A DNA stretch of 64,000 bases from Pseudovirgaria hyperparasitica (taxonomy: Eukaryota; Ascomycota; Dothideomycetes; Acrospermales; Acrospermaceae), in contig NW_022985563.1 of NCBI RefSeq assembly GCF_010093815.1, forward strand, positions 127,446 to 191,445, in the 5' to 3' direction. This document shows, one piece after another, positions 1-64,000 of the stretch (positions are counted from its first letter, which is position 1; each line of letters opens with the position of its first letter). Position numbers and translations under genes: made by a program. Under the pieces are notes generated by a model. That model worked only from the letters and a program-made list of their open reading frames with translations, was not told the origin of the DNA and did no database searches.

Positions 1-1240
1 CCACGGTTCGGCATAGCGGCATGGCTACCGTTGTAAAGCGGGATTGCTCCTTGACTGTTTGGGTTCGGAGGTTCGTTCATGGGTATTGAAGGATTGTTTG
101 CATTACTGAACCCCCCGAATTGTAATGGAGCGCGTGCCTGCGAGTCAGATGGAGTAACAACAGGAAAGTTATCGAGAGCGAGGGTTGCAGAGGGGGCAGG
201 ACCTTGACGAGCAAGGAGTTCTGGCCCATTGCCTCCACAATGACAATGACCTTGGGCTTCGTGACGTCTACAGGAGCGGCGTCCTTCGGGTCTTGGGCCA
301 GAGTAGATCCCATTGCTGTCGTTATCGTCGAAATCGTAATCGTCATATAGTTCGTCGTAATCAAAGTATATAGGCGCGGCTATGCCATCGATAAAGAGTC
401 CAAGCCGTGGATCTAAATGCATTCTACCGTAGCCGGTCCGGTCATAAATGATGTCCCAGCATCGATAGAGAAGAAGAATCTTGAAAGCGTGCTCATCGAA
501 CGGAATCAAGCGTCTCGCCAAACTATGAGGGTCGCCGTACAGCTCATACGCCACAAACCACAACTCTGTCGAAATCTGTACGATAAGTTCATCTGGACAG
601 CGTTCGAGAACGCGATATGAGAGTGGCATATCTACCCATAGAGTCTCATCGCCATAGTAGACAGGTGGGATTTCCAGCTTGCTGATAATCATCCCCACGC
701 CTCGGCGCGTCAGTTCATGCTCGATATCTAGGGCCTCGATGTCGTAACCTAGAGACCGAATCTCGATGATACCGGGTCCGATTAAACGGGATCCCATGTT
801 GAGCGTTTCTTGTAGTATGCCTTGGGATGTCGAGACTGTCGTAAGAAGGTTACAGCTTTGCAGGAAATATCAAGGTAGATGTGCTTATTGGTTATGAGCA
901 CAAGAGGCTCGCCCCTATATGCTGTATCGACGACGCAGCTGTCACTGACCCCTGCGCTGGAGGATACCTCGTGTAAGATGTGTGCAGAAAATACTGGAGC
1001 GTGGCCCTAACGATATGCTTCAATGTTATCGACATGCTCTTGAACGCTGTGTCAAACGAGTGAATCACCTCTAGTCCCCATTTTGATAACGCTGTGGACT
1101 TCTTATGTGCCGCTACTGCCAGCGCATGAGCGTCGATGACAGTGGACCGTATATGAAGACCTTCACAGAATGGCTAGTATAGAACTCTCTTCCATAGACG
1201 GTGTGCTAGAAGTTAGGGCCAAAGACGTTTCTTTTGGGCT
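1..1240 (-). pseudogene. Frame-disrupted gene of unknown function, running off the left edge
   Basis: From an ATG at 797 the minus strand is open to the window edge (265 codons, no stop). It reads as a plausible acidic cytosolic protein with a Tyr/Asp-rich stretch (FDYDELYDDYDFDD). Protein-like sequence continues upstream but in other frames: about 985-785 in a second frame (with GEPLVLITNKHIYLD) and about 1140-985 in a third (with STALSKWGLEVIHSFDTA). Stops at 870-872 and near 782 bound the switch between the first two. I find no intron of normal size that joins these frames, so either frameshifts have broken the gene or the assembly has errors. It lies immediately downstream of the ligase gene on the same strand. 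The family is not recognised; the general look is of the large fungal groups of short hypothetical proteins. It could be a functional 5'-truncated gene starting at 797. Confidence 0.4.
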
Positions 1241-1282
1241 GACGGTGATTTGAACAGCAGAAATGATTCTGAAATTTAGAGT

Positions 1283-4270
1283 TCATGTCTCCGAGTCACT
1301 TTCCAGGGCTTGTAGTTTTTTTAACGCTCTCGCGCTCTCCTCTATGTGATAGGATAACGTGCGCCGGAGATGCACTATCTCAAGCTCCCTAGCCGGTGCC
1401 GGCATTGATGTAGCTGAGATTAGAGCTGGCCTTGCTCCAAAGCCTTTAACAGATCGCAACTCAGAGGGTGGGCCAGCAACAACCTGCGCTGCTTCGCCTG
1501 AAGAAATTGTTGCTGGACATCTACTTGGATCTGGAGTCGTAGGGGCACTATGCTTTCGACGTTTCGGTAAAGCAGATGAACAGCATTCTCCTGGAGACCT
1601 TGCATCTAACCAGGCGTGGACAGGTGCCGGGTCGAATATACCTTGGCGTGACCGGGATCGTTTCTTCTTGTATGACTGTTGAGGTGGTTGAGAGACCACT
1701 TCTTCTGCTTTGACCAAGGGCAGCTCAACCACGGCTGTACTGGTCTTTCCACATTGTGGCATGTCTGAGACCTTTCGCAGAGCCTCCTCTGTGGAGGGCG
1801 GTGTTGGTAGTGAGTCATAATTTGTAAATCTACTGGAAGGTATGGCATCTTTCGCTACTGTGTTCAGCGTGATTGACGAACTATGAATGTTGATCTCTCG
1901 TAATGCTGACGAGTTGGTATTGTCTGTTGGTCCCAGTCTGGCGATCCCAAGCTCTGGCATGTCTGTGGTCGAGTATGATGAAGCGAAGGCTTCAATCGGC
2001 TGGACACGATCGCCTGTATCAATGCGTACAAGCAGCGGTTGTGTTCGTCCAGATCTGGGGCTTCTCCTGGTCCGCGCTATCATGGGAGTCGACATGACAG
2101 ACTCAATCGACCTTGGTGTCGTTTCTTGCGCTATTTTTAGGGAATCATTCGTCCTCTGTGACTCTTTGGCCTTGATCGCATTGATCAAATCTCTGTACCT
2201 CTGAGAGGTCTTATTGATCTCTTCTTGACTTGGTATCGGTAGACTGTGAGCCTCTTCGGCCATGGTTTGAAGATCGTCCAAGCTGACTGTGTCCTCCCAT
2301 GATCGATCCAGATGATGTTTTAGCATACGAGGATGTCTCAGCATATAGATGCTCTCATTCGGCATCTTGACGAAGCCGCTCCCAAGAACTTCAACGACCA
2401 TAGGCTCCTTGAAATAGTGGCTCATAGGCAGTAGGTTACTGTTGTGAATATATTCAATCTCAAATGGCGACTCACTCTTAAAATGAGTTTGTGTGAACTC
2501 ATCTGCAACAAAGCTACCATGTATATTTATGCTTTTCAAGACCGCATCTGGTATACAATGGTCCTGTGAGATCATACCAACGATTCTATATCTTGGCTTG
2601 GAGTTACATTGTAACACAGACTTCGTGTTGACGAGACAGCCCAAGTAGAACGTAGTCCACCGAAGATTCCGCATTGAAGACTTTTGAGCCTGTTGCGGAT
2701 TGTAGCGTGCTCCGATGATGGCAAAGTCAGCAACGTCTCGACCACCACCTAGCTCTTCCATATAGTCTGCTTTCATCTTGATGAAATATCGAGGAGAAGT
2801 TGCGTTTGTTTCGCCGCCATGACTTGACCGCCCAAGAGATATATATGGCGCATCTGCTGGCTTTAGAATTAGTCCTTCATGACCTCGGTATCGTGCTATT
2901 GCAAAGTGTTCAAGTACGCGCCGCTCAGCACATGGATCGGAGAAGTCTACAGTCACTCTTTCTGCTCTCGCGGCTCGCCCATGCCGTAGCTTGACCATTG
3001 TTGAAAGTATGCGTCGCCGTTCTAGATACGGGAGACTGAGTGTAAAGTTGTCATCTATAACAAGGACATCGAAATAGACAATTTTGAGATGTTCCCAAGG
3101 GTGGCATTGCGAATCGGCACTTGTACCAATCAGGCGTCCAGAACGCCTTATATGTTTTCGTATCTTGTCAAAGTCGGCGATCCTGTCTTCTCTGTCGTCA
3201 TAAACGACCATTTCGCCCAATACTATACAGCGCTGTTGAAAGGCGCATCGTTGCGTTCCGATTTGAAGACTTTCCATAATGGTTGCGTGAAGCTTATGGC
3301 GATCTTTTGTGGAGTCCTTTCCGCTTTTCGAAAAAATTTGAATCATGTTCTCCTTTGTAGCCAAGTCGACGTGGATTTCGCAATATTCGCCATCATACTT
3401 GCGCTCAACCACCCACTTGTGACCACGAGCGAGTTGCAGACAGTGTTTTACTGAGCGTGCCTTATGAAAGTTTGGCCTCCCAACCTTGACGCCTAGCACA
3501 GGCTGAAGCTGTCGATCGACTATTTGCATGATGGACTTGCGTTCTCGATCACTTGGACAAGCTGGGACATGGCCGAGGGATTCTTTCAGGAAGCGTGTTG
3601 CTTCCAACAGATCGTCTTGGAATTTCATCAAGCCAGGAAGGAGGAAATGGAAACACTTGAGTATCAATGGCTCGTCCATCAAGACAGGAGAAAAGTCCTT
3701 GAGTATAAGTCTGACAAGCCATTTAGCATCCTTTGAGTATGCCTTTTTGAACAAGGGATTAAGAATAGTTTGCCTGTCCCGTCTTTGAGATTCTTCAAGC
3801 GCTAATGCTCGAATACGTGGACTAGAATGTGGTTGTTGGGAAGCGATTTCGGTAAGAGCCTTGTCTACTTCGCGAAGCATAAGAGGGCCAGATCCAGGAC
3901 GAGACGAGGAATCGAATTGAGCAAGGACCCTCTGGACTGAGTTGCCGAGATCGCCTTTGCCAGGCTCCCGAAAGGATTGAAGAGATCTGGTATTGGCGAC
4001 TCCAAAGCCGAAAATACGAGGTACCAGCCTTACCAATGTCTCCTGCTGAATAGCATATACTCGATCAGAGCGCTTATGCGGCAGCAAAGTCGACAAAATC
4101 GCACCCAGGTCGATCTCGTGAGGACTGAGCTCGGTCTGGTATTTACGAAACCATGATTCAAATGCGACGCGTTTTGAACGCTCTTTTTCCGACTTCGAGA
4201 CTGGCTTCGGATGCGTCTCAAATCTCTCCAAACTCTCCAGGAGCTCGGTGATGATTGAAAATTTCATCAA
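1283..4270 (-). CDS. ATP-dependent DNA ligase, LIG4-like, without BRCT domains
   Basis: A single uninterrupted ORF of 995 aa. An N-terminal helical DNA-binding region (about 30-250) is followed by the adenylation domain. The nucleotidyltransferase motif I ERKYDGEYCEIHVD places the lysine that carries AMP at residue 291. LGEMVVYD (about 352) and YFDVLVIDD (about 399) match motifs III/IIIa, HEGLILKP (about 464) motif IV and YFIKMKADYMEELGG (about 495) motif V, followed by an OB-fold region. The last ~300 residues are Ser/Pro/Thr-rich, look disordered and hold no recognisable BRCT repeat. LIG4 of end joining carries tandem BRCTs that bind XRCC4/Lif1, so this is more likely a paralogous fungal ligase of unknown pathway than LIG4 itself. 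Nuclear location is inferred. Two adjacent start codons (4270, 4267) are equivalent. Confidence 0.85.
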   Translation of the reverse strand: MMKFSIITELLESLERFETHPKPVSKSEKERSKRVAFESWFRKYQTELSPHEIDLGAILSTLLPHKRSDRVYAIQQETLVRLVPRIFGFGVANTRSLQSFREPGKGDLGNSVQRVLAQFDSSSRPGSGPLMLREVDKALTEIASQQPHSSPRIRALALEESQRRDRQTILNPLFKKAYSKDAKWLVRLILKDFSPVLMDEPLILKCFHFLLPGLMKFQDDLLEATRFLKESLGHVPACPSDRERKSIMQIVDRQLQPVLGVKVGRPNFHKARSVKHCLQLARGHKWVVERKYDGEYCEIHVDLATKENMIQIFSKSGKDSTKDRHKLHATIMESLQIGTQRCAFQQRCIVLGEMVVYDDREDRIADFDKIRKHIRRSGRLIGTSADSQCHPWEHLKIVYFDVLVIDDNFTLSLPYLERRRILSTMVKLRHGRAARAERVTVDFSDPCAERRVLEHFAIARYRGHEGLILKPADAPYISLGRSSHGGETNATSPRYFIKMKADYMEELGGGRDVADFAIIGARYNPQQAQKSSMRNLRWTTFYLGCLVNTKSVLQCNSKPRYRIVGMISQDHCIPDAVLKSINIHGSFVADEFTQTHFKSESPFEIEYIHNSNLLPMSHYFKEPMVVEVLGSGFVKMPNESIYMLRHPRMLKHHLDRSWEDTVSLDDLQTMAEEAHSLPIPSQEEINKTSQRYRDLINAIKAKESQRTNDSLKIAQETTPRSIESVMSTPMIARTRRSPRSGRTQPLLVRIDTGDRVQPIEAFASSYSTTDMPELGIARLGPTDNTNSSALREINIHSSSITLNTVAKDAIPSSRFTNYDSLPTPPSTEEALRKVSDMPQCGKTSTAVVELPLVKAEEVVSQPPQQSYKKKRSRSRQGIFDPAPVHAWLDARSPGECCSSALPKRRKHSAPTTPDPSRCPATISSGEAAQVVAGPPSELRSVKGFGARPALISATSMPAPARELEIVHLRRTLSYHIEESARALKKLQALESDSET

Positions 4271-5214
4271 AGATGCTTCCGACGCATTGCGTCAAAATAT
4301 ACTGCAGACTAGGATTTGTATCGGAACTGATTAAAAACTAGTTCAGTCGATACCCTCTGACCCTTAAATTAATATGTTTAAGAGACAATGCGTTCCAAAA
4401 TCCAAGCCCAACTGAAGGAGTAGTATGTAGGATAAAACTGCCTCAGACGTGAGGCAGGGCTCAGTGTTGCAAAACTTTCTCCTGGAGAGACTGGAGTTAG
4501 TTGGATGTGAAAGAAACCGCGTGGTGAACGCGACAGGTCTTACGGATCCTCCCGTCCAAGAAACCACGCGCTAAGCAACGAAGGCACGTGATACAGACCA
4601 AACGCTAAACTCAGTAACTATGTCTCTCTTCTAATTAATTACCCCTTTCGTTAATATATGCTCGATTTGGCTACACATGGTAGCCTCCTGCGCTATAATT
4701 ATAATAAGAAAGCGGAGTCTTGCATGCAGAAAGGATGCGCTAATCTAATACGGTAATATCTTATCTCCGCACGATAAATGGAATGGGAGCGGAGTCGGCC
4801 AGCAAATTGTCCGACGCGTCTGCAAGTCCTGGGACAGACTTCCATTGATTGGTATGAATTCAATGTCCGAGTCCATTAGGAGTGATATCGCCGCATGGCT
4901 TGATTACGATCCATGCGCTGCTTTGCAATCACTATAGAAGCATTCCTGCCATGTTGCCTGAAGTGCTCCTGGGCTAGCTAGTGAGGCACGACTGCGTCTA
5001 CGGTCCTCTGTTTGATGCAAAGATGACTGCATCATACCGCGTACTGTACTATCTATATAAACCACGTACATTCCTATCACATACGGACCACTGAACCAAA
5101 GTCAAGCCATTTAACCATCTCGCAGCATCATAGCTATTCGATATTCATATCAACAAGCAACTCGATATCCGGAAACTGTAGCAAACGAACAAAGTACACA
5201 ATCCAGCCGCAGCC
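4271..5214. promoter_or_regulatory. Divergent intergenic region between the ligase and DUF1295 genes
   Basis: 944 bp with no credible ORF. It serves as upstream region for both neighbours. A TATA-like TATATAA lies at 5054-5060, about 155 bp before the ATG at 5215. Nothing else stands out beyond AT-rich stretches at 4610-4780. Confidence 0.5.
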
Positions 5215-6072
5215 ATGGCCAAAGTCAATACCGCGGACCTCAAACTCGCCAAAAACGACCTTATCGAGCGCGGCTCCAAAGACCCAACGCCCCTCGGTTC
5301 CGCCATATTCGTTGGCTTCCGCTTCCTCGATCCGCTCTGGCAATATCAACTTCTCGCTTACGGGACTGGCAATGCACTCATCACCAGACTCGGCGGCACA
5401 GTAATCCCTCCAGGTATCGCCGTACACACGGGTATCAGCTCCATAGACTCTCTCGGACTGTCACCACATCGCTTAGTGCTACTGGGTATGGGTATCGGCG
5501 CGATGCTCAAGCAGAACCACTGGCAGCTGTTCCTTTCAGGTGAGCCAATGCCGGTGCCTGCAGCGCTAATGGTGGGCACGTTCAACATCTTCCTGGATAC
5601 GCTGAGTACAATCTTCTTCCTGAACCGCTTTACTTCCACGGCGCAAGCGGGCGAGACCACGCTGTCCGCCAAAGTGGTAGTTGGAGGTGCACTGTATGTT
5701 CTTGGACTTGCGCTAGAATGGTATTCTGAGATACAGAGGAAGGCTTTCAAGGCTAACCCCAAGAACGAAGGGAAGGCGTACACGGGCGGTCTTTGGAGTC
5801 TGGCGCGGCATATTAACTATGCTGGGTATGCATTGTGGCGGACTGGGTTTGCTATGGCGAGTGGGGGGCTTGCTTGGGGGGCGGTCATTGCAGCGCTGAA
5901 CATGAGTGTGTTCATTGGCAGTAGCATCCCTATCCTAGATGAGTACTGTGATAAGAGAGTAAGTGACTGGGTCGACGCAAGAGGATCTTGACTAACATGA
6001 ACATAGTATGGTGAACAATGGGCGGCTTTCAAGCGTCAGACTCCTTACAAGCTGTTTCCATACATCCTATGA
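5215..6072 (+). CDS. DUF1295 / steroid-oxidoreductase-fold membrane protein
   Basis: Two exons (5215-5958, 6007-6072) with a 48-nt intron (GTAAGT donor, branch CTAAC, acceptor ATAG), giving 269 aa. The protein is strongly hydrophobic, with about five to six membrane segments. The C-terminal signature HINYAGYALWR, followed after the splice by YGEQWAAFKRQTPYKLFPYIL, matches the DUF1295 family, related to 3-oxo-5-alpha-steroid 4-dehydrogenases and isoprenylcysteine methyltransferases. In that fold the Y-G-x-x-W/Y and K-x-x-P-Y/F residues line the cofactor site. Members are ER-type membrane enzymes that usually reduce lipids with NADPH; the substrate here is unknown. Without splicing the frame would end in an unrelated tail, so the intron is well supported. 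It converges on MCM5, 182 bp away. Confidence 0.8.
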
Positions 6073-6254
6073 GCCATGGCATATGGCCATAACCTCGGTA
6101 TCATGTAAGAGCAAAAGAAGTAGTTAAGTCAAATCTAGAGTTCTACTGTAGCGTTGCATCATACACAACATATCGTATCATTCACAGAATGATCATACAA
6201 CTGTATTCCAACGCCTGGGTATGCCAACAAGAAAACATCACATCGTCCCGTGCC

Positions 6255-8580
6255 TCACACTCCGCTTCGATACACTTGCCCGCCACCTTGCCGTATTTGC
6301 ACAGTTTCTCTCCTTTGCAGAACGATTAGAGCTCTGTTCAATGCACCTTCACTGAACCCTCGTCCATCGACGAATTCCCTCTTAAGTGTGGCCAGACTCG
6401 TCGACCAGCCAATTGGCAGTCTGCGTCGTAGCTCCTCTTCGACTTTACCAACCTCGTCCATTAGCTCTTTGCTGCCAGCACCCTCACCTTGACTAACAGC
6501 ATCCATAGTGGATGCAAGGAACAGTCGAATCGCTTCGTCCACATGCTCCTCCGTGGCAATTGGAGTTAGGGACAGTTTCGCTAGCGACTCTGTAATACGA
6601 ACAATAGCTTCGAGTTGACGGATGGTGATAGGAATGGAGGATCGAGTGTTAGAGGAGAGTTCTGACGCATGAATCTGGTGACGGATAGACACAAAGTGAG
6701 ACGTGAGTTTCTGGATAGCACCATCAGAAAGTCGGGGAGCGCATTTCCTATCCCAGATCATTAGCTGTTGAATATGTCGTGCTTTTTGGATTCTGAACTT
6801 ACTGCTTGCAATAGCTAATGTATCGCTTCATCTTGTCCACGGAAATTTCGGCTTGTACTTGCTCTTCCACACCGCGCCCACCCATATGTATGCCCATAAC
6901 GTGCTTTGCAATGCGCTCATCCCGACCACGCTCGTGTTCGTCGCGCACGATGAATATCATATCGAAACGGGACAGAATGGTAGTTTGGAAATCAATGTTT
7001 TCGCCTGGTGTCTTGAGATCGTCATATCGACCAAAAATCGGGTTGGCAGCTGCAAGGACCGAGGTGCGAGCGTTCAAGATGGTTGTGATTCCAGCCTTGG
7101 CGATGGAGATCGTCTGCTGTTCCATGGCCTCATGTATAGCCACGCGATCTTCGTCGCGCATTTTATCAAACTCGTCGATACACACGACTCCACCGTCAGC
7201 TAGCACCATAGCACCACCTTCAAGATAGAACTCTCGCGTGTTAGTGTCGCGCTGGACTGAAGCTGTAAGACCCGCCGCGGAAGAACCCTTTCCGGATGTA
7301 TAGATAGCAATTGGAGCGACCTTCTCTACGAACTTGAGGAGCTGTGACTTGGCCGTACCCGGGTCACCAAGCAGTAGTACATTGATATCCCCACGGAGTT
7401 TCATACCGTCGGGTAGGATCTTCTTCGATCCACCCATCAGAAGACAAGCGATGGCCTTCTTGATATCTTTGTTACCGTAAATCGACGGCGCGATTGACTC
7501 CGCGAACGCGTCGTAAAGATCGGGCCGCCGGCTCATCTCCAGAAATTCTTGCTCCTCTTCTTCCGTAAAGGTTGCGTTCCCTTTCATGGTATGATCAATG
7601 TCTGTCCGAATACCCACTGCACGCAGATAGGGGTTGCGGATCGCAACAGCAGCACTCTGGGCTCTCTTTGACCCTTTAGATTGGTAGATCGAGAAGACAC
7701 CCATGACTGTACAACGTGATCCCGGGACGACACGATTCGTGAGATAGCGATCGGCCGAAATAAGGATGTGGCGAGGCAATTCACCGACTGGGACCTGATC
7801 CGGCGCCTCTTGCAGTTTCAGGACTTGCTGATCGATGAAGTGAGACTTCTCATGCACCACGACGTAAGGATCCAGAGGACACTTTTCTGCATTATCGCCC
7901 TGCATTTTCTCACGCGCGCATGTTCGAGGCAGGGACAGGCCGGAGAACCCGTCGGAGACTCCGATTTTATTTGTGTGTTGACAATTTCGGCACTGAATCG
8001 TGAGAGCCGTGGCTTTTGAGGAGAGGGTTGAGGCGCCAATGATGATTCCGGGTATGCGGACAAGTTTCGATACACTTGTAGCTGTCAAGTCACGAATAGA
8101 CACTTGTGCGGCTCCCGAGTGTAGGAGTAGTTGATGCTCAGGGAGTTCGACGTCCTTCGCAGAAGGATATACAATTCTTCGAGAGCAGATCTTCAGAGCG
8201 GACTCAAACTATCAAGGATCAGCGCGCCACATCCATGTATCAAGAAGTCAAAACGTACGAGGGGGATGATCTCTGCTGGATCACTTGTGAGCTTGTTCGC
8301 GAGCTCTTCGTTATAGGAGATAAGATGGGCAACGTCTATGTCGCAATAGTACTGTTTGATGAGGACATTTTCGCGGATTTGATCTCTTGAATGTTATCAG
8401 CATCTTAAGTGAGTAGCCATAGGAGCGCAAGAGTGCTGACCGGTATATGAAGACATTGTCCAGTCTGAAGTCCAAGATAAAGTCAACGAGCTGCTGTTGG
8501 ACCTGTGCCGGCGCATGTTCTCCGTCTTCGCTGCGATCCGCGCCAAATAGATTGAGAGAGTACACTGTTCGACGGTCCAT
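6255..8580 (-). CDS. mcm5: DNA replication licensing factor MCM5
   Basis: Four exons on the minus strand (8580-8441, 8385-8259, 8208-6803, 6747-6255), introns 55, 50 and 55 nt, total 721 aa, normal for Mcm5. It is a subunit of the MCM2-7 hexamer that unwinds DNA in the nucleus. The N-terminus [13 protein letters not shown] and the segment [17 protein letters not shown] are Mcm5-like. A zinc site uses Cys at about 162, 165, 186 and 199. Walker [10 protein letters not shown] starts near 370, Walker B CIDEFDKM near 432 and the arginine-finger SRFD near 502. The last exon is a winged-helix tail. The third junction restores SYCQKCAPRLS-type sequence (CA|G AAA TGC), which fixes the acceptor at 6748. 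An in-frame ATG at 8601 would add seven residues; 8580 fits fungal Mcm5 starts better. Confidence 0.95.
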
Positions 8581-10281
8581 GGTTGATAATGTTTGTATCA
8601 ATGACGACGGCGAGGTTTGACTTCGAAAGGTGGAGGGGGGATTTCGCCAAGATGAAGCAGGCGCGTAACGCGAAATTGAACGCGTCTTGTCACGTTCGCG
8701 GATGGTTCAATTAAGACTCAAAGCGGCTAGCCCAACATGCCAGCCACCAGGCTTGTTGTATTTGACGGCATGACCACACTAACTTTTTCTCGTGCGATGA
8801 ATTTCTTCACTGACATCAATATAAGCTATTAATTATGTCTTACGGGCGACCGAGTGCTCCAGCAGAAGTCAACCATTAAAACTTGAAAGTAGCGTCGTTT
8901 TCGTAGCCATTGAAGATCAAGGCACCTCAAATGTATGGTGAGAATTCATAGCATCCAGCAGTATATGGCTATGCTGTGGAAGACAAGAGGTATCTCTGTT
9001 CAGTGTGCATTGCTTTCATCAAGCTTGTCTCGGGTTCATGACCTACGTGCCACAGACTTCGGAGTGTGCAGCATCGATGTGGACCGTTCATGACAATATA
9101 AGGTAACAAGGAGAACTACCTCATACTGAACTGGCCACTCTTCCATGCTACTTCGGCTTACCTGATCGCTCGACAAGTTGCATGATGGGTATTGTTCATA
9201 GGGTGACTGGACCCTGGCTCACACTAATCGTGGATGGTAATTAGGGTTGTTGTTGGATTGTTGGATTCTCTTCATCCGGATTGGGTCCATTGTTATGACT
9301 TTCTACAGCTAGCGTTTGGTCAGTGCTACCACATCAACTTCCAGGTTGTGACTAGCATAATCACTTGCAACAGGGCCAGCGTGTATGTTATATTGTGGTG
9401 TTCTTGTCTATCAGAGCCTGGGGAAGAAGTGGTAGCAACGGCATATCAGAAGAGTTGAGGCATAATTACCGCGAAAAGTTTCGTCTATCTCGGGGACAGG
9501 AGGCACGCCGCACGCGCATAGCGGAACCCGCAACACCCATGCCGGACTCGGCCCGAGTCACGCGTAAAATTCAGGTCGGCGAGGTGACGATGATGGACAC
9601 TGGGGGTCGACGATGGGACATCCGGGTCCATGCATGGATGCAGGCAAGAGGCCACAGCCATAGCAGCCCAATAGCAACAGCCAATTCCCAGCATTCGCAC
9701 TTCTCGAACAACGTTTGCATTACACTAAGACTCTACGACTCAGCAGTAGGTAAGCTTCATAAAGTAGCATCTATAGCGCTTTATGATACACTACGTACAC
9801 AGTATACTAACTGATCCTAATACAAGACCGCAAAGTCGTCTTTTGCAAATTTATGAGGTCGAGGAGGGACTCGCACAGTAGATGAAACAATACCAGGGAA
9901 GCAATAAAAGGACCGATAACGATGAGCTTTCCGTGAATGTTCTGCATATTCTTCTTCCTTTCCAGATTCCGAAGATACCAAGCCTTCCAAATGCGCAAGG
10001 CCAAGCGTTTTGACTCAATCGGTCGAAAGAACATCATTCCACCGTTTTGTCTATAACACTGTCATGCTTCTATAGTCTGCCCACAGGTACCCACTCCAAC
10101 AGCTAGCTGCGGCATTCTCCCGTGACGGTGAACAATCTCAAAAAGTCATGATGGCACTCAATCACAATATGGCTCCGGTTCTATTATATAACTCTAAGCC
10201 CGCTGCCGAAGCCAGTAGAGGTATATAACTAGTTTTCGTACCTCATGTCATAACCACGGTGACTCTGCTTCAAGCTCGGCC
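8581..10281. other. 1.7 kb without a supported gene
   Basis: Upstream region of MCM5 and of the GPI-protein gene. Short frames occur at 9365-9814 (+) and 9807-10037 (-). The latter would give a 76-aa peptide with one hydrophobic segment (GPFIASLVLFHLLC) but shows no family resemblance. A TATATAA at 10222-10228 lies 54 bp before the next gene's ATG. No repeat or element ends seen. Confidence 0.45.
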
Positions 10282-13096
10282 ATGGAAGCATCTTTGCAAA
10301 GCTGGCTCCTTCTCCCGGGACTGTTGATACAAACTCATCTAGCTCTTGCTGTAGGCTCTGGTAGGTCTTCAATCCAGATTTTATTATTCGTCACTGATGC
10401 CGACAGTCGAAGGTCTGGGCCCGTCAAGACAATCTATAAAGTATACGAACGCCTCGGCAGCATCGACTTCTCGAGGCAGTCATGCAACGACGAAAGCTTC
10501 AGTGACGAGTACACCGAGTGTAGGGACCTGGGCGACTGTAATTCCATGGTCCACTTGGGCAAACATCATTCAACCCACAACCAACGGCACTGGTAGGCAG
10601 CATAACGCATTCTGGGACTTCAGAAGTTGATTGAAAACAAAGGCCCGGAGTATGCCTCGAGCTGTAACGCGGCCCACCTATCGTATTCGAAGGCATACTC
10701 GAGCCTTCCATACAAGGAGCAGCCTAAACCGGCGCCAACATGTTATATAGATGATAACGATTGCATCCACCTGAAGAGTGCGCAAGACTTATCCTGGTCG
10801 ATGGATGATGTCTGGACAGTCTCTCTAGCAAACCCCCCGAACGAGATAGTCGTTAATGGCAAGACAACTCCATTGAATACGGCTGGACCTCTTACAACAC
10901 CACCGCCGCTGACCATTCACGGGGATGCTTACACAGCCCTGCCGTACGCTTATGGCATATCTTATACCCTCTCCAATGCGACGAACTACTATTCAGACTT
11001 GATGCTTACACCTGGTGGACAACTGACGGCCACGTGGAATGGCGACTATAGGCTACACGATTACGACTTGACTATGCCATATCGTTCTGGAGGCCCTGCA
11101 TGCACCTGGCTGTTCAGCGAGGGCCCTCGATGGGTCCCTGATCATGGCGAACTCTCCATCGGGCAGCTACCCACTCCGATAAAACAAAATCTGGCGCAAG
11201 CGAGAGAGTGTAAAGCGCAGTACCCGTGTACCATCACTGGCGTCTCGGTCGATCTTCAATTCTTTGCTCCACCCCCTATCACTCGTGATTTGAACGAGAA
11301 CACTTCACCAGGATGGTATCAAGGTAAGTTACCCTAGCGAAAACTTTCAAATAGTCATATTAAGGTGCTCTTGTTTCGTCTAATGCTGGGACTGGTGCTA
11401 ATTTCTATGTCAAGGAAACGTATCGGTATATTCGATGCCACATGAGGCGACTGTCGTCAACAGCACAACGTACTGGTCTGATAGTGCATATCTCAAGTAC
11501 GACTCTATTTACGCCGTACGTACCTGTGATGAAGGTAAGGTCCTTGTTGGTACCGTCGTCACCGACCATGTAGTAGCCCTACCGTCAACTGAGGTCTCAA
11601 GTCTCTGTGGTTGGAAAACGTACAAACCTTGGAATGTATTTCATACCTACACGATTGGAGCAACGCCCTGGCCATTTAACTTCTACGACCTCCAAGGTTC
11701 TGTCCCACAATCGGCATGGGATTGTCAACCACCACCAATCTTTATGAACAAACCGTACGCACCAAAGCTAGCCGTTCCAACCGAAATCCGATCGTTGAAT
11801 CCTGAATGGGAGTCATGCGTGATGTGGTTTCAAGGCTCTTTCGACCCTCCTACTGCCTTGGGGACAGCAAGCATCGTGGCCATATTAACATCAGAGGCAC
11901 AAGCATTTCCATCGTTGCCTGCGACACCTGGGGTGACTCCTCCACCAATGCTGCAAACGACTATGCGATCTCAACCTGCATATACACCTGCAAGGAACCC
12001 GTTCGTACCACTACCAGACCCTACCCCGATTACCGCAATTGGGTCTGCTTTAGTTCTACCTGATCCCATGAATCCTGATAATATCGTCGTTGCAATACCA
12101 GCACCATCAAAATTTCCCAATGCACCACATCTCCCACCAGGCGAAGTTTTCAGTCCTGGAGGTCCATCAAAAGTCATCGATGGTACGACAGTATCGGTTG
12201 CCCCCAATGGAAACATTATTATTGGCGGACCCGGAAATGATTCGCCTAAGACGGTCCAAATACCTGGCCCGACTGAACCAGCTGCAGATCCACGGTTGAC
12301 AGCAATCCAAGGCAAGGTACCCGTAGTCGTAGTAGGGGACAAAATAGTCTACAAGGAGCCATCTAGTCCTTCCGAGGTCGTCATTGTTGGAAGTGATGGC
12401 TCTGCAACAACATTGACCCTGGGGTCTCAGCCTGTTACCATATCAGGTACCAAGGTCATGTTATCTCCTGCTCTGACACAGGGTATGGACCTAGTCATTC
12501 AAGCCCCTGACGCTCCGCCAGCCATATTCACGTTGGCGACCAAGTTAGTACCCGACGCAGGAGAAATGAGTGTGGTAGAAGTTGCAAGCCTTGGCTCGAC
12601 AAGAGTAACATATGATATATCGCTGCAAATACCTACTTCAATCATATTTACGATCACCACGTCTACTGGAAAACAACAGACCGTGGATATATCATTACCA
12701 CTAAGTGCTTCAAGCACGGTCATAGAACTGAAAAATGTTGGCATAACAATCATGTCGACTCCAGCTGGAGTTGTTGTAATCAACACCGAGACAGGAACGT
12801 CAACAACAGTGTCTAGCGCAGTGTTACAGATGCTTTGGCTTTCAAGTTTTGGAAGTAACCATGAGGTTCCCGACTCTAGCAATCTTTATCAGCAAGTAGC
12901 GACCGACACGAACACGGCAGGCCCTACGACGAGATCCGCAAGCGGTGGAGATGGTGAGACAGCTTCCAGGACACAAGATGATGAGGCAGCAGTCACTTCG
13001 TCCAGTCGCTCCCATGGCAAGGCCACTACCAATATATGCTTCGGAGGCTGGTATCCTATCATCGTAACCTCCATCTGGTACCTTCTCACAGCTTGA
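10282..13096 (+). CDS. Secreted, probably GPI-anchored cell-surface protein
   Basis: Modelled in four exons: 10282-10360, 10407-10537, 10624-11323, 11415-13096 (863 aa). A signal peptide (SWLLLPGLLIQTHLALAVG) is encoded by exon 1. A short Ser/Thr-rich stretch follows, then a Cys-containing ectodomain (about 70-480) with N-glycosylation sites such as NATN and NST. A region of regularly alternating beta-type sequence rich in Val/Ile/Thr/Gly follows (about 530-800). The end is a Ser/Thr-rich stalk and a hydrophobic tail (WYPIIVTSIWYLLTA) typical of a GPI signal. I do not recognise the ectodomain family; a wall protein or adhesin is inferred. Introns 1 (46 nt) and 3 (91 nt, GTAAGT) are clear. Intron 2 (10538-10623, GTAATT donor) is the only in-phase solution I found and is less certain. 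TATA-like TATATAA is 54 bp upstream. Confidence 0.75.
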
Positions 13097-13125
13097 ACGC
13101 CAAGTCTCCTTTACAACGACAGACG

Positions 13126-13848
13126 TTACTCTATCATGGACATGTCATACGTACCACCAATCTCCAGTGCCCTCTTATACGCATCCCTTTCCTTCACCGC
13201 AGCATGCCAACTCGCCAGTCTCGGATACTTCTTTGGCTTCCAGAGAACCCCCTGCTGCTCACAAAGATCCAAGACGAAAAACGTCTTCAGATCCGCCGCG
13301 CCAAAGTTCCTCCCATTGAACCACGGCCGCTCATCACTCAGGCCATCATTGGTAAATTGGTAGAACTGGTGCAAGTCCTGCGCAAGTATCTTCACAAGCG
13401 GCGCAAACAGTAATTGCAGAAGATGTCTCAGCCCAAACGGCATGACGCGCGGAATCATCAACCACGGAATCAGAATGATGACTTTGCCCATCAAGCTGCG
13501 CAGCATGAACTCGGACCAGAAGTTCGCTCGGCGCTTATCTTCCTCCGGTGGATCGAGCTCGCCGTTTGTGTATTCGTCGAGGATGTATTCAATTAGCAGT
13601 CGGCTTTCGATCATGGTCTCGGGTGTCCCGGAGCCATCGGCTTGTCTGACTACCATGACTGGTGATTTGCCAAGTGGATGGACTTGTTTGAGTTCGGGTG
13701 GTGCGCGGCCCCGAGGGCGCCGGTAGTGGACAATGTCGTATTTGAGGCCGTCGGGCCGCAGTGCAGAAGCTTCTTCCAACGTCACGAGAACGGGAAATGA
13801 GTTTGATGAGACCATGTGATGGAGAGTTGGGATCGTGGTCTGCTCCAT
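13126..13848 (-). CDS. Glutathione S-transferase family protein
   Basis: A single exon of 240 aa. The N-terminal thioredoxin-like domain shows NSFPVLVTLEEA in the place of the active-site turn and first helix, the conserved cis-Pro region HPLGKSPVMVV, and MIESRLLIEYILDEY, where Glu-Ser contact the glutathione gamma-glutamyl group. The C-terminal all-helical domain ends with an ERDAYKRALEIG helix. Overall it is closest to the fungal Gtt1-like group. A hydrophobic stretch (GKVIILIPWLMIPRVMPFGL, about 130-150) suggests membrane association, as reported for yeast Gtt1. Likely role: conjugation or reduction of electrophiles with glutathione. It converges on the GPI-protein gene with only 29 bp between stop codons. 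Confidence 0.8.
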   Translation of the reverse strand: MEQTTIPTLHHMVSSNSFPVLVTLEEASALRPDGLKYDIVHYRRPRGRAPPELKQVHPLGKSPVMVVRQADGSGTPETMIESRLLIEYILDEYTNGELDPPEEDKRRANFWSEFMLRSLMGKVIILIPWLMIPRVMPFGLRHLLQLLFAPLVKILAQDLHQFYQFTNDGLSDERPWFNGRNFGAADLKTFFVLDLCEQQGVLWKPKKYPRLASWHAAVKERDAYKRALEIGGTYDMSMIE

Positions 13849-14501
13849 TGTGCCGGTTGTGAGTTCAGTTTGTGAATCTGTGTTTCATGTACGGGTTTGA
13901 TGTATATCCATAGCATTTGGAGAAGGGTGAGGGTATTTCGTGAGAGAAGAGTGACAGGGATTGATGGAGGGCATCGCACGGCTCGCATACTGGCGTATAC
14001 ATATGCATGGGTTTCGGAGAAAGAACTCGAATTGGGTAACAGCGTTCTCTGGCCTAGGTTGCTTACTACCTACTACCTAGTGCATAGTGCTTATTCATAA
14101 GTGATCCTCTGATCTATGTACAACCGATGGATGCCTGGGTAAGTGCGAGACTATGGCCAATCTCGAATTAATAGATGCTTCTCCTAATACAACTCCACAC
14201 AATCACTATGAGTACTATGGCGATATGTACGCGCAGTACGGCGCAGTACGGCGCAAGACTGTAGCTAGTACCAAGCCAAGTTTCGACCGCTTGTGCTACG
14301 TCAATGACAGATTCAATGGCATTCAAGACTAATTTCATTCCTGTGTCCAGGGCGCCTGCTGATAAACATTCTATGCGCTTGCTGATGCGTATGGTAATAT
14401 AGTGGTTACATGTGGCTTGTAAAAGCCGAGGCCGCTGTACTATGCCAATACAACAATATTTACAAAGTAACCTTGATATCATTGTCCTCCCCGAAAAGCG
14501 C
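13849..14501. other. Intergenic region with a small tandem repeat
   Basis: 653 bp without a credible gene between the GST gene and the 3' end of the D-2HGDH gene, both on the minus strand. At 14227-14256 there are three near-identical copies of a 10-mer (TACGGCGCAG type). Nothing else notable. Confidence 0.5.
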
Positions 14502-16286
14502 TCATATGTATTTGTATGGGTTCATAATGCCGTTCTGAAGAATCGTTAGCCGATTATGGATCTACTTCTTAAGTAGTCTTGCCCGCGAAGCTTACCGGAT
14601 CATAAAGATTTTTAATCTGTTGCATCAGCTTGACCATGGTTTCGCTGCGGCTGTAACCAATGTATGGCTTCTTAGTTATACCGAGACCGTGCTCAGCGCT
14701 GATGCTTCCTTTCTTCTTCTGCACCCACTCGTACACGAATGGCTCTATCAGTTTTTCCACCTCCTTGTCGAATCTTCGGCATGGTACGTTCAAATGTAGA
14801 TTTGCGTCTCCCATGTGGCCATATCCCACGACGTCAACAACAGGCTTTGAGTCGTCATCGCCAACAAGTCCAGCCTCTTCAAGACGTGCTCTGGTATCAT
14901 TCACAAGGTCGTACATCGAGCTGATCGGAATGGACAAGTCGTACTTGTAGACTGCACCCCAGTGACCGAGACACTCTGTGATGCCCTCACGCCACGTCCA
15001 TAGATCGGCCACCTGGGTCTGATCTTGGGCGAGGACGCCATCGGCAACTATTTCATTCTCCATCACGTACTCCAAGAAGCTCTGCAGCTTCTCGTTATCG
15101 TGCTCGCTGTTTGATCCACTGGTTTCAACAAGACAGTAAAATGGATAGTCTCCCTCTAGGGGCTTGCTAGTGCTTTTGATATTATGAACGATGTTTTGGG
15201 TCCGTCCGTCCATCATCTCGAAGGCTGAGAGAATTTCCGAGAGCTGGCTCTTCGCCTCTTTGAATGCTTCTTGAGCTTTCTCGAAGCTTTCGAGACCAAA
15301 GTACGCTACATTGACGGCAGGTGAACGTCGCGGACATAGTATAGATATCTTCGTGATGATGCCAATGGTCCCTTCGCTACCAATAAAGAGTTGTTTCAAG
15401 TCGTACCCAGTGTTGTTCTTTCGCAGTGTTGAGAGATCATCGACAATAGTTCCATCTGGAAGCACAGCTTCAATGCCCAGGACATTGCCGTGAAGGCTGC
15501 CGTATCGCAGCAGTCGCAAACCTCCCGCGTTGGTGGCCACGTTACCTCCTATCTGGCACGATCCTTTGGCGCCAAGGTCCAGGGGAAATATATGGTTCCT
15601 TTCTGCGAGATAGTTGTCTGCCACTTCCAGAATCACACCAGCATCAGCAACAAGTATGCCGGAAACATCGTCAAATGATCGGATCTCTTTCATTCGCTGT
15701 AGGTTGATAACAATCTCATCAAAGACCGGTACGGATCCACCGACCAATCCGGTGTTTCCTCCTTGAGGCACCACAGCCAATTTGTTCTCGTTGCAGTATC
15801 CTAGAATCTTGCTGACCTCCTCCGTCGAACCCGGCTTCAGAACCACTTTTGTGTGGCCTCTAAATTTCCGCATCCAATCCGCATTATAGGCCTCGACATC
15901 TTCCGAGGCTTCACCGGTGATATTATCTATCACGGCGGACTCTGCGCCTAGAACGCCTTTAAAGAACTTTACGTGTTCCTCTGTAATCTGCGCATATTTA
16001 TCGTTTCTCTTCAGCTTGGGGTATCTGGTTGGTGATTAGGGTATAGGACACCGGAGTGATTGTGATGATTGTCTTACGAGTCTGATGTATACTTGATAGC
16101 TTTAGGCGGCGCTGCACTCCCGTTAACTTCATTGTCGGCAGTGGGCTGGAGGGGCTCAGTAGTAGCAGAGGTGCTACCTGTCCAGCGAGTTTGTATAGAC
16201 GGCGCGAACTGTTTATTGCAAGGAGTTCTCGGAATGGATGCCCGCGCGGATCGTAAGTATCTCGCGACCCTGAAAGTGCTTGCCAT
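14502..16286 (-). CDS. D-2-hydroxyglutarate dehydrogenase, mitochondrial (FAD-dependent)
   Basis: Three exons (16286-16078, 16024-14596, 14534-14502; introns 53 and 61 nt), 556 aa. Family known role: FAD-linked oxidation of D-2-hydroxyglutarate (and D-lactate) to the 2-oxo acid, as in yeast Dld2/Dld3. The first exon encodes an Arg/Ser/Thr-rich presequence typical of mitochondrial import. The FAD-binding PCMH domain contains VVPQGGNTGLVGGSVP (about 155) and GGNVATNAGGLRLLRYG (about 235). The C-terminal FAD-oxidase domain has GYGHMGDANLHLN (about 472) and SAEHGLGITKKPYIG (about 511), which hold the metal- and substrate-binding His/Glu residues. The 33-nt last exon supplies the family's C-terminal NGIMNPYKYI. 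Reading through its intron instead gives an unrelated SFAGKTT tail. Shares a 336-bp divergent promoter with the proteasome gene. Confidence 0.92.
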
Positions 16287-16622
16287 GTTGCGTCGAATTC
16301 CAAAACAAGAGGCTCCAAAACTCCAGGGAAGAAAAAGAAAGTCGTCATACCTAGCGGCTAATGAAGCATTTCGCCCGAGGGGAGTTTAGCTTCGGAATTC
16401 AGGCAACAAAAAGCTGGTTGTAAGGCTGCAAATGCTAAGCGGCTAAGGAGCTCTCGGAGCTAGGTTACTTCACCTCCAGGCATAACAGAGTTGCGTCAAC
16501 TACGTCCACCTCATCAGTTACCGTCCGTTCAATCCCGCCCATCACACGAACATTCAAACCGCGAACCCTTGAATACCATAACGTCTCCTACTTCGACTCC
16601 GTCCTCGCCCTGATTCAGAACC
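16287..16622. promoter_or_regulatory. Shared divergent promoter, D-2HGDH / proteasome alpha-4
   Basis: 336 bp between two start codons that point away from each other. No TATA-like box recognised. No proteasome-type GGTGGCAAA (Rpn4) element was seen by eye on either strand. Confidence 0.45.
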
Positions 16623-17531
16623 ATGGCTTCGGGCTATGATCGCGCTCTTTCCGGTACCGTAGACTTTCATACTAGCAATTGTATACTCGCCCTGACAAAT
16701 CTGCAGTGTTCAGTCCGGACGGACATGTCTTTCAAGTCGAATACGCACTTGAAGCCGTAAAGCGAGGAACATGCGCGGTTGGCGTAAAAGGCAAAGACAT
16801 CGTTGTTCTAGGGTGCGAAAAGAGATCAGCAATGAAGCTTCAAGACACACGCATCACGCCGTCCAAAATCTGCCTCGTCGACAATCACGTCGCCTTGGCG
16901 TTCGCTGGTCTGAATGCCGATGCCCGGATTCTGGTAGATAAGGCTCGTTTGGAAGGCCAGTCGCACAGACTCACCGTGGAAGACCCCGTTTCCATAGAGT
17001 ACATCACGAAGTACGTGGCTGGAGTACAACAGCGATACACACAGAGTGGTGGCGTAAGACCTTTCGGTATCAGTACGCTTATTGTGGGCTTTGACCCCAA
17101 TGATAAGACCCCAAGGCTGTACCAGACCGAGCCATCGGGTATATATTCTGCATGGTTGGTTGGTACTATCTGGACTCATATTGTGTACTAACTGTGTGCA
17201 TAGGAAAGCGAATGCTATTGGCCGATCAAGCAAGACAGTCAGAGAATTTCTCGAGCGCAATCACAAGGCAGACATGGATAGAGAGGAGACAATCAAATTG
17301 ACCGTCAAGTCTCTATTAGAGGTTGTTCAGACTGGCGCAAAGAATATCGAGATTGCTGTCATGGCCCCAGGCAAAAATCTGGAAATGCTTCCCGTTGAGG
17401 ACATCGAAAAGTACGTCGAGAACATCAATACCGAGAAGCAGGAGGAGGCAGCGAGCAAAAGGACAGGTAGAACGCCAGGGACTGGCACTGCGGCCATATT
17501 GACGCGGTCTGCGGGTGAGGGGGCGTCATGA
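16623..17531 (+). CDS. PRE6: 20S proteasome subunit alpha-4 (alpha type 7, Pre6)
   Basis: Three exons (16623-16653, 16707-17154, 17204-17531; introns 53 and 49 nt), 268 aa. The start [20 protein letters not shown] is the alpha-subunit N-terminal signature. Exon 1 ends inside it after Ser10 and the splice completes the Val codon. [17 protein letters not shown] and the [25 protein letters not shown] segments are typical of the alpha-4/Pre6 branch. Role: structural alpha-ring subunit gating the 20S core of the 26S proteasome, nuclear and cytosolic; alpha subunits are not catalytic. The C-terminus is extended and Lys/Glu/Thr-rich (about 240-268), a usual variation in fungi. The intron-2 branch GTACTAAC is canonical. 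Divergently transcribed from D-2HGDH. Confidence 0.95.
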
Positions 17532-17876
17532 GAGGAGAAGCAGTAGCCTTGAAACCAAGCGGCATTGGCGTTTGGAAGAAATAGAGCGCTAAAGATGATG
17601 TATGTTTACAAGAAAGATCGTCAGGAATGGCGCTGCAATGGAGCATATGAGATAGCCGAAGCTCAAAAACAACACATACTTCACGCCTCACTGGCTGACA
17701 GCGCTTTCTCCGCCGCTGATAGCCTCCAAAAAAAAGAACCCTCCCATATGCCATTGCGCCGTGGAAGAACCCCATTCATTACTCTGTGACGTGTTCAACC
17801 TAGGCGATTTGCAGCGTCTTTCACGTCAAATATAGTTCGATGTTCTTCTTGTCGAACTCGTTCGTCTTTGATCATT

Positions 17877-18311
17877 CTAGAAGGCCGTCAGCATTGTGAG
17901 CTCTTCTAGACTAAATGCATTGTACCTAGAATCTTTCCGAATATCTTCGCCTTCGACTTGAAGAGACGGTTTCGGGGTGAGGGCATCGATGACAAAGTGA
18001 TTATCGCAATGAGGACAGTATTCGTCGCTAATCTGTTTAGTAAGTGTGGAAGATATAGTAGGCATGACAACGCACCTGTCTTCGAACTCGCGTGCGTCCT
18101 TGCGGAAAGCTTTCTTGCACTTTTTACACACAAATGTCATCTCGAAGCTTTGGAGTAGACCATGGTCTTGTGTTTCGTGGTGACATTCGGCGCAGTCGAA
18201 CCATTTACGGCAGCAAGGCGAACGAATCGCAACTTGTGCATTCAGAACGTGTTTACTAGACTCCTGTCAGCCATATATTGCATTTATGATCCACGAGACT
18301 ACTGACCACAT
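17877..18311 (-). CDS. Small CHY-type zinc-finger protein
   Basis: Three exons (18311-18307, 18255-18076, 18027-17877; introns 51 and 48 nt), 111 aa. The protein begins MCKHVLNAQVAIRSPCCRKW. It contains WFDCAECHHETQDH, FVCKKCKKAFRKD and DEYCPHCDNHFVID, a regular set of CxxC and CH pairs that makes up a CHY zinc finger binding about three zinc ions. In eukaryotes CHY domains occur in RCHY1/Pirh2-type ubiquitin ligases and in the small mitochondrial Hot13; this short form has no RING and its function is unknown. Only five coding nucleotides (ATGTG) lie in exon 1. The start is supported because the splice exactly completes the conserved MCKH start and a stop precedes it in frame. It converges on PRE6. 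Confidence 0.8.
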
Positions 18312-19106
18312 GCTGGATAATCGAGTGTCGTTATGGCCAACGCGTTTGAGACATCAGGATCGGTGTGCACTCCAGGCCCCCAGATAATAATTAGTAGCTC
18401 AAAAATTACTGACAACTGCCAAGTTTACTAAGGTAGGGGAGTGGGAGGTGGGAGGTGGGGGGTAAGTAGCTACTGTAGGTAGGGCTTTAGGTATTTAGGG
18501 CGGCTCTAGGTTAATTAATTAGGCAGATGGATCCCTAATTCGGGGGAGCCAGGGAGTCTGCGGAGATGATCGGCAGCTTGTGGCTTGTCAGTCACTTCAC
18601 ATTGCGCGTTGGGTCACAACGTCTTTTTCATAGCATTCTCTACAAACCGCATCCACGAGCCTTGGAATATTCGTCACACGCCAAACTCTCATACTGAATA
18701 TCCTGCTGGGACCTAACCTCTCATTGCCCTCACGAACCGTTCTTCTATCCTTACGCAGCCCGCTCGGTACCGCCCTTATAATCACACGACAATACAATTC
18801 GTCTCAGGCTTCAAACAGCTCCCAATCGCGCGACACCTCCTAAACCTGACCAACAATCGACACTAGAATGCTCACCTGAGTAGAAATAAATAGAAGAAGC
18901 TTTAGAGTGCCTACAGGCGCCTCCTACAAGATCATTGCGCGGCATGAAGTAGTCGAGCTTTGCGTAGTCCTCATATGGCCTGTTCGAAAGGAAAGCTATC
19001 CGCGAAAACACTCAAGTATTTGCGACCTCCACGGAGTCGGTCTATCGCGAGCCGGGACTTCGGGTTACTCGTTCAGTCAAACACTCGACCATAGCGGTGC
19101 TAAAAG
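18312..19106. other. Intergenic region with G-rich low-complexity tract
   Basis: 795 bp upstream of both the CHY gene and the 5-phosphatase gene. At 18430-18490 it carries GTGGGAGGTGGGAGGTGGGG-type sequence followed by TAGGTA-rich sequence. No ORF with coding character was found. Confidence 0.45.
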
Positions 19107-22100
19107 ATGGCGGAGAATGGGGATGAGAAGACAGATGATTCCTCCATTGTTCGTACCCAGCAACATGTGCATGTTCAATGCTGACGGCATATAGAAACCT
19201 GTGTCATCGCTGCGTTCTCTGTTTGAAAATGCTCCTGGAGCAAAGCGTGCGCCTTCAACAACACCTAGATCCACCTTACGTCACGCCAGTACCTATGTTG
19301 ACAAACTCGAGTCGGCGGACGATGCAAGATCACGAGCGGATGGTAGGATATCTTTAGACATGGCTCGGCCTCCTGGGCCAGCCAATACTGCCTTCAATAG
19401 CTCGTTGTTACGAGCAACCCATCTTTCGCCTACAACGAGAGCACCACAAGATCTACAATTTTCGTCATCCAAGCCGCGACCGCTGTCTATGGGGCCCATG
19501 TCCCCTCCTCGATCGCCGCCAAAAGTAACAGTCGACTCGCCAAATTCTCCAACGAAGAAGCCCAACCGTAATGCTTACTTCACGCCTGCTCGTTATAGAC
19601 CTGAAAACACCAATGCGACCGAGAGACATGGCACACAGAAGCCGCTGCGGACGCATTCTCCTTCAGGAGCGCGGCACTTTCGGATACCGAGCCGGGCCAC
19701 AACCCCTTTTCTAGAGAGCCATCATGCGCCGTCGGTACAGCCTGTTGCCTCAGCTGAACTTTCTAATTCCTCCAAGAATCCGCTCCACGCTGAACGAGAT
19801 ACTCAGCATCCAGCTCTCAAACCTTCTCCTATACCTCCGCCAATAAATAGAGCAGGAAAACCAAAGATCCCTGCCAATAAGCTCATGGCGATTGAGTGTA
19901 CGCAGAAGGACCTTCAAGTGCCACTTAAGAAAGCCGAGGCCGCCGATGAGGGCATATCACCATTCAGTACTCCTCCTAGCAGCGACACGAGTCCACATAA
20001 TTCGCCGCCCTTTGCTGACCAAACCTCGAAGCCTCGTCATAATGGTTCCAAGTACACGGCGTCGAGTAGGAGCGAGTATTTTCCACAGTCTATTCCGCAG
20101 CGCCATGATCAGAAGCCTACGATCTCGCCATCTTCAAATACCGTTGGGAGGGCTGTTCAGCCTACGAAGTCGAAGTATGAAGCAAGTAGTAAATCATTTG
20201 ACGCAGAAGATGGTACAGATGAGAGACCTGACTTGCCACCGCGACGCGAGCTCACGAATGCTGAGACTCGCAATGCTTCAGCCAAACTTCGCCCGCGAGC
20301 GCCTGAACCTCCTCCACCTCGTAGGTCGATGGACACAATGCGCCCACCTCCAATAGAACAAAATCAAAGGCATGCGCCCGCACCGCAGCGAAACTCGGCC
20401 GTACCATACAGTCAAGTATCTGCACTAAACCTAGCGCACAATGCATCGACGGAGGCAATGAAAAGTAATGCTTCTCTACCCTATGATTCTGACGATGTCA
20501 GTGATGCATTGGAAAGGACTGGACAGCCATCTGTCGACTATCCAAACTCTTCAGAGGCTAACAGGCGACCCCCATTGTTCCGTAAAGGTCCCAGTGAAAT
20601 CCCGACCAAATATGAATCAAAACTTTTTGGGGTGTGTGGCGATTATATATGTACTACTGGATACGTGACACGTGTCTGGGATGTCTTGACAGGCCAGATA
20701 CTCGTCAGCTTAAGTCACGGGGAGACTGTAAAAGTCACCGCTATGGCGTTTCGACCTGCAGCTGACGTCGAAGACGAGGGCAAGCGTATCTGGCTGGGTA
20801 CAAATATTGGCGAGATTCACGAGATCGACGTCCCAAATAATGTAATTGCCCAAACTAAGCGCAATGCTCATACCAACAGAGAGATACTCAAGATGTATCG
20901 ATGCGCGGCAGAGATGTGGACTGTCGATGACGATGGGAAACTCCAGGTGTGGCCATCTGATGAGTCCGGGTCACCATCCCTAAACCAGATGCCTCACAGC
21001 TTTCGGGTGCCCAAAGGCCATACCTTTTCTATCGTAGCTGGCTCCTGTCTATGGTACGCGACTGGCAGAGAAATTAGGGTATTCCAGAGAGACAGCGTCC
21101 ATCATACATTTGCACCCCTGTTGCAGACATGCCTCAGTCAAACTAACGTTGGTGAGGTCACTTCTGGAGCGATGATACCTAGCCAGCCTGATCGAATATA
21201 TTTTGGACACAATGATGGTAAAGTCACAATATACGACCGATCGGACTACACTTGCCTAGGAGTGGTCAATGTCAGCGTATACAAGATCAGCTCTCTTGCT
21301 GGAATTGGCGACTACCTATGGGCCGGGTATTATACTGGCATGATCTATGTCTACGACACGAGGTGCACGCCTTGGAAAGTGAAAAAAGACTGGGTGGCGC
21401 ACGACAAAGCAATTCACGGCGTTTCTGTTGATCGCACTAGCATCTGGAAACTTGGTCGACTCCAAGTTGCATCGTTCGGCGCAGATAATATGCTACGATT
21501 GTGGGATGGTATGCTACAGGATGATTGGCTGGGTAAACTTTCCGCCTCCAGCTGATTCCAATCGACTAACATGAACCGCAGACGACAAAATGCAGCAGTG
21601 CGATCAAGACTACTGTAACTTTCGCGAGATATCTGCTGTGGTAATGACCTGGAATGCAGGGGCAAGTAAACCTACAAGCCTGCGGCATGATCCGCGAGGC
21701 ACTGACTTCTTCAAAAACCTTCTTACAACACAGGACACCGTGAGTACGCCAGAGATACTAGTCTTCGGATTCCAGGAACTCGTGGATCTAGAAAACAAGA
21801 AGGTCACAGCAAGCAAGTATCTCTGCTTCATATTGAGGACCTGTTCTAACCAACGCCCTAGAGAGCTTTTTTAAGAGCAAAAAGAAAGACTCGTACGACC
21901 AAGAGCATATTGGCCACCAATACAGAGCTTGGAGAGATCACCTTGTCCGCTGTATCGACGACTATATGCCAACCGATACCCCATATGTTCTTCTCCATTC
22001 GTCAAACCTGGTGGGGCTCTTCACCTGCGTCTTTGTTAAAGCATCGGAGCGAAGTCGTATACGCGAGGTTTGTGGTGCCGAGGTCAAACTTGGCATGGGT

Positions 22101-22952
22101 GGACTTCATGGCAATAAGGTCTGTTTCATGGACCTTCTCCCGAGTTTAGACTTACATGATGGCTAGGGTGCATTGATTGTGCGATTCATACTCGATGATA
22201 CTTCCATGTGTTTGATCAATTGCCACCTAGCAGCGGGACAGACACAAACAGCACATCGAAACAAAGACATCGCTCAGATCCTGGAGGCCTCAGCACTTCC
22301 ATTCCAACGTGACGAAACAGCTCGCTCTGAAGTCTTCGTAGGAGGTGGAGATGGGTCTATGATTCTTGATCATGAGATTTGTATTCTGAACGGGGACCTA
22401 AACTATCGCATTGACGCCATGGGACCAGATGCAGTGAAGAGAGCGGTACAGCAGAACAATCTTGCAAAGTTGTTGGAGCGCGACCAACTACTTCTTTCGC
22501 GAAAAAGAAATCCTGGCTTTCGATTGCTTGCATTCAATGAGTCACCCATCACGTTTGCACCTACATACAAATACGATGTTGGGACGGATACTTACGATAC
22601 GAGCGAGAAGAAACGCTCGCCAGCATGGTGCGATCGACTACTCTATCGGGGCAGAGGCAGGATACGGCAGCTTGATTACAAGCGGCACGAAGTAATGACT
22701 TCAGACCATCGGCCAGTCAGTGGAAGATTCAATATCCGTGTCAAAATGATCGACAAGCAGAAGAGAGGCGGCTTATTGAAACGATGTGAAAAGGAATTCG
22801 AGCAGGTGAAGCAGCGAATTGCGATGGATATCAAGTTAGTACCTCACGTTCAAGCTCGTGCCCAGGTCTATACTGATGAATGTAGGCTTGACTATCTCGT
22901 CAATGTTTTTGGCTTATCTCACAAGGAAGCCAAGAAACTTCTCCTACAGTGA
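19107..22952 (+). CDS. Inositol polyphosphate 5-phosphatase with N-terminal beta-propeller
   Basis: Six exons (19107-19148, 19195-21532, 21582-21812, 21862-22118, 22167-22834, 22886-22952), 1200 aa. Residues 1-480 are Ser/Pro-rich and disordered. About 486-795 form a WD40-like propeller (GYVTRVWDVLTGQ, MLRLWDGML). The 5-phosphatase domain (about 810-1145) shows VVMTWNAGASKP, FGFQELVDLENKK, the metal-binding NGDLNYRID, the signature SPAWCDRLLYRG and SDHRPVSGRF. Known family role: removal of the 5-phosphate of PI(4,5)P2 or related inositides on membranes. There is no Sac1 domain, unlike yeast Inp51-53. Intron 3 appears to use a GC donor (A|GCAAGT); a GT alternative two bases downstream is in frame only with an acceptor five bases later. 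The last intron (51 nt) is in frame and stop-free. Exon 1 (14 codons) is inferred from the in-phase junction SSI|KPVSSLRSLFE. Confidence 0.88.
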
Positions 22953-23860
22953 AAACGTCAGACCTTGATACCCTAGGCTTCATTCTTCATAGCGACTACT
23001 AGCGTGGTACATTTGCAGCATTTTTGCGTTTGGCCGTTATGATCAGCAGCCCTGGTAGCATTTTATGGCGTTCCAATACGGGTCAGTACTTGTATAAGTC
23101 TGAAAAAGTCTCTTGCAGACGGCTTGTGTGTGTTTATAATCGAGTATGATGTCTATAACGATGATCATAAGTCGTAGAGGCAAAACTGAATTATACCCAC
23201 GAAGGTCATAGTGCATGTCTGGTCGATTGACTACGTACGTTTAGCCTCTTGAAGAGGATCCGTACGCTGATTTACCTCGCTCTGTAAGAATCAAAGTTAT
23301 AAGAGCGCTGTGATGGCACTGCGCGGCTGGCTCTAAGGTCAATACAATAATACTACCTGCGTCGATCTTCTGGCGGGCGGATCTGGGGAAATGGTATTAA
23401 TGAAACAGACAGTGTGCTGGTAGCTGATCGGCCCCAGACTTTTGTCCAGCAGTAGCATCACCAACGTCCCCTAACTCGAAAAATGATGGCTGTTATTCTG
23501 GACCTTGAAACATTGGTATGTTCACTATATACATTCCGATGGGGGTGATACAGTGGACGTATTGAGCAAATCATAGTAGGCACGCTCGTCTATACGATCG
23601 AAAATATGATGCCGTGACATGTGTTGACGTCACGACGGGTTCATGAGACAGATTGATGTGCTACTCGCTACGCCATGCGCCGCGAAGCACGTCCCATGTT
23701 CGCATGCATCAAACTGATGTCGATGACCAGCACATTTTAATTGGAGGCGGAATGGCCGTACTGTTTCTTCGTCATGGCGTCGTAAGGCTGCACTCCTGAG
23801 AAAGCAGTCAAGCTTGGAAGCGACAAGCCTTGCTGCCATTCCTGCCTGTGCAGCCATAAA
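22953..23860. other. 908 bp without a supported gene
   Basis: Three-prime flank of the 5-phosphatase and promoter of the GFA gene. Frames such as 23630-23908 (-) overlap the next gene's 5' end and lack family resemblance. No repeat or structure noticed. Confidence 0.45.
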
Positions 23861-24716
23861 ATGGCCGCTCGCGTACTCCATCGACGCCCTACCACTCTTT
23901 GCAAACATATACCGCTTTATTTCAATCGGAACGGCACTCCATTAGCCTTTGCAAACATGCCTCAAAAACGTAGCGCCTCAGGTAATCCGAAAGACCAACA
24001 GGACAGAGGTGACGAGACTGAGGGTATCAGCGAGTGGAAGAAACGCGCGCCATACAAGATACACGATTCGAACGAGGACTTTCCAGTTCGATATGAAGCC
24101 AGCTGCCATTGTGGCCAGGTGAAGTATCAATTGAAGCGTGAAACGCCATTGGCTTCAAAATTATGCCACTGCACGACGTGTCAGACTCAGCATGGTAGGG
24201 AAACGACATGCCAATCCTGTCAAATTTCTTGCCACTGATTGTCATCACTAGCTGCCCCCTTCCAGTGGGCTGCCATCTTCCATAAAGAGGACATCAACTT
24301 CAGTCACGGTCATCACAAGCTCGAGTGGTACGACCCAACTGAGAAATCGATCGAGCACAAGTTACCATGCAAAGTGCGATGCTCATATTGCCATTCGCCG
24401 ATCATGGATGAAGGGCGCAAGATGATACTTCTGTTTCCGACACTGATTCACTTCAAGAAGGATAGCGACAAGGAACGTTTCAAGCCACAGTAAGTCCATG
24501 TAGCCATATGTGCTTAACAAAACACGCTAATAGTTGCATAGATGCCATATGTTCTACAACGAGCGAGTCATTGACATTCCTGATGGTCTGCCGAAGTGGA
24601 CGGGCTTGAACGATTCGAGTGAGCTCATAGAAGACAGCCCACCAGAGATGGTAAAGGAGCTAGAGAAGAAAAGAGAAAATGAACAGAAAAAGAGTGAGAA
24701 GAGCGAAAAAGAGTGA
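23861..24716 (+). CDS. GFA / CENP-V domain protein
   Basis: Three exons (23861-24194, 24252-24489, 24542-24716; introns 57 and 52 nt), 248 aa from the first ATG. The core fold is the glutathione-dependent formaldehyde-activating (GFA) zinc fold: ASCHCGQVKYQLKRE, KLCHCTTCQTQHG, and after the first splice APFQWAAIF, then CKVRCSYCHSPIMDEGR and CHMFYNERVIDIPDGLPKW. The Cys pairs bind two zinc ions. Family members act on glutathione adducts or are of unknown activity. The first ~32 residues (MAARVLHRRPTTLCKHIPLYF) resemble a mitochondrial presequence; an in-frame ATG at 23957 would give a cytosolic form, and the sequence alone does not decide. The C-terminus is a charged Lys/Glu coiled tail. Confidence 0.82.
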
Positions 24717-25383
24717 ACTGAAGGGTCGTGAATCCATTATTCCTGGACGGGAGGAATGTATGTGTATTTATAGCCTACCAATCAAATAAGGCTCTTGTGT
24801 CACCCAACCGGGTCTAGTGGTGCGGGCCCACCCACTCGCTATAACGTCAATTGGTCCGAACAACAAATGTGCTCTTATTGCTCTTATACAATACGGCTTT
24901 ATCACCTCACCCACCTTAGCATGACTGAGGTAGTTTCCATCTTACAATCATCTGTGCTGGTGACACTGGTAGCGCGCATCGGGAGTCAAACAGGGCAAAC
25001 ACACCTGAGCCCGTTTCGGGCCGACTTTGCTTTCAGTTTTCAACCTTGACTTTGGACGACTGTTCACTTTAATAAGACAGATAACACTTTCTGGTTCACT
25101 TCACTGCTTAGGCTTTGCTTGTCATCTATATGGCTGTTCACGGCAGTAACCCTGACTCCGGCTTGACGCAGTTGACCTGAACTTTGCCTATCACTTCAAG
25201 TCAGATCTACCACCTACCTCCCTGCTCCATCCATCACTCCGCTGCTACTACGCTGCAACTATAACCGCATCATGCTATCTTTTAGACTTTCATACTTTAA
25301 CCATCTGTCAGTCAGTGCCACTAAATTGAAAATCTCGACTTTGAAGCCAGACTTGTAAGTACTGAAAGTGGACTTCAATCCCA
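24717..25383. promoter_or_regulatory. Upstream region of the chromodomain gene
   Basis: 667 bp, no credible ORF. The last ~200 bp are CT-rich with many CACT/CTTT runs, as is common for fungal promoters and 5' UTRs. No TATA-like box close to the ATG. Confidence 0.4.
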
Positions 25384-28300
25384 ATGGCTCCCAAGAGAAA
25401 GCCCGAAAACACACCTCGTGAGATCACCAAAAGAACGAAACCGGGGAAAGAAGATCCATACAAAGACGCCCCCGGATACGTGGGTGATGGCTTCTGGATA
25501 TGTGCGCAGATCCACGAAGAGCGCAAGCTAGAAATCACACGCAAACGAAGAGCGTGCTCATCAGGGAGGACACGAGCAAAAGCCGCGCCTCTCTACAAGA
25601 CTGAGTACCTAGTTGAATGGGGAGGCTATGATCCGGAGACGAATGAGAAATGGCCTTTCACGTGGGAAACGAAGCCAAGCGAGGATGCTCTCGAGAAATG
25701 GGAGAGAAGGAAGGCAGAAGACGCATCATTGAAAGACAAACAGAGCAAAGCTAAGGATGAAGAGACACTACAAGCTCACAGTGAGAAGGTAGCTGAGTTG
25801 ACTGAATCCCCTCCTTTGGGTGAGCAGTCCACGTCAGATTTAGGCAGTATCATTGCTCATGAGAGCTCAGTGGACCAAGATCCTGATGCGAATCAACCCG
25901 TACCAACGGACGAGACACATAAAGCAAAAGAATCGGCGTCTTTCCCCAAGCTGCTCGAGGCAGCCGGTACAGAGATACTTGCATGTACCGACAACGCAGC
26001 TGATGTCTCCGACCACGAAGTACCTGTTGTCGTCGAGGAGGCTATACCCGCGCAAATCGATAGCATAGCTGACGCATCTGAGCTGGCTGTTGATTCTGAT
26101 GAGTCCGGACTGAGAAGACATATTGCTCTTGACGAGGCAAGGGCAGAAGGTCGTGATTCTTCTCCTACAAATGGTGATCGAAATGCTTCAGACAGTGGGT
26201 GTATGGGAACTCTGCCAGCTCATACGCCCAGAGTGATAGCTAGCATTAGCAATATCGCAACGACGCATCTTGAATCGCCTCATCGTGCTCAAGTCATGAC
26301 AGAGGCTGCATCGACAAGCAGCGCAGCTTCTCTGGTAGCATCTGACTCGCAGGGAAGCACGCGCGAAGCACAAATCTGTTTAACTCCAGACACAGAGCCA
26401 GAGAGTCAGACGGATGGAGCGAAGCGCAGTGATGCTGAACAGACCAGGGACTTGTTGCTGTCGAAAACGGTCTCCAGTGTTGACGAGCGCAAAAGTGAGA
26501 GACGGTCACATTCATCGCGAAACAAAGCAGGATGTGGCTCAGGAAAAGTGGCTTGTAAGGAGGCCCGTGCGCAGACCTCGCCTCAAGTAGACGCAGCAGA
26601 TGAACCATTACGGCCATTTGCATTCCAAACACCGGACAAAACTACCAAACCAACCTCTCTTGTCTCCTCACTGTCGGTATCAAGTGTGTCTCCAAAGAGT
26701 CTCCTGAACAGTACCGAAGGCTGCTCCTCATGTCCAAGCACCAAAGTCTCACGTGAAGAAGCCGATCCGCATTCCGCCGTTGTCGTATCTACGACTTCAA
26801 CCAGTCTCGCAAAAGTAAGTGAGGGTCTTCTAGTTGCACCGAAATCAGATAGTATCACTGTTCTGCGGCATTCTGTACAGACAAAGGCAGACTTGGAACT
26901 CGACAATCGGATTAGCTCGTTTCGCAAGTCGAAGGATCGCCAGGACGTGGGCCCTTCTGCCAAATTGAACATGCCGGAGGATCCACGTGGTAAGCTACAA
27001 ACATTGTTCGATCCCGAAAAGAAGATCAATACGAAGGATAGAATGTTGGCCCTTGTTGCTCGCAATCAGGCACTGGCATCAACGGCTCCAGTTGCCAAAG
27101 CCGAAGCTCCTGCCGCCCCTTCAACAGGCGAGACACCAGAAAAACCAAAGAGTATAGAGGAGAGAGCTAAATCAGCAGCACTAGCATCTCCACCACCTTC
27201 AAAGAAAGCGCCGGGAAGTATAGACGACAAAGCTGAAGCCGCAGCAGCAACGACAATATCGTCGCCGATGGCCTCGAAAGGAGCTCCAGAGGACAAAGCT
27301 AAAGCAGAATTGGCATCTCCTCCACCTATCAAAGTACTGGAATGTCTAGAGGACGAACATGTCCAGGTCCACGAGCCATTAGCCAGAGTAGGCGAGTACC
27401 TCGTCCCATTGTTATGCAGTCACCCGTACGTTGTACAGCGCTACGATGGCATATTAAGCGAGAACGAGGAATCAATCCTCAAAATCCAAGCGAATCCAGG
27501 AGACCCAGAGGCTGTGAATAGTATGGAGAAATTAGTGACAGAGCTTCGCGATATTCTGGCAAACTATGAGATGTCATATTGCTCTAGCGTCGAAGAAGTG
27601 CTTCACGGCATAACGGCAGCAGCGCTTGCTCCAGCTTGGGAGGAGAAGAATCCCAAATTTAAATTCCTTGGAGCCTTCATCGAAGGATGCAGAAATCTTA
27701 GGCTCCATGCGGTTATCTACGCAAGGCCCGGCCTGCTACTTGGACTACTTGAAATTTATCTACAAGCGAAAAGAGTCCGCTACGCTCGACCCGACATGGA
27801 GTCAGGTACTCAGGCTCATACGCATGACAGCGATGGTGAACTCAGCTTCTCCATCCTCTCCACCAGTCATGAGAGCGAGAAGGCCGTCGTTCGCGCAGCA
27901 GATATTATCCTGTGTTTTGACAGTTCGTACAGCTTGGCCAGCCGACAAATACAGCATCTCATGAAGGCATCTGCGCGCGGCACAACAGTACCTTTACTAG
28001 CGCTCGTGCCCATCAACTCTATCGAACATGTGGAAAGATGCATTCCCAGGGAAGGGATCGATGCCATTAGATATATGTTGACGCTCCTTCAGTGCGCACA
28101 CAATCTGCGAGAGGACTTTAAGAATGTGGACTACTACAGCGCCAAAAGCGAACTGTGTGACGCTGAGGAAGCAGGCGTTGCGATCTCTACAGCAATTGGC
28201 GCGTCGGATGGCGCGTCTCCTGATCTAACATTTCTGCCAGCTCTTGAGGATATCACGGATCGATTTATCGGAGAATCCTCATCTGACTCGGAAACATCTG

Positions 28301-29286
28301 CTCAATCTGGCACATTGTCTGCGCAGCCTCTGCCTCCAGGGAAACGACCTCATGACAGCGATGAGGATAGTGAGCCCAAAAGAGTTCGGATGTCTGAACC
28401 AGAAAGGAGACAGCATATAAGCGGCGAAAACGCTTCCACTGTTCCCGGGGATAAACCTGTGCTGATTGCAGCCGATGTCGAAGACGTCCGCATGCCTGAT
28501 GCGACTGCAGCCCCGTCACCGCCAGCAAACGTCGCACCATCAGTACAAGAAGAAACCGTGCCCTTGCGTCGACTGCGAGACTACGAGCGATACCACGAAG
28601 ACCTCCTCACAAGACACGACGAACTAAAGGAACAGAGCCACGAGCTCCGCCGCGAAGTCGAAGCACTGAAAGCCGCAGCCCTCCGCCAGAAACAGATCGA
28701 CGAGCGCCGCACGGAGCAAGACAAAGTCAAACTCGAAACCATCGAAACCCTACGCAAACAGCTCTCCGACGCAACAAACACCCTCAAATCCTCCACCGAT
28801 TCCGCCAAAGCCGAAGTCGCCACTCTCCGCAACGAGCATGCCGCCCTGGCCGCCTCCCTCAAGAAAGCCGAGTCCAGCAGCGCAAGCGACAAGAACGTGG
28901 CCGAATACCTGCGCGACCAGTACGAGGCCGCACGCCAGGCCGCCACGCAGGAGAGCCAGACCTCCGCAGCACTACAGGCAGAGAATGCCCAGTTGACGGC
29001 CAGGCTCGAGGTCGTGACGCAGGATGCGAGGCGCAAGTCGGCCGAGACCCGCGCGAACATGTACCTGGCCGAGCTGAAGGCGCAGCAGCAGGAGGTCAGG
29101 GCTCTGCAGGCGCTGCTGGTGCGCAAGGAGGAGGAGATTAGGAAGTTGCAGAGTGGGCGGAGTGGCATGGGTACGCGGAATGGGAGTGTGCCGAGGAGTC
29201 CGATGGTGGGTGCGAATCAGGGGAGTAGAGGGAATAGTCCGATGCCGAGTGGGGTGGGGAGGGTGAATGCTTTGCGGAACGGATGA
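25384..29286 (+). CDS. Chromodomain plus HDA2/3-like domain protein (putative histone deacetylase complex subunit)
   Basis: A single exon of 1300 aa. The N-terminus (about 35-105) resembles a chromodomain: YLVEWGGYDPETNEKWPFTWE carries the aromatic W-x-x-W/Y pattern, with an insertion and a basic stretch (RKRRACSSGR) before it. Residues 110-650 are low-complexity Ser/Glu/Ala. About 660-910 resemble the HDA2/HDA3 fold, with YLVPLLCSHPYVVQRYDGIL, ILANYEMSYC and DIILCFDSSYSLASRQI. Residues 1060-1257 form a long coiled coil (RRLRDYERYHEDLLTRHDEL onward). The arrangement suggests an Hda1-complex subunit, possibly functionally like Neurospora CDP-2 in heterochromatin silencing; that link is inference from domain order. 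Nuclear. A basic KRKPE...KRTKPGK motif at the start could be the localisation signal. Confidence 0.75.
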   Translation: MAPKRKPENTPREITKRTKPGKEDPYKDAPGYVGDGFWICAQIHEERKLEITRKRRACSSGRTRAKAAPLYKTEYLVEWGGYDPETNEKWPFTWETKPSEDALEKWERRKAEDASLKDKQSKAKDEETLQAHSEKVAELTESPPLGEQSTSDLGSIIAHESSVDQDPDANQPVPTDETHKAKESASFPKLLEAAGTEILACTDNAADVSDHEVPVVVEEAIPAQIDSIADASELAVDSDESGLRRHIALDEARAEGRDSSPTNGDRNASDSGCMGTLPAHTPRVIASISNIATTHLESPHRAQVMTEAASTSSAASLVASDSQGSTREAQICLTPDTEPESQTDGAKRSDAEQTRDLLLSKTVSSVDERKSERRSHSSRNKAGCGSGKVACKEARAQTSPQVDAADEPLRPFAFQTPDKTTKPTSLVSSLSVSSVSPKSLLNSTEGCSSCPSTKVSREEADPHSAVVVSTTSTSLAKVSEGLLVAPKSDSITVLRHSVQTKADLELDNRISSFRKSKDRQDVGPSAKLNMPEDPRGKLQTLFDPEKKINTKDRMLALVARNQALASTAPVAKAEAPAAPSTGETPEKPKSIEERAKSAALASPPPSKKAPGSIDDKAEAAAATTISSPMASKGAPEDKAKAELASPPPIKVLECLEDEHVQVHEPLARVGEYLVPLLCSHPYVVQRYDGILSENEESILKIQANPGDPEAVNSMEKLVTELRDILANYEMSYCSSVEEVLHGITAAALAPAWEEKNPKFKFLGAFIEGCRNLRLHAVIYARPGLLLGLLEIYLQAKRVRYARPDMESGTQAHTHDSDGELSFSILSTSHESEKAVVRAADIILCFDSSYSLASRQIQHLMKASARGTTVPLLALVPINSIEHVERCIPREGIDAIRYMLTLLQCAHNLREDFKNVDYYSAKSELCDAEEAGVAISTAIGASDGASPDLTFLPALEDITDRFIGESSSDSETSAQSGTLSAQPLPPGKRPHDSDEDSEPKRVRMSEPERRQHISGENASTVPGDKPVLIAADVEDVRMPDATAAPSPPANVAPSVQEETVPLRRLRDYERYHEDLLTRHDELKEQSHELRREVEALKAAALRQKQIDERRTEQDKVKLETIETLRKQLSDATNTLKSSTDSAKAEVATLRNEHAALAASLKKAESSSASDKNVAEYLRDQYEAARQAATQESQTSAALQAENAQLTARLEVVTQDARRKSAETRANMYLAELKAQQQEVRALQALLVRKEEEIRKLQSGRSGMGTRNGSVPRSPMVGANQGSRGNSPMPSGVGRVNALRNG

Positions 29287-29578
29287 TGGCTTCTCTGGAT
29301 CTGGTCTGATCTGAATACCCATTTGACGACTTGAAACGAATCGACGGGGGGTTTTAGAACGGTGGAGGGTACTTTTCATACTGTACATCCGATTTCTCTT
29401 GGGATATCAGTTTCGGAATCTGCGTATGATGTGGTGTTATGGAGCACCTGAGGAGTTGCTGCTATGACAGAATCGCTTCGGTTGTTGGGCTATATACCAA
29501 AGCTACGTCACGCTATGTATCACTGCACATTTTACACATCTTTCCTAGTCTCCCTTCCGCACATGGGTGCGAATCATT

Positions 29579-30419
29579 TCACTTGAACCGCTTTTCAGCT
29601 GCCTTCCAGTTGATGACATCCCAGATGGCACCAAAGTACTCGGCCTTGCGGTTCTGATATTGCAGACTGCATATCCACATTAGCCAAAATTTCCATACCA
29701 AATCTTCTCCAAGAAACCACTTACTAGTACGCATGCTCCCACGCGTCAATGCCCAACAACGGCCTAAACTGACCCACCACCGGATCCTGATTCGCATACG
29801 TCTTGATTCCAATCTTGCCCGTCTGCGTGTCCTGCACCAGCCAGGCCCAGCCGGACCCCTGAATGCCCGCCAGCGCCGTATTCATCTTCTCCTTCAGTCC
29901 ATCCAGGCTGCCAAAGCTCTCGTCAATCTCCTTGGCCAGGGCGCCCGCGGGCGGCTCGCCGCCCCCTTGGCTCTTGGGCGCCAGGTTCTCCCAGAAGAGC
30001 GAGTGGTTGATGTGGCCGCCGCCGTGGAAGTTGATGAGCGGCTGCAGGGCAATCTGCTTCTGGTAGTCCTGGCCCGCCTGGGCCTCGGCGAGCTGGGTGC
30101 TGAAGTTGTTGAGCGAGGTGACGTAGGTGTTGTGGTGCTTGGAGTGGTGCAGCTCCATGATTTGGCCGCTGATGGCGGGCTCGAGGGCGCCGTAGTCATC
30201 TGTTTTTGGCGTGTTAGTGCTTGGTCGTTCGTGAGGTTGTTGTGCGGATTGGATTTATGGGGTATGGGGTATGGGAGGCGGCGTACATGGGAGGTCGGGC
30301 AGGGTGGCTTTGCCGCGGGTGATGGTCATGCCTGAGAGAGCGGCTTTCTTGGAGCTGGTGGTGGTTGCGGTGCGGAGGGCAGAGCGCAGGGCGGTGGTGC
30401 GGAGGAGTGTGGACGACAT
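29579..30419 (-). CDS. sod2: Manganese superoxide dismutase, mitochondrial
   Basis: Three exons (30419-30287, 30199-29725, 29666-29579; introns 87 and 58 nt), 231 aa. A 40-residue Arg/Thr/Ser-rich presequence precedes the conserved LPDLPYDYGALEPAISGQIM, which is joined across intron 1. Metal ligands are visible: His in MELHHSKHHNTYV, His in GGHINHSLFWENL, Asp and His in GIDAWEHAYYLQYQNRK (completed across intron 2). Enzyme: dismutation of superoxide to H2O2 and O2 in the mitochondrial matrix. The Gly-rich GGGHINHS region is the usual Mn-type context. Length is normal for fungal Sod2. Divergent from the NUDIX gene; the ATGs are 283 bp apart. Confidence 0.95.
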
Positions 30420-30702
30420 GGTTGTTGTTGGAGACGGTCAATTGGAGATGTCTGCAGAGTGTGTGTGGTGGTGTGAAATGGACGAGGAGGTTGTTGCAGA
30501 CGAAATGTGTTTTGGTATTGTCAGATGTCTGTCAACTTACGTCAGAGAGTGGTCCAAGCTCCTTTGAAGCTACCAACCTACTAGTAGGTTAGGGATGCTC
30601 AAAGAAATGGTGCGGATATGCAGATGGGTGCGTATTTATGAGCACGAGCAGCCTATATATCATCCGGGACGTTCAGCAGCAAATCCGCCGATCAGCGCAA
30701 GT

Positions 30703-31446
30703 ATGAGACATCGACATCACATCATCTTCTCTTCAATCTGTACCTCCAGCCTCAAGTCTCGGTTCTGTGTCGACGCACCTCTTCGGCGATCCTTTCATAG
30801 CAACATGCCGAAATTGGAAGCCATAGTCCCTTACTCGAGGACTGCAAAGGTAACTTCTGTCACCGACTTACCGACCGAAGAGGCAAAATGGTGTAGTCTG
30901 AAGAAGATTGCCTATGAAGACGAGACGGGCAAATCTCGACTGTGGGAGATGGCCGAGCGACGCACTCGTGGCAAGGCTGGTGTCGATGCTGTCGCCATTG
31001 GCAACATCATTCTCCACCCGTCACGCCCTCCGTCGACCGTGCTCGTCATCCAGTACCGTCCACCGCTAGACGCCTACACGGTGGAATGGCCCGCGGGCTT
31101 GGTTGATGCAGACGAGACAGTCGAGCAGGCTGCTATCCGGGAGCTCAAGGAGGAGACCGGCTATGAAGGCCGAGTACTGAGCATCAGTCCCATTGTGGCA
31201 TCAGATCCAGGCTTGACGAACGCCAACATGCAGCTGTGTATGATGGAGGTCAAGTTGAAGGAGGGTGACCCAGAGCCAGAACAACGCCTGGATGACGGGG
31301 AGCACATCACTCGGGTCACCGTACCACTGTCCGAGCTATACGACAGACTGGTGGAGTATGCCAATACAGACCGAATGACTGTGGCGGCAAAACTGCACCA
31401 TTTCGCTGCGGGTATGCACTTCTCGAAGACAGCAGGATTTCCATGA
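30703..31446 (+). CDS. NUDIX hydrolase, ADP-ribose pyrophosphatase type (Ysa1-like)
   Basis: A single exon, 247 aa from the ATG at 30703. The NUDIX box GLVDADETVEQAAIRELKEE + TGY fits G-x5-E-x7-R-E-x2-E-E-x-G and binds the Mg2+ ions. The preceding TVEWPAGLVD and the following SDPGLTNANMQL are typical of the ADP-sugar (NUDT5/NUDT9/Ysa1) branch, which hydrolyses ADP-ribose to AMP and ribose-5-phosphate. Three in-frame starts are possible: 30595, 30703 and 30805. From 30703 the leader (MRHRHHIIFSSICTSSLKSR) looks mitochondrial; from 30805 (MPKLEAIVPYSRT) the protein would be cytosolic, 213 aa. Dual localisation by alternative starts is possible but unproved. Confidence 0.88.
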   Translation: MRHRHHIIFSSICTSSLKSRFCVDAPLRRSFHSNMPKLEAIVPYSRTAKVTSVTDLPTEEAKWCSLKKIAYEDETGKSRLWEMAERRTRGKAGVDAVAIGNIILHPSRPPSTVLVIQYRPPLDAYTVEWPAGLVDADETVEQAAIRELKEETGYEGRVLSISPIVASDPGLTNANMQLCMMEVKLKEGDPEPEQRLDDGEHITRVTVPLSELYDRLVEYANTDRMTVAAKLHHFAAGMHFSKTAGFP

Positions 31447-32014
31447 AGTTCTGGTATCCTGATGCACGACAAATCACGCTCTGCTTGGTGAACAGAGACA
31501 TTTGCGGCCAAAGCGTATAGAAAGCCTATAGATGCCGACGAATAGTAAATACTAAAAAGCCAATATAAGGCAACTGAGTCCCCACGGACTCGCCAGTCAG
31601 CCATTAGAGATAACATTCCTTCTTCCGGTGCTATACTCTAAATGGAACGATTCAGCACCAACATACAGTGCCAGTACTGTAATATTGCGTTGCGTTGATG
31701 ACGGACTGTCAACATGTGGCGTAAAGTAAAGTATTGTGGCGTAAGCTGTTCCTGATAGATTGTCGCCCGGTGGAGCTGGATGATCCACCGGGCACGCGAC
31801 TGGCTCTTCATGTCACCATCCGTACACATTCTTTACAGGCTCTTCATCCTCATGCCCCAACAGATTCTCTACATGTGCGCACAGCACCCATTGTCCCGAC
31901 TCGATTCTACGACGGAGCTCAAGCCTCTAACCAGGCTTCATTAGTCTCATCGTCTCCAAATGCTCTATATATAGCTACCCCTCCAAACATCCCCGCACCG
32001 AACGGACAACAACA
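31447..32014. promoter_or_regulatory. Intergenic region before the siderophore acyltransferase
   Basis: 568 bp without a gene. A TATATATAG box at about 31966-31974 lies roughly 40 bp before the ATG. By eye I found no ATCWGATAA site of the GATA-type iron regulators. CCACCGGGCA and GCCCGGTGGA near 31766-31795 form an inverted repeat. Confidence 0.4.
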
Positions 32015-33707
32015 ATGTCGCTTCAGATCGTTCACCTGCCGAACGGCCAGAACCTGCAAGTGAGTCCGGTGTTTGGAGGACTGTTCTTCAAGTCAAGCGA
32101 GCTGAGCCATACGCATTCGCCATTCCCTGCCGGCTGGACCATCGTACTCAACTCCGAAGATGGCGACGAGGACGAGGATATGGAAGATACTGCTGCGTCT
32201 GAGCAGATGACAGACCAAGAGACGAGAAACAAGAGGATACATCGCTTCCGGAGACCTACGCTCCGTAATGACCACCTCTACATCTCGTCGATCTCCAATT
32301 CGAACAGCAATGACTTTAAGCCTGCTGGTTCGCCGACACGACAGATCGCCATGATGCTATGGGCCACCTTGTGGTGGTACTTCCACCAGCCTGAGCCGGA
32401 CACACGTATTACCACGAAGCAGTCGATGTATACGGCTGAGGAGGGCAAACCACGCGGGGACTGGAGGATCAATATCAACCGTGAGGGGATATTCAAGGGC
32501 AAAGTTCTCCTGCCAAAGCTAGAAAGGATGGGTCTCATAGCCAGTGAAGACTCTACCGTTGGACTAGACCAGGGAGACAAAGTAGGAGAGGGATGGCTAC
32601 ACATGTTCGTCAGCCGGCGGACTTTCTGGCAACTCGATCCACGCCTCTACCTTTACACCTCAATCGCCCTCGCCCACTCTCCATATCTCACGGGCTCGCC
32701 ATACACCTCCCGCCCTAGCTCTCCAAGCAATGACCCCAAACACGACTCTCCAGACCCCCAACCGCCCACATCATCCGGCCTGTGGTCTTCCTCCGTCCAA
32801 GGCCCCTTTCACTCTACCTCCCACCTTCCCACATACTTCCCACCACCTCCCCAGCAATACACCTTCACAAACCACGTTCGCCACCCAATCCGTCCCAAAC
32901 CCCCGCGCCAGGGAGAAGTCTTCTACACCCGCTACATTCCCTCTCTCGGCCAGTACCTCTCCTTCCGCGTCGCCTCCCTAAGCCCGAAAGCACCGCCTCA
33001 CCGCGGACCCAGCGCAGCGACACCACCCTCCGTCGCCCAATTCCGCCACTCGCAGCTCGACTGGCCACCGACATCCGGTCCCGCGCCCCAAGGCCCGTCC
33101 GACCTCGATCTCCTGCACAAATGGATGAACGAGCCCCGCGTATCCGCAGCATGGGGCGAGGCCGGCCCGCGGGCACGACAGGAGGCGTTTCTCAAGGCAA
33201 GCCTCTCGTCGCGGCATTCGTTCCCGGTCATTGGCTGCTGGGACGGGCGGCCGTTTGGCTACTTTGAGCTGTACTGGGCAAAGGAGGACATGCTGGGGCG
33301 GTACGTGGACGGGATCGGACATTTCGACCGCGGCATACACTGTCTTGTGGGCGAGGATGAGTTTAGGGGGCCGGCGCGGGTGCGTGCCTGGTTGAGTGCG
33401 CTGGTGCACTATTTCTGGCTAGTGGATGGGCGGACGGACTGTGTGATTATGGAGCCGAGGGTGGACAATGTAAAGTGAGTAAATTACCTTTGGTCGTGGT
33501 GGTGGTGGTGGTAGTGGTGGGGTTGGGGCGTCTCTTGTTCTCGTTCGCAAAGTGAGGGCTTTTGCTAAAAAAAATGTTTGTTGTGACAGGTTGACGCAGT
33601 ATTGCTTCGAAGCCGGGTTTTACAAGGAGCGCGAGATTGCCTTTCCGCATAAGCAGGCGAGTCTGCTGAAGATTAGGAGGGATGCCTGGGAGGCGCCGGT
33701 GATATGA
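32015..33707 (+). CDS. SidF/SidL-type siderophore N5-hydroxyornithine acyltransferase (GNAT)
   Basis: Two exons (32015-33474, 33590-33707; 115-nt intron containing a GGT-repeat stretch), 525 aa. The C-terminal third is the acyl-CoA N-acyltransferase domain of the IucB/MbtK/SidF family: HKWMNEPRVSAAWGEAG, HSFPVIGCWDGRPFGYFELYW, YVDGIGHFDRGIHCLVGEDE, RTDCVIMEPRVDNVK and, across the splice, LTQYCFEAGFYKEREIAFPHKQA. The family transfers acetyl (SidL, ferricrocin) or anhydromevalonyl (SidF, fusarinines) groups to N5-hydroxyornithine. The sequence does not decide which. No peroxisomal tripeptide at the C-terminus (it ends APVI), which speaks mildly against SidF. No NRPS, SidA or transporter gene of the pathway lies nearby. 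The N-terminal half is family-specific with an acidic insert (GDEDEDMED). Confidence 0.85.
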
Positions 33708-34014
33708 GGCCGATGGTTGAATTGGACTGTGGAAAGACGGCGTGCGTGCGTGCGTGCGTGCGTGCTTGCTATGATGGAGCGTTGTCCAGGGGTGTGTGTG
33801 CTCATTCATTTTTCTGGGGGTCAGGTTTGGGCATGTATAGAAGATACCACCACCAACAGTCGCCCTCGTTCCAAGACATTAACGTAGCATTCGTTTCTAG
33901 CTGATTACATTACTGTCATGTCGTAGGGCTCGGGACATGTTTACTCTTGTCACCCATATTACTCATAAATATATCCCGGGGCAGAGTCAAAAGGCTCGGA
34001 GCCACCCCACCCAA
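33708..34014. repeat. Short convergent intergenic region with CGTG microsatellite
   Basis: 307 bp between two converging genes. A (CGTG)n run at 33741-33765 lies in the likely 3' UTR of the acyltransferase. No gene. Confidence 0.6.
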
Positions 34015-35055
34015 TCACTCCATCACCCACTCCTCCGCCACAGCCTTCAAATCATCCGCATTCACCAAATCCACCCCACAATCCCACAACTCCCTCCAAA
34101 CCGCATTCCGCGTCCCGACAGGCCACCCCGGCAGATCCCAGTACCGCGTCAGAATCCCGCGCGCATGCGCCGCCTCAACCTGCGCCCTCACGACAGCCCT
34201 CTGCGTCTCATTCAGCCTGCCCGCTCTCGCCTCCCCCACGGCAGCCGTAAACGCCGTACTCGCAATCGGGGCCTCAAACCGCGTTACATTGCTCTCGCTC
34301 GTGTCGAGCAGGGCAAGATGCGCGTCGTAGAATGCGTAGCGCGGGGATTGCGCGCTTGCGGGCGCCTGGACGAGCGCGAGCGGGGTGTTGCCCGTGCCGA
34401 CGACGGTGATGGGGCCTGGGCGTAGTGTCTCGCCGTCGTAGGTGGTTAGGTAGTCTGCTTCGCGGAGCGGGGCGAGGGCGGATAGGACGGCGGGCCAGGT
34501 TTCTGGGCCGGGGGTCTTGAGGTCGATGAAGAGGTAGAGGGTCTGGGTGGAGGTGGTGTCGTAGACGCCGTTGCGGGAGGGGGGCGAGGAGGAGGAAGAG
34601 GAAGGGGGGTTTGAGCGGTGGAGGGTGTCGAGGATGGGGTTTATGTAGAGGGCTGTGAGGGTGCGGGCGGGGGTGAGGGCGGCGGGCTCGTGGCCGACGA
34701 GGAGGGCGGTGTTGTTGACGAGGTAGACGTCTGCTTCGATGCTGATTGCGCCGTGGGAGAGGGCGGTGTAGAAGGGGACGTCGCGCCAGTAGTCGTTGTG
34801 CGAGTGGAATGCTTTCTGGGGGGTTTCATGCCGTGTGAGTACGGGGGAAGTTGTTCTTGGTTGTTCTTGGATATGTCTGCTTACTGGGATGATTCCTCGC
34901 GTGAAGTCTGTGGGATAGCGGTATAAGTCGTTACTGGCGGCGTTGTCGAGGATGTTCTGTAGAGCGCTGCTACCGCTGGTCGCCATCGCGGCTGTGACAG
35001 CGAGACATGCCGCCAGCAGACCGCCTGTCAGAATACTCGCAGACTTGAATGCCAT
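34015..35055 (-). CDS. AIM6: AIM6-like secreted phosphodiesterase-fold protein
   Basis: Two exons (35055-34885, 34815-34015) with a 69-nt intron, 323 aa. The start at 35055 gives a clean signal peptide or membrane anchor (SASILTGGLLAACLAVTAAM); an ATG 48 bp upstream is in frame but would bury it. After the splice comes KAFHSHNDYWRDVPFYTALS and GAISIEADVYL, the PLC-like/GDPD-like TIM-barrel start with the catalytic His and Glu-Ala-Asp, as in yeast Aim6. Later segments LYLFIDLKTPG and GILTRYWDLPGWPVGTRN fit the family's C-terminal strands. Function of Aim6 proteins is unknown; a lipid phosphodiesterase is inferred from the fold. The intron is a multiple of three and stop-free, so retention would insert 23 residues before the HSHND motif. 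Confidence 0.82.
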   Translation of the reverse strand: MAFKSASILTGGLLAACLAVTAAMATSGSSALQNILDNAASNDLYRYPTDFTRGIIPVSRHIQEQPRTTSPVLTRHETPQKAFHSHNDYWRDVPFYTALSHGAISIEADVYLVNNTALLVGHEPAALTPARTLTALYINPILDTLHRSNPPSSSSSSPPSRNGVYDTTSTQTLYLFIDLKTPGPETWPAVLSALAPLREADYLTTYDGETLRPGPITVVGTGNTPLALVQAPASAQSPRYAFYDAHLALLDTSESNVTRFEAPIASTAFTAAVGEARAGRLNETQRAVVRAQVEAAHARGILTRYWDLPGWPVGTRNAVWRELWDCGVDLVNADDLKAVAEEWVME

Positions 35056-35630
35056 GTTCGCCGCTGAGGTATCTAGTACCAATTGGAGATCCACGGTGGG
35101 CAAACAGAAGAGAGAAGCCTGAATTGGAGAGCGGGTGTATTTAGTACATCATAGTCCGTTTCGTGGATCGCGCTGAAGTGAATGGGATTCCCCAGGAAGT
35201 TGTAGCTTGAGCTCGGACGCTGTTTTGCCGTCATCCATCTTGCCCCAGGCTTGGCATTATAGCTTGTTTGGCCAATCAGATGCGCTGCGTGCCTACCACG
35301 TGCGGGCCCTTCCCCAGCTTGAGTCTAAGGCACCAAGGCACCAAGGCCTGCTACAGCTGAGAGTGCTTTCGGAAGGTCAAGTCCTTAGGCAGAAGAGTGG
35401 AGAGACTCGATGTTCAATGATAAGAATGCAACATGACCATGTGAACTGCTCAAGCCATCAACACCCCTATGTCATGTCAAGTCAGGTCTAAATCATGCAG
35501 TATATTGATGCAATTGTGTGTGACATGGGACCTTCATCACCCATGAATGCATAACAACCCCTCCAAGCCCAGCCCCGAAACCGCGAGGTAAAACATATAC
35601 ACGAGAAACAACCGTCAAATGATGAATCAT
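35056..35630. other. Intergenic region without a gene
   Basis: 575 bp between AIM6-like and the next minus-strand gene. The GGCACCAA heptamer-like repeat occurs twice near 35328-35346. No coding signal. Confidence 0.45.
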
Positions 35631-37145
35631 CTACCATAGCTCATCCTCCTCCTTGACCATATCATCTTCCCGGAGCACCCTCTTCCCCTCCATCTTCTTC
35701 CTCTCCTTGCGATCCTTCCTCGTCACTAGATGGCTGGGCGTGACGGGCGTGATGGGCGTAAAGGGCATATACGGACTATACGGCGTGTTGGGCATGCCCG
35801 TGCGCGGCGTTGTGAGACTCAGTTTGTCTTTCCGCGCCTGTACATACGTTGTCTTGGTCGGCGTTGGGGGGACAGGTGCCAGGCCTGCTGCGTCGTGGTA
35901 CGAACGGAGTGGGAGCGTGGATGTGCTGCTCGCGGCGCTCTTTGCGGGTGAGATGTTGAGCGCCGGCGGAGGCGCGAGTGTGTTTATGCGCGGGATGCGG
36001 GCGGATGGCAGAGGAGCTGGCTGGTCGCGGGCTTCTTGTGCGTATGCAGAGTCTGCGTTGCGTGCTGTGCCCTGGGATGTAGCAAAGTCGTGTGGCGATG
36101 GGATAGACGGAAGAGCTGGTGGCGGTGGAGGGTCGTAGAAGCGTGGGGAGAGAGGGGTCCGGGCTTCCTCGTCGGACTGCTCGCCTGGATATTTCTGGAT
36201 CGGGCCAGAGATGCGTAGATTGTGTAGAGATTTGCGGGTTTTGCTGGAGCTGGAGGCGTCGGAGTCGCGTCGGGGGCCTCTGGAGAGGAATTTACGCGGG
36301 GAAAGGGGCGACAGTGCGGGTTCACGGCGAGCGCCTGCATTATTGCGCTGTGGCGAGCTGCGTTCTTCAGGTTGTTGTTGTTCTGCGAAGCGTGTGCTGC
36401 GAGCACTGCGTGGTGGCTCCATTGGGTGGAGAGGACGAGAGAAGCTTCTTGGAGTGGTCGCGCTCTGTGGACTGGGATATAGATCGGAGTGTTTGGCCGT
36501 GGTGTTGATCTGTAGCGGGCGTCTGTGGTCCTGGCTGGTCTGGTCCACTTCAGGATCAGTGACCATCGATTGTGCGGACTTGCGGGCTTCTTGTTCGTCT
36601 TGGTGTTCCATGACAGCAGCGTACAACCTCTCCATCTCCCGCTGTCGCTGTTCCTTGTCTGATTTCAGAACCATATGGTCGAAAGAAGCTACACTTTGCA
36701 CGGTCGGACTCGTGGGGCTGCTCATGCCGCTCCTGAACGAAGGTGTCCTATGGAACTTTTTCTGGAACCACGATCTCGTTGTCGAGGCCGGGGACACTGG
36801 CGTTATATCAAACGCCTGGGATCCCGCTTTGACCATCTCTATCTCCAGGGTCAGAGGTGACAACTCCGCGTCTCGTCTCATCCTCTTGCCGACGGTCAGG
36901 AGTAGAGTCAGTGCAACCAGCACAGTCACCAGGTAGGCGCCGACTATGCCACAGATCTCCCAGGGTAACTGTTTCTTGTCTCGCAGAGCGCCCGCAGCAC
37001 CCGGAGGTCCCAATTCCGGCGGAGGAGCTTTGTAGTTGTATATGTCGCTCCAGAAGCCCGACGAGGCGGCAGCTGAGACTGCAAACGTCAGAAGCACGAA
37101 GCGGTGTTTGGAGGAGGAGGAGGAGGCCAATGCAGAGCTCGACAT
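35631..37145 (-). CDS. Two-TM protein with long disordered cytoplasmic tail, unknown function
   Basis: A single exon of 504 aa. Residues about 15-35 (FVLLTFAVSAAASSGFW) act as signal or first membrane segment. A short Pro/Gly-rich loop follows, then a strong transmembrane helix at about 63-85 (ICGIVGAYLVTVLVALTLLL). The remaining ~415 residues are Ser/Pro/Arg-rich and disordered, with many SP/TP sites (SPTSPTVQ, FTPITPVTPSHL), a short Glu/Arg helix (KEQRQREMERLYAAVMEHQDE) and a charged C-terminus (RKDRKERKKMEGKRVLRE). This layout is seen in fungus-specific plasma-membrane proteins that are phosphorylated. No family name recognised. Confidence 0.75.
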   Translation of the reverse strand: MSSSALASSSSSKHRFVLLTFAVSAAASSGFWSDIYNYKAPPPELGPPGAAGALRDKKQLPWEICGIVGAYLVTVLVALTLLLTVGKRMRRDAELSPLTLEIEMVKAGSQAFDITPVSPASTTRSWFQKKFHRTPSFRSGMSSPTSPTVQSVASFDHMVLKSDKEQRQREMERLYAAVMEHQDEQEARKSAQSMVTDPEVDQTSQDHRRPLQINTTAKHSDLYPSPQSATTPRSFSRPLHPMEPPRSARSTRFAEQQQPEERSSPQRNNAGARREPALSPLSPRKFLSRGPRRDSDASSSSKTRKSLHNLRISGPIQKYPGEQSDEEARTPLSPRFYDPPPPPALPSIPSPHDFATSQGTARNADSAYAQEARDQPAPLPSARIPRINTLAPPPALNISPAKSAASSTSTLPLRSYHDAAGLAPVPPTPTKTTYVQARKDKLSLTTPRTGMPNTPYSPYMPFTPITPVTPSHLVTRKDRKERKKMEGKRVLREDDMVKEEDELW

Positions 37146-37976
37146 TGCGGGGCCTTATGGGAGTCGTCGTTCTTATGGAGGAACCAGCAGTAGATATAGC
37201 AGCGATCTGCTGGTACGTCGGATGTGACGAGACAGACAGTACAGCAACATGCTGGAAAGAAGAGCAGAAGAGGGGAATGAACTAAAAGTGTATGTATACG
37301 GGATTGGTTCTTTGTCCTGGTGGTCCCGATGCGACTGGGTGGAGGAGTCTGGGGGAAGATGGTGGTACGCGGACGCTGATTGGTCGGTCGGAGCTGAAAG
37401 GCGTGCGTTGGTGTGCTCTCGTGCAGATGTTTAAGCGCCCGGCCTGGTGATGGGCAGTGAAGACCACACCACTGCGCACACTTGATTGGCCCGCTGTTTG
37501 TGTTTCTCAGACGATCCACTGCAGAGACTACTGACGAGTGACGGGGGGCGCAAGGGGAGATGCATGATGAGCCGGTTCTACATGTCCTTGTGTGCCTTCA
37601 TGCGCGAGGCGTCGATGAGAGTGCGGATATAGGTACACGGATGCCCTGTCAGAGCGACAGTATAACTTCGCGTCACAGGAATATGGCTGATAGCTAGAAT
37701 GACGTTTGCTGGTTTACATATATATGTCGGCTGTATGATAACACTAGATGGTATTGCTGGTACGTACTCCTGACAGCGCTACATGGTAAGCGCTCGACGT
37801 CCACAACAAAGCCAATGAACAAAGGGACAATGTCTGTCTGGCTGTAAGGCATCCATCTGCAGTCTATTAATGGAGCCCTGCACGACTGCAAGGCTGAGCA
37901 TGAAACAAACCATGGGACTGCTGCCTCAATCACACACGTCCATGGATGATACTCAGTCAGCCAGTACCAACACTAT
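37146..37976. other. 831 bp without a supported gene
   Basis: Upstream region of the two-TM protein gene and 3' flank of the RraA-fold gene. Only short frames without coding character. No notable repeat. Confidence 0.45.
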
Positions 37977-38891
37977 CTATCTGTGAGCTTTGAAGGCATC
38001 AGCAACCGAGACGCCCTTCTCAATGTCGACCATCACACGCTCGTCGGCTGCAGTAAGTCCAGGCAAGATTTCAAGCACCGCGTCGACTTTCGACTTGGGT
38101 ATGCTCACCACAGACAACTCGTTTGGGTCCATGAAGATGATATCGCCCTTTGTCACAACATAAGATTGCCTGGTGCAGAACACGACGTTGCTACGACGCC
38201 GCGAGGGAGATAGAAGTAGCTTACGGGCTCGACCAGCACCTTTCCAATCTCAACAGGCACATTGCATGCCCACGGTTTGGACTCTGCTCCCGCACCGACC
38301 GTGGAGACAGAGCGTGACCAGACCTTTTTTGTGGTCGTTCAATTCCATGGTCTTGTCTCACTCTTGCTCTCTTGGACTTACCGATAGCTTCACCTCGTCC
38401 AGGACGGGAAGATCCCTTATGCGCCCGTCTACGAGTATGCCTTGCGCGCCCAACATCTCCATGCGCTTTGCCATGATTCCGCCCATGACTGCGCAGGTTT
38501 GACCGGCTGGCTGGCTCAGGACTACGACTGTGCCGGTCTTTGTGAGGTCTGCATATGGTGTTCCCGCTTTGATGTTCTGCTCTACACTCTTGTCTGCCAC
38601 GGACGGCGCCGCGGTCGCGGTCTTGGATGCGAACAGGACGGTCGATGCGGGTGCAATTGTCTTCTCGGTGCGTTTGGTTCGTTGTACTGATCAGGCTGTC
38701 AGTAGATATGCAGTATGCTCCTCGCGCTCGAGAGGAATACCTATGTCAGCTAAGAAGCCTCCATGAGTACAGCCGAGCTTGAGCAGCGCATCTGATATCT
38801 GAACGTCTCAGCCGGGCAGAGTGGCTTCAAGTAGAAGACGTACGTCGCAAGCACTGTACTTGTACAGTCTTTCAAGCTGTGTTAGCACCAT
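37977..38891 (-). CDS. RraA-like / HMG-CHA aldolase-fold protein
   Basis: Five exons (38891-38844, 38798-38741, 38686-38382, 38323-38225, 38147-37977; introns 45, 54, 58 and 77 nt), 226 aa. Reconstructed landmarks: CDISDALLKLGCTHGGFLAD, YADLTKTGTVVVLSQPAGQT, GGIMAKRMEMLGAQGILVDG followed by RIRD, STVGAGAESKPWACNVPVEI and VEPGDIIFMDPNE. The G-x20-R-x-D arrangement is the metal and substrate site of class II 4-hydroxy-4-methyl-2-oxoglutarate/4-carboxy-4-hydroxy-2-oxoadipate aldolases and of the RNase E inhibitor RraA. In fungi, which lack RNase E, an aldolase or oxaloacetate-decarboxylase role is more likely; the substrate is unknown. Every junction restores a conserved family segment, so the model is firm although no single ORF covers it. 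Confidence 0.85.
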
Positions 38892-39206
38892 GACGAGTAG
38901 TTGTAGAAGAGGAATATCAGTTCAGATATAATATAATTACTGCAGCGTTGACTGAACAGCTAGTGACTGATTACATGCCTTGCTCAGGCCTAGCTCGGTC
39001 CCAGCCAATCAGCGTCAACCTGAACCGATGACCCGCGGTTTCAGCGAAGGAGACTTTCCCTTTGACACCACAGACTCCTACTACGCAATTCATTCCATCA
39101 CCAATTGCCGCTCTGTCAGCACCATCCAGCCCGCCTGCGGCATCTCGAACAAATCCCCTCCAATTTGCATCCGTATAGCTTCGCCGTAGCTCAATTCCAA
39201 AGCACA
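38892..39206. promoter_or_regulatory. Shared divergent promoter, RraA-like gene / QCR6
   Basis: 315 bp between opposed start codons. It contains two CCAAT-type sites: CAGCCAATCAG at 39001-39011 and the reverse ATTGG at 39159-39163 region is only partial. The first is a good HAP-complex match, plausible for a respiratory gene. Confidence 0.4.
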
Positions 39207-39861
39207 ATGGGTATCACCGACTTCTTCAGCACCGTCTACGACGGCGTCTCGACGGCCTTCTCCTCCACCGAGCTGTACGCCGAAGCTCCCACCGGCGGCG
39301 TCGACAGCAAGTCCCCGGCCAGTGGCACAGACGAGGAAGGCGAGGAGGAGAGCGAGGCCAACAAGGCTGACGAGGAGAAGGCCAAGGCTCGCACCGCCGA
39401 CGATGACGAGCCTGAGCAGGCTGACGGAAAGAGCGGTGACGACGAGGAGAGTGAAGAAGGTGGTGAGGATGGCGGCGAGGACGAGGCAGAAGAAGAAGAG
39501 GAAGAGGAAGAGGAGGAAGACGAGCCAGAGGACCCCATGCCCAAGATCACAGAGCGTAAGCGTCGTCATAGTTTACAATTTTCGGGATGAGCTAGTTCTG
39601 ACCAGTTGCAACAGAATGTGCCGAGTCAAAGGAGTGCGCCCCGGCAAAACACCACTTCGACGAGTGCGCCGAGCGCGTTCAGGGCAAGATTGAGGCCGAC
39701 GGCAAGTCTGACGAGGACTGCGTCGAAGAATGTACGTGACCAGACCGGGGGACATCCAATCCGCCAACGGACAGGGCATTACTGATCATCATGTAGTCTT
39801 CCACCTTGCCCATTGCGCATCACAGTGTGCTGCTCCCAAGCTGTTCAGACAGCTAAAGTAA
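39207..39861 (+). CDS. QCR6: Cytochrome bc1 complex subunit 6 (hinge protein)
   Basis: Three exons (39207-39555, 39615-39731, 39797-39861; introns 59 and 65 nt), 176 aa. The N-terminal part begins MGITDFFSTVYDGVSTAFSS and runs into a very acidic stretch (about 40-115, almost all Glu/Asp with a run of E). The C-terminal domain carries the twin Cys pairs that form disulphides: ECAESKECAPAKHHFDECAE, and DCVEEFFHLAHCASQCAAPKLF completed across intron 2. Role: acidic intermembrane-space subunit of complex III that helps cytochrome c1 bind cytochrome c. A CCAAT element lies ~200 bp upstream. Length agrees with fungal Qcr6. The antisense Ser-rich frames here are shadows of the acidic repeat. Confidence 0.93.
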
Positions 39862-40337
39862 AGTGCCTCGGCACGAGCCATGTTACCACGCTCTCTCCCC
39901 GACCAACCGACATGACACTTTCCTCTGCACCCTATAGACTCACGATATGGGATGGTGTTTTTGGAGAGCGAGTAGAAAAGCCGTCGTAAGAAGCCGACTG
40001 TATATATGAAGAGCATTTTGCGAATTGTACTATTGTGTAGTGGAGATGAGCATTGTGTATGCTAGCAGTCAGTATACTTGAAGGATCCGTTCTATCATCG
40101 TTAGCATCCGTACAATTTGCGACTCCACTTCGTCTACAAGGCTGTCTGATTGCATGAGGTTGTGATTCAGATTTGCATAATCGCTTCCTGAAGTATATTC
40201 ATTCTACAGAGAACTTAGTCGGTCTGACACTAAAATCTAGACTCATTCGACATTGACATGACCTTCGACCTCGCCTCCTCAATGTCCACGCATACATACA
40301 CAAAACAGAGTAAAGACCTGGTATAAAACACCTCACC
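39862..40337. other. Convergent intergenic region
   Basis: 476 bp, 3' flanks of QCR6 and of the MFS gene. No ORF or repeat of note. Confidence 0.5.
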
Positions 40338-42212
40338 TCACGCCTCCTCCACCTGACCCTCCTCCCCACTCCCCCCCCTCTCATCAACCCCCAACCTCCC
40401 CTTCCTCGTCCCCTCGCCCAACCCCAACCGCCGAACGCCCAACATCAACGGCAACGGCACAACCACACACGCCACAACCGCCATAAACACCAACCCCCTC
40501 TTCATACTCCCCTCCGGCTCCCCGTCCGCGCCCTTCAACGCCCCCATAACAACAATAAACACCCCGCCGAGCAACTGGCCCGCACTCCACATAACCACAC
40601 TGCCCACCTCCGGACTCGCCGGCCACGCCACCTCAACCACATACTCCAGACTAACCGGCAACAACGCAAAACTGCTCGCGCCGAGCACCGCACAAACCGC
40701 ATAGGGCGCCGCCAGCCCCCGCGTACCGGGCGCCCATATGAAGGCGAGGAAGCTGGCGGCAACAATGGGCACGAGCACCTTGATAGGCACGAGATGGGTG
40801 TGCAGCCGGTCGAAGAGCGGGGAGAGCAGGGCGGAGACAAGCAGGCCGACGACGATGAGGATGGCGCCTGCGATGCCGGCTTCGTCTTCGGAGAGGCCGT
40901 AGGGGGCGAGGATCTGGACGAGGAGGGAGGAGAGGGCGTTGAAGAGGGCGACGTAGATGGCGAAGGGGAGGAGGATGATGTAGAAGGGTTTGCTGCGGGC
41001 GAGGATGGAGAGGGAGTTGCGGAGAGGGGTTTGCGGGAGGGAGGAGGTTGGGGATGCGGGGGTTGGGGGGCGCGAGGGGAGGAAGAAGGCTGGGAGGGCG
41101 ACGAGGGTGGACTGTGTGTGGTTTTTTTGTTTAGTTTTTGGGTAACTGAGTGGTTGCAGGTGGTAGGCTTACTATGATTGCTGTGTAGAGGACTGTGTCT
41201 GGGACTTTGCTTGCGTCTGTGGCCCAGAAGGGGTTGACCAACTGGCCAATCTGTATAGAGCAAATCAGTATATCAGATCCGCATCTCAAAAACAACACAA
41301 CAACAACAACAATATACATGCAACTTACCGCTCCCCCAAACGGATTAGCAAGACTTGCCAGCGCCGTAGCAGACACCCGCCCCCGATCCGTAAACCACAT
41401 ATCGCTATACCGCGTCGGCGCAGTCAGCACAAACGGCTGCGCAAAGCCAATCAAGATCTGGCCAAACATGACCACTCCAAACCGAGCACTGACACTGCCC
41501 GTAATCCGCACGCCCCCATATCGGATCCAGCTGCCAATGAGCGTCAAAACACTCGCCGATACGATGGACGGCTTCGGCCCGAAATGCAGGACGTATACCA
41601 CGATGCTGTGCAACAACCAGTCAGCTCATGACGTCTGCCAACAAACACACACAGAAGAGATATAAGAAACGAGCAACATACGGCGCAACAACAACAAACG
41701 CAAACAAAAACCCGGTACTCAGCCAATTAATCCCCGTTTCGGAGACGTCGAAAAACTCCGACGCAGTCCTCGATATCGGAGAAAAGGTCAACCACTGCGG
41801 TAGCACGCTGGTCAGCTAGCTCTCCGGATACACATACAAACACACACACACAAACACAAGTACACACATCGCCAGATGGGTACAAACTTACATCCCAGCT
41901 AACAACAATGTTCAGCAAAACCAGCTGGATCAAGCCAAACCAGCGACGCTTATACACGCGATATCCCACCGCCGGCGCAGGCAGAATGGGATCCAGAGTG
42001 GCCTCGCGGTCGAGCTGATAGTGGAGGAGGCCCGCCTCGTTCGTCGTCGAATCCCTCGTCGCGGCGGTCAGAGACGGCGAAGTGACAGTTTCGGTCTTGG
42101 GCATGCCGTACTCGCCCTGTTTGCCGTCGTTGATAGTCTGCATTCTCACGTAGCCAAGGTTTGTCGCATGCCGGGTCGTGGAATGGACAACGACTTTGAG
42201 CCGGTCGAACAT
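40338..42212 (-). CDS. MFS transporter, FLVCR/DIRC2-like
   Basis: Five exons (42212-41892, 41815-41682, 41605-41329, 41250-41173, 41111-40338; introns 76, 76, 78 and 61 nt), 527 aa with about 12 membrane segments. A ~95-residue cytosolic N-terminus ends at RVYKRRWFGLIQLVLLNIVV. Typical landmarks: LPQWLTFSPIS, ETGINWLSTGFLFAFVVVAP, VVYVLHFGPKPSIVSASVL, GQILIGFAQPFVLTAPTRYS, FTDRGRVSATALASLANPFG and GQLVNPFWA. These match the FLVCR branch, known for haem, choline or ethanolamine transport in animals; the fungal substrate is unknown. The first two introns needed alternative acceptor/donor choice (acceptor CTAG before CTGACC; donor GTATGT at 41681) to keep the conserved reading. Introns carry CA- and CAA-type microsatellites. 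TATATA lies ~25 bp upstream. Confidence 0.85.
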
Positions 42213-42957
42213 GCAACGAGCCCTGTGGATCGTCTATATAACCGCGAAGCAGGGATCGGATGGAGCGCAGTTATCGTTGTTATCAGCTTTGCAGACAGTC
42301 CGGATACGTCTGGTAGTCCGACCCGAGGTGGTTTCTTGAGTGATTGGCAGTTGATTACTCTCTGTCAGGTCACGGGATTATTTGCTTGAACTATCAGTTG
42401 TCAGTTGCCATAACGGGAGTAGCGTGACTTTATAAACTACAGGCCCGGACTCCCGAGGTTCCCCTGGTAGGTACCTGACACTAGTCTGCTTTAGGAAAAG
42501 TATCATCCGAGGATCCCATCCCCTTTTTCCCACCATTCATTTTCCCCAACCACAGAATAATCATTTCTACAGTGTGTAAGATCATGACATAGCCAGCCAT
42601 TTCAGCCCTTGGATTTTGGGACGTGTCGGTGCTGTGTGCCTCGAGAGTGCCCCCTTACAGCATCGAATCACTCCGTCCATGTCCTGCTCTCAACAGAGTC
42701 GTTGAAGGCTGCCCCAACATCGAACCCACTAACACGCGAGGTTTACGTATTGAAGCGACGGACCAAATGATCTTCTTGGCTGGAATATCTGAAAAAAGTC
42801 AAAATTAAAAAATAAAACAAAGAGACAGTCTGTTATCTGTTTGCATTTATTCTTGCATAGCACTCAAGTCGATCTTATCTTTTCCTTCGCACGCTCATAG
42901 GGGTTCCTTTTTTCAGAGTCAAGATACTTTATTCATCAAGTTATTTTTCTCCTCTTT
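42213..42957. other. 745 bp without a supported gene
   Basis: Promoter side of the MFS gene and 3' side of the following candidate gene. AT-rich at 42790-42950, with GAAAAAAGTC and AAAAAATAAAAC stretches. No ORF of note. Confidence 0.45.
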
Positions 42958-43986
42958 CTACGTCTTACTCTCGTCATTCGTCTTTCCCTGCTCGACTAAC
43001 TTTCGTCCCGAAGGCTCAAGGTAGGAAGCGAGAAGCTCATCGCATCGCACGGCGCCGAACTTGGAACAGGGGCCCTGGTTCGCAAACGCCCCAACTGGAT
43101 GCTCCAACGAGGTCAAGAGAAAGATAACTGGACCCGTTGCCGATGGAATGTAAAGCTGGATCCTCACCGCACTGGAATAGAGTCTATAGCCTGCCGTTCG
43201 CACTCCTCCCATCCGCAATCGCATCTCGGCTACTAGGCCGGAGTGAAACTCTGAGAGGGCGATGCTGAGTCGCAGCCGGTGTGTTCTCGACACTGTACTT
43301 CTGATCGCAGGTGCGGTGGACCGTGTGGACCTAAGAGCTCGGTATTCGCGTCGGGGGCTTGCGATGAGTGGCGATTGTTGTACCGAGGATACCAATACGA
43401 TCGCGACAGGCATTCGAGTACTGGCGTTCGTATGGCATCGCTCAGCCGGCGCATGATCGACTGTGCATGTCTTACTGCGCATGTTCTGGATTGTGCGACC
43501 TTGTCGTGTGTAGGCGCAATCGCTCCCAGCGCTGTAGTCCCAACGCCGTCCCATTTTTATCGATGCTCTTATGAAGATGCTGCCCGCTCAGAATCTCGCA
43601 ATTGATTTTTAGCCACGGCTGTATTGTCACGGTGGCGCCGGAGGTACGAACGATGCTGCGAGTCGCGGCTGCGGCAGCCTCACCCACGACACATTCTGGT
43701 ATATCACCGATCATGCCGATACTCCGACTGCTCTTGTGCATCTCAGCCAGACTGTCCTCGAATACGATGTCGTACGACTTGATTATGGGTGGCAACTACT
43801 TTAGTTAGCTACAGACTCGAGAGTGTGCAGAGGCAAGGGTGCGACGATACCTTGGCTGTCAGGATCTACTGTTGGGACGACGGGAGGCCTCTGCGGCATA
43901 GCCAGTCGCAGCCAGTCAACAGCAAATGCTTTGTAACATGCGACCGCACTCATGTCGTCGAAAGTGCTGATTAGCCTGGTCCACAC
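42958..43986 (-). CDS. Possible multi-exon orphan gene, unknown function
   Basis: Three blocks on the minus strand look coding. Block 1 (43986 down to about 43876) begins MWTRLISTFDDMSAVACYKA and could splice at an in-phase GTAGAT donor. Block 2 (about 43799-43504) starts LPPIIKSYDIVFEDSLAEMH and includes GATVTIQPWLKINCEILSG. Block 3 ends at 42958 and includes SGLVAEMRLRMGGVRTAGY and RIQLYIPSATGPVIFLLTSL. Their codon choice is even and they lack low complexity. The join between blocks 2 and 3 is unresolved: an alternative frame (from SDAIRTPVLECLSRSYWYPR to SFTPA, stop near 43236) is equally possible. No domain recognised. It may be a lineage-specific gene, or decayed. Confidence 0.35.
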
Positions 43987-45880
43987 GCGTTGAAGACGAC
44001 TTGGTTGTTCGGTTCGGAAAGTTTGATGTTACAAGCCTAGATGGTGCTATTTGGGACCAACAATACGTTGTTTGTTGGATCCGTTTTCGCACTCTTCTAG
44101 TCTTTGAACATGCTGTGGTCGTCGTCGGCTATGACTGGACTCGACGGAAGTCTCGCCGTGTTGTCGTTGGTGGCGGTGGGTCAGCGTCGATGACTCAAAC
44201 GACGTGTGAAATTCTTGGTCGACTCCTGAAACAGTGGCATCAGCACAAGTTCACAGTGTGGCCTCGAGACAGAGACTTACCCGGATGTTCAACGCTCATA
44301 TCGCATGATCGAACACACTGGCCGTCTGCCAACAAGCTACGTGATATCTGCCGTCGACGACGACTGAAGAACCATCTCTATCATATTCAGAATCTCTGCA
44401 AAGATATCAGCTCTTGAATACATGTCTTTTGCTGGCATGTCTGTACTCCACCTGTGTGTCTCGAGTGCATATATGAGCGATTCCACACGTTGGCAGACGC
44501 ATCTCGACATTCATCCGAAATCGACGAAACAAATACCACGCCAGAGCTATGATATCCGTCAATGTGCTCAACCACAAAGTCTCCATCGAAACCAAACCGA
44601 GAAAGGCCATCGCCGCATCGTAGACGTGTCCGTACCCTGCTCGCACCCCGTCAGCACAAAGCTATCATCAATACAACACACTCACATCACATCCCATCCC
44701 ATCCCAATCCTCCAAACCCAAAGCCGAGACGCAAAGTACCTACTCCCCATGAAACCCAGCCGATAGGTACCTCGAAGCGTGCGTACCTACCCAACCCAAG
44801 CCAAACGCAACATACCAAACCACACAATCAAGCCTTCCTCACCTGCCATCAAAAAATCCCGTCAAGCCCCGCAAGCATCCCCCTCATCGTAGCTTACATC
44901 TGCAGTGATGCATGTGTTGCACCATATGATAGTCTGCAGTTGAAGAAAGGAGGACGGAAGGAGAGAGAGAGAGGGAAAGAATGAGAAACGCCTAGTCCTG
45001 CTGAAGATACCTACCTCCCCTGAGCGGCCCCTTTAATCCCCCCGTTATTCCCCTCCGCAGACATCCGGGTGCTCGTCGCGGCGGTGGACGCTGTAGGGCA
45101 TAGCTGGTATAGCTGGCATAGCTAGCTGGCATAGATACCTTCTGGGCGCCCACTACCCCCCTATTTTTCCTCTATGTCCCCCCCAACTCAGCCAGCTAAA
45201 ATCCAACTCGCACGCCAGAAAGAAGGGGAGACACCCTGCTAGAGGCCTGCGACTGTAGCTGCCCTGGCGATTTGTGCCCTGAGGGCCTGGCGGGCTGGTG
45301 GTGGTGCACTTCCTGGCTTGGTGCGCCCCGAGACTTCATAACGACGCGAATCTATGTACAGGGCATGATAATTATTCTCTGCGTCGGACACGCAGGGCAT
45401 TTAGACGTAGAGATGGGCTGCTGAATGTTCACTTTGCACCGACGACGGCATGTGTGCTGCTGAGACGTGGGGATGTTTGTACTGCACGATCCACGGCACA
45501 TGGATGGATGAATGTCAGACACGAACGGTGTGATGGATGATTGTGATATTCATCGTGCTCTGCACCTGTCGATGGGCAAGCGAGCATCTATCTGCGAAAA
45601 CAGAACAAGAACAAGAACAAGAACCGGTATGCCAAACACCATATGCCATGCAACCCAACCGCGCAATGCAACAACAACAACAAAACCCAACCACGCAATG
45701 CATAAACCCAAGACAAGACCAACGCTATGCAATCCAAACCGACCGCTATGCAAAACAAGACACCGACGCAAAATATACAAAATGATGCCCTCCCCTCGTC
45801 TACAACCAACCCACAACGGGACAAGTAGACGATTGAACTGTTCCCGGTGAACAGTGTGTATGTCGAATGAAGAAATCCAG
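43987..45880. other. 1.9 kb gene-poor stretch with simple repeats
   Basis: No gene I can support. A minus-strand frame at 44646-44407 has one hydrophobic segment (TLWLSTLTDIIALAWYLF) and could be a leftover exon of the candidate gene downstream. A plausible splice (44273 donor GTAAGT) exists nearby but cannot be joined into a consistent model. Simple repeats: AGCTGGCATAGCTAG type at 45100-45135, (AAGAAC)n at 45604-45625, CAACAACAAC with CCCAACCNCGCAATGCA repeats at 45650-45705. Confidence 0.4.
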
Positions 45881-45881
45881 C

Positions 45882-46135
45882 GGTATCCTCGGAACGTTTC
45901 GTCTCCTGATTGGATGTGATGGTGGGAGGAGACGAGTGTCTTACTCGATACTTGGATGTGGATGTGAGACTCTATTCAGAGGTACCCTCGGAACACCTCG
46001 TCTCTCGGGATGGTGAGAGACGAGTGTCTTACTCGATACTTGATAGAGAGGGGAATGAACCAGAGGTATCCTCGGAGCGCCTCACTTGACGACGACGATG
46101 ATGATAATGTCAAGTGAGTGTCCTACTCGATGCTT
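45882..46135 (+). repeat. Three tandem hairpin units with covarying stems (candidate structured ncRNA)
   Basis: Three units begin with GGTAYCCTCGGARC at 45882, 45981 and 46065 (spacing 99 and 84 nt) and end with GAGTGTCYTACTCGATRCTTG. Between them each has a perfect inverted repeat: unit 1 TCGTCTCCT/AGGAGACGA (45899-45907/45927-45935), unit 2 CTCGTCTCTC/GAGAGACGAG (45997-46006/46015-46024), unit 3 CTCACTTGAC/GTCAAGTGAG (46081-46090/46109-46118). Stem sequences differ, above all in unit 3, yet pairing is intact; loops (19, 8 and 18 nt) are not conserved. A second small stem, (C)GAGT-GTCYT-ACTC(G), follows in every unit. Strand is inferred from G.T wobble pairs that fit only the + strand RNA. 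It lies 173 bp beyond the stop codon of the C2H2 gene, which is on the other strand. Confidence 0.7.
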
Positions 46136-46308
46136 GAATCATGTGTGGCGGCAGGGTGCAGTGGTGAGGTGAGCAGCAGCAGCTCAGGGACAGGGAAGAC
46201 GGCGAGGGGGGAGGGGGGAAGGCAGCAGTGGCAGCAGTGGCAGCAATGCAAGAGACGGACGAGGCCATGGGGAGAGTGGATGAGAGTGCCTCAACTGGGG
46301 ACCACTCC

Positions 46309-47526
46309 TCACCAAAGGCCCGCCTCCTCGAGCTGCTCGAGCTGCTCGTACTCCCCGAAGTCCTCGGGCTGCCAGAACTGCTCGAATGGCGGCATGTAAG
46401 CCCCAAAGTCAGTCCTAGGCTCAGCAGGAGCAGCAGGGAGATAGGCCTGCTCCTGAGCCTGGGTGGGCTCCAACTGCCCATCATCCCCGAAGAGCTGCTC
46501 GACAGCAGCCCCAGAGTCGGGCACCATCTGCCCATCCTGCCCCCATGGCTGCTGGTCAGCCCCAAAGCCGGGCTGAGGCCCAGGAGCAGCATAGTAATAG
46601 GGCTGCTCCTGGCCCTGGAACTGGCCCTCTAGAGCCGCCGTGGGCCCAAACTGCGGTCCTGCCGCCGGCACAGTCGCAAACTGGCCATCCCAAGCAGGGT
46701 CGTCACCCATACTTGGCTCCTCCATCTGCGGCAGATAGAGGTTTCCCCTCCAGCCTTGCTGCTGGACGAACGCCTCAGGAGGAGGAGTGATGGGAGCCTG
46801 GGGGGCACCCATGGGAAGAGCCCAGGGAGCCGGCCCTGGGAGCTCAGGAAGCGGCTGCTGCACGACTGGCAGCTGCTCCTGTGGCGGCGTGCTGGGCTCC
46901 GTCTGCCGCGCCTGTTTGCGTGCAGCAGCACGCTCTTTGGCAGACGGCTTCTTCTTCTTCTCGCCGTCTGCATTTGCCCTCGCCCTCGGCTTGGGCACGA
47001 TGTCATGCGCCCGGACATGATGTTTGCCCCGGGCATGGTCATCCTTGAAAGTTTCCTGGCAACCAGGCTGCTTGCAAGGGAGGAGCTCGCCGCCATGCTT
47101 GCTCCGCATGTGTGCTTTCACATGCTCCTTCTGTCTCAGGGACAGGCTGCACACATGGCATTTGTATCCCCTGGCGTTCAGGTGAGCACTCATGTAGTGC
47201 TTCCCCTCGCCCTTGATACCACAGGCCTTGCCAGACCTGTAGTTGCAGCCTGGCCACGAGCACACCCAGGGCTTCGGGTGTGTCGGCTGGGACTCGTCCA
47301 GCCTGCACCAGGTGCCTCGCACCTCTGCTGTGTACGCCAGCTTTGGAGCGAGCTCCTCCACTGGGGCAGCCATGCCTGAAAACGAGGGCTGGGATGCAGC
47401 GACACTCGTTTCCCGGCGACTGGATGGTGCTAGAGTGGTGTTGCTAAGCACCGGAAACACGCTCCTTGGAGGGGGGAGGGGGGGGGGGCGTGCAGGTGCT
47501 GTAACAACTTGTCGCGACAGGCTCAC
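46309..47526 (-). CDS. C2H2 zinc-finger protein with Gln/Pro-rich C-terminus
   Basis: A single ORF of 405 aa; an in-frame ATG at 47373 (MAAPVEELAPKLAY) is an alternative start that would remove a Pro/Ser-rich leader. Zinc fingers occupy about 85-180: WVCSWPGCNYRSGKACG with a distant H-x3-H (KHYMSAHLNARG), YKCHVCSLSLRQKEHVKAHM with RSKH, and LPCKQPGCQETFKDDHARGK with HHVRAH. A basic patch (EKKKKPSAKERAAARKQARQ) follows and could be the nuclear localisation signal. Residues 215-405 are rich in Gln, Pro, Ala, Glu and Gly with aromatic residues (YYYAAPGPQPGFG, FEQFWQPEDFGEYEQLEQLE), resembling a transcription activation region. Probably a sequence-specific transcription factor, target unknown. 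It lies isolated in a gene-poor island. Confidence 0.72.
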   Translation of the reverse strand: MSLSRQVVTAPARPPPLPPPRSVFPVLSNTTLAPSSRRETSVAASQPSFSGMAAPVEELAPKLAYTAEVRGTWCRLDESQPTHPKPWVCSWPGCNYRSGKACGIKGEGKHYMSAHLNARGYKCHVCSLSLRQKEHVKAHMRSKHGGELLPCKQPGCQETFKDDHARGKHHVRAHDIVPKPRARANADGEKKKKPSAKERAAARKQARQTEPSTPPQEQLPVVQQPLPELPGPAPWALPMGAPQAPITPPPEAFVQQQGWRGNLYLPQMEEPSMGDDPAWDGQFATVPAAGPQFGPTAALEGQFQGQEQPYYYAAPGPQPGFGADQQPWGQDGQMVPDSGAAVEQLFGDDGQLEPTQAQEQAYLPAAPAEPRTDFGAYMPPFEQFWQPEDFGEYEQLEQLEEAGLW

Positions 47527-47712
47527 TAGCTGCTGTGAGGTCGCAAGTTGGCTTGGTCTCTACAGGTTAAACCTGGTAGATCCCGAGAGGAGGAGGGGGG
47601 GGGAGGAGGAGTCCTGTTTCGGGTGCCCGCTGGATGCTTGACACTAGGACAAGGGAGAGGATACACCTAAAGTGAGGTGTGAAAGAAGAGTAGACTGCTT
47701 CGTGGGCTGTTG

Positions 47713-47734
47713 GACAGACAGGAAACTGTCTGTT
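47713..47734. other. Perfect hairpin with GAAA tetraloop
   Basis: ACAGACAG (47714-47721), loop GAAA, CTGTCTGT (47726-47733): an 8-bp perfect stem, extended by one G.T pair, closed by a GNRA-type loop on the + strand. It lies in the stretch upstream of the C2H2 gene, which also holds the inverted repeat CAGGTT-A-AACCTG at 47565-47577 and purine-rich GGAGGAGG tracts. Confidence 0.45.
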
Positions 47735-47783
47735 GCACTTGAAGCTATTTGTAGAAAGATGTTCACTGAAAGTTGTTGAAGAT

Positions 47784-49060
47784 TTAGATGGAAGGGAGGA
47801 AACAGCACCACACGCACCCTTTTATGAGGACGACCGGAACGTCCTGGAAGGCCAGTACGATCAGGACGACCACCGTAAACAGGACAGTCACCACAACTTG
47901 GGACAATTCCCCCTGAAATCCAGTCTGTGACCACAGAGTACCACGGTCCTCCATCGTCAAATACCCAACACGACGTCGGGGCAACTGAACCTCTACATTT
48001 GCGATATGGATGTGCCAAAGGGACGCAGAGTCCGGATCACATGGAATTTGGATCATTAGAAAGGGAAGAAAAGCGGCATCAAGCTCATCCCTTTTGCAAA
48101 CCGAGACCTCGAGAGTTGCATACTCAATTCCAGTTGATGCATACTGAGCAGCTTCGTGAGTGTCCTGGGGGGAGTTGCGCTAACAAACCAGTCACCAAAA
48201 TCAGGGGCTTAGCAGGACCCTACAACTCTGGTACTGCAAATTTTTCTTCAAGCTACCGGCATTTGGTCGAATCCAATACTACAATGTTCGGTATTGGGAA
48301 TGTAATAGCGTTTGCTATAGGGACAGAGATGGACGTCGACTATCCGCACGCATCCTTCATGCCAGCATATCGACGCAAATCGAGTAGGAGAAAGGATATG
48401 ATAGCAGCCGCGATGGGCATAGCTCAGGGGCTCGACCACATCAGAATGGGCTTTACGGGTTCGTATTGAAAAACGTCCACACAGGGGGGCATGCAGCAGG
48501 CAAGCAGAGTTCTCAGGCTGTACTATTGCACGTATGGGTGTGTTAGGGCAGAACGGGGGCATGGGCAGTGCTTGCGGTGTGTGGATTCGTGATGTGGTAG
48601 CTGGGCAGGAGAAGACTACACGTCTCGAAGGAACCACCAAGCACACACATCAAGAGGCTGCTCAATCTGATGATACGGTCCTCAAGCATCTACAGACTAT
48701 ACACTGTAGCCGCGCAGTGTCTTCAAGAAGCATCGCGTTGATGGCAGAATCTCGCTGCTTGAGAGCCCCCAAGTAGCAGCCTGGCCGACTGGACGCCCCT
48801 ACACCAGACCGGGACTCCGCTAGCAGCCGCATCGATTCTGCACTGTCTACATACAACATCATCTTTCCAAACACCCTCTCCAGATCCCCAACCATGACTG
48901 AATCGAACGTCATAGAATACTTGCTAATGGGTTCTGATGTGGCATATATAGGTCTTCCAACACCCGCAACCCCTGAACGAGCGAGTCGCGCCACGCAAAC
49001 ACGAGCCTCGCTCCTCAGCCATGAATCAACTGCACACCGTTCCAATCCTGCCGCAACCAC
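47784..49060 (-). pseudogene. Decayed gene, possibly of a membrane protein
   Basis: Several minus-strand segments look like former exons. 49060-48662 includes YSMTFDSVMVGDLERVFGKM, ESMRLLAES and ALKQRDSAINAMLLEDTARL. Around 48470-48340 a frame gives KPILMWSSP, a stop, then AMPIAAAIISFLLLDLRRYA. 48056-47784 gives a hydrophobic segment (VVVTVLFTVVVLIVLAFQDV). The order (helical repeats of R-D-S-A type, then hydrophobic helices) is reminiscent of the C-terminal part of fungal CorA-like or ankyrin-associated membrane proteins, but this is only an impression. Stops separate the parts and no splice set reconnects them. It could also be chance. Confidence 0.25.
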
Positions 49061-49847
49061 AGAGCTGCGCTGTATAGGAGCTGTCAGTCATTCAACTGTA
49101 GAAGCGCTCTCTAATATAATAAAGAGAGAGCAGCCAACTTGTCGAGGCATGGTTCTGCCGATCGCGCGAGCTGGTCACAGACAACAGACCGTCCCTCCAG
49201 CAGCTCCACGAGGTCTATCCCCGACATAACCAGCAAGACGACAATGCGACTGAACTCGCGAATCTCTCACAACAAACCCGAGTCCCGAGAAACCCTCACC
49301 GAGTCCCGAGCGCGTATCAACTCCTCCGAACTCCCCTCGGCGCATTTCTCAAACGCGCGCATATTGTCCGACTCCTCCGACCGCCCGCAAGCCCGTGCAA
49401 CTGTCAATTAAAATATCCGAAACACAAAGAATGAGGCGTCAGGGTTCTGTCAGGGTTGCTGCAGAAGACCCTCTCTACCCTGGAGCGCGTGGTGCGCGGG
49501 ATGGTGCTATAGATAGACAAGACTAGACGAGGCAGACATGGGACATACGAGACTGGGCAGGGCAGAAGACGCGACAAACAACGAGAACGGGGATACAAGC
49601 ATTCAGAGCGTGCTCGATAGCGCTCTCAAGAAAACACGGAATATACAAGCAGCGCCAATGCTGTACAGAGCGCAGCATGAAATATGTATTTATATAATAA
49701 AGCCGTCCATAAACTATATACCTGTTTGTCCCAGCATCATGATAATCTTGATATGTCCAGCTATAATACAATCCCATCAAGATCTGCCCTCCAAAAAACC
49801 AAACCCGAATCCCACCTTTCTCACCCCTCATCTCCACGACAATTCGT

Positions 49848-49895
49848 GAAAGCAGGAAAGCAGGAAAGCAGGAAAGCAGGAAAGCAGGAAAGCAG
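49848..49895. repeat. GAAAGCAG octamer array, six perfect copies
   Basis: Six head-to-tail identical copies of an 8-bp unit, 48 bp. Identity of all copies suggests recent expansion. Confidence 0.9.
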
Positions 49896-50170
49896 ATCAT
49901 TAAAGAAATCAGGCACCAACTTCCCCCAGCACCATCACTCCTACAACCCCCCACCCCTCCATAGTGTATAATACATACTTTACAATACCAAACCCCCACA
50001 AGCTTCCCAGCTCAGCTCACCATTTTTTTTTTTTCACTTCTCTAATTTTTCTGGGAAAATTCCTTTTCCTTGGTACTACTAATATATATGTCCCATGTAC
50101 CCATTCCCATGGGTCGTTCGAGTTTGGGGGTGGGGTTGGGCCCAGCTAACTAAACCCTTGCGCCCCAACA

Positions 50171-50240
50171 AGACTACCCTAGACTTCCCTAGACTTCCCC
50201 AGACTACGCCAGACTTCCCTAGACTTCCTTAGACCTCCCC
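50171..50240. repeat. Imperfect AGACTTCCCT decamer array
   Basis: About six to seven degenerate copies of a 10-bp unit (AGACTTCCCT, AGACTTCCCC, AGACTACGCC, AGACTTCCTT, AGACCTCCCC). Confidence 0.8.
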
Positions 50241-50525
50241 GCAGTTTAGAAGGAAAAGGTCCCTTGTGTGTGTGTAACTGTGTGTGTAAGTGTGCGGAAG
50301 GCTGCGGCATGAGTCTCCCCTTGAATAAGAGGGGTGTTTTTGGTAGGGTTTGCACCTTTTTTTTTTTTTTTCTTTCTGAGTACTAAAGTATAGTTAGTGC
50401 CATTTAGCGGACCGATCCGCGCTGCGCCGACGTCTGGGGTCTCTCTTTTTTCTTTGCGGGGGAGTGGGATGCACTCTTTTTTTTTTTTTTTTTTTGGCGC
50501 CTGGTAGGGAGGGAGAGTGATGGTC

Positions 50526-50571
50526 GGGGGATGGGATGGGATGGGATGGGATGGGATGGGATGGGATGGGG
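50526..50571. repeat. GGGAT pentamer array, possible G-quadruplex
   Basis: Eight copies of ATGGG in a row preceded by GGGGG: many evenly spaced G3 runs with 2-nt spacers on the + strand, sufficient for intramolecular G-quadruplex formation. It is not the telomere repeat TTAGGG. Confidence 0.85.
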
Positions 50572-50864
50572 TGTGTGTGGTTTGCACTTTGGAGTTTTGA
50601 AGCTTTTTTGTTTTTTTTTTTGTATTTCGTTTGTATATTGTCTGGCTAGCTAGGTAGCTAGCTAGGTAGGTATATGGGTGGATTGATGGGTCTTGATACG
50701 TGACAGACTGACAGACAGACTGACAGACAGGCCTTGCTGTCAAGAGCTTGCGATCAAGACTGCTCCAATGCGACTTTATTGTCGCCATTATAAAGGGTCA
50801 TGTGTGTATTGTACGTGCTTCATGCCAGACTCTGTCCTTGGAGTGATGATTGCGCATGATGGAC

Positions 50865-50936
50865 TGTCCTGTCCTGTCCAATCCTGTAATGTCTAGTCCC
50901 GTCCTGCCCCGTCCTGCCCCGTCCTGTCCTGTCCTC
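50865..50936. repeat. GTCCT/GCCCC pentamer array
   Basis: Degenerate GTCCT-type pentamers in about a dozen copies (GTCCTGTCCTGTCC, GTCCTGCCCCGTCCTGCCCC, GTCCTGTCCTGTCCT). Confidence 0.75.
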
Positions 50937-51143
50937 TCTCCCAAGTCCCCATAATTAGCACGATGTGACAATCTGCTCAAGGGACGGCGTTTTGAGACGT
51001 CTTACCATTTACCAATATCTCCCATCGCAGGCCCATGTTCCCCGCGACCATACACATCCCGTAAACAAAGGTGCCACTAGTCAACGCATGTAATGTAGGT
51101 AGAGACGTGATGCCGTAAGCCAAACCAAGGCACCCGCTGGCCA

Positions 51144-53390
51144 TCACCGCCCCTCCGCCCGCGCAACAAGCCCCTCCCCAAGCCCAACCGGCTGCCAGAC
51201 CGCCCTATCGCCCTTCTTCTGCGCCCACAGAATATCGCCATGCATATACACCACCACACCGCCCTTGCCCGTCGCACTAGCCGTGATGCGGAACAGCGGC
51301 AGGCCGGTCTGGGCGTGTGCTTCGCGCAGGGGGACGAGCAGGAGGTTTTCGTCGCTGCACCACGACTCGACGACGTCTCTGAAGGTTGTCTCGACGGCGT
51401 GCTGCGGCGGGGCCGATGTCGAGGATGATGATGCGGTGGTGTTGGGGCCAGGTGTAGCGGGTCCGGAGGCGGGCATGTGAGCTGGTCGTGCAGGGCCGGC
51501 GGCGGGGAGGGGGAGGAGCGTCTTTGCGCTGTCGCCGAGGTCGAGGGCGTGGTTGATCATCTCGAGGCCCTTTTCCCACTGTGCGTCGACGGGCTTGAGG
51601 GCGTTGATGGCGTCGGGGAAGCGCGTCTTCCACCAGGTGTACCACTGGCTGATTTCGGCGTAGTTGGGCTCGGCCGTCAGCCAGAGATGGAGGATGTTGA
51701 GCCACTTGGGGAAGAATTCGGCGAGGAGGAGTTGGGCGATGACGAGGGGTTTGAAGACGGGGGTCCATGCGAGGACGTGCTCGAGCGGCGCCATGTCCTG
51801 GTTTGAAGGGTCGATTTCGAAGTCGGTGGAGAGGTGGGCGGCGAGGCGGGGGAGGAGGTGGTTGATCAGGGAGCGGTCGACTTCGGGGCGCATGACGTCC
51901 TGCCATTCGGCCAGGCCGGGCATGATGCCTCGAGTGAGATCCCAGGTGTCGAGAGCGAGACGGAGCTTGCGTTTTACGTCTGCGAGGAGGCCGGTTGCGT
52001 TTGAAGGGTCGGTGTGTTGCTCGGAGAGATATGGGAGCCAGGGGAAGAGCCATGTGTGTGGGAGCGATGTGGGATGTTTTCTCTTGAGCGCAGTACGAGG
52101 ATTCCATCCCTGTACGCTGCTTGAGAGCTTCTGTTCGACGAGGTTGTTCACCACGCTGTTGCGCACGAACTCTGGGAGGAGCGGCGACCACGCTTCCACG
52201 AGTGTCAGCAGAATCGTCGGTGAATGTGTGTCCCAGTCGTTTGTCACGGCCGTGCGGACTCTCGGTAGCCAGAGAGAGTATATCATCGTCTCGTAGGACG
52301 TTGTCGACTTCTTGGGACGTCGAAGAGATTCAAAGTCGTCCTGTGTGGAGGAACTTGTGCCTCTGCCGATCCGCAATATGCTTTCCAGCCGTTTGAGATA
52401 TGTGACCAAGTGCATTGGATGCTCTAGGGGGTCCCAGTCAAGCATCTCCTGCTTGAACAGCGGGTGTATGACTGCCACAGCAGCATCAGACAGCCCATAC
52501 TCATCAATATCAGCTGCATAGGTCGTCTGTAGCTGCTCCAATTCGCTGGTAACTTCCTCCCATCTCGCAAGAGCATCGTCCGCAAGCATGGGAGTGTTGA
52601 CATCCAGGCTTGACAATGCGACGACTGCTTCATACATTGCTTTTACCTTTGCGTCTTCGTCCTCCTGGTCTACCAGCTCTTTGAGTAATTGCTCTTCTTC
52701 GGCGTCAATATACTTGTTGCGCTCCACCATATCATTCCACGCTTCAGCGAAGCCTTCCAGCTCGAGTCGAGCACGTTTTGCGATCTTTTCGGCCTCGGTT
52801 TCACCTCTGACATGGCCCGTGGTTGGTGTGAGCAGCCCGGCGGTGGAGGTGAGGAGTCTGTTCTCTCGTCCGGTTGCATCGATGAGAGACTTGAGGACGT
52901 TGGGCACTTCCAAGCCCTCTGATTCCTTCTCAATGTCGGCAGCAGTGCGATACTTCTTCTTGGCTTTGGTGAAGCCGCCGGGTGTGCTGGCTCCACTGTC
53001 TCCAGCGCTCTTGGCCGCCCTGACAGCGTCTTTTCGTCGCTTGCGCGCTTTACGCTCTTCCTCTGAGGAGTCCTCGTACTCTTCGCCCCTGCGCTCGGCT
53101 TGTCGTTTGGCTTCCTCCTTGGCCTGCTTCGTCTTCTCTTTCACGGCACCAACACCAGCACCCTGCGGCCGAAGTTTTACTTCGATCGGGTTGAGAATAC
53201 CGTCGCCACCTTTGCCTAGACCTTCGCCCTCCTTGTAGCCCATCTTTGCCATCATCTTCTGCGCGAACGACATCTTGGGGCCTCCACTTCCATTGCTGCC
53301 AGCGCCAGCGCCAGCACCCCCCGTCTTTGCAGCTTTGCGGTTCGCATTGTCACCAAACTCCGACTTGCGCTTGAAGGACGGTCGCTCCAT
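51144..53390 (-). CDS. NTR1: G-patch spliceosome-disassembly factor (Ntr1/Spp382, TFIP11 homologue)
   Basis: A single exon of 748 aa. After a basic N-terminus comes a G-patch (about 38-80): MSFAQKMMAKMGYKEGEGLG, GILNPIEVKLRPQGAGVG. In this family it binds and activates the helicase Prp43. A Lys/Glu/Arg-rich linker follows (about 83-135). The rest is the GCFC/TIP domain: DEYGLSDAAVAVIHPLFKQE, MIYSLWLPRVRTAVTNDWD, EAWSPLLPEFV, HTWLFPWLPYL, EHVLAWTPVFKP and EFFPKWLNILHLWLTAEPNY. A Ser/Thr-rich insert comes at about 645-675, and the C-terminal segment is VVESWCSDENLLLVPLREAH. With Ntr2 and Prp43 it releases the lariat-intron spliceosome in the nucleus. Length is normal for fungi. Confidence 0.92.
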   Translation of the reverse strand: MERPSFKRKSEFGDNANRKAAKTGGAGAGAGSNGSGGPKMSFAQKMMAKMGYKEGEGLGKGGDGILNPIEVKLRPQGAGVGAVKEKTKQAKEEAKRQAERRGEEYEDSSEEERKARKRRKDAVRAAKSAGDSGASTPGGFTKAKKKYRTAADIEKESEGLEVPNVLKSLIDATGRENRLLTSTAGLLTPTTGHVRGETEAEKIAKRARLELEGFAEAWNDMVERNKYIDAEEEQLLKELVDQEDEDAKVKAMYEAVVALSSLDVNTPMLADDALARWEEVTSELEQLQTTYAADIDEYGLSDAAVAVIHPLFKQEMLDWDPLEHPMHLVTYLKRLESILRIGRGTSSSTQDDFESLRRPKKSTTSYETMIYSLWLPRVRTAVTNDWDTHSPTILLTLVEAWSPLLPEFVRNSVVNNLVEQKLSSSVQGWNPRTALKRKHPTSLPHTWLFPWLPYLSEQHTDPSNATGLLADVKRKLRLALDTWDLTRGIMPGLAEWQDVMRPEVDRSLINHLLPRLAAHLSTDFEIDPSNQDMAPLEHVLAWTPVFKPLVIAQLLLAEFFPKWLNILHLWLTAEPNYAEISQWYTWWKTRFPDAINALKPVDAQWEKGLEMINHALDLGDSAKTLLPLPAAGPARPAHMPASGPATPGPNTTASSSSTSAPPQHAVETTFRDVVESWCSDENLLLVPLREAHAQTGLPLFRITASATGKGGVVVYMHGDILWAQKKGDRAVWQPVGLGEGLVARAEGR

Positions 53391-53889
53391 GGTTGTGTAG
53401 GCTGAGCTGGATCGAGTAGGAGTCTATAGGACGCTGTAGAGAGGCGCGAGAAGCGCGATGAGGTAGTAGTTGATGCGGCGCCGAGAGTGCTATGTTTGGA
53501 AACGACCTTGGAAGTGATGATGTATTCGAACGTGCGCCACTGAATGAATGAATTGAATTAGAGACGAAAATAGTAAACGCCTGCTGGGTCGACGTGCGGC
53601 GTGCTGCAGGACGCAGGGAACGGATGTTGATGCTGCGAGTGAACGTGGGTGGCCGCCCAGTGCAGGGAGGTTAGTAACAAGTTTGTCAATGGCGCAGTCT
53701 TCAACAGGTCGAAAACTCCGCGAACCGTGTCAGTAATGATAACAAGAGGCTTGCCATGCAGACTTCAAATGTCTCTCGAGTCTATTCTGTCTAGATATTC
53801 CTTGGGGCCTCTTTTTACTTCACGCCAGTCATCTTCCGCCGCCGTTGCGCCACCGCCGTTTGGCTGGTGGCTTGCTAGTAATTGCTATA
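53391..53889. promoter_or_regulatory. Shared divergent promoter, NTR1 / disordered polyQ protein
   Basis: 499 bp between opposed start codons. The open frame of the + strand gene runs 45 bp upstream of its first ATG without another ATG. No TATA-like box recognised. Confidence 0.4.
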
Positions 53890-56800
53890 ATGGAACCGCT
53901 TCCGAGGCCTCCCGCCTCTTCTCCTGATCCTGAGCCTGAACGCTTTCTACGTCGCCCTTCGATCGAAATAGACCTCCGACATCCTACTCCCGACCTCCAG
54001 ACTCTCCAAGGTGCATACATTGCCAACGTCGAGAGGCTTGAAGACGAGGCGGAGCGCATGAGCACGAGCGGCTCTGAGTTGGGCGAAGAGATACGCAAGC
54101 TTCAACTGGAACAGAAGCGATCAGACAGCCGCAGGTCTTCGTTGAGGACCGCTCCTTCAGAACGGCCTACGACAAGATCACGGAACGCCTCGACGAGTTC
54201 TTACGGCAATTCTATACTAGACGTGAACAGCACAGCTCGTTGGGGAGGCTATTCGCCGGGCGGCTTTCTTGCCTCTCCCCTTGGATCAGTCCACTCGGGT
54301 TCCTGGTCTGTTGCTAATAGACAGCGGTCGACGTCGAGGGCGTCGCGTCTCGGCCAGATGTCACAGTCGAATCTGAAAGAGGCGGCCCTTCAAGGACACC
54401 AAATACTTCCATCCCCCCCTTCGCTCACATCGCCGCCCCACTCCTCTGTCACGCGACCTTTGAGCGAACACGACGAAGAGCAGGGCGAGTCTTCCACAGG
54501 GGGCTATACACCGAGAACGCCCCTTGGTCTCCATGTGGTGAGCGGAGGAGTGCAAGACGATCGTGCTGCGACAAGTCCTGGAAATGAGAGCACTGGCAGG
54601 CCTGGCTCGGCAGGCTCGGGTGACACATATCAACAGGCTCGTATGCTTTTCCACGATTTTGACGGCGCATACGATCACGAAAATGACGACCATGATGAGC
54701 ACACACATGCATACAAACATGAACACTCGCGCCAACCACGGCACACGCTGAACATTGACAGCAGCCCCAACATACAAGCCAAAGAGGAGGTCCGTGGGGA
54801 AGCTCTTGCGCAGTTGGAAGGGCTGGATGGCGAAGGATTCAAGCATGATGCGAGCCGTTATTCGCTGATGCCATCCTTGCCAGGGCCAGCCTTCGAGGCA
54901 TCTCCGCCACCAGAGGAGGGCATGGTCTTCTACCCAGCTCCGGTGCCTCGCATGCTAAACTTACCAAAACGGCTGTCGCACATGCCGAATCCCAATCTAC
55001 AAGCGAAGCGCAGGACCCAGATGTTGAGCGGGCTGCCGGCCGAAGCCAGAAAGTCAGCAGTTTGGTTATCAGATCCGAAAGACAACGATAAAGCACGCTC
55101 ACCGAAATCTCCGGATGAAGCTCGAACGAACGCTCGTCGCAGTCAGATGAACCTGGCAAGCCTTCCGCCGCAGTTGAGAGCGAGTGTGTTTTTCGACCAC
55201 CAGCCGGTAGAGGTCGATGTGCGGGGCGAATCGGCGACGCATGCGCTGGACAACATTCTAAATGCGTCGACGCGTGCATCTGTTAGTGCCTTCACCGATC
55301 ACCCGTACGCGGGTCATGTGGGTAACGAGGTGTACGGCAAGGCGGCCATGCGCAAGAGTACAGTAGCGCTGCCTGAAAGTCCGAAAAAAGAAAACAAGAA
55401 CCGGAGTTCCTGGCAAAAGCTACGCTCCGCATCAAGCACTGATGGACTGAACAAGTTGCAAAAGCGGAGCAGCTCTCGCTTGAGTATGAACATGGACAAT
55501 GAGCAGCTTGCCAGGCCCGAACAGGGCGAAGGTGATGCTAATTCACATGAGGTGATTGAGGATCCCCACTTGATGCATCGGTCTGTGAATGGAGATATCG
55601 AGCAAGATCAAGAAGACGAGGCGGAAGAAGACATTGAGCCTGAGGCTTACCACGGACCACCAACGACTCTACTCGCCGAGTTGCAGATCAGGAAAGCACA
55701 ACAGAAAACTCGCAACAGGACAGCAGCAACAGCATTTCCGAACGGGATGCACTCTACTCTACTTCAGATGGATGCTGTGGCGCAGATCGAAAAGGACAAA
55801 CGACGGACGCAGCGCGTGAATCTAGCGTGGGAGGATCCGGCAGCCAGAGCGGTTGATGAACACGATGACGACGACGACGATGTCCCATTGGGAATGTTGT
55901 ATCCAGGGCGGGATGGACTTGCGAATAAGAACAGCAAGGAGCAACATTCCCGCCGTGGGCAGCATGATCAACCGATAGGTCTCATTGAGAAGAGGCAAAT
56001 GGAAGACAACGAACCCCTTAGCAAGCGGAGGAACCGCATCAAGGGCATCGAGGAGAAGCCGGCGGCTCGCAGAAAATCGATACCGCTGTCTGCAGTGCAT
56101 AGTGCTGAGCAAGTTCGAGCATCGACGCCGATCGAGCCACGAGTAGACGAAAACGACGAGCAAGACCCGGACGAGGGTGAGACACTAGGGCAGCGACTCC
56201 GACGGCTGAAAGATAAAGCCAATCTGGATTCTGCTCTGGGTGACCCGAAAGAACGTCCCCACAGTGAAGCTTTTTCGGTCGAGATGCTTTCGCAGCTCGG
56301 CATCCAAGATGAGGCTACTGCAGGTTCAGAGCCGGTTGCACCAGAAGACGAAACGCTTGGGCAGCGTAGAAGGAGACTCCAAGCTGAGGCTCTGGCTCGG
56401 GGTAACACCCTGTCAGAGCTTCAGCCCAGTGGCATGCACCTTACCGTTCCACAGGCAGCCACGACGAGACCTCCTCTCCGGACGTCTCACAGTATGGCAG
56501 ATATCCTGGCAGCGCACCCGACTCATAACGCGGCACGCAAGGTGTCCAACGACATGCTCCTGGGATCATTGCCTCAGGGCAGTCTTCTACACCAGAGCGA
56601 AGCCACGCGCGCGAAACAGAAGCAACAGATCTATGACCAGAACAGACGAGTCTCATCAGTGGGCCTCAGTAAGCCGCTGCTCGAGGTTGGCGAGAAGGAC
56701 AAAGAATGGGACACACCGCTGGGGCTGCTCGGGGCTCAGAGCAGAGCGAATGCGGCACGGCAAAGCTCGATGATGGCAAGCATGCATCCGACGATAAATG

Positions 56801-57207
56801 CGTCGAGCCCGAACCTCATGCAACATGGCAACTTCAGCCAGCCGAACATGCCGCAAAGGAGCATCAACATGAGTATGCCCCATCTCGGCTACGGCTACCC
56901 CCAGGCTGCACAGCCAGGCATGCCAATGATGGACCCGTATGCGATGCAGCAGATGCAGATGTTCTGGCAACAACAGCAACAGCAACAACAGCAGCAGCAG
57001 CAGATGATGCAGATGGGCGGGATGAACGTCCCACACTATGCGGCGGGAATGAATATGGGCATGCCGATGGGCATGCCAATGGGGATGCCGATGGGAATGG
57101 GATATGGAGCGACTGGACGACCGCATCAGATGACTCAAGAAGAGGTCGCCGCCATGGATCCGAAGCAGAGGGACATGATTGACCGGTGGAGGCAAGACGT
57201 TGCGTGA
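53890..57207 (+). CDS. Large disordered polyQ protein, unknown function
   Basis: A single exon of 1105 aa, starting at the first ATG of the open frame. Almost entirely low-complexity Ser/Pro/Arg/Glu. A helical segment at about 36-80 (TPDLQTLQGAYIANVERLED, LGEEIRKLQLEQKR) is the only likely coiled coil near the N-terminus. Short motifs recur: P-[LI]-G-[LM]-[LI] at about 661 (DDVPLGMLYPG), 693 (QPIGLIEKRQ) and 940 (DTPLGLLGAQ), and E-T-L-G-Q-R-x-R-R-L at about 762 and 820. The C-terminus has a Met/Gln-rich region with a run of Q (about 1027-1038) and repeated GMPM (about 1055-1070), and ends in an amphipathic helix (AAMDPKQRDMIDRWRQDV). No enzyme domain. Likely a scaffold of the cell cortex or cytoskeleton, by general resemblance only. 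Confidence 0.75.
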   Translation: MEPLPRPPASSPDPEPERFLRRPSIEIDLRHPTPDLQTLQGAYIANVERLEDEAERMSTSGSELGEEIRKLQLEQKRSDSRRSSLRTAPSERPTTRSRNASTSSYGNSILDVNSTARWGGYSPGGFLASPLGSVHSGSWSVANRQRSTSRASRLGQMSQSNLKEAALQGHQILPSPPSLTSPPHSSVTRPLSEHDEEQGESSTGGYTPRTPLGLHVVSGGVQDDRAATSPGNESTGRPGSAGSGDTYQQARMLFHDFDGAYDHENDDHDEHTHAYKHEHSRQPRHTLNIDSSPNIQAKEEVRGEALAQLEGLDGEGFKHDASRYSLMPSLPGPAFEASPPPEEGMVFYPAPVPRMLNLPKRLSHMPNPNLQAKRRTQMLSGLPAEARKSAVWLSDPKDNDKARSPKSPDEARTNARRSQMNLASLPPQLRASVFFDHQPVEVDVRGESATHALDNILNASTRASVSAFTDHPYAGHVGNEVYGKAAMRKSTVALPESPKKENKNRSSWQKLRSASSTDGLNKLQKRSSSRLSMNMDNEQLARPEQGEGDANSHEVIEDPHLMHRSVNGDIEQDQEDEAEEDIEPEAYHGPPTTLLAELQIRKAQQKTRNRTAATAFPNGMHSTLLQMDAVAQIEKDKRRTQRVNLAWEDPAARAVDEHDDDDDDVPLGMLYPGRDGLANKNSKEQHSRRGQHDQPIGLIEKRQMEDNEPLSKRRNRIKGIEEKPAARRKSIPLSAVHSAEQVRASTPIEPRVDENDEQDPDEGETLGQRLRRLKDKANLDSALGDPKERPHSEAFSVEMLSQLGIQDEATAGSEPVAPEDETLGQRRRRLQAEALARGNTLSELQPSGMHLTVPQAATTRPPLRTSHSMADILAAHPTHNAARKVSNDMLLGSLPQGSLLHQSEATRAKQKQQIYDQNRRVSSVGLSKPLLEVGEKDKEWDTPLGLLGAQSRANAARQSSMMASMHPTINASSPNLMQHGNFSQPNMPQRSINMSMPHLGYGYPQAAQPGMPMMDPYAMQQMQMFWQQQQQQQQQQQQMMQMGGMNVPHYAAGMNMGMPMGMPMGMPMGMGYGATGRPHQMTQEEVAAMDPKQRDMIDRWRQDVA

Positions 57208-57711
57208 TGGATACCCGCCCTCTTCAACACAATAGACACATACATCACTGTACAATACTAGCGATTTGCATGCCGAGGCGCTTCTCATACGGCCATCAGC
57301 ATATACCGGCGTTCTTTTTTTGCTCAGTCGACTCGCCGGACAGAGCATCGCTTTGCCGGGTACATAGCCATCAGAGGTATCAGACAAATATTAGACAGGA
57401 CCATCATTCTGGCATTTGACCATGCAGCCATGACCGTTCTTTGTACGTTTCGACTTGAAGTGCTTGTAAGTTTCTGATATTTGACAAGTGGTAATTCGTA
57501 GAGAGCATGTCGTCGTGCGAGCCTAAGGCTGCCACAATCATCCATAGTAACACAACCCCACCTACCCAGGTACTAATTAGGTACACCACAACACCCACAA
57601 CCACTGCAGCCTGTGTACGTATATACACATATAAGTATATATCCCAACGACCATACCAATCACCCACCCACCCAAACAAAAACAAAAACAAAAACCAAAA
57701 AAACCAAAAAA
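57208..57711. promoter_or_regulatory. Upstream region of the GNAT gene
   Basis: 504 bp without a gene. The last ~60 bp before the ATG are AACAAAAAC-type repeats, a typical unstructured A/C-rich fungal leader. TATATA-like sequence at 57635-57642. Confidence 0.45.
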
Positions 57712-58858
57712 ATGCCACCACCCAACTACCAACACGACACCCTCCCAAACCCAACCCGCCAAGAACTCCTCTCCATCCTCCAGATGATGCTCCCCGTCTT
57801 CGGCGGCACAAGCATCCAGGCCAACGCCGTCTACCCACACGACATCCACGACCTCTCCAGTCCGCAGTACGAGCGCCTGGCCGACCGGCTGCACGGCCTG
57901 TGCACAGCCGATCGCTCGATTGTGTGGTGTCGGGTGCGTGATCTTGCGTGTGGGGGGAGGGTTGTTGGGGCGGCGCAGTGGTGTTTTTATGATGGGGATG
58001 GTATAGGGGAGGGGGGGGATGGAAGTGTGGAGGAGAGGGTGGAGGAGGCAACGGCGAGGCTGTTTGATGGGCCGGAGACGGCGGATGATACGTGGGAGAG
58101 TGCGGGGGAGAAGGCGTGGGCGAGGGCGGTGTATGGGGTGTTTATACGGTCTAGGTGTGAGGTTTTGCGGAGGGAGGCGCGGCCGGTTGTGGGTGAGTTG
58201 GCGTTTGTTGCTGTTGTCGCTGTGTCTCAGGGGCGGCCTACTACTGTCTGTCTGTCTGTCTGTCTGTCTGTGTACTGCAACTTGAGATGCTGGGCGACAG
58301 CTTGCTGATTGTGGAGCATATGCACAGTGCTGGATAAAATGGCCATCACACCGGAGTATCAGCGGAAAGGCGTGGGGAGGATGCTGATGCAATGGGGCAT
58401 GGACAGGGCAGATGAACTCGGGGCGTATGTGAGTACATAGTCCTCCATCATCATCTCACATGGGTCAAGATATATATGCTGATCATATATATATATACAC
58501 ATAGGGCTGCACGGAAGCCAGCACGAACGGAAGACTACTATACGAACGGTTTGGCTTCGTGGACAAGGGGCCTAGGATCTGGGAGGTGCCGGCTGAGTTT
58601 GAGTGGAAGGGCATCAAGAGTGTTCCGCTGGCGTATTTCATGGAGAGGCCGAGGGGGGGGGGGCAAGGTATGAACAAGATGGATAGATCACATTTTGACT
58701 GGTGTTCTTTTCTTTCATGGGTGCTGTATCATGTACTCGATAGAGGTTGTTGTGATTGTTCTTGTTGTTGTCGTATTATTAGCAGCATTCACTTGAGCCG
58801 CATCCATCCCTCTCCCTCTCCCGCGATACAGGGAATCGACGCTACGGGAGCGATCTAA
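57712..58858 (+). CDS. GNAT-family N-acetyltransferase
   Basis: Three exons (57712-58192, 58328-58428, 58505-58858; introns 135 and 76 nt), 311 aa. An N-terminal region with DLSSPQYERLADRLHGLC and VVGAAQWCFYDG (substrate side) is followed, after the first splice, by motif A: VLDKMAITPEYQRKGVGRML, the Q-x-x-G-x-G acetyl-CoA pyrophosphate loop. Motif B follows the second splice: CTEASTNGRLLYERFGFVDK. Acceptor unknown; the layout resembles fungal GNATs of small molecules rather than histone enzymes. After AYFMERPRG the frame continues ~65 residues with a Cys-rich hydrophobic tail of poor quality. A further intron beginning at the GTATGA near 58668 or a shorter true end is possible. Intron 1 contains a TCTG microsatellite. 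Confidence 0.8.
58244..58272. repeat. (TCTG)n microsatellite in GNAT intron 1
   Basis: Seven uninterrupted TCTG units within the 135-nt intron, which probably explains why this intron is longer than most in the window. Confidence 0.9.
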
Positions 58859-59826
58859 GCCCCCCACCCCGATCCGTCCTAGCGCATCTATCTCTGGGTC
58901 CGTGCGCATATCCCGGGGCCTTGTCTTGTATATGTCTTGTCCTGCCGAGTGAATTCAAACTGGTAACAAAATTGCGGTGATGTGATGATGACTGACGCCC
59001 GACAACACAACTTACCGGATCATTGCTCGCATCGCGGGATTCCTAATTCCGCCGACGACCACGTTCCATATATCCTCCGATATCTCCGTCCAGTGCCGGA
59101 AGCCATGGCGCCGAGCTTTCGAACCGAGCCCTGCGTATAAATCCACAGCACATCTAACATCGATCGCCCTCTACTGATCAATGCCAATGAATACACTTGC
59201 CACGCTGACAAGGACGCGCAAACATGACGACGATGGATTCACTGCCACGCCCGTCGGGCAGTCGTATGCCAAGCTGCCAAGCCGTTCCGTCAAGGGGCCA
59301 GCAGCCAGCCCTTGAGACTGCTGCGGCAACAGAAAAAGGGGAGATTGACGCCGGGCAAAGCCAATAGCAAGCGCCAACACTTGATCGACTGGCACGCGTT
59401 TTGTCGTGAATGGGGGCGGCGTAGAGCCCGGCTTGCCGCTGTGAACGCCTGCTCTTGTGTGCTAATTCAGGCCTCCAGTCTGGGGAATGATTAGGGAATG
59501 GGGGAATGAAAGGGTGGCTTGCTGCCACTTTTCTTTTGGCGTTGTCGTCTTCTTCATTCTTCTTGTTCTTCGTCTCTCAACTCCTTGCGTTTGTGTGGTA
59601 TATATCGCCATCCCTTTGATGCGTCTGGCGTGGTAAGTGCTTATTGCTCCCGGATGTGGCTTCTCCGAGGCTGAGACGTGCGAATACGAGACTTGTATGC
59701 TGACATTGCTATAGAATATCGCACTCCACACGTCCAGCTCTTTCTTCCATCGCCCTCGATCCCATTGTCTTCTTGCCTCAGTTCTACAATTATTGTCATC
59801 GTTGCGTTGTCTTCCGCCTGGTCACT
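58859..59826. other. 968 bp without a supported gene
   Basis: Three-prime flank of the GNAT gene and promoter of the protease gene. The frames present (e.g. 59178-59528 on the minus strand) show no family resemblance. Nothing structural noticed. Confidence 0.45.
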
Positions 59827-62182
59827 ATGCGCGCGGTTGCGCTCGCATTGACCGCCTTGCAGGCATCCCTTGCTTGGGGTCAGATCACCATTACCAGGGC
59901 ACGGCCGTCGCCGTCAGAAATCCCTCCGAGCGATGAGAACGGTTCGCCAACGAGCATCGCAGTGCCAGAGGAAACCGGGGAACCATGTGCTGCCATCGCA
60001 GATACCGTCACCCGGGCCAATGCCAACAACATCATCGCCATTGACGCCCAAGTTGCATACGATTGTCTCCGATCCGTGCCCGTTCTCCAAACCGATGCCG
60101 AGCAAACAATCGATGGCATCCTGAACATGCTGCAGTTCCAGTCCAACCTGGGCTTTCTCGCAAATCCGCCAGACGATTATTTCAATGATCCCGTGGATCT
60201 GGTTGCTGGAATGGAGGACATCCGGAATCGTCTCGGCAGCGGGGAGTATCAGAATGAATATGATTTTGAGGCTGCCATAGGGAACCTCCTAGGCCGCTCG
60301 TATGACGGACATCTTGCGTATGATGGATACGCTTTTGCAGGCGCTTTCAGATGGCGGCGGGATCCTGATGCTGCACTGATCTCTGCTTCCACGGATGGCA
60401 CAGAGCCACGCATCTATTCGGCCCGCGATGCCAACCAGGCCTCAGCGTCTGAGGTCACCCAGATCGACGGACGGCCCGTCACCGATGTGATCGCTGAAGA
60501 GGCGGCCTACAGCTCCTACCACGACCCGGATGCTCGATGGAACACCATGTTCGTGCTCCAGCCAGCCGAATCAAGTGGATTCTTCGTCAACCCGAGAAAC
60601 TATCCCGGTCCAAGCACGTCCATTAGCTGGGAGAACGGCACAACGACAGAGTACCCGAACGCGGCTATCGTGCAGGACCCGGATTATTGGAGTGACGTCT
60701 TTGATGGACAATCCTTCTACAACACCTTTGTTTCTGTTCGCAGTTTGAGCGGGCGAAGACTACGCGCCCGTTCGGAATCGCCAAGACAACGTGTCCCAAA
60801 GCGCCTCCAGATTCCTCGCGATGCCTCCTTGACCCAGACTCTGTCCCGCGACGGCTCGGTTCCGGAATCGTATCCTGATCCTGTTGTCCAGCATGACGCC
60901 GAGGACGTTCCTCTGGCGGGCTTCTTCATCGATACCGACTCGATGCAAAATGTGGCCGTCCTGATGATGCAGACGTTTGATGCCGAAGACGCAGACCAGT
61001 TCCAAGCTGTGATTCAAGACTTCCTCGCCGAAGCACAGTCCCGTGGCTCGGAGCGTATCATAGTCGACGTCCGAACTAACGGTAAGTCACGGACTCGCAT
61101 CCGTCCGAAAGACAGGATACATTCACTAACGACTCTCCCCAGGCGGAGGTCTAATCTTCCTCGGCTACGAAGCCTACAAACAGTTCTTCCCCGACGTCGA
61201 GCCCTACGGCGGCTCACGGTACCGCTACCACGAAGCCGTCGAGATTCTCGGCTCCTCCATCAGCCAACTCAGCCGGCCCCAAAACCCCTCCCTCTACGCC
61301 TCCCCCTTCAACTACCACGCCTACCTCGACCAAGACCTCAACGCCTTCACCTCCTGGCAAGCCATGTCCGGCCCCACCACCTTCAACAACGACCAATTCA
61401 CCAACATCCTCCGCTACAACCTCTCCGACCCCCTCCTCATCCAATCCGACCGCTTCGGCCTCGGCATCCAGCTCACCGGCTACGGCGACCGCGCAAACTT
61501 CACCACCCCGCCCTTCCCCCCCGACAACATCATCATCCTCTCCGACGGCATCTGCGCCTCCACCTGCGCCATCTTCGTCGAGCTGATGACCCGCCAATCC
61601 GGCGTCCGCACCTTCACCCTCGGCGGCCGGCCCCAGCCCGGGCCCATGCAAGCCGTCGGCGGCACAAAGGGCTCCTCCGTCCTCGACCTGCAGTACCTCC
61701 TCCAGCTCAGCTCCGCCGTCGTCTCCGGCTTCGCCGCCTCGCAGCGCGAGGCCCAGGACTGGTCCGCCGTCTTGCCGCTCGACTTTGGCATCGTGCCTGT
61801 TGACGCGAGCGTCAATTTTCATGATTCTATTAGGCTGGGGACTGAGGGCAGTGGCGTGCCGACGCAGTTTATTAATGATACGAGTAGTTGTCGCTTGTTT
61901 TATACGCCGGCTATGTATTTCGATGTTCGGGAGGTGTGGGGTGCGGTTGCGGATGCGGTTTGGGGGGGGAGTGGGGGGGGCTTGGATGCTGGTAGGTGTG
62001 TTGGTGGGAGTGATACGGATGAGAGGGCGCAGGTTGGGGCGAATCCGAATGGTGGTGGTGCTGGGGACGGAGGGGATGGAGGTGCTGCGGGGGAGAATGC
62101 GGCGGCGGTGGGTGTGGGACCGAGAGGTTGGGTGGTTGCGGTTGGGGTGCTGCTTGCTTCGGGGGTTGGGTTGGTGGGATAG
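59827..62182 (+). CDS. Secreted S41-family (CPAF-like) serine protease, probably GPI-anchored
   Basis: Two exons (59827-61081, 61143-62182; 61-nt intron), 764 aa. The start at 59827 opens directly with a signal peptide (MRAVALALTALQASLAWG); an ATG 54 bp upstream is in frame but would bury it. The mature protein has the CPAF-like arrangement: an N-terminal domain with FLANPPDDYFNDPVDL and SYDGHLAYDGYAFAG, a PDZ-like segment (SEVTQIDGRPVTDVI), then the protease domain with RIIVDVRTNGGGLIFLGYEA across the splice. The nucleophile region is ILSDGICASTCAIFVE, where the Ser between the two Cys (about residue 558) is the expected catalytic residue. The C-terminus is Gly/Ala/Asn-rich with a hydrophobic tail (WVVAVGVLLASGVGLVG), fitting GPI attachment. 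The role in fungi is unknown; extracellular or wall proteolysis is inferred. Confidence 0.87.
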
Positions 62183-62316
62183 AGAGGGGGATGAAGGGAG
62201 AGAATAGGGGGTTGCATTTGTTGGGTGCGTGCATATTTGCTGGATTCTCGCTGGGCTTTGTTACGGAAGTAGAGGCATGCATTGAGATGGCGTTGTGCGT
62301 TCGTTTAGGGGGTGTG

Positions 62317-62359
62317 TATGTTTGTATGTAGGTATGTATGTGTCTGTATGTATGTATAT
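62317..62359. repeat. (TATG)n imperfect microsatellite between the protease and GTPase genes
   Basis: Interrupted TATG/TGTA tetramers in the 291-bp convergent intergenic region, shared 3' flank of the S41 protease and the EngB-type GTPase. Confidence 0.8.
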
Positions 62360-62473
62360 TTACATGTCCATGTACACTCGAGGAAGCTCGATCGATCAGA
62401 ATATCTATATATACGTATACATATACACTCAACACCGCCGTCTTCCGCTCACTACCTCCCTACTCCCTACTCT

Positions 62474-63630
62474 CTACGCCCCCTTCGCGTCTGGCGGACA
62501 CAGCAGCTCCCTCCCATGCTTCTCATTCCACGCCTCCGTGCTCTCGAGCATAGCCCACCGCACGCCATCCAGCCCACACGGCAACACGACCGAACACGCC
62601 AGAATCGGAGGCGCATGATACCTGCCCCCGCGCAACTCATTCTGCATCGCCGCAACCTCACCCTGCACCTCCTCCATCCGCGCCCTCACGCGCTGCACAT
62701 CCCTCTCCCTCTCCCTTTCCCTCCCCTCCACCCCCCTATTCTTCCTCCCCTCCTCCCCCCACTCCCCCCCAACAATCCGATCAACCTTACTCAACACCAG
62801 CGTAAACGCCAACCCACCCCTCACCAGAATCTCCAAAACCCGCCTATCCCCGCCCTGCACCCCGACCTCCGCATCAATCAACAGGAACCGCATGCCCAAC
62901 TGCTCGCGCCGCTGCAGATATTTCACAATCTCCACGCCCCACTCCGCGCGACTGCCGTAGCCGTAGCCGGGCATGTCGACGAGGACCATGGCGCGTTTGC
63001 CGAACCAGGTGCGTTGGCGGGCGTTGTATGCTGCGCCGCCGAGGCCGATGGCGTTCATGCTGGTTGTGTGGCCGGGGGTTTTGCTGACGCTGGCGGGGCG
63101 GCGCGGGTTGGGCGTTGTTGGGGGGATGTGCAGGAGGGCGTTGAGGAGGGAGGATTTGCCGGCGTTGGAGCGGCCGAGGAGGGTTGTCTCGGGGAGTTCG
63201 GAGACGGGGAAGTGGGCGAATTTGGAGAGGGGGGAGAGGCGGGNNNNNNNNNNNNNNNNNNNNNNNNNNNNNNNNNNNNNNNNNNNNNNNNNNNNNNNNN
63301 GTTTGCGTAGTGGAGGGCGGTTGGGCTTGGGGGGTTGTTGTGTGGGTAGAGGCCTAGGGCGGATTGGGGGAGTGCTGGGTTGGAGGGGGGTTTGGGGATG
63401 GGTTTGGTTGCTGTTGTTGTTGTTGTGGTTTTGGATCTTGTGGATTGTGGGCGGGAGGGTTGTGTCGAGGGGGTGTGGTGGTCGAGGTGGAGGTGTCGGG
63501 TTGGTGGTGATGAGGACGACGAGATGCTCAGGGAGGACGAAGTGGTGGTGAATGGCCACGAGTGCGCCGACGGTCGAGGATTGCTGTGGAGTGCGACATC
63601 GAGGAAGCGCGTCGCCGCACGATGCGACAT
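62474..63630 (-). CDS. MRX8: EngB/YihA-type GTPase, mitochondrial (Mrx8-like), interrupted by an N gap
   Basis: The C-terminal part (63243-62474) carries the GTPase: G1 LGRSNAGKSSLLNALL, a G2 Thr in KTPGHTTSMNAIGLGG, G3 VLVDMPGYGYGS and G4 LVLSKVDR, preceded by LSKFAHFPVSELPETTLLGR as in the EngB/YihA family. Family role: assembly of the large ribosomal subunit; yeast Mrx8 acts in mitochondrial translation. The N-terminus read from the ATG at 63630 (MSHRAATRFLDVALHS...) is Ser/Thr/Arg-rich like a mitochondrial presequence and reaches ALGLYPHNNPPSPTALHYAN, the usual pre-GTPase segment, at the other side of the gap (63244-63300). The two parts are in different frames across the 57 Ns, so the true gap length is not 57 or an intron is hidden there. 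A Glu/Arg-rich insert (EEGRKNRGVEGREREREREV-like) lies in the GTPase domain. Confidence 0.82.
63244..63300. other. Assembly gap (57 N)
   Basis: A run of 57 undetermined bases within the EngB-type gene. Flanks are G-rich on the + strand, which may have hindered sequencing. Confidence 0.98.
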
Positions 63631-63853
63631 TCCAGAGTGTAGAAAAGTCGAAGAACGAGGTTTGGCGTCGCGGGCGGGAGAAGTGAAAGATATAAATATT
63701 ATATTTCCTACCTGAGATGGATAGCGCCGCGCTCCCACGTGCTGACGTGATCTACGGAGCCACCAACTTTGCGGCGAACCCCATCGACACCCCCGACGCT
63801 CCATCAACAACAACACATCATCACTCACACTCGATACAACTCCCCGTCTGACA
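63631..63853. promoter_or_regulatory. Divergent promoter, EngB-type GTPase / FMC1
   Basis: 223 bp between opposed ATGs of two mitochondrial-biogenesis genes. Contains ATATAAATATTATATTT (63688-63704), AT-rich and TATA-like on both strands. Confidence 0.5.
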
Positions 63854-64000
63854 ATGGCATCGGCACACTCCCCGCAACTACGATCTCTCTACAGACGCCT
63901 CCTGCGCGAACTCCCCACGAAAGCCAGCCCCTCAAACACCATCCTCTCACATCCATCCCCGATCCAACAACGGATACGGTCTACATTCGCAGCACGCTCC
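63854..64000 (+). CDS. FMC1: LYR-type protein, probably ATP synthase assembly factor FMC1 (5' part)
   Basis: The first 49 codons, running off the right edge. MASAHSPQLRSLYRRLLREL followed by a Pro/Ser linker and SPIQQRIRSTFAARS contains the L-Y-R motif followed by a basic amphipathic helix. This is the start of the small LYR-family mitochondrial proteins, and the spacing and LLREL match Fmc1, needed to assemble the F1 sector of ATP synthase at high temperature. Another LYR protein (e.g. an SDH assembly factor or Mzm1) cannot be excluded from so short a piece. Divergent from the EngB-type gene. Confidence 0.65.
   Translation, partial: MASAHSPQLRSLYRRLLRELPTKASPSNTILSHPSPIQQRIRSTFAARS

Follow-up and report, generated by a model that had tools for sequence, protein, structure and literature searches.

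The hallmark of guanidine-II aptamers is a 4-nt terminal loop of the ACGR type, and in H/ACA small nucleolar RNAs the box lies 13–18 nt below the pocket. Comparative genomics has yielded several fungal non-coding RNA motifs of unknown function, described in the accessible portions of PMC5640933 and PMC8216456. Template switching in DNA replication, as set out in the accessible portion of PMC8794818, can make multi-base compensatory changes in a single mutation. Against these systems we set an array of three hairpin units located in a 64-kb window (the whole stretch of DNA that was analysed) of a 35.0-Mb Dothideomycete host genome assembled in 59 contigs.

Three tandem units with common flanks around a stem of differing sequence had been proposed in the initial annotation, and all were found where it had placed them: unit 1 at 45878–45954, unit 2 at 45977–46042 and unit 3 at 46061–46136 (+ strand). 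Unit 1 consists of a left core, a 9-bp long stem (45899–45907/45927–45935), a 19-nt loop and a right core, with the long stem extended to 10 bp in unit 2 (45997–46006/46015–46024, 8-nt loop) and in unit 3 (46081–46090/46109–46118, 18-nt loop). The loops had been described as varying freely; they measure 19, 8 and 18 nt, and their similarity is no better than that of shuffles. A covariance model built from the three units returned 93.8, 84.1 and 96.4 bits for units 1–3, these scores of 84–96 bits being those of its own training sequences and its E-values being rough.

What the units have in common is a 23-nt left core and a 21-nt right core, whereas they diverge in their loops, in their flanks and over much of the long stem. 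Pairwise identity is 18–20 of 23 positions in the left core and 19–21 of 21 in the right, with 17/23 and 19/21 positions, respectively, invariant in all three units. Likeness between units did not exceed that of shuffles for the flanks (p 0.37–0.70) or the loops (p 0.09–0.28), and in its distal arms unit 3 has no more in common with units 1 and 2 than shuffles do (p ≥ 0.86). For units 1 and 3, an apparent alignability of the loops and of the 5′ flanks was not supported by the shuffle test (p 0.09 and 0.585). With up to three mismatches allowed, the right flank pattern has three matches in the window against none in each of 100 shuffles; the left flank pattern is not enriched at this tolerance (17 matches, chance mean 14.6), and its three exact matches in the window are the three units. 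The 264 kb examined contain 21 perfect hairpins with a stem of 9 bp or more and a loop of at most 20 nt, the three unit stems included, giving a probability of ∼1e-6 that three would fall in a given 230 nt. The three-unit arrangement is not due to chance. A coding repeat was considered and rejected: successive units are spaced by 99 and 84, both divisible by three, yet the loop lengths shift the frames of the right arms.

The conserved flanks themselves pair, a feature missed by the initial annotation, making each unit a single hairpin with a conserved lower half. From the base upwards, the pairing order is CA/TG, GGTAYC/GATRCT, unpaired CTC/TACTC, GGA/TCY, a bulged R, CRY/GTG, a bulged Y and the long stem, and the asymmetric internal loop CUC/UACUC is invariant in 3/3 units. 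The evidence for an outer stem, P0, is weak. Candidate helices are ATCCA/TGGAT in unit 1 (45875–45957, + strand) and, with unit-specific sequences, CTCTATtCA/TGATAGAG in unit 2 (45970–46048) and ATGAacCA/TGaaTCAT in unit 3 (46055–46142); their p values for units 1, 2 and 3 are 0.017, 0.067 and 0.41 against shuffled flanks, and 0.27, 0.17 and 0.59 against random places in the window.

The initial annotation also held that units 2 and 3 differ at about half of their long-stem pairs, always on both arms, and the count bears this out (5/10 pairs differ, 5/5 two-sided). Units 1 and 3 differ at six of nine pairs and units 1 and 2 at two of nine, all of these on both arms (6/6 and 2/2), and the tenth, base pair of the long stem shows a one-sided difference between unit 1 and units 2 and 3. 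Matched to its own right arm, every left arm pairs at 9/9 positions; matched to the right arms of the other units, it pairs at 4–8/9. In a 23-pair model, 68 of the 69 cells are standard pairs when read as + and 60 when read as − (59 are Watson–Crick), a contrast that is biased because the structure was drawn by hand with the + wobbles in view. Two-sided changes that keep pairing occur at 6/23 pairs (1/500 shuffles as high) and in seven cells (0/500), with a covariation score of 0.493 against 0.268 in shuffles (0/500 as high) and at most 0.159 when the structure is slid; the excess of extra pair types is modest (11 against 8.8, 23/500 as high). Given no structure, RNAalifold returned an almost identical fold with 7/24 pairs changed on both sides and a z of about −6 for each strand relative to column-shuffled alignments (0/300 as low). 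The stability of the single units is not unusual for their composition on the + strand (z of −0.14, −2.13 and −0.90 for units 1–3), and the corresponding values on the − strand are −2.78, −3.05 and −0.91.

That pairing has been maintained across the units is well supported. The initial annotation had argued that drift would break the pairing and that the structure thus looks selected; 27/27 long-stem cells are still paired even though the distal stem of unit 3, the loops and the flanks have diverged. Selection on an RNA structure is likely, judged from three paralogous copies at one locus, but not proven. The changes are possibly just two block events of the kind that template switching could make without selection: a block by which unit 3 stands apart, and a change of two pairs at the stem tip that distinguishes unit 1 from unit 2. 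Independent events are few because there are only three paralogues. A core that is kept, a stem that still pairs and a remainder that has drifted are together the strongest evidence for function.

The reading that we favour, at a probability of roughly 0.4 on the sequence evidence, is that each unit makes up one hairpin module within a longer RNA and that the three form a tandem protein-binding array. In such a module the lower stem GGUAYC/GAURCU would be topped by the invariant 3 × 5 internal loop CUC/UACUC, followed by the short helices GGA/UCY and CRY/GUG with single bulged bases between them. The internal loop and the bulges would be the site at which a factor acts in trans, in the simplest case a protein that binds RNA. 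The long stem, its sequence free provided that pairing holds, may act as a clamp that forces the internal loop to form, with the terminal loop likewise free, and three copies would provide avidity. The array may be carried on the − strand, in the 3′ UTR of the neighbouring C2H2 gene, or on a + strand RNA converging on that gene. We infer transcription, the strand, the binding partner and an effect on the C2H2 gene alike.

The array adjoins an orphan C2H2-type zinc-finger open reading frame of 354 aa on the − strand (46309–47373), with the nearest unit ending 172 bases past its stop codon; all three units would lie in the 3′ UTR if the mRNA extends at least 431 nt beyond the stop. A database of 5.8 billion proteins yielded 3566 candidates for comparison, none of them a homologue at E ≤ 0.001. 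The match to Pfam zf-C2H2 is below the cut-off, and the fingers match WT1, CTCF and other C2H2 proteins in the PDB; by eye, the protein has about three fingers and a Q/P-rich tail. A search of its own genome with this protein gave four further matches at 27–32% identity, the best at 28% (E 5e-6), and no close paralogue, and the unit model found no unit at the four loci. The reading frame also contains a duplicated coding segment (QxQEQ...AAP) at 46425–46460 and 46581–46618, the copies being 156 nt apart and each holding a hairpin, CAGGAGCAG/CTGCTCCTG of 9 bp and CCAGGAGCAGC/GCTGCTCCTGG of 11 bp. Just upstream of unit 1 is a perfect 8-bp hairpin with a 21-nt loop (45796–45832, no strand assigned), which has TCGTCT/AGACGA in common with the stems of units 1 and 2 and is without their cores. 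It was rejected as a fourth unit, as a scan with the unit model up to E 10 left this position unmatched. A further perfect hairpin, of 7 bp with a 5-nt loop, lies at 45837–45855 (no strand assigned).

Beside the array, positions 45595–45795 form a tract (no strand assigned) that is rich in A and C on the + strand (0.45 A, 0.33 C) and so in G and T on the − strand, possibly marking the end or the start of a transcript. Taking 41 long open reading frames as proxy genes and 75% over 100 nt as the definition of a tract, we found G+T-rich tracts within 500 nt downstream of four of the 41 and A+C-rich tracts downstream of one, with neither type within 300 nt upstream of any (0/41). The G+T-rich tract leans weakly towards the end of a − strand transcript. 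At paired columns, one-sided changes (n = 5) keep a wobble on the + strand in four cases and on the − strand in one; five changes are too few for this count to fix the strand. Overall, the wobbles lean towards +, and the G+T-rich tract and the single-unit z-scores lean towards −.

The surrounding ∼4 kb (42400–46300) holds no ATG-started open reading frame of at least 200 aa. A TFIP11-like protein encoded in the window (gene at 51144–53390) is 100% identical to the window's own entry and reaches at most 65% identity to other entries, with 62% to Lepidopterella palustris and 64% to Coniosporium apollinis, both Dothideomycetes. Elsewhere in the window, short tandem repeats cluster at 49848–49895 (GAAAGCAG, ×6), 50171–50239 (AGACTTCCCT, ×6.9), 50528–50570 (GGGAT, ×8.6) and 50864–50935 (CTGTC, ×14.4), and a run of 57 N, either a gap or sequence that was withheld, occupies 63244–63300.

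Further copies in the host's own genome, such as a dispersed repeat or transposon would have, were found neither with exact and loosened patterns nor with blastn, searches that strongly diverged copies could escape. Extra pattern matches in this genome show no excess over the same patterns read backwards (15 against 17, 1 against 2, 2 against 8, 8 against 8 and 29 against 41), the first of these counts being for up to three mismatches, where the three units bring the total to 18 places. Run over the window with filters off, the unit model found nothing above chance beyond the units (next best 11.2 bits, E 1.2), and 200 kb of two other contigs plus two near-pattern loci held no further unit. 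In prokaryote genomes, a gapped pattern matched at least 120 stretches scattered across unrelated phyla. The unit model, applied to 120 of these, gave a best score of 21.3 bits (E 0.0055, a betaproteobacterial contig), followed by 16.8 and 16.3, compared with 84–96 bits for the units from which the model was built. The 21.3-bit match is without CCTCGGA and TACTCGA; it agrees with the model mainly at the GATGATGAT letters of the loop, and several of its pairs are non-standard. Three scans of viral contigs gave zero, zero and two matches, both of the latter without a unit-model match at E up to 10. We take the prokaryote and viral matches as chance.

Rfam 15 gives no match in the window at gathering scores, in line with the initial annotation, which had known of no named fungal RNA of this kind, and a search of 45500–46400 up to E 10 returned two matches, at E 7.5 and 9.9, which fall far short of the gathering scores. 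A description of such an element was not found in a limited library of open-access literature. Taken together, the array looks like a real folded-RNA element, present at one locus, and is a lead rather than a proven new class of RNA. That it represents a lineage-restricted class of tandem RNA modules, with a recognised internal loop and a clamp of free sequence, which would regulate the adjacent zinc-finger gene in cis or through a converging transcript, is a tentative and rather doubtful extension drawn from the sequence.

The nearest rival to the protein-binding array is a cluster of milRNA-like precursors, which we consider somewhat unlikely. Here, three hairpins in tandem would be processed by Dicer and Argonaute to free an RNA of ∼21 nt, mainly from the right arm, the conserved arms being the small RNA and its partner strand, and the distal stem and loop could vary. 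The conserved blocks of 23 and 21 nt have the size of Dicer products, the right arm is the most conserved, and the genome has three Piwi-domain and four Dicer-dimer matches over the cut-off (one of the latter with an internal stop), so that both Dicer and Argonaute genes are present. The would-be duplex contains no secondary stems and 12 unpaired bases, under the limit of 20 for fungal hairpins given in the accessible text of PMC9757828. Such precursors have no need of unpaired bases that stay invariant on both arms, however, and if the duplex is equated with the conserved core, the inter-duplex lengths are 33, 22 and 32 nt as opposed to the fewer than 20 reported in the same accessible text (PMC9757828). 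Near-matching sites elsewhere also show no surplus (18 with the units, 17 backwards). Upkeep at the DNA level, which we judge unlikely, would require no RNA function: after an old tandem duplication, quasi-palindrome correction would copy arm onto arm, which would keep the stems perfect and alter them a block at a time. The 27 long-stem cells include no G-U and are Watson–Crick throughout, and the stems are thus perfect reverse complements with multi-base change, as expected of template-switch palindromes, whereas G-U fills 9/42 cells in the remaining pairs (Fisher p 0.0096, for cells that are not independent and core pairs that were picked with the wobbles in view). Template switching would fit the absence of G-U from the long stem, as would strong selection to keep the clamp stable. 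The five-pair block of unit 3 (against unit 2) and the two-pair tip change could each be a single event, and the process is documented in the histories of rRNA genes (PMC8794818, accessible portion). Template switching nevertheless leaves unexplained why a 44-nt core, mismatched loop bases included, was conserved while the loops and flanks diverged. In the accessible portion of PMC8794818 such changes are enriched at loops of 4 nt, whereas the loops here measure 8–19 nt, and the window offers no obvious outside donor (CACTTGAC occurs nowhere else and the 8-mer TCACTTGA at two other places), although local arm-to-arm copying needs none.

Palindromic DNA sites, bound as duplex or cruciform by, for example, the adjacent C2H2 protein, would account for the zinc-finger reading frame beside the array, the perfect palindromes and the additional perfect hairpins at 45796 and 45837. 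A protein that reads DNA sequence would forbid the changes of stem sequence, though, and the one-sided changes, small in number, are all transitions that keep a wobble on one strand (5/5), as expected of RNA; we hold this explanation to be very unlikely. Least probable, and disfavoured, is an array of H/ACA-type small nucleolar guides or metabolite-binding riboswitches, of which we think the chance is slight indeed. The general layout of both, two stems that vary with a conserved internal loop between them, is also that of the units, and the accessible text of PMC8216456 reports single-hairpin guide-like RNA candidates in fungi. Against them, no Rfam match was obtained, no H (ANANNA) or ACA box lies 13–18 nt below the upper stem in any of the six unit-strand combinations, and the neighbouring reading frame encodes a zinc-finger protein, not a metabolic gene. 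If the element is indeed a functional RNA, it would be a compact natural experiment in which side-by-side copies reveal which bases are fixed and which need no more than to pair. It would also separate selection from template switching as causes of compensatory change.

Among described systems, the array resembles the fungal milRNA hairpins of PMC9757828 in its conserved arms of ∼21 nt, variable loop, non-coding location and accompanying RNAi genes, and differs in its longer inter-arm distance and in a conserved internal loop in mid-duplex. With the template-switch hairpins of PMC8794818 it shares perfect stems and multi-base compensatory change, but it also has a conserved imperfect core. Clustered guanidine-II aptamer hairpins of vertebrates (PMC12335538) are likewise tandem, near-identical hairpins in a eukaryotic RNA, whereas the terminal loops of the array, at 8–19 nt, are not conserved and are without an ACGR-type loop. 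A tandem three-unit hairpin with such a core was not found in the accessible text of PMC5640933 and PMC8216456. While the fungal motifs reported there rest on several to many species, and the array on three copies at one locus, the two are alike in their conserved non-coding hairpins, conserved internal-loop bases and covarying stems.
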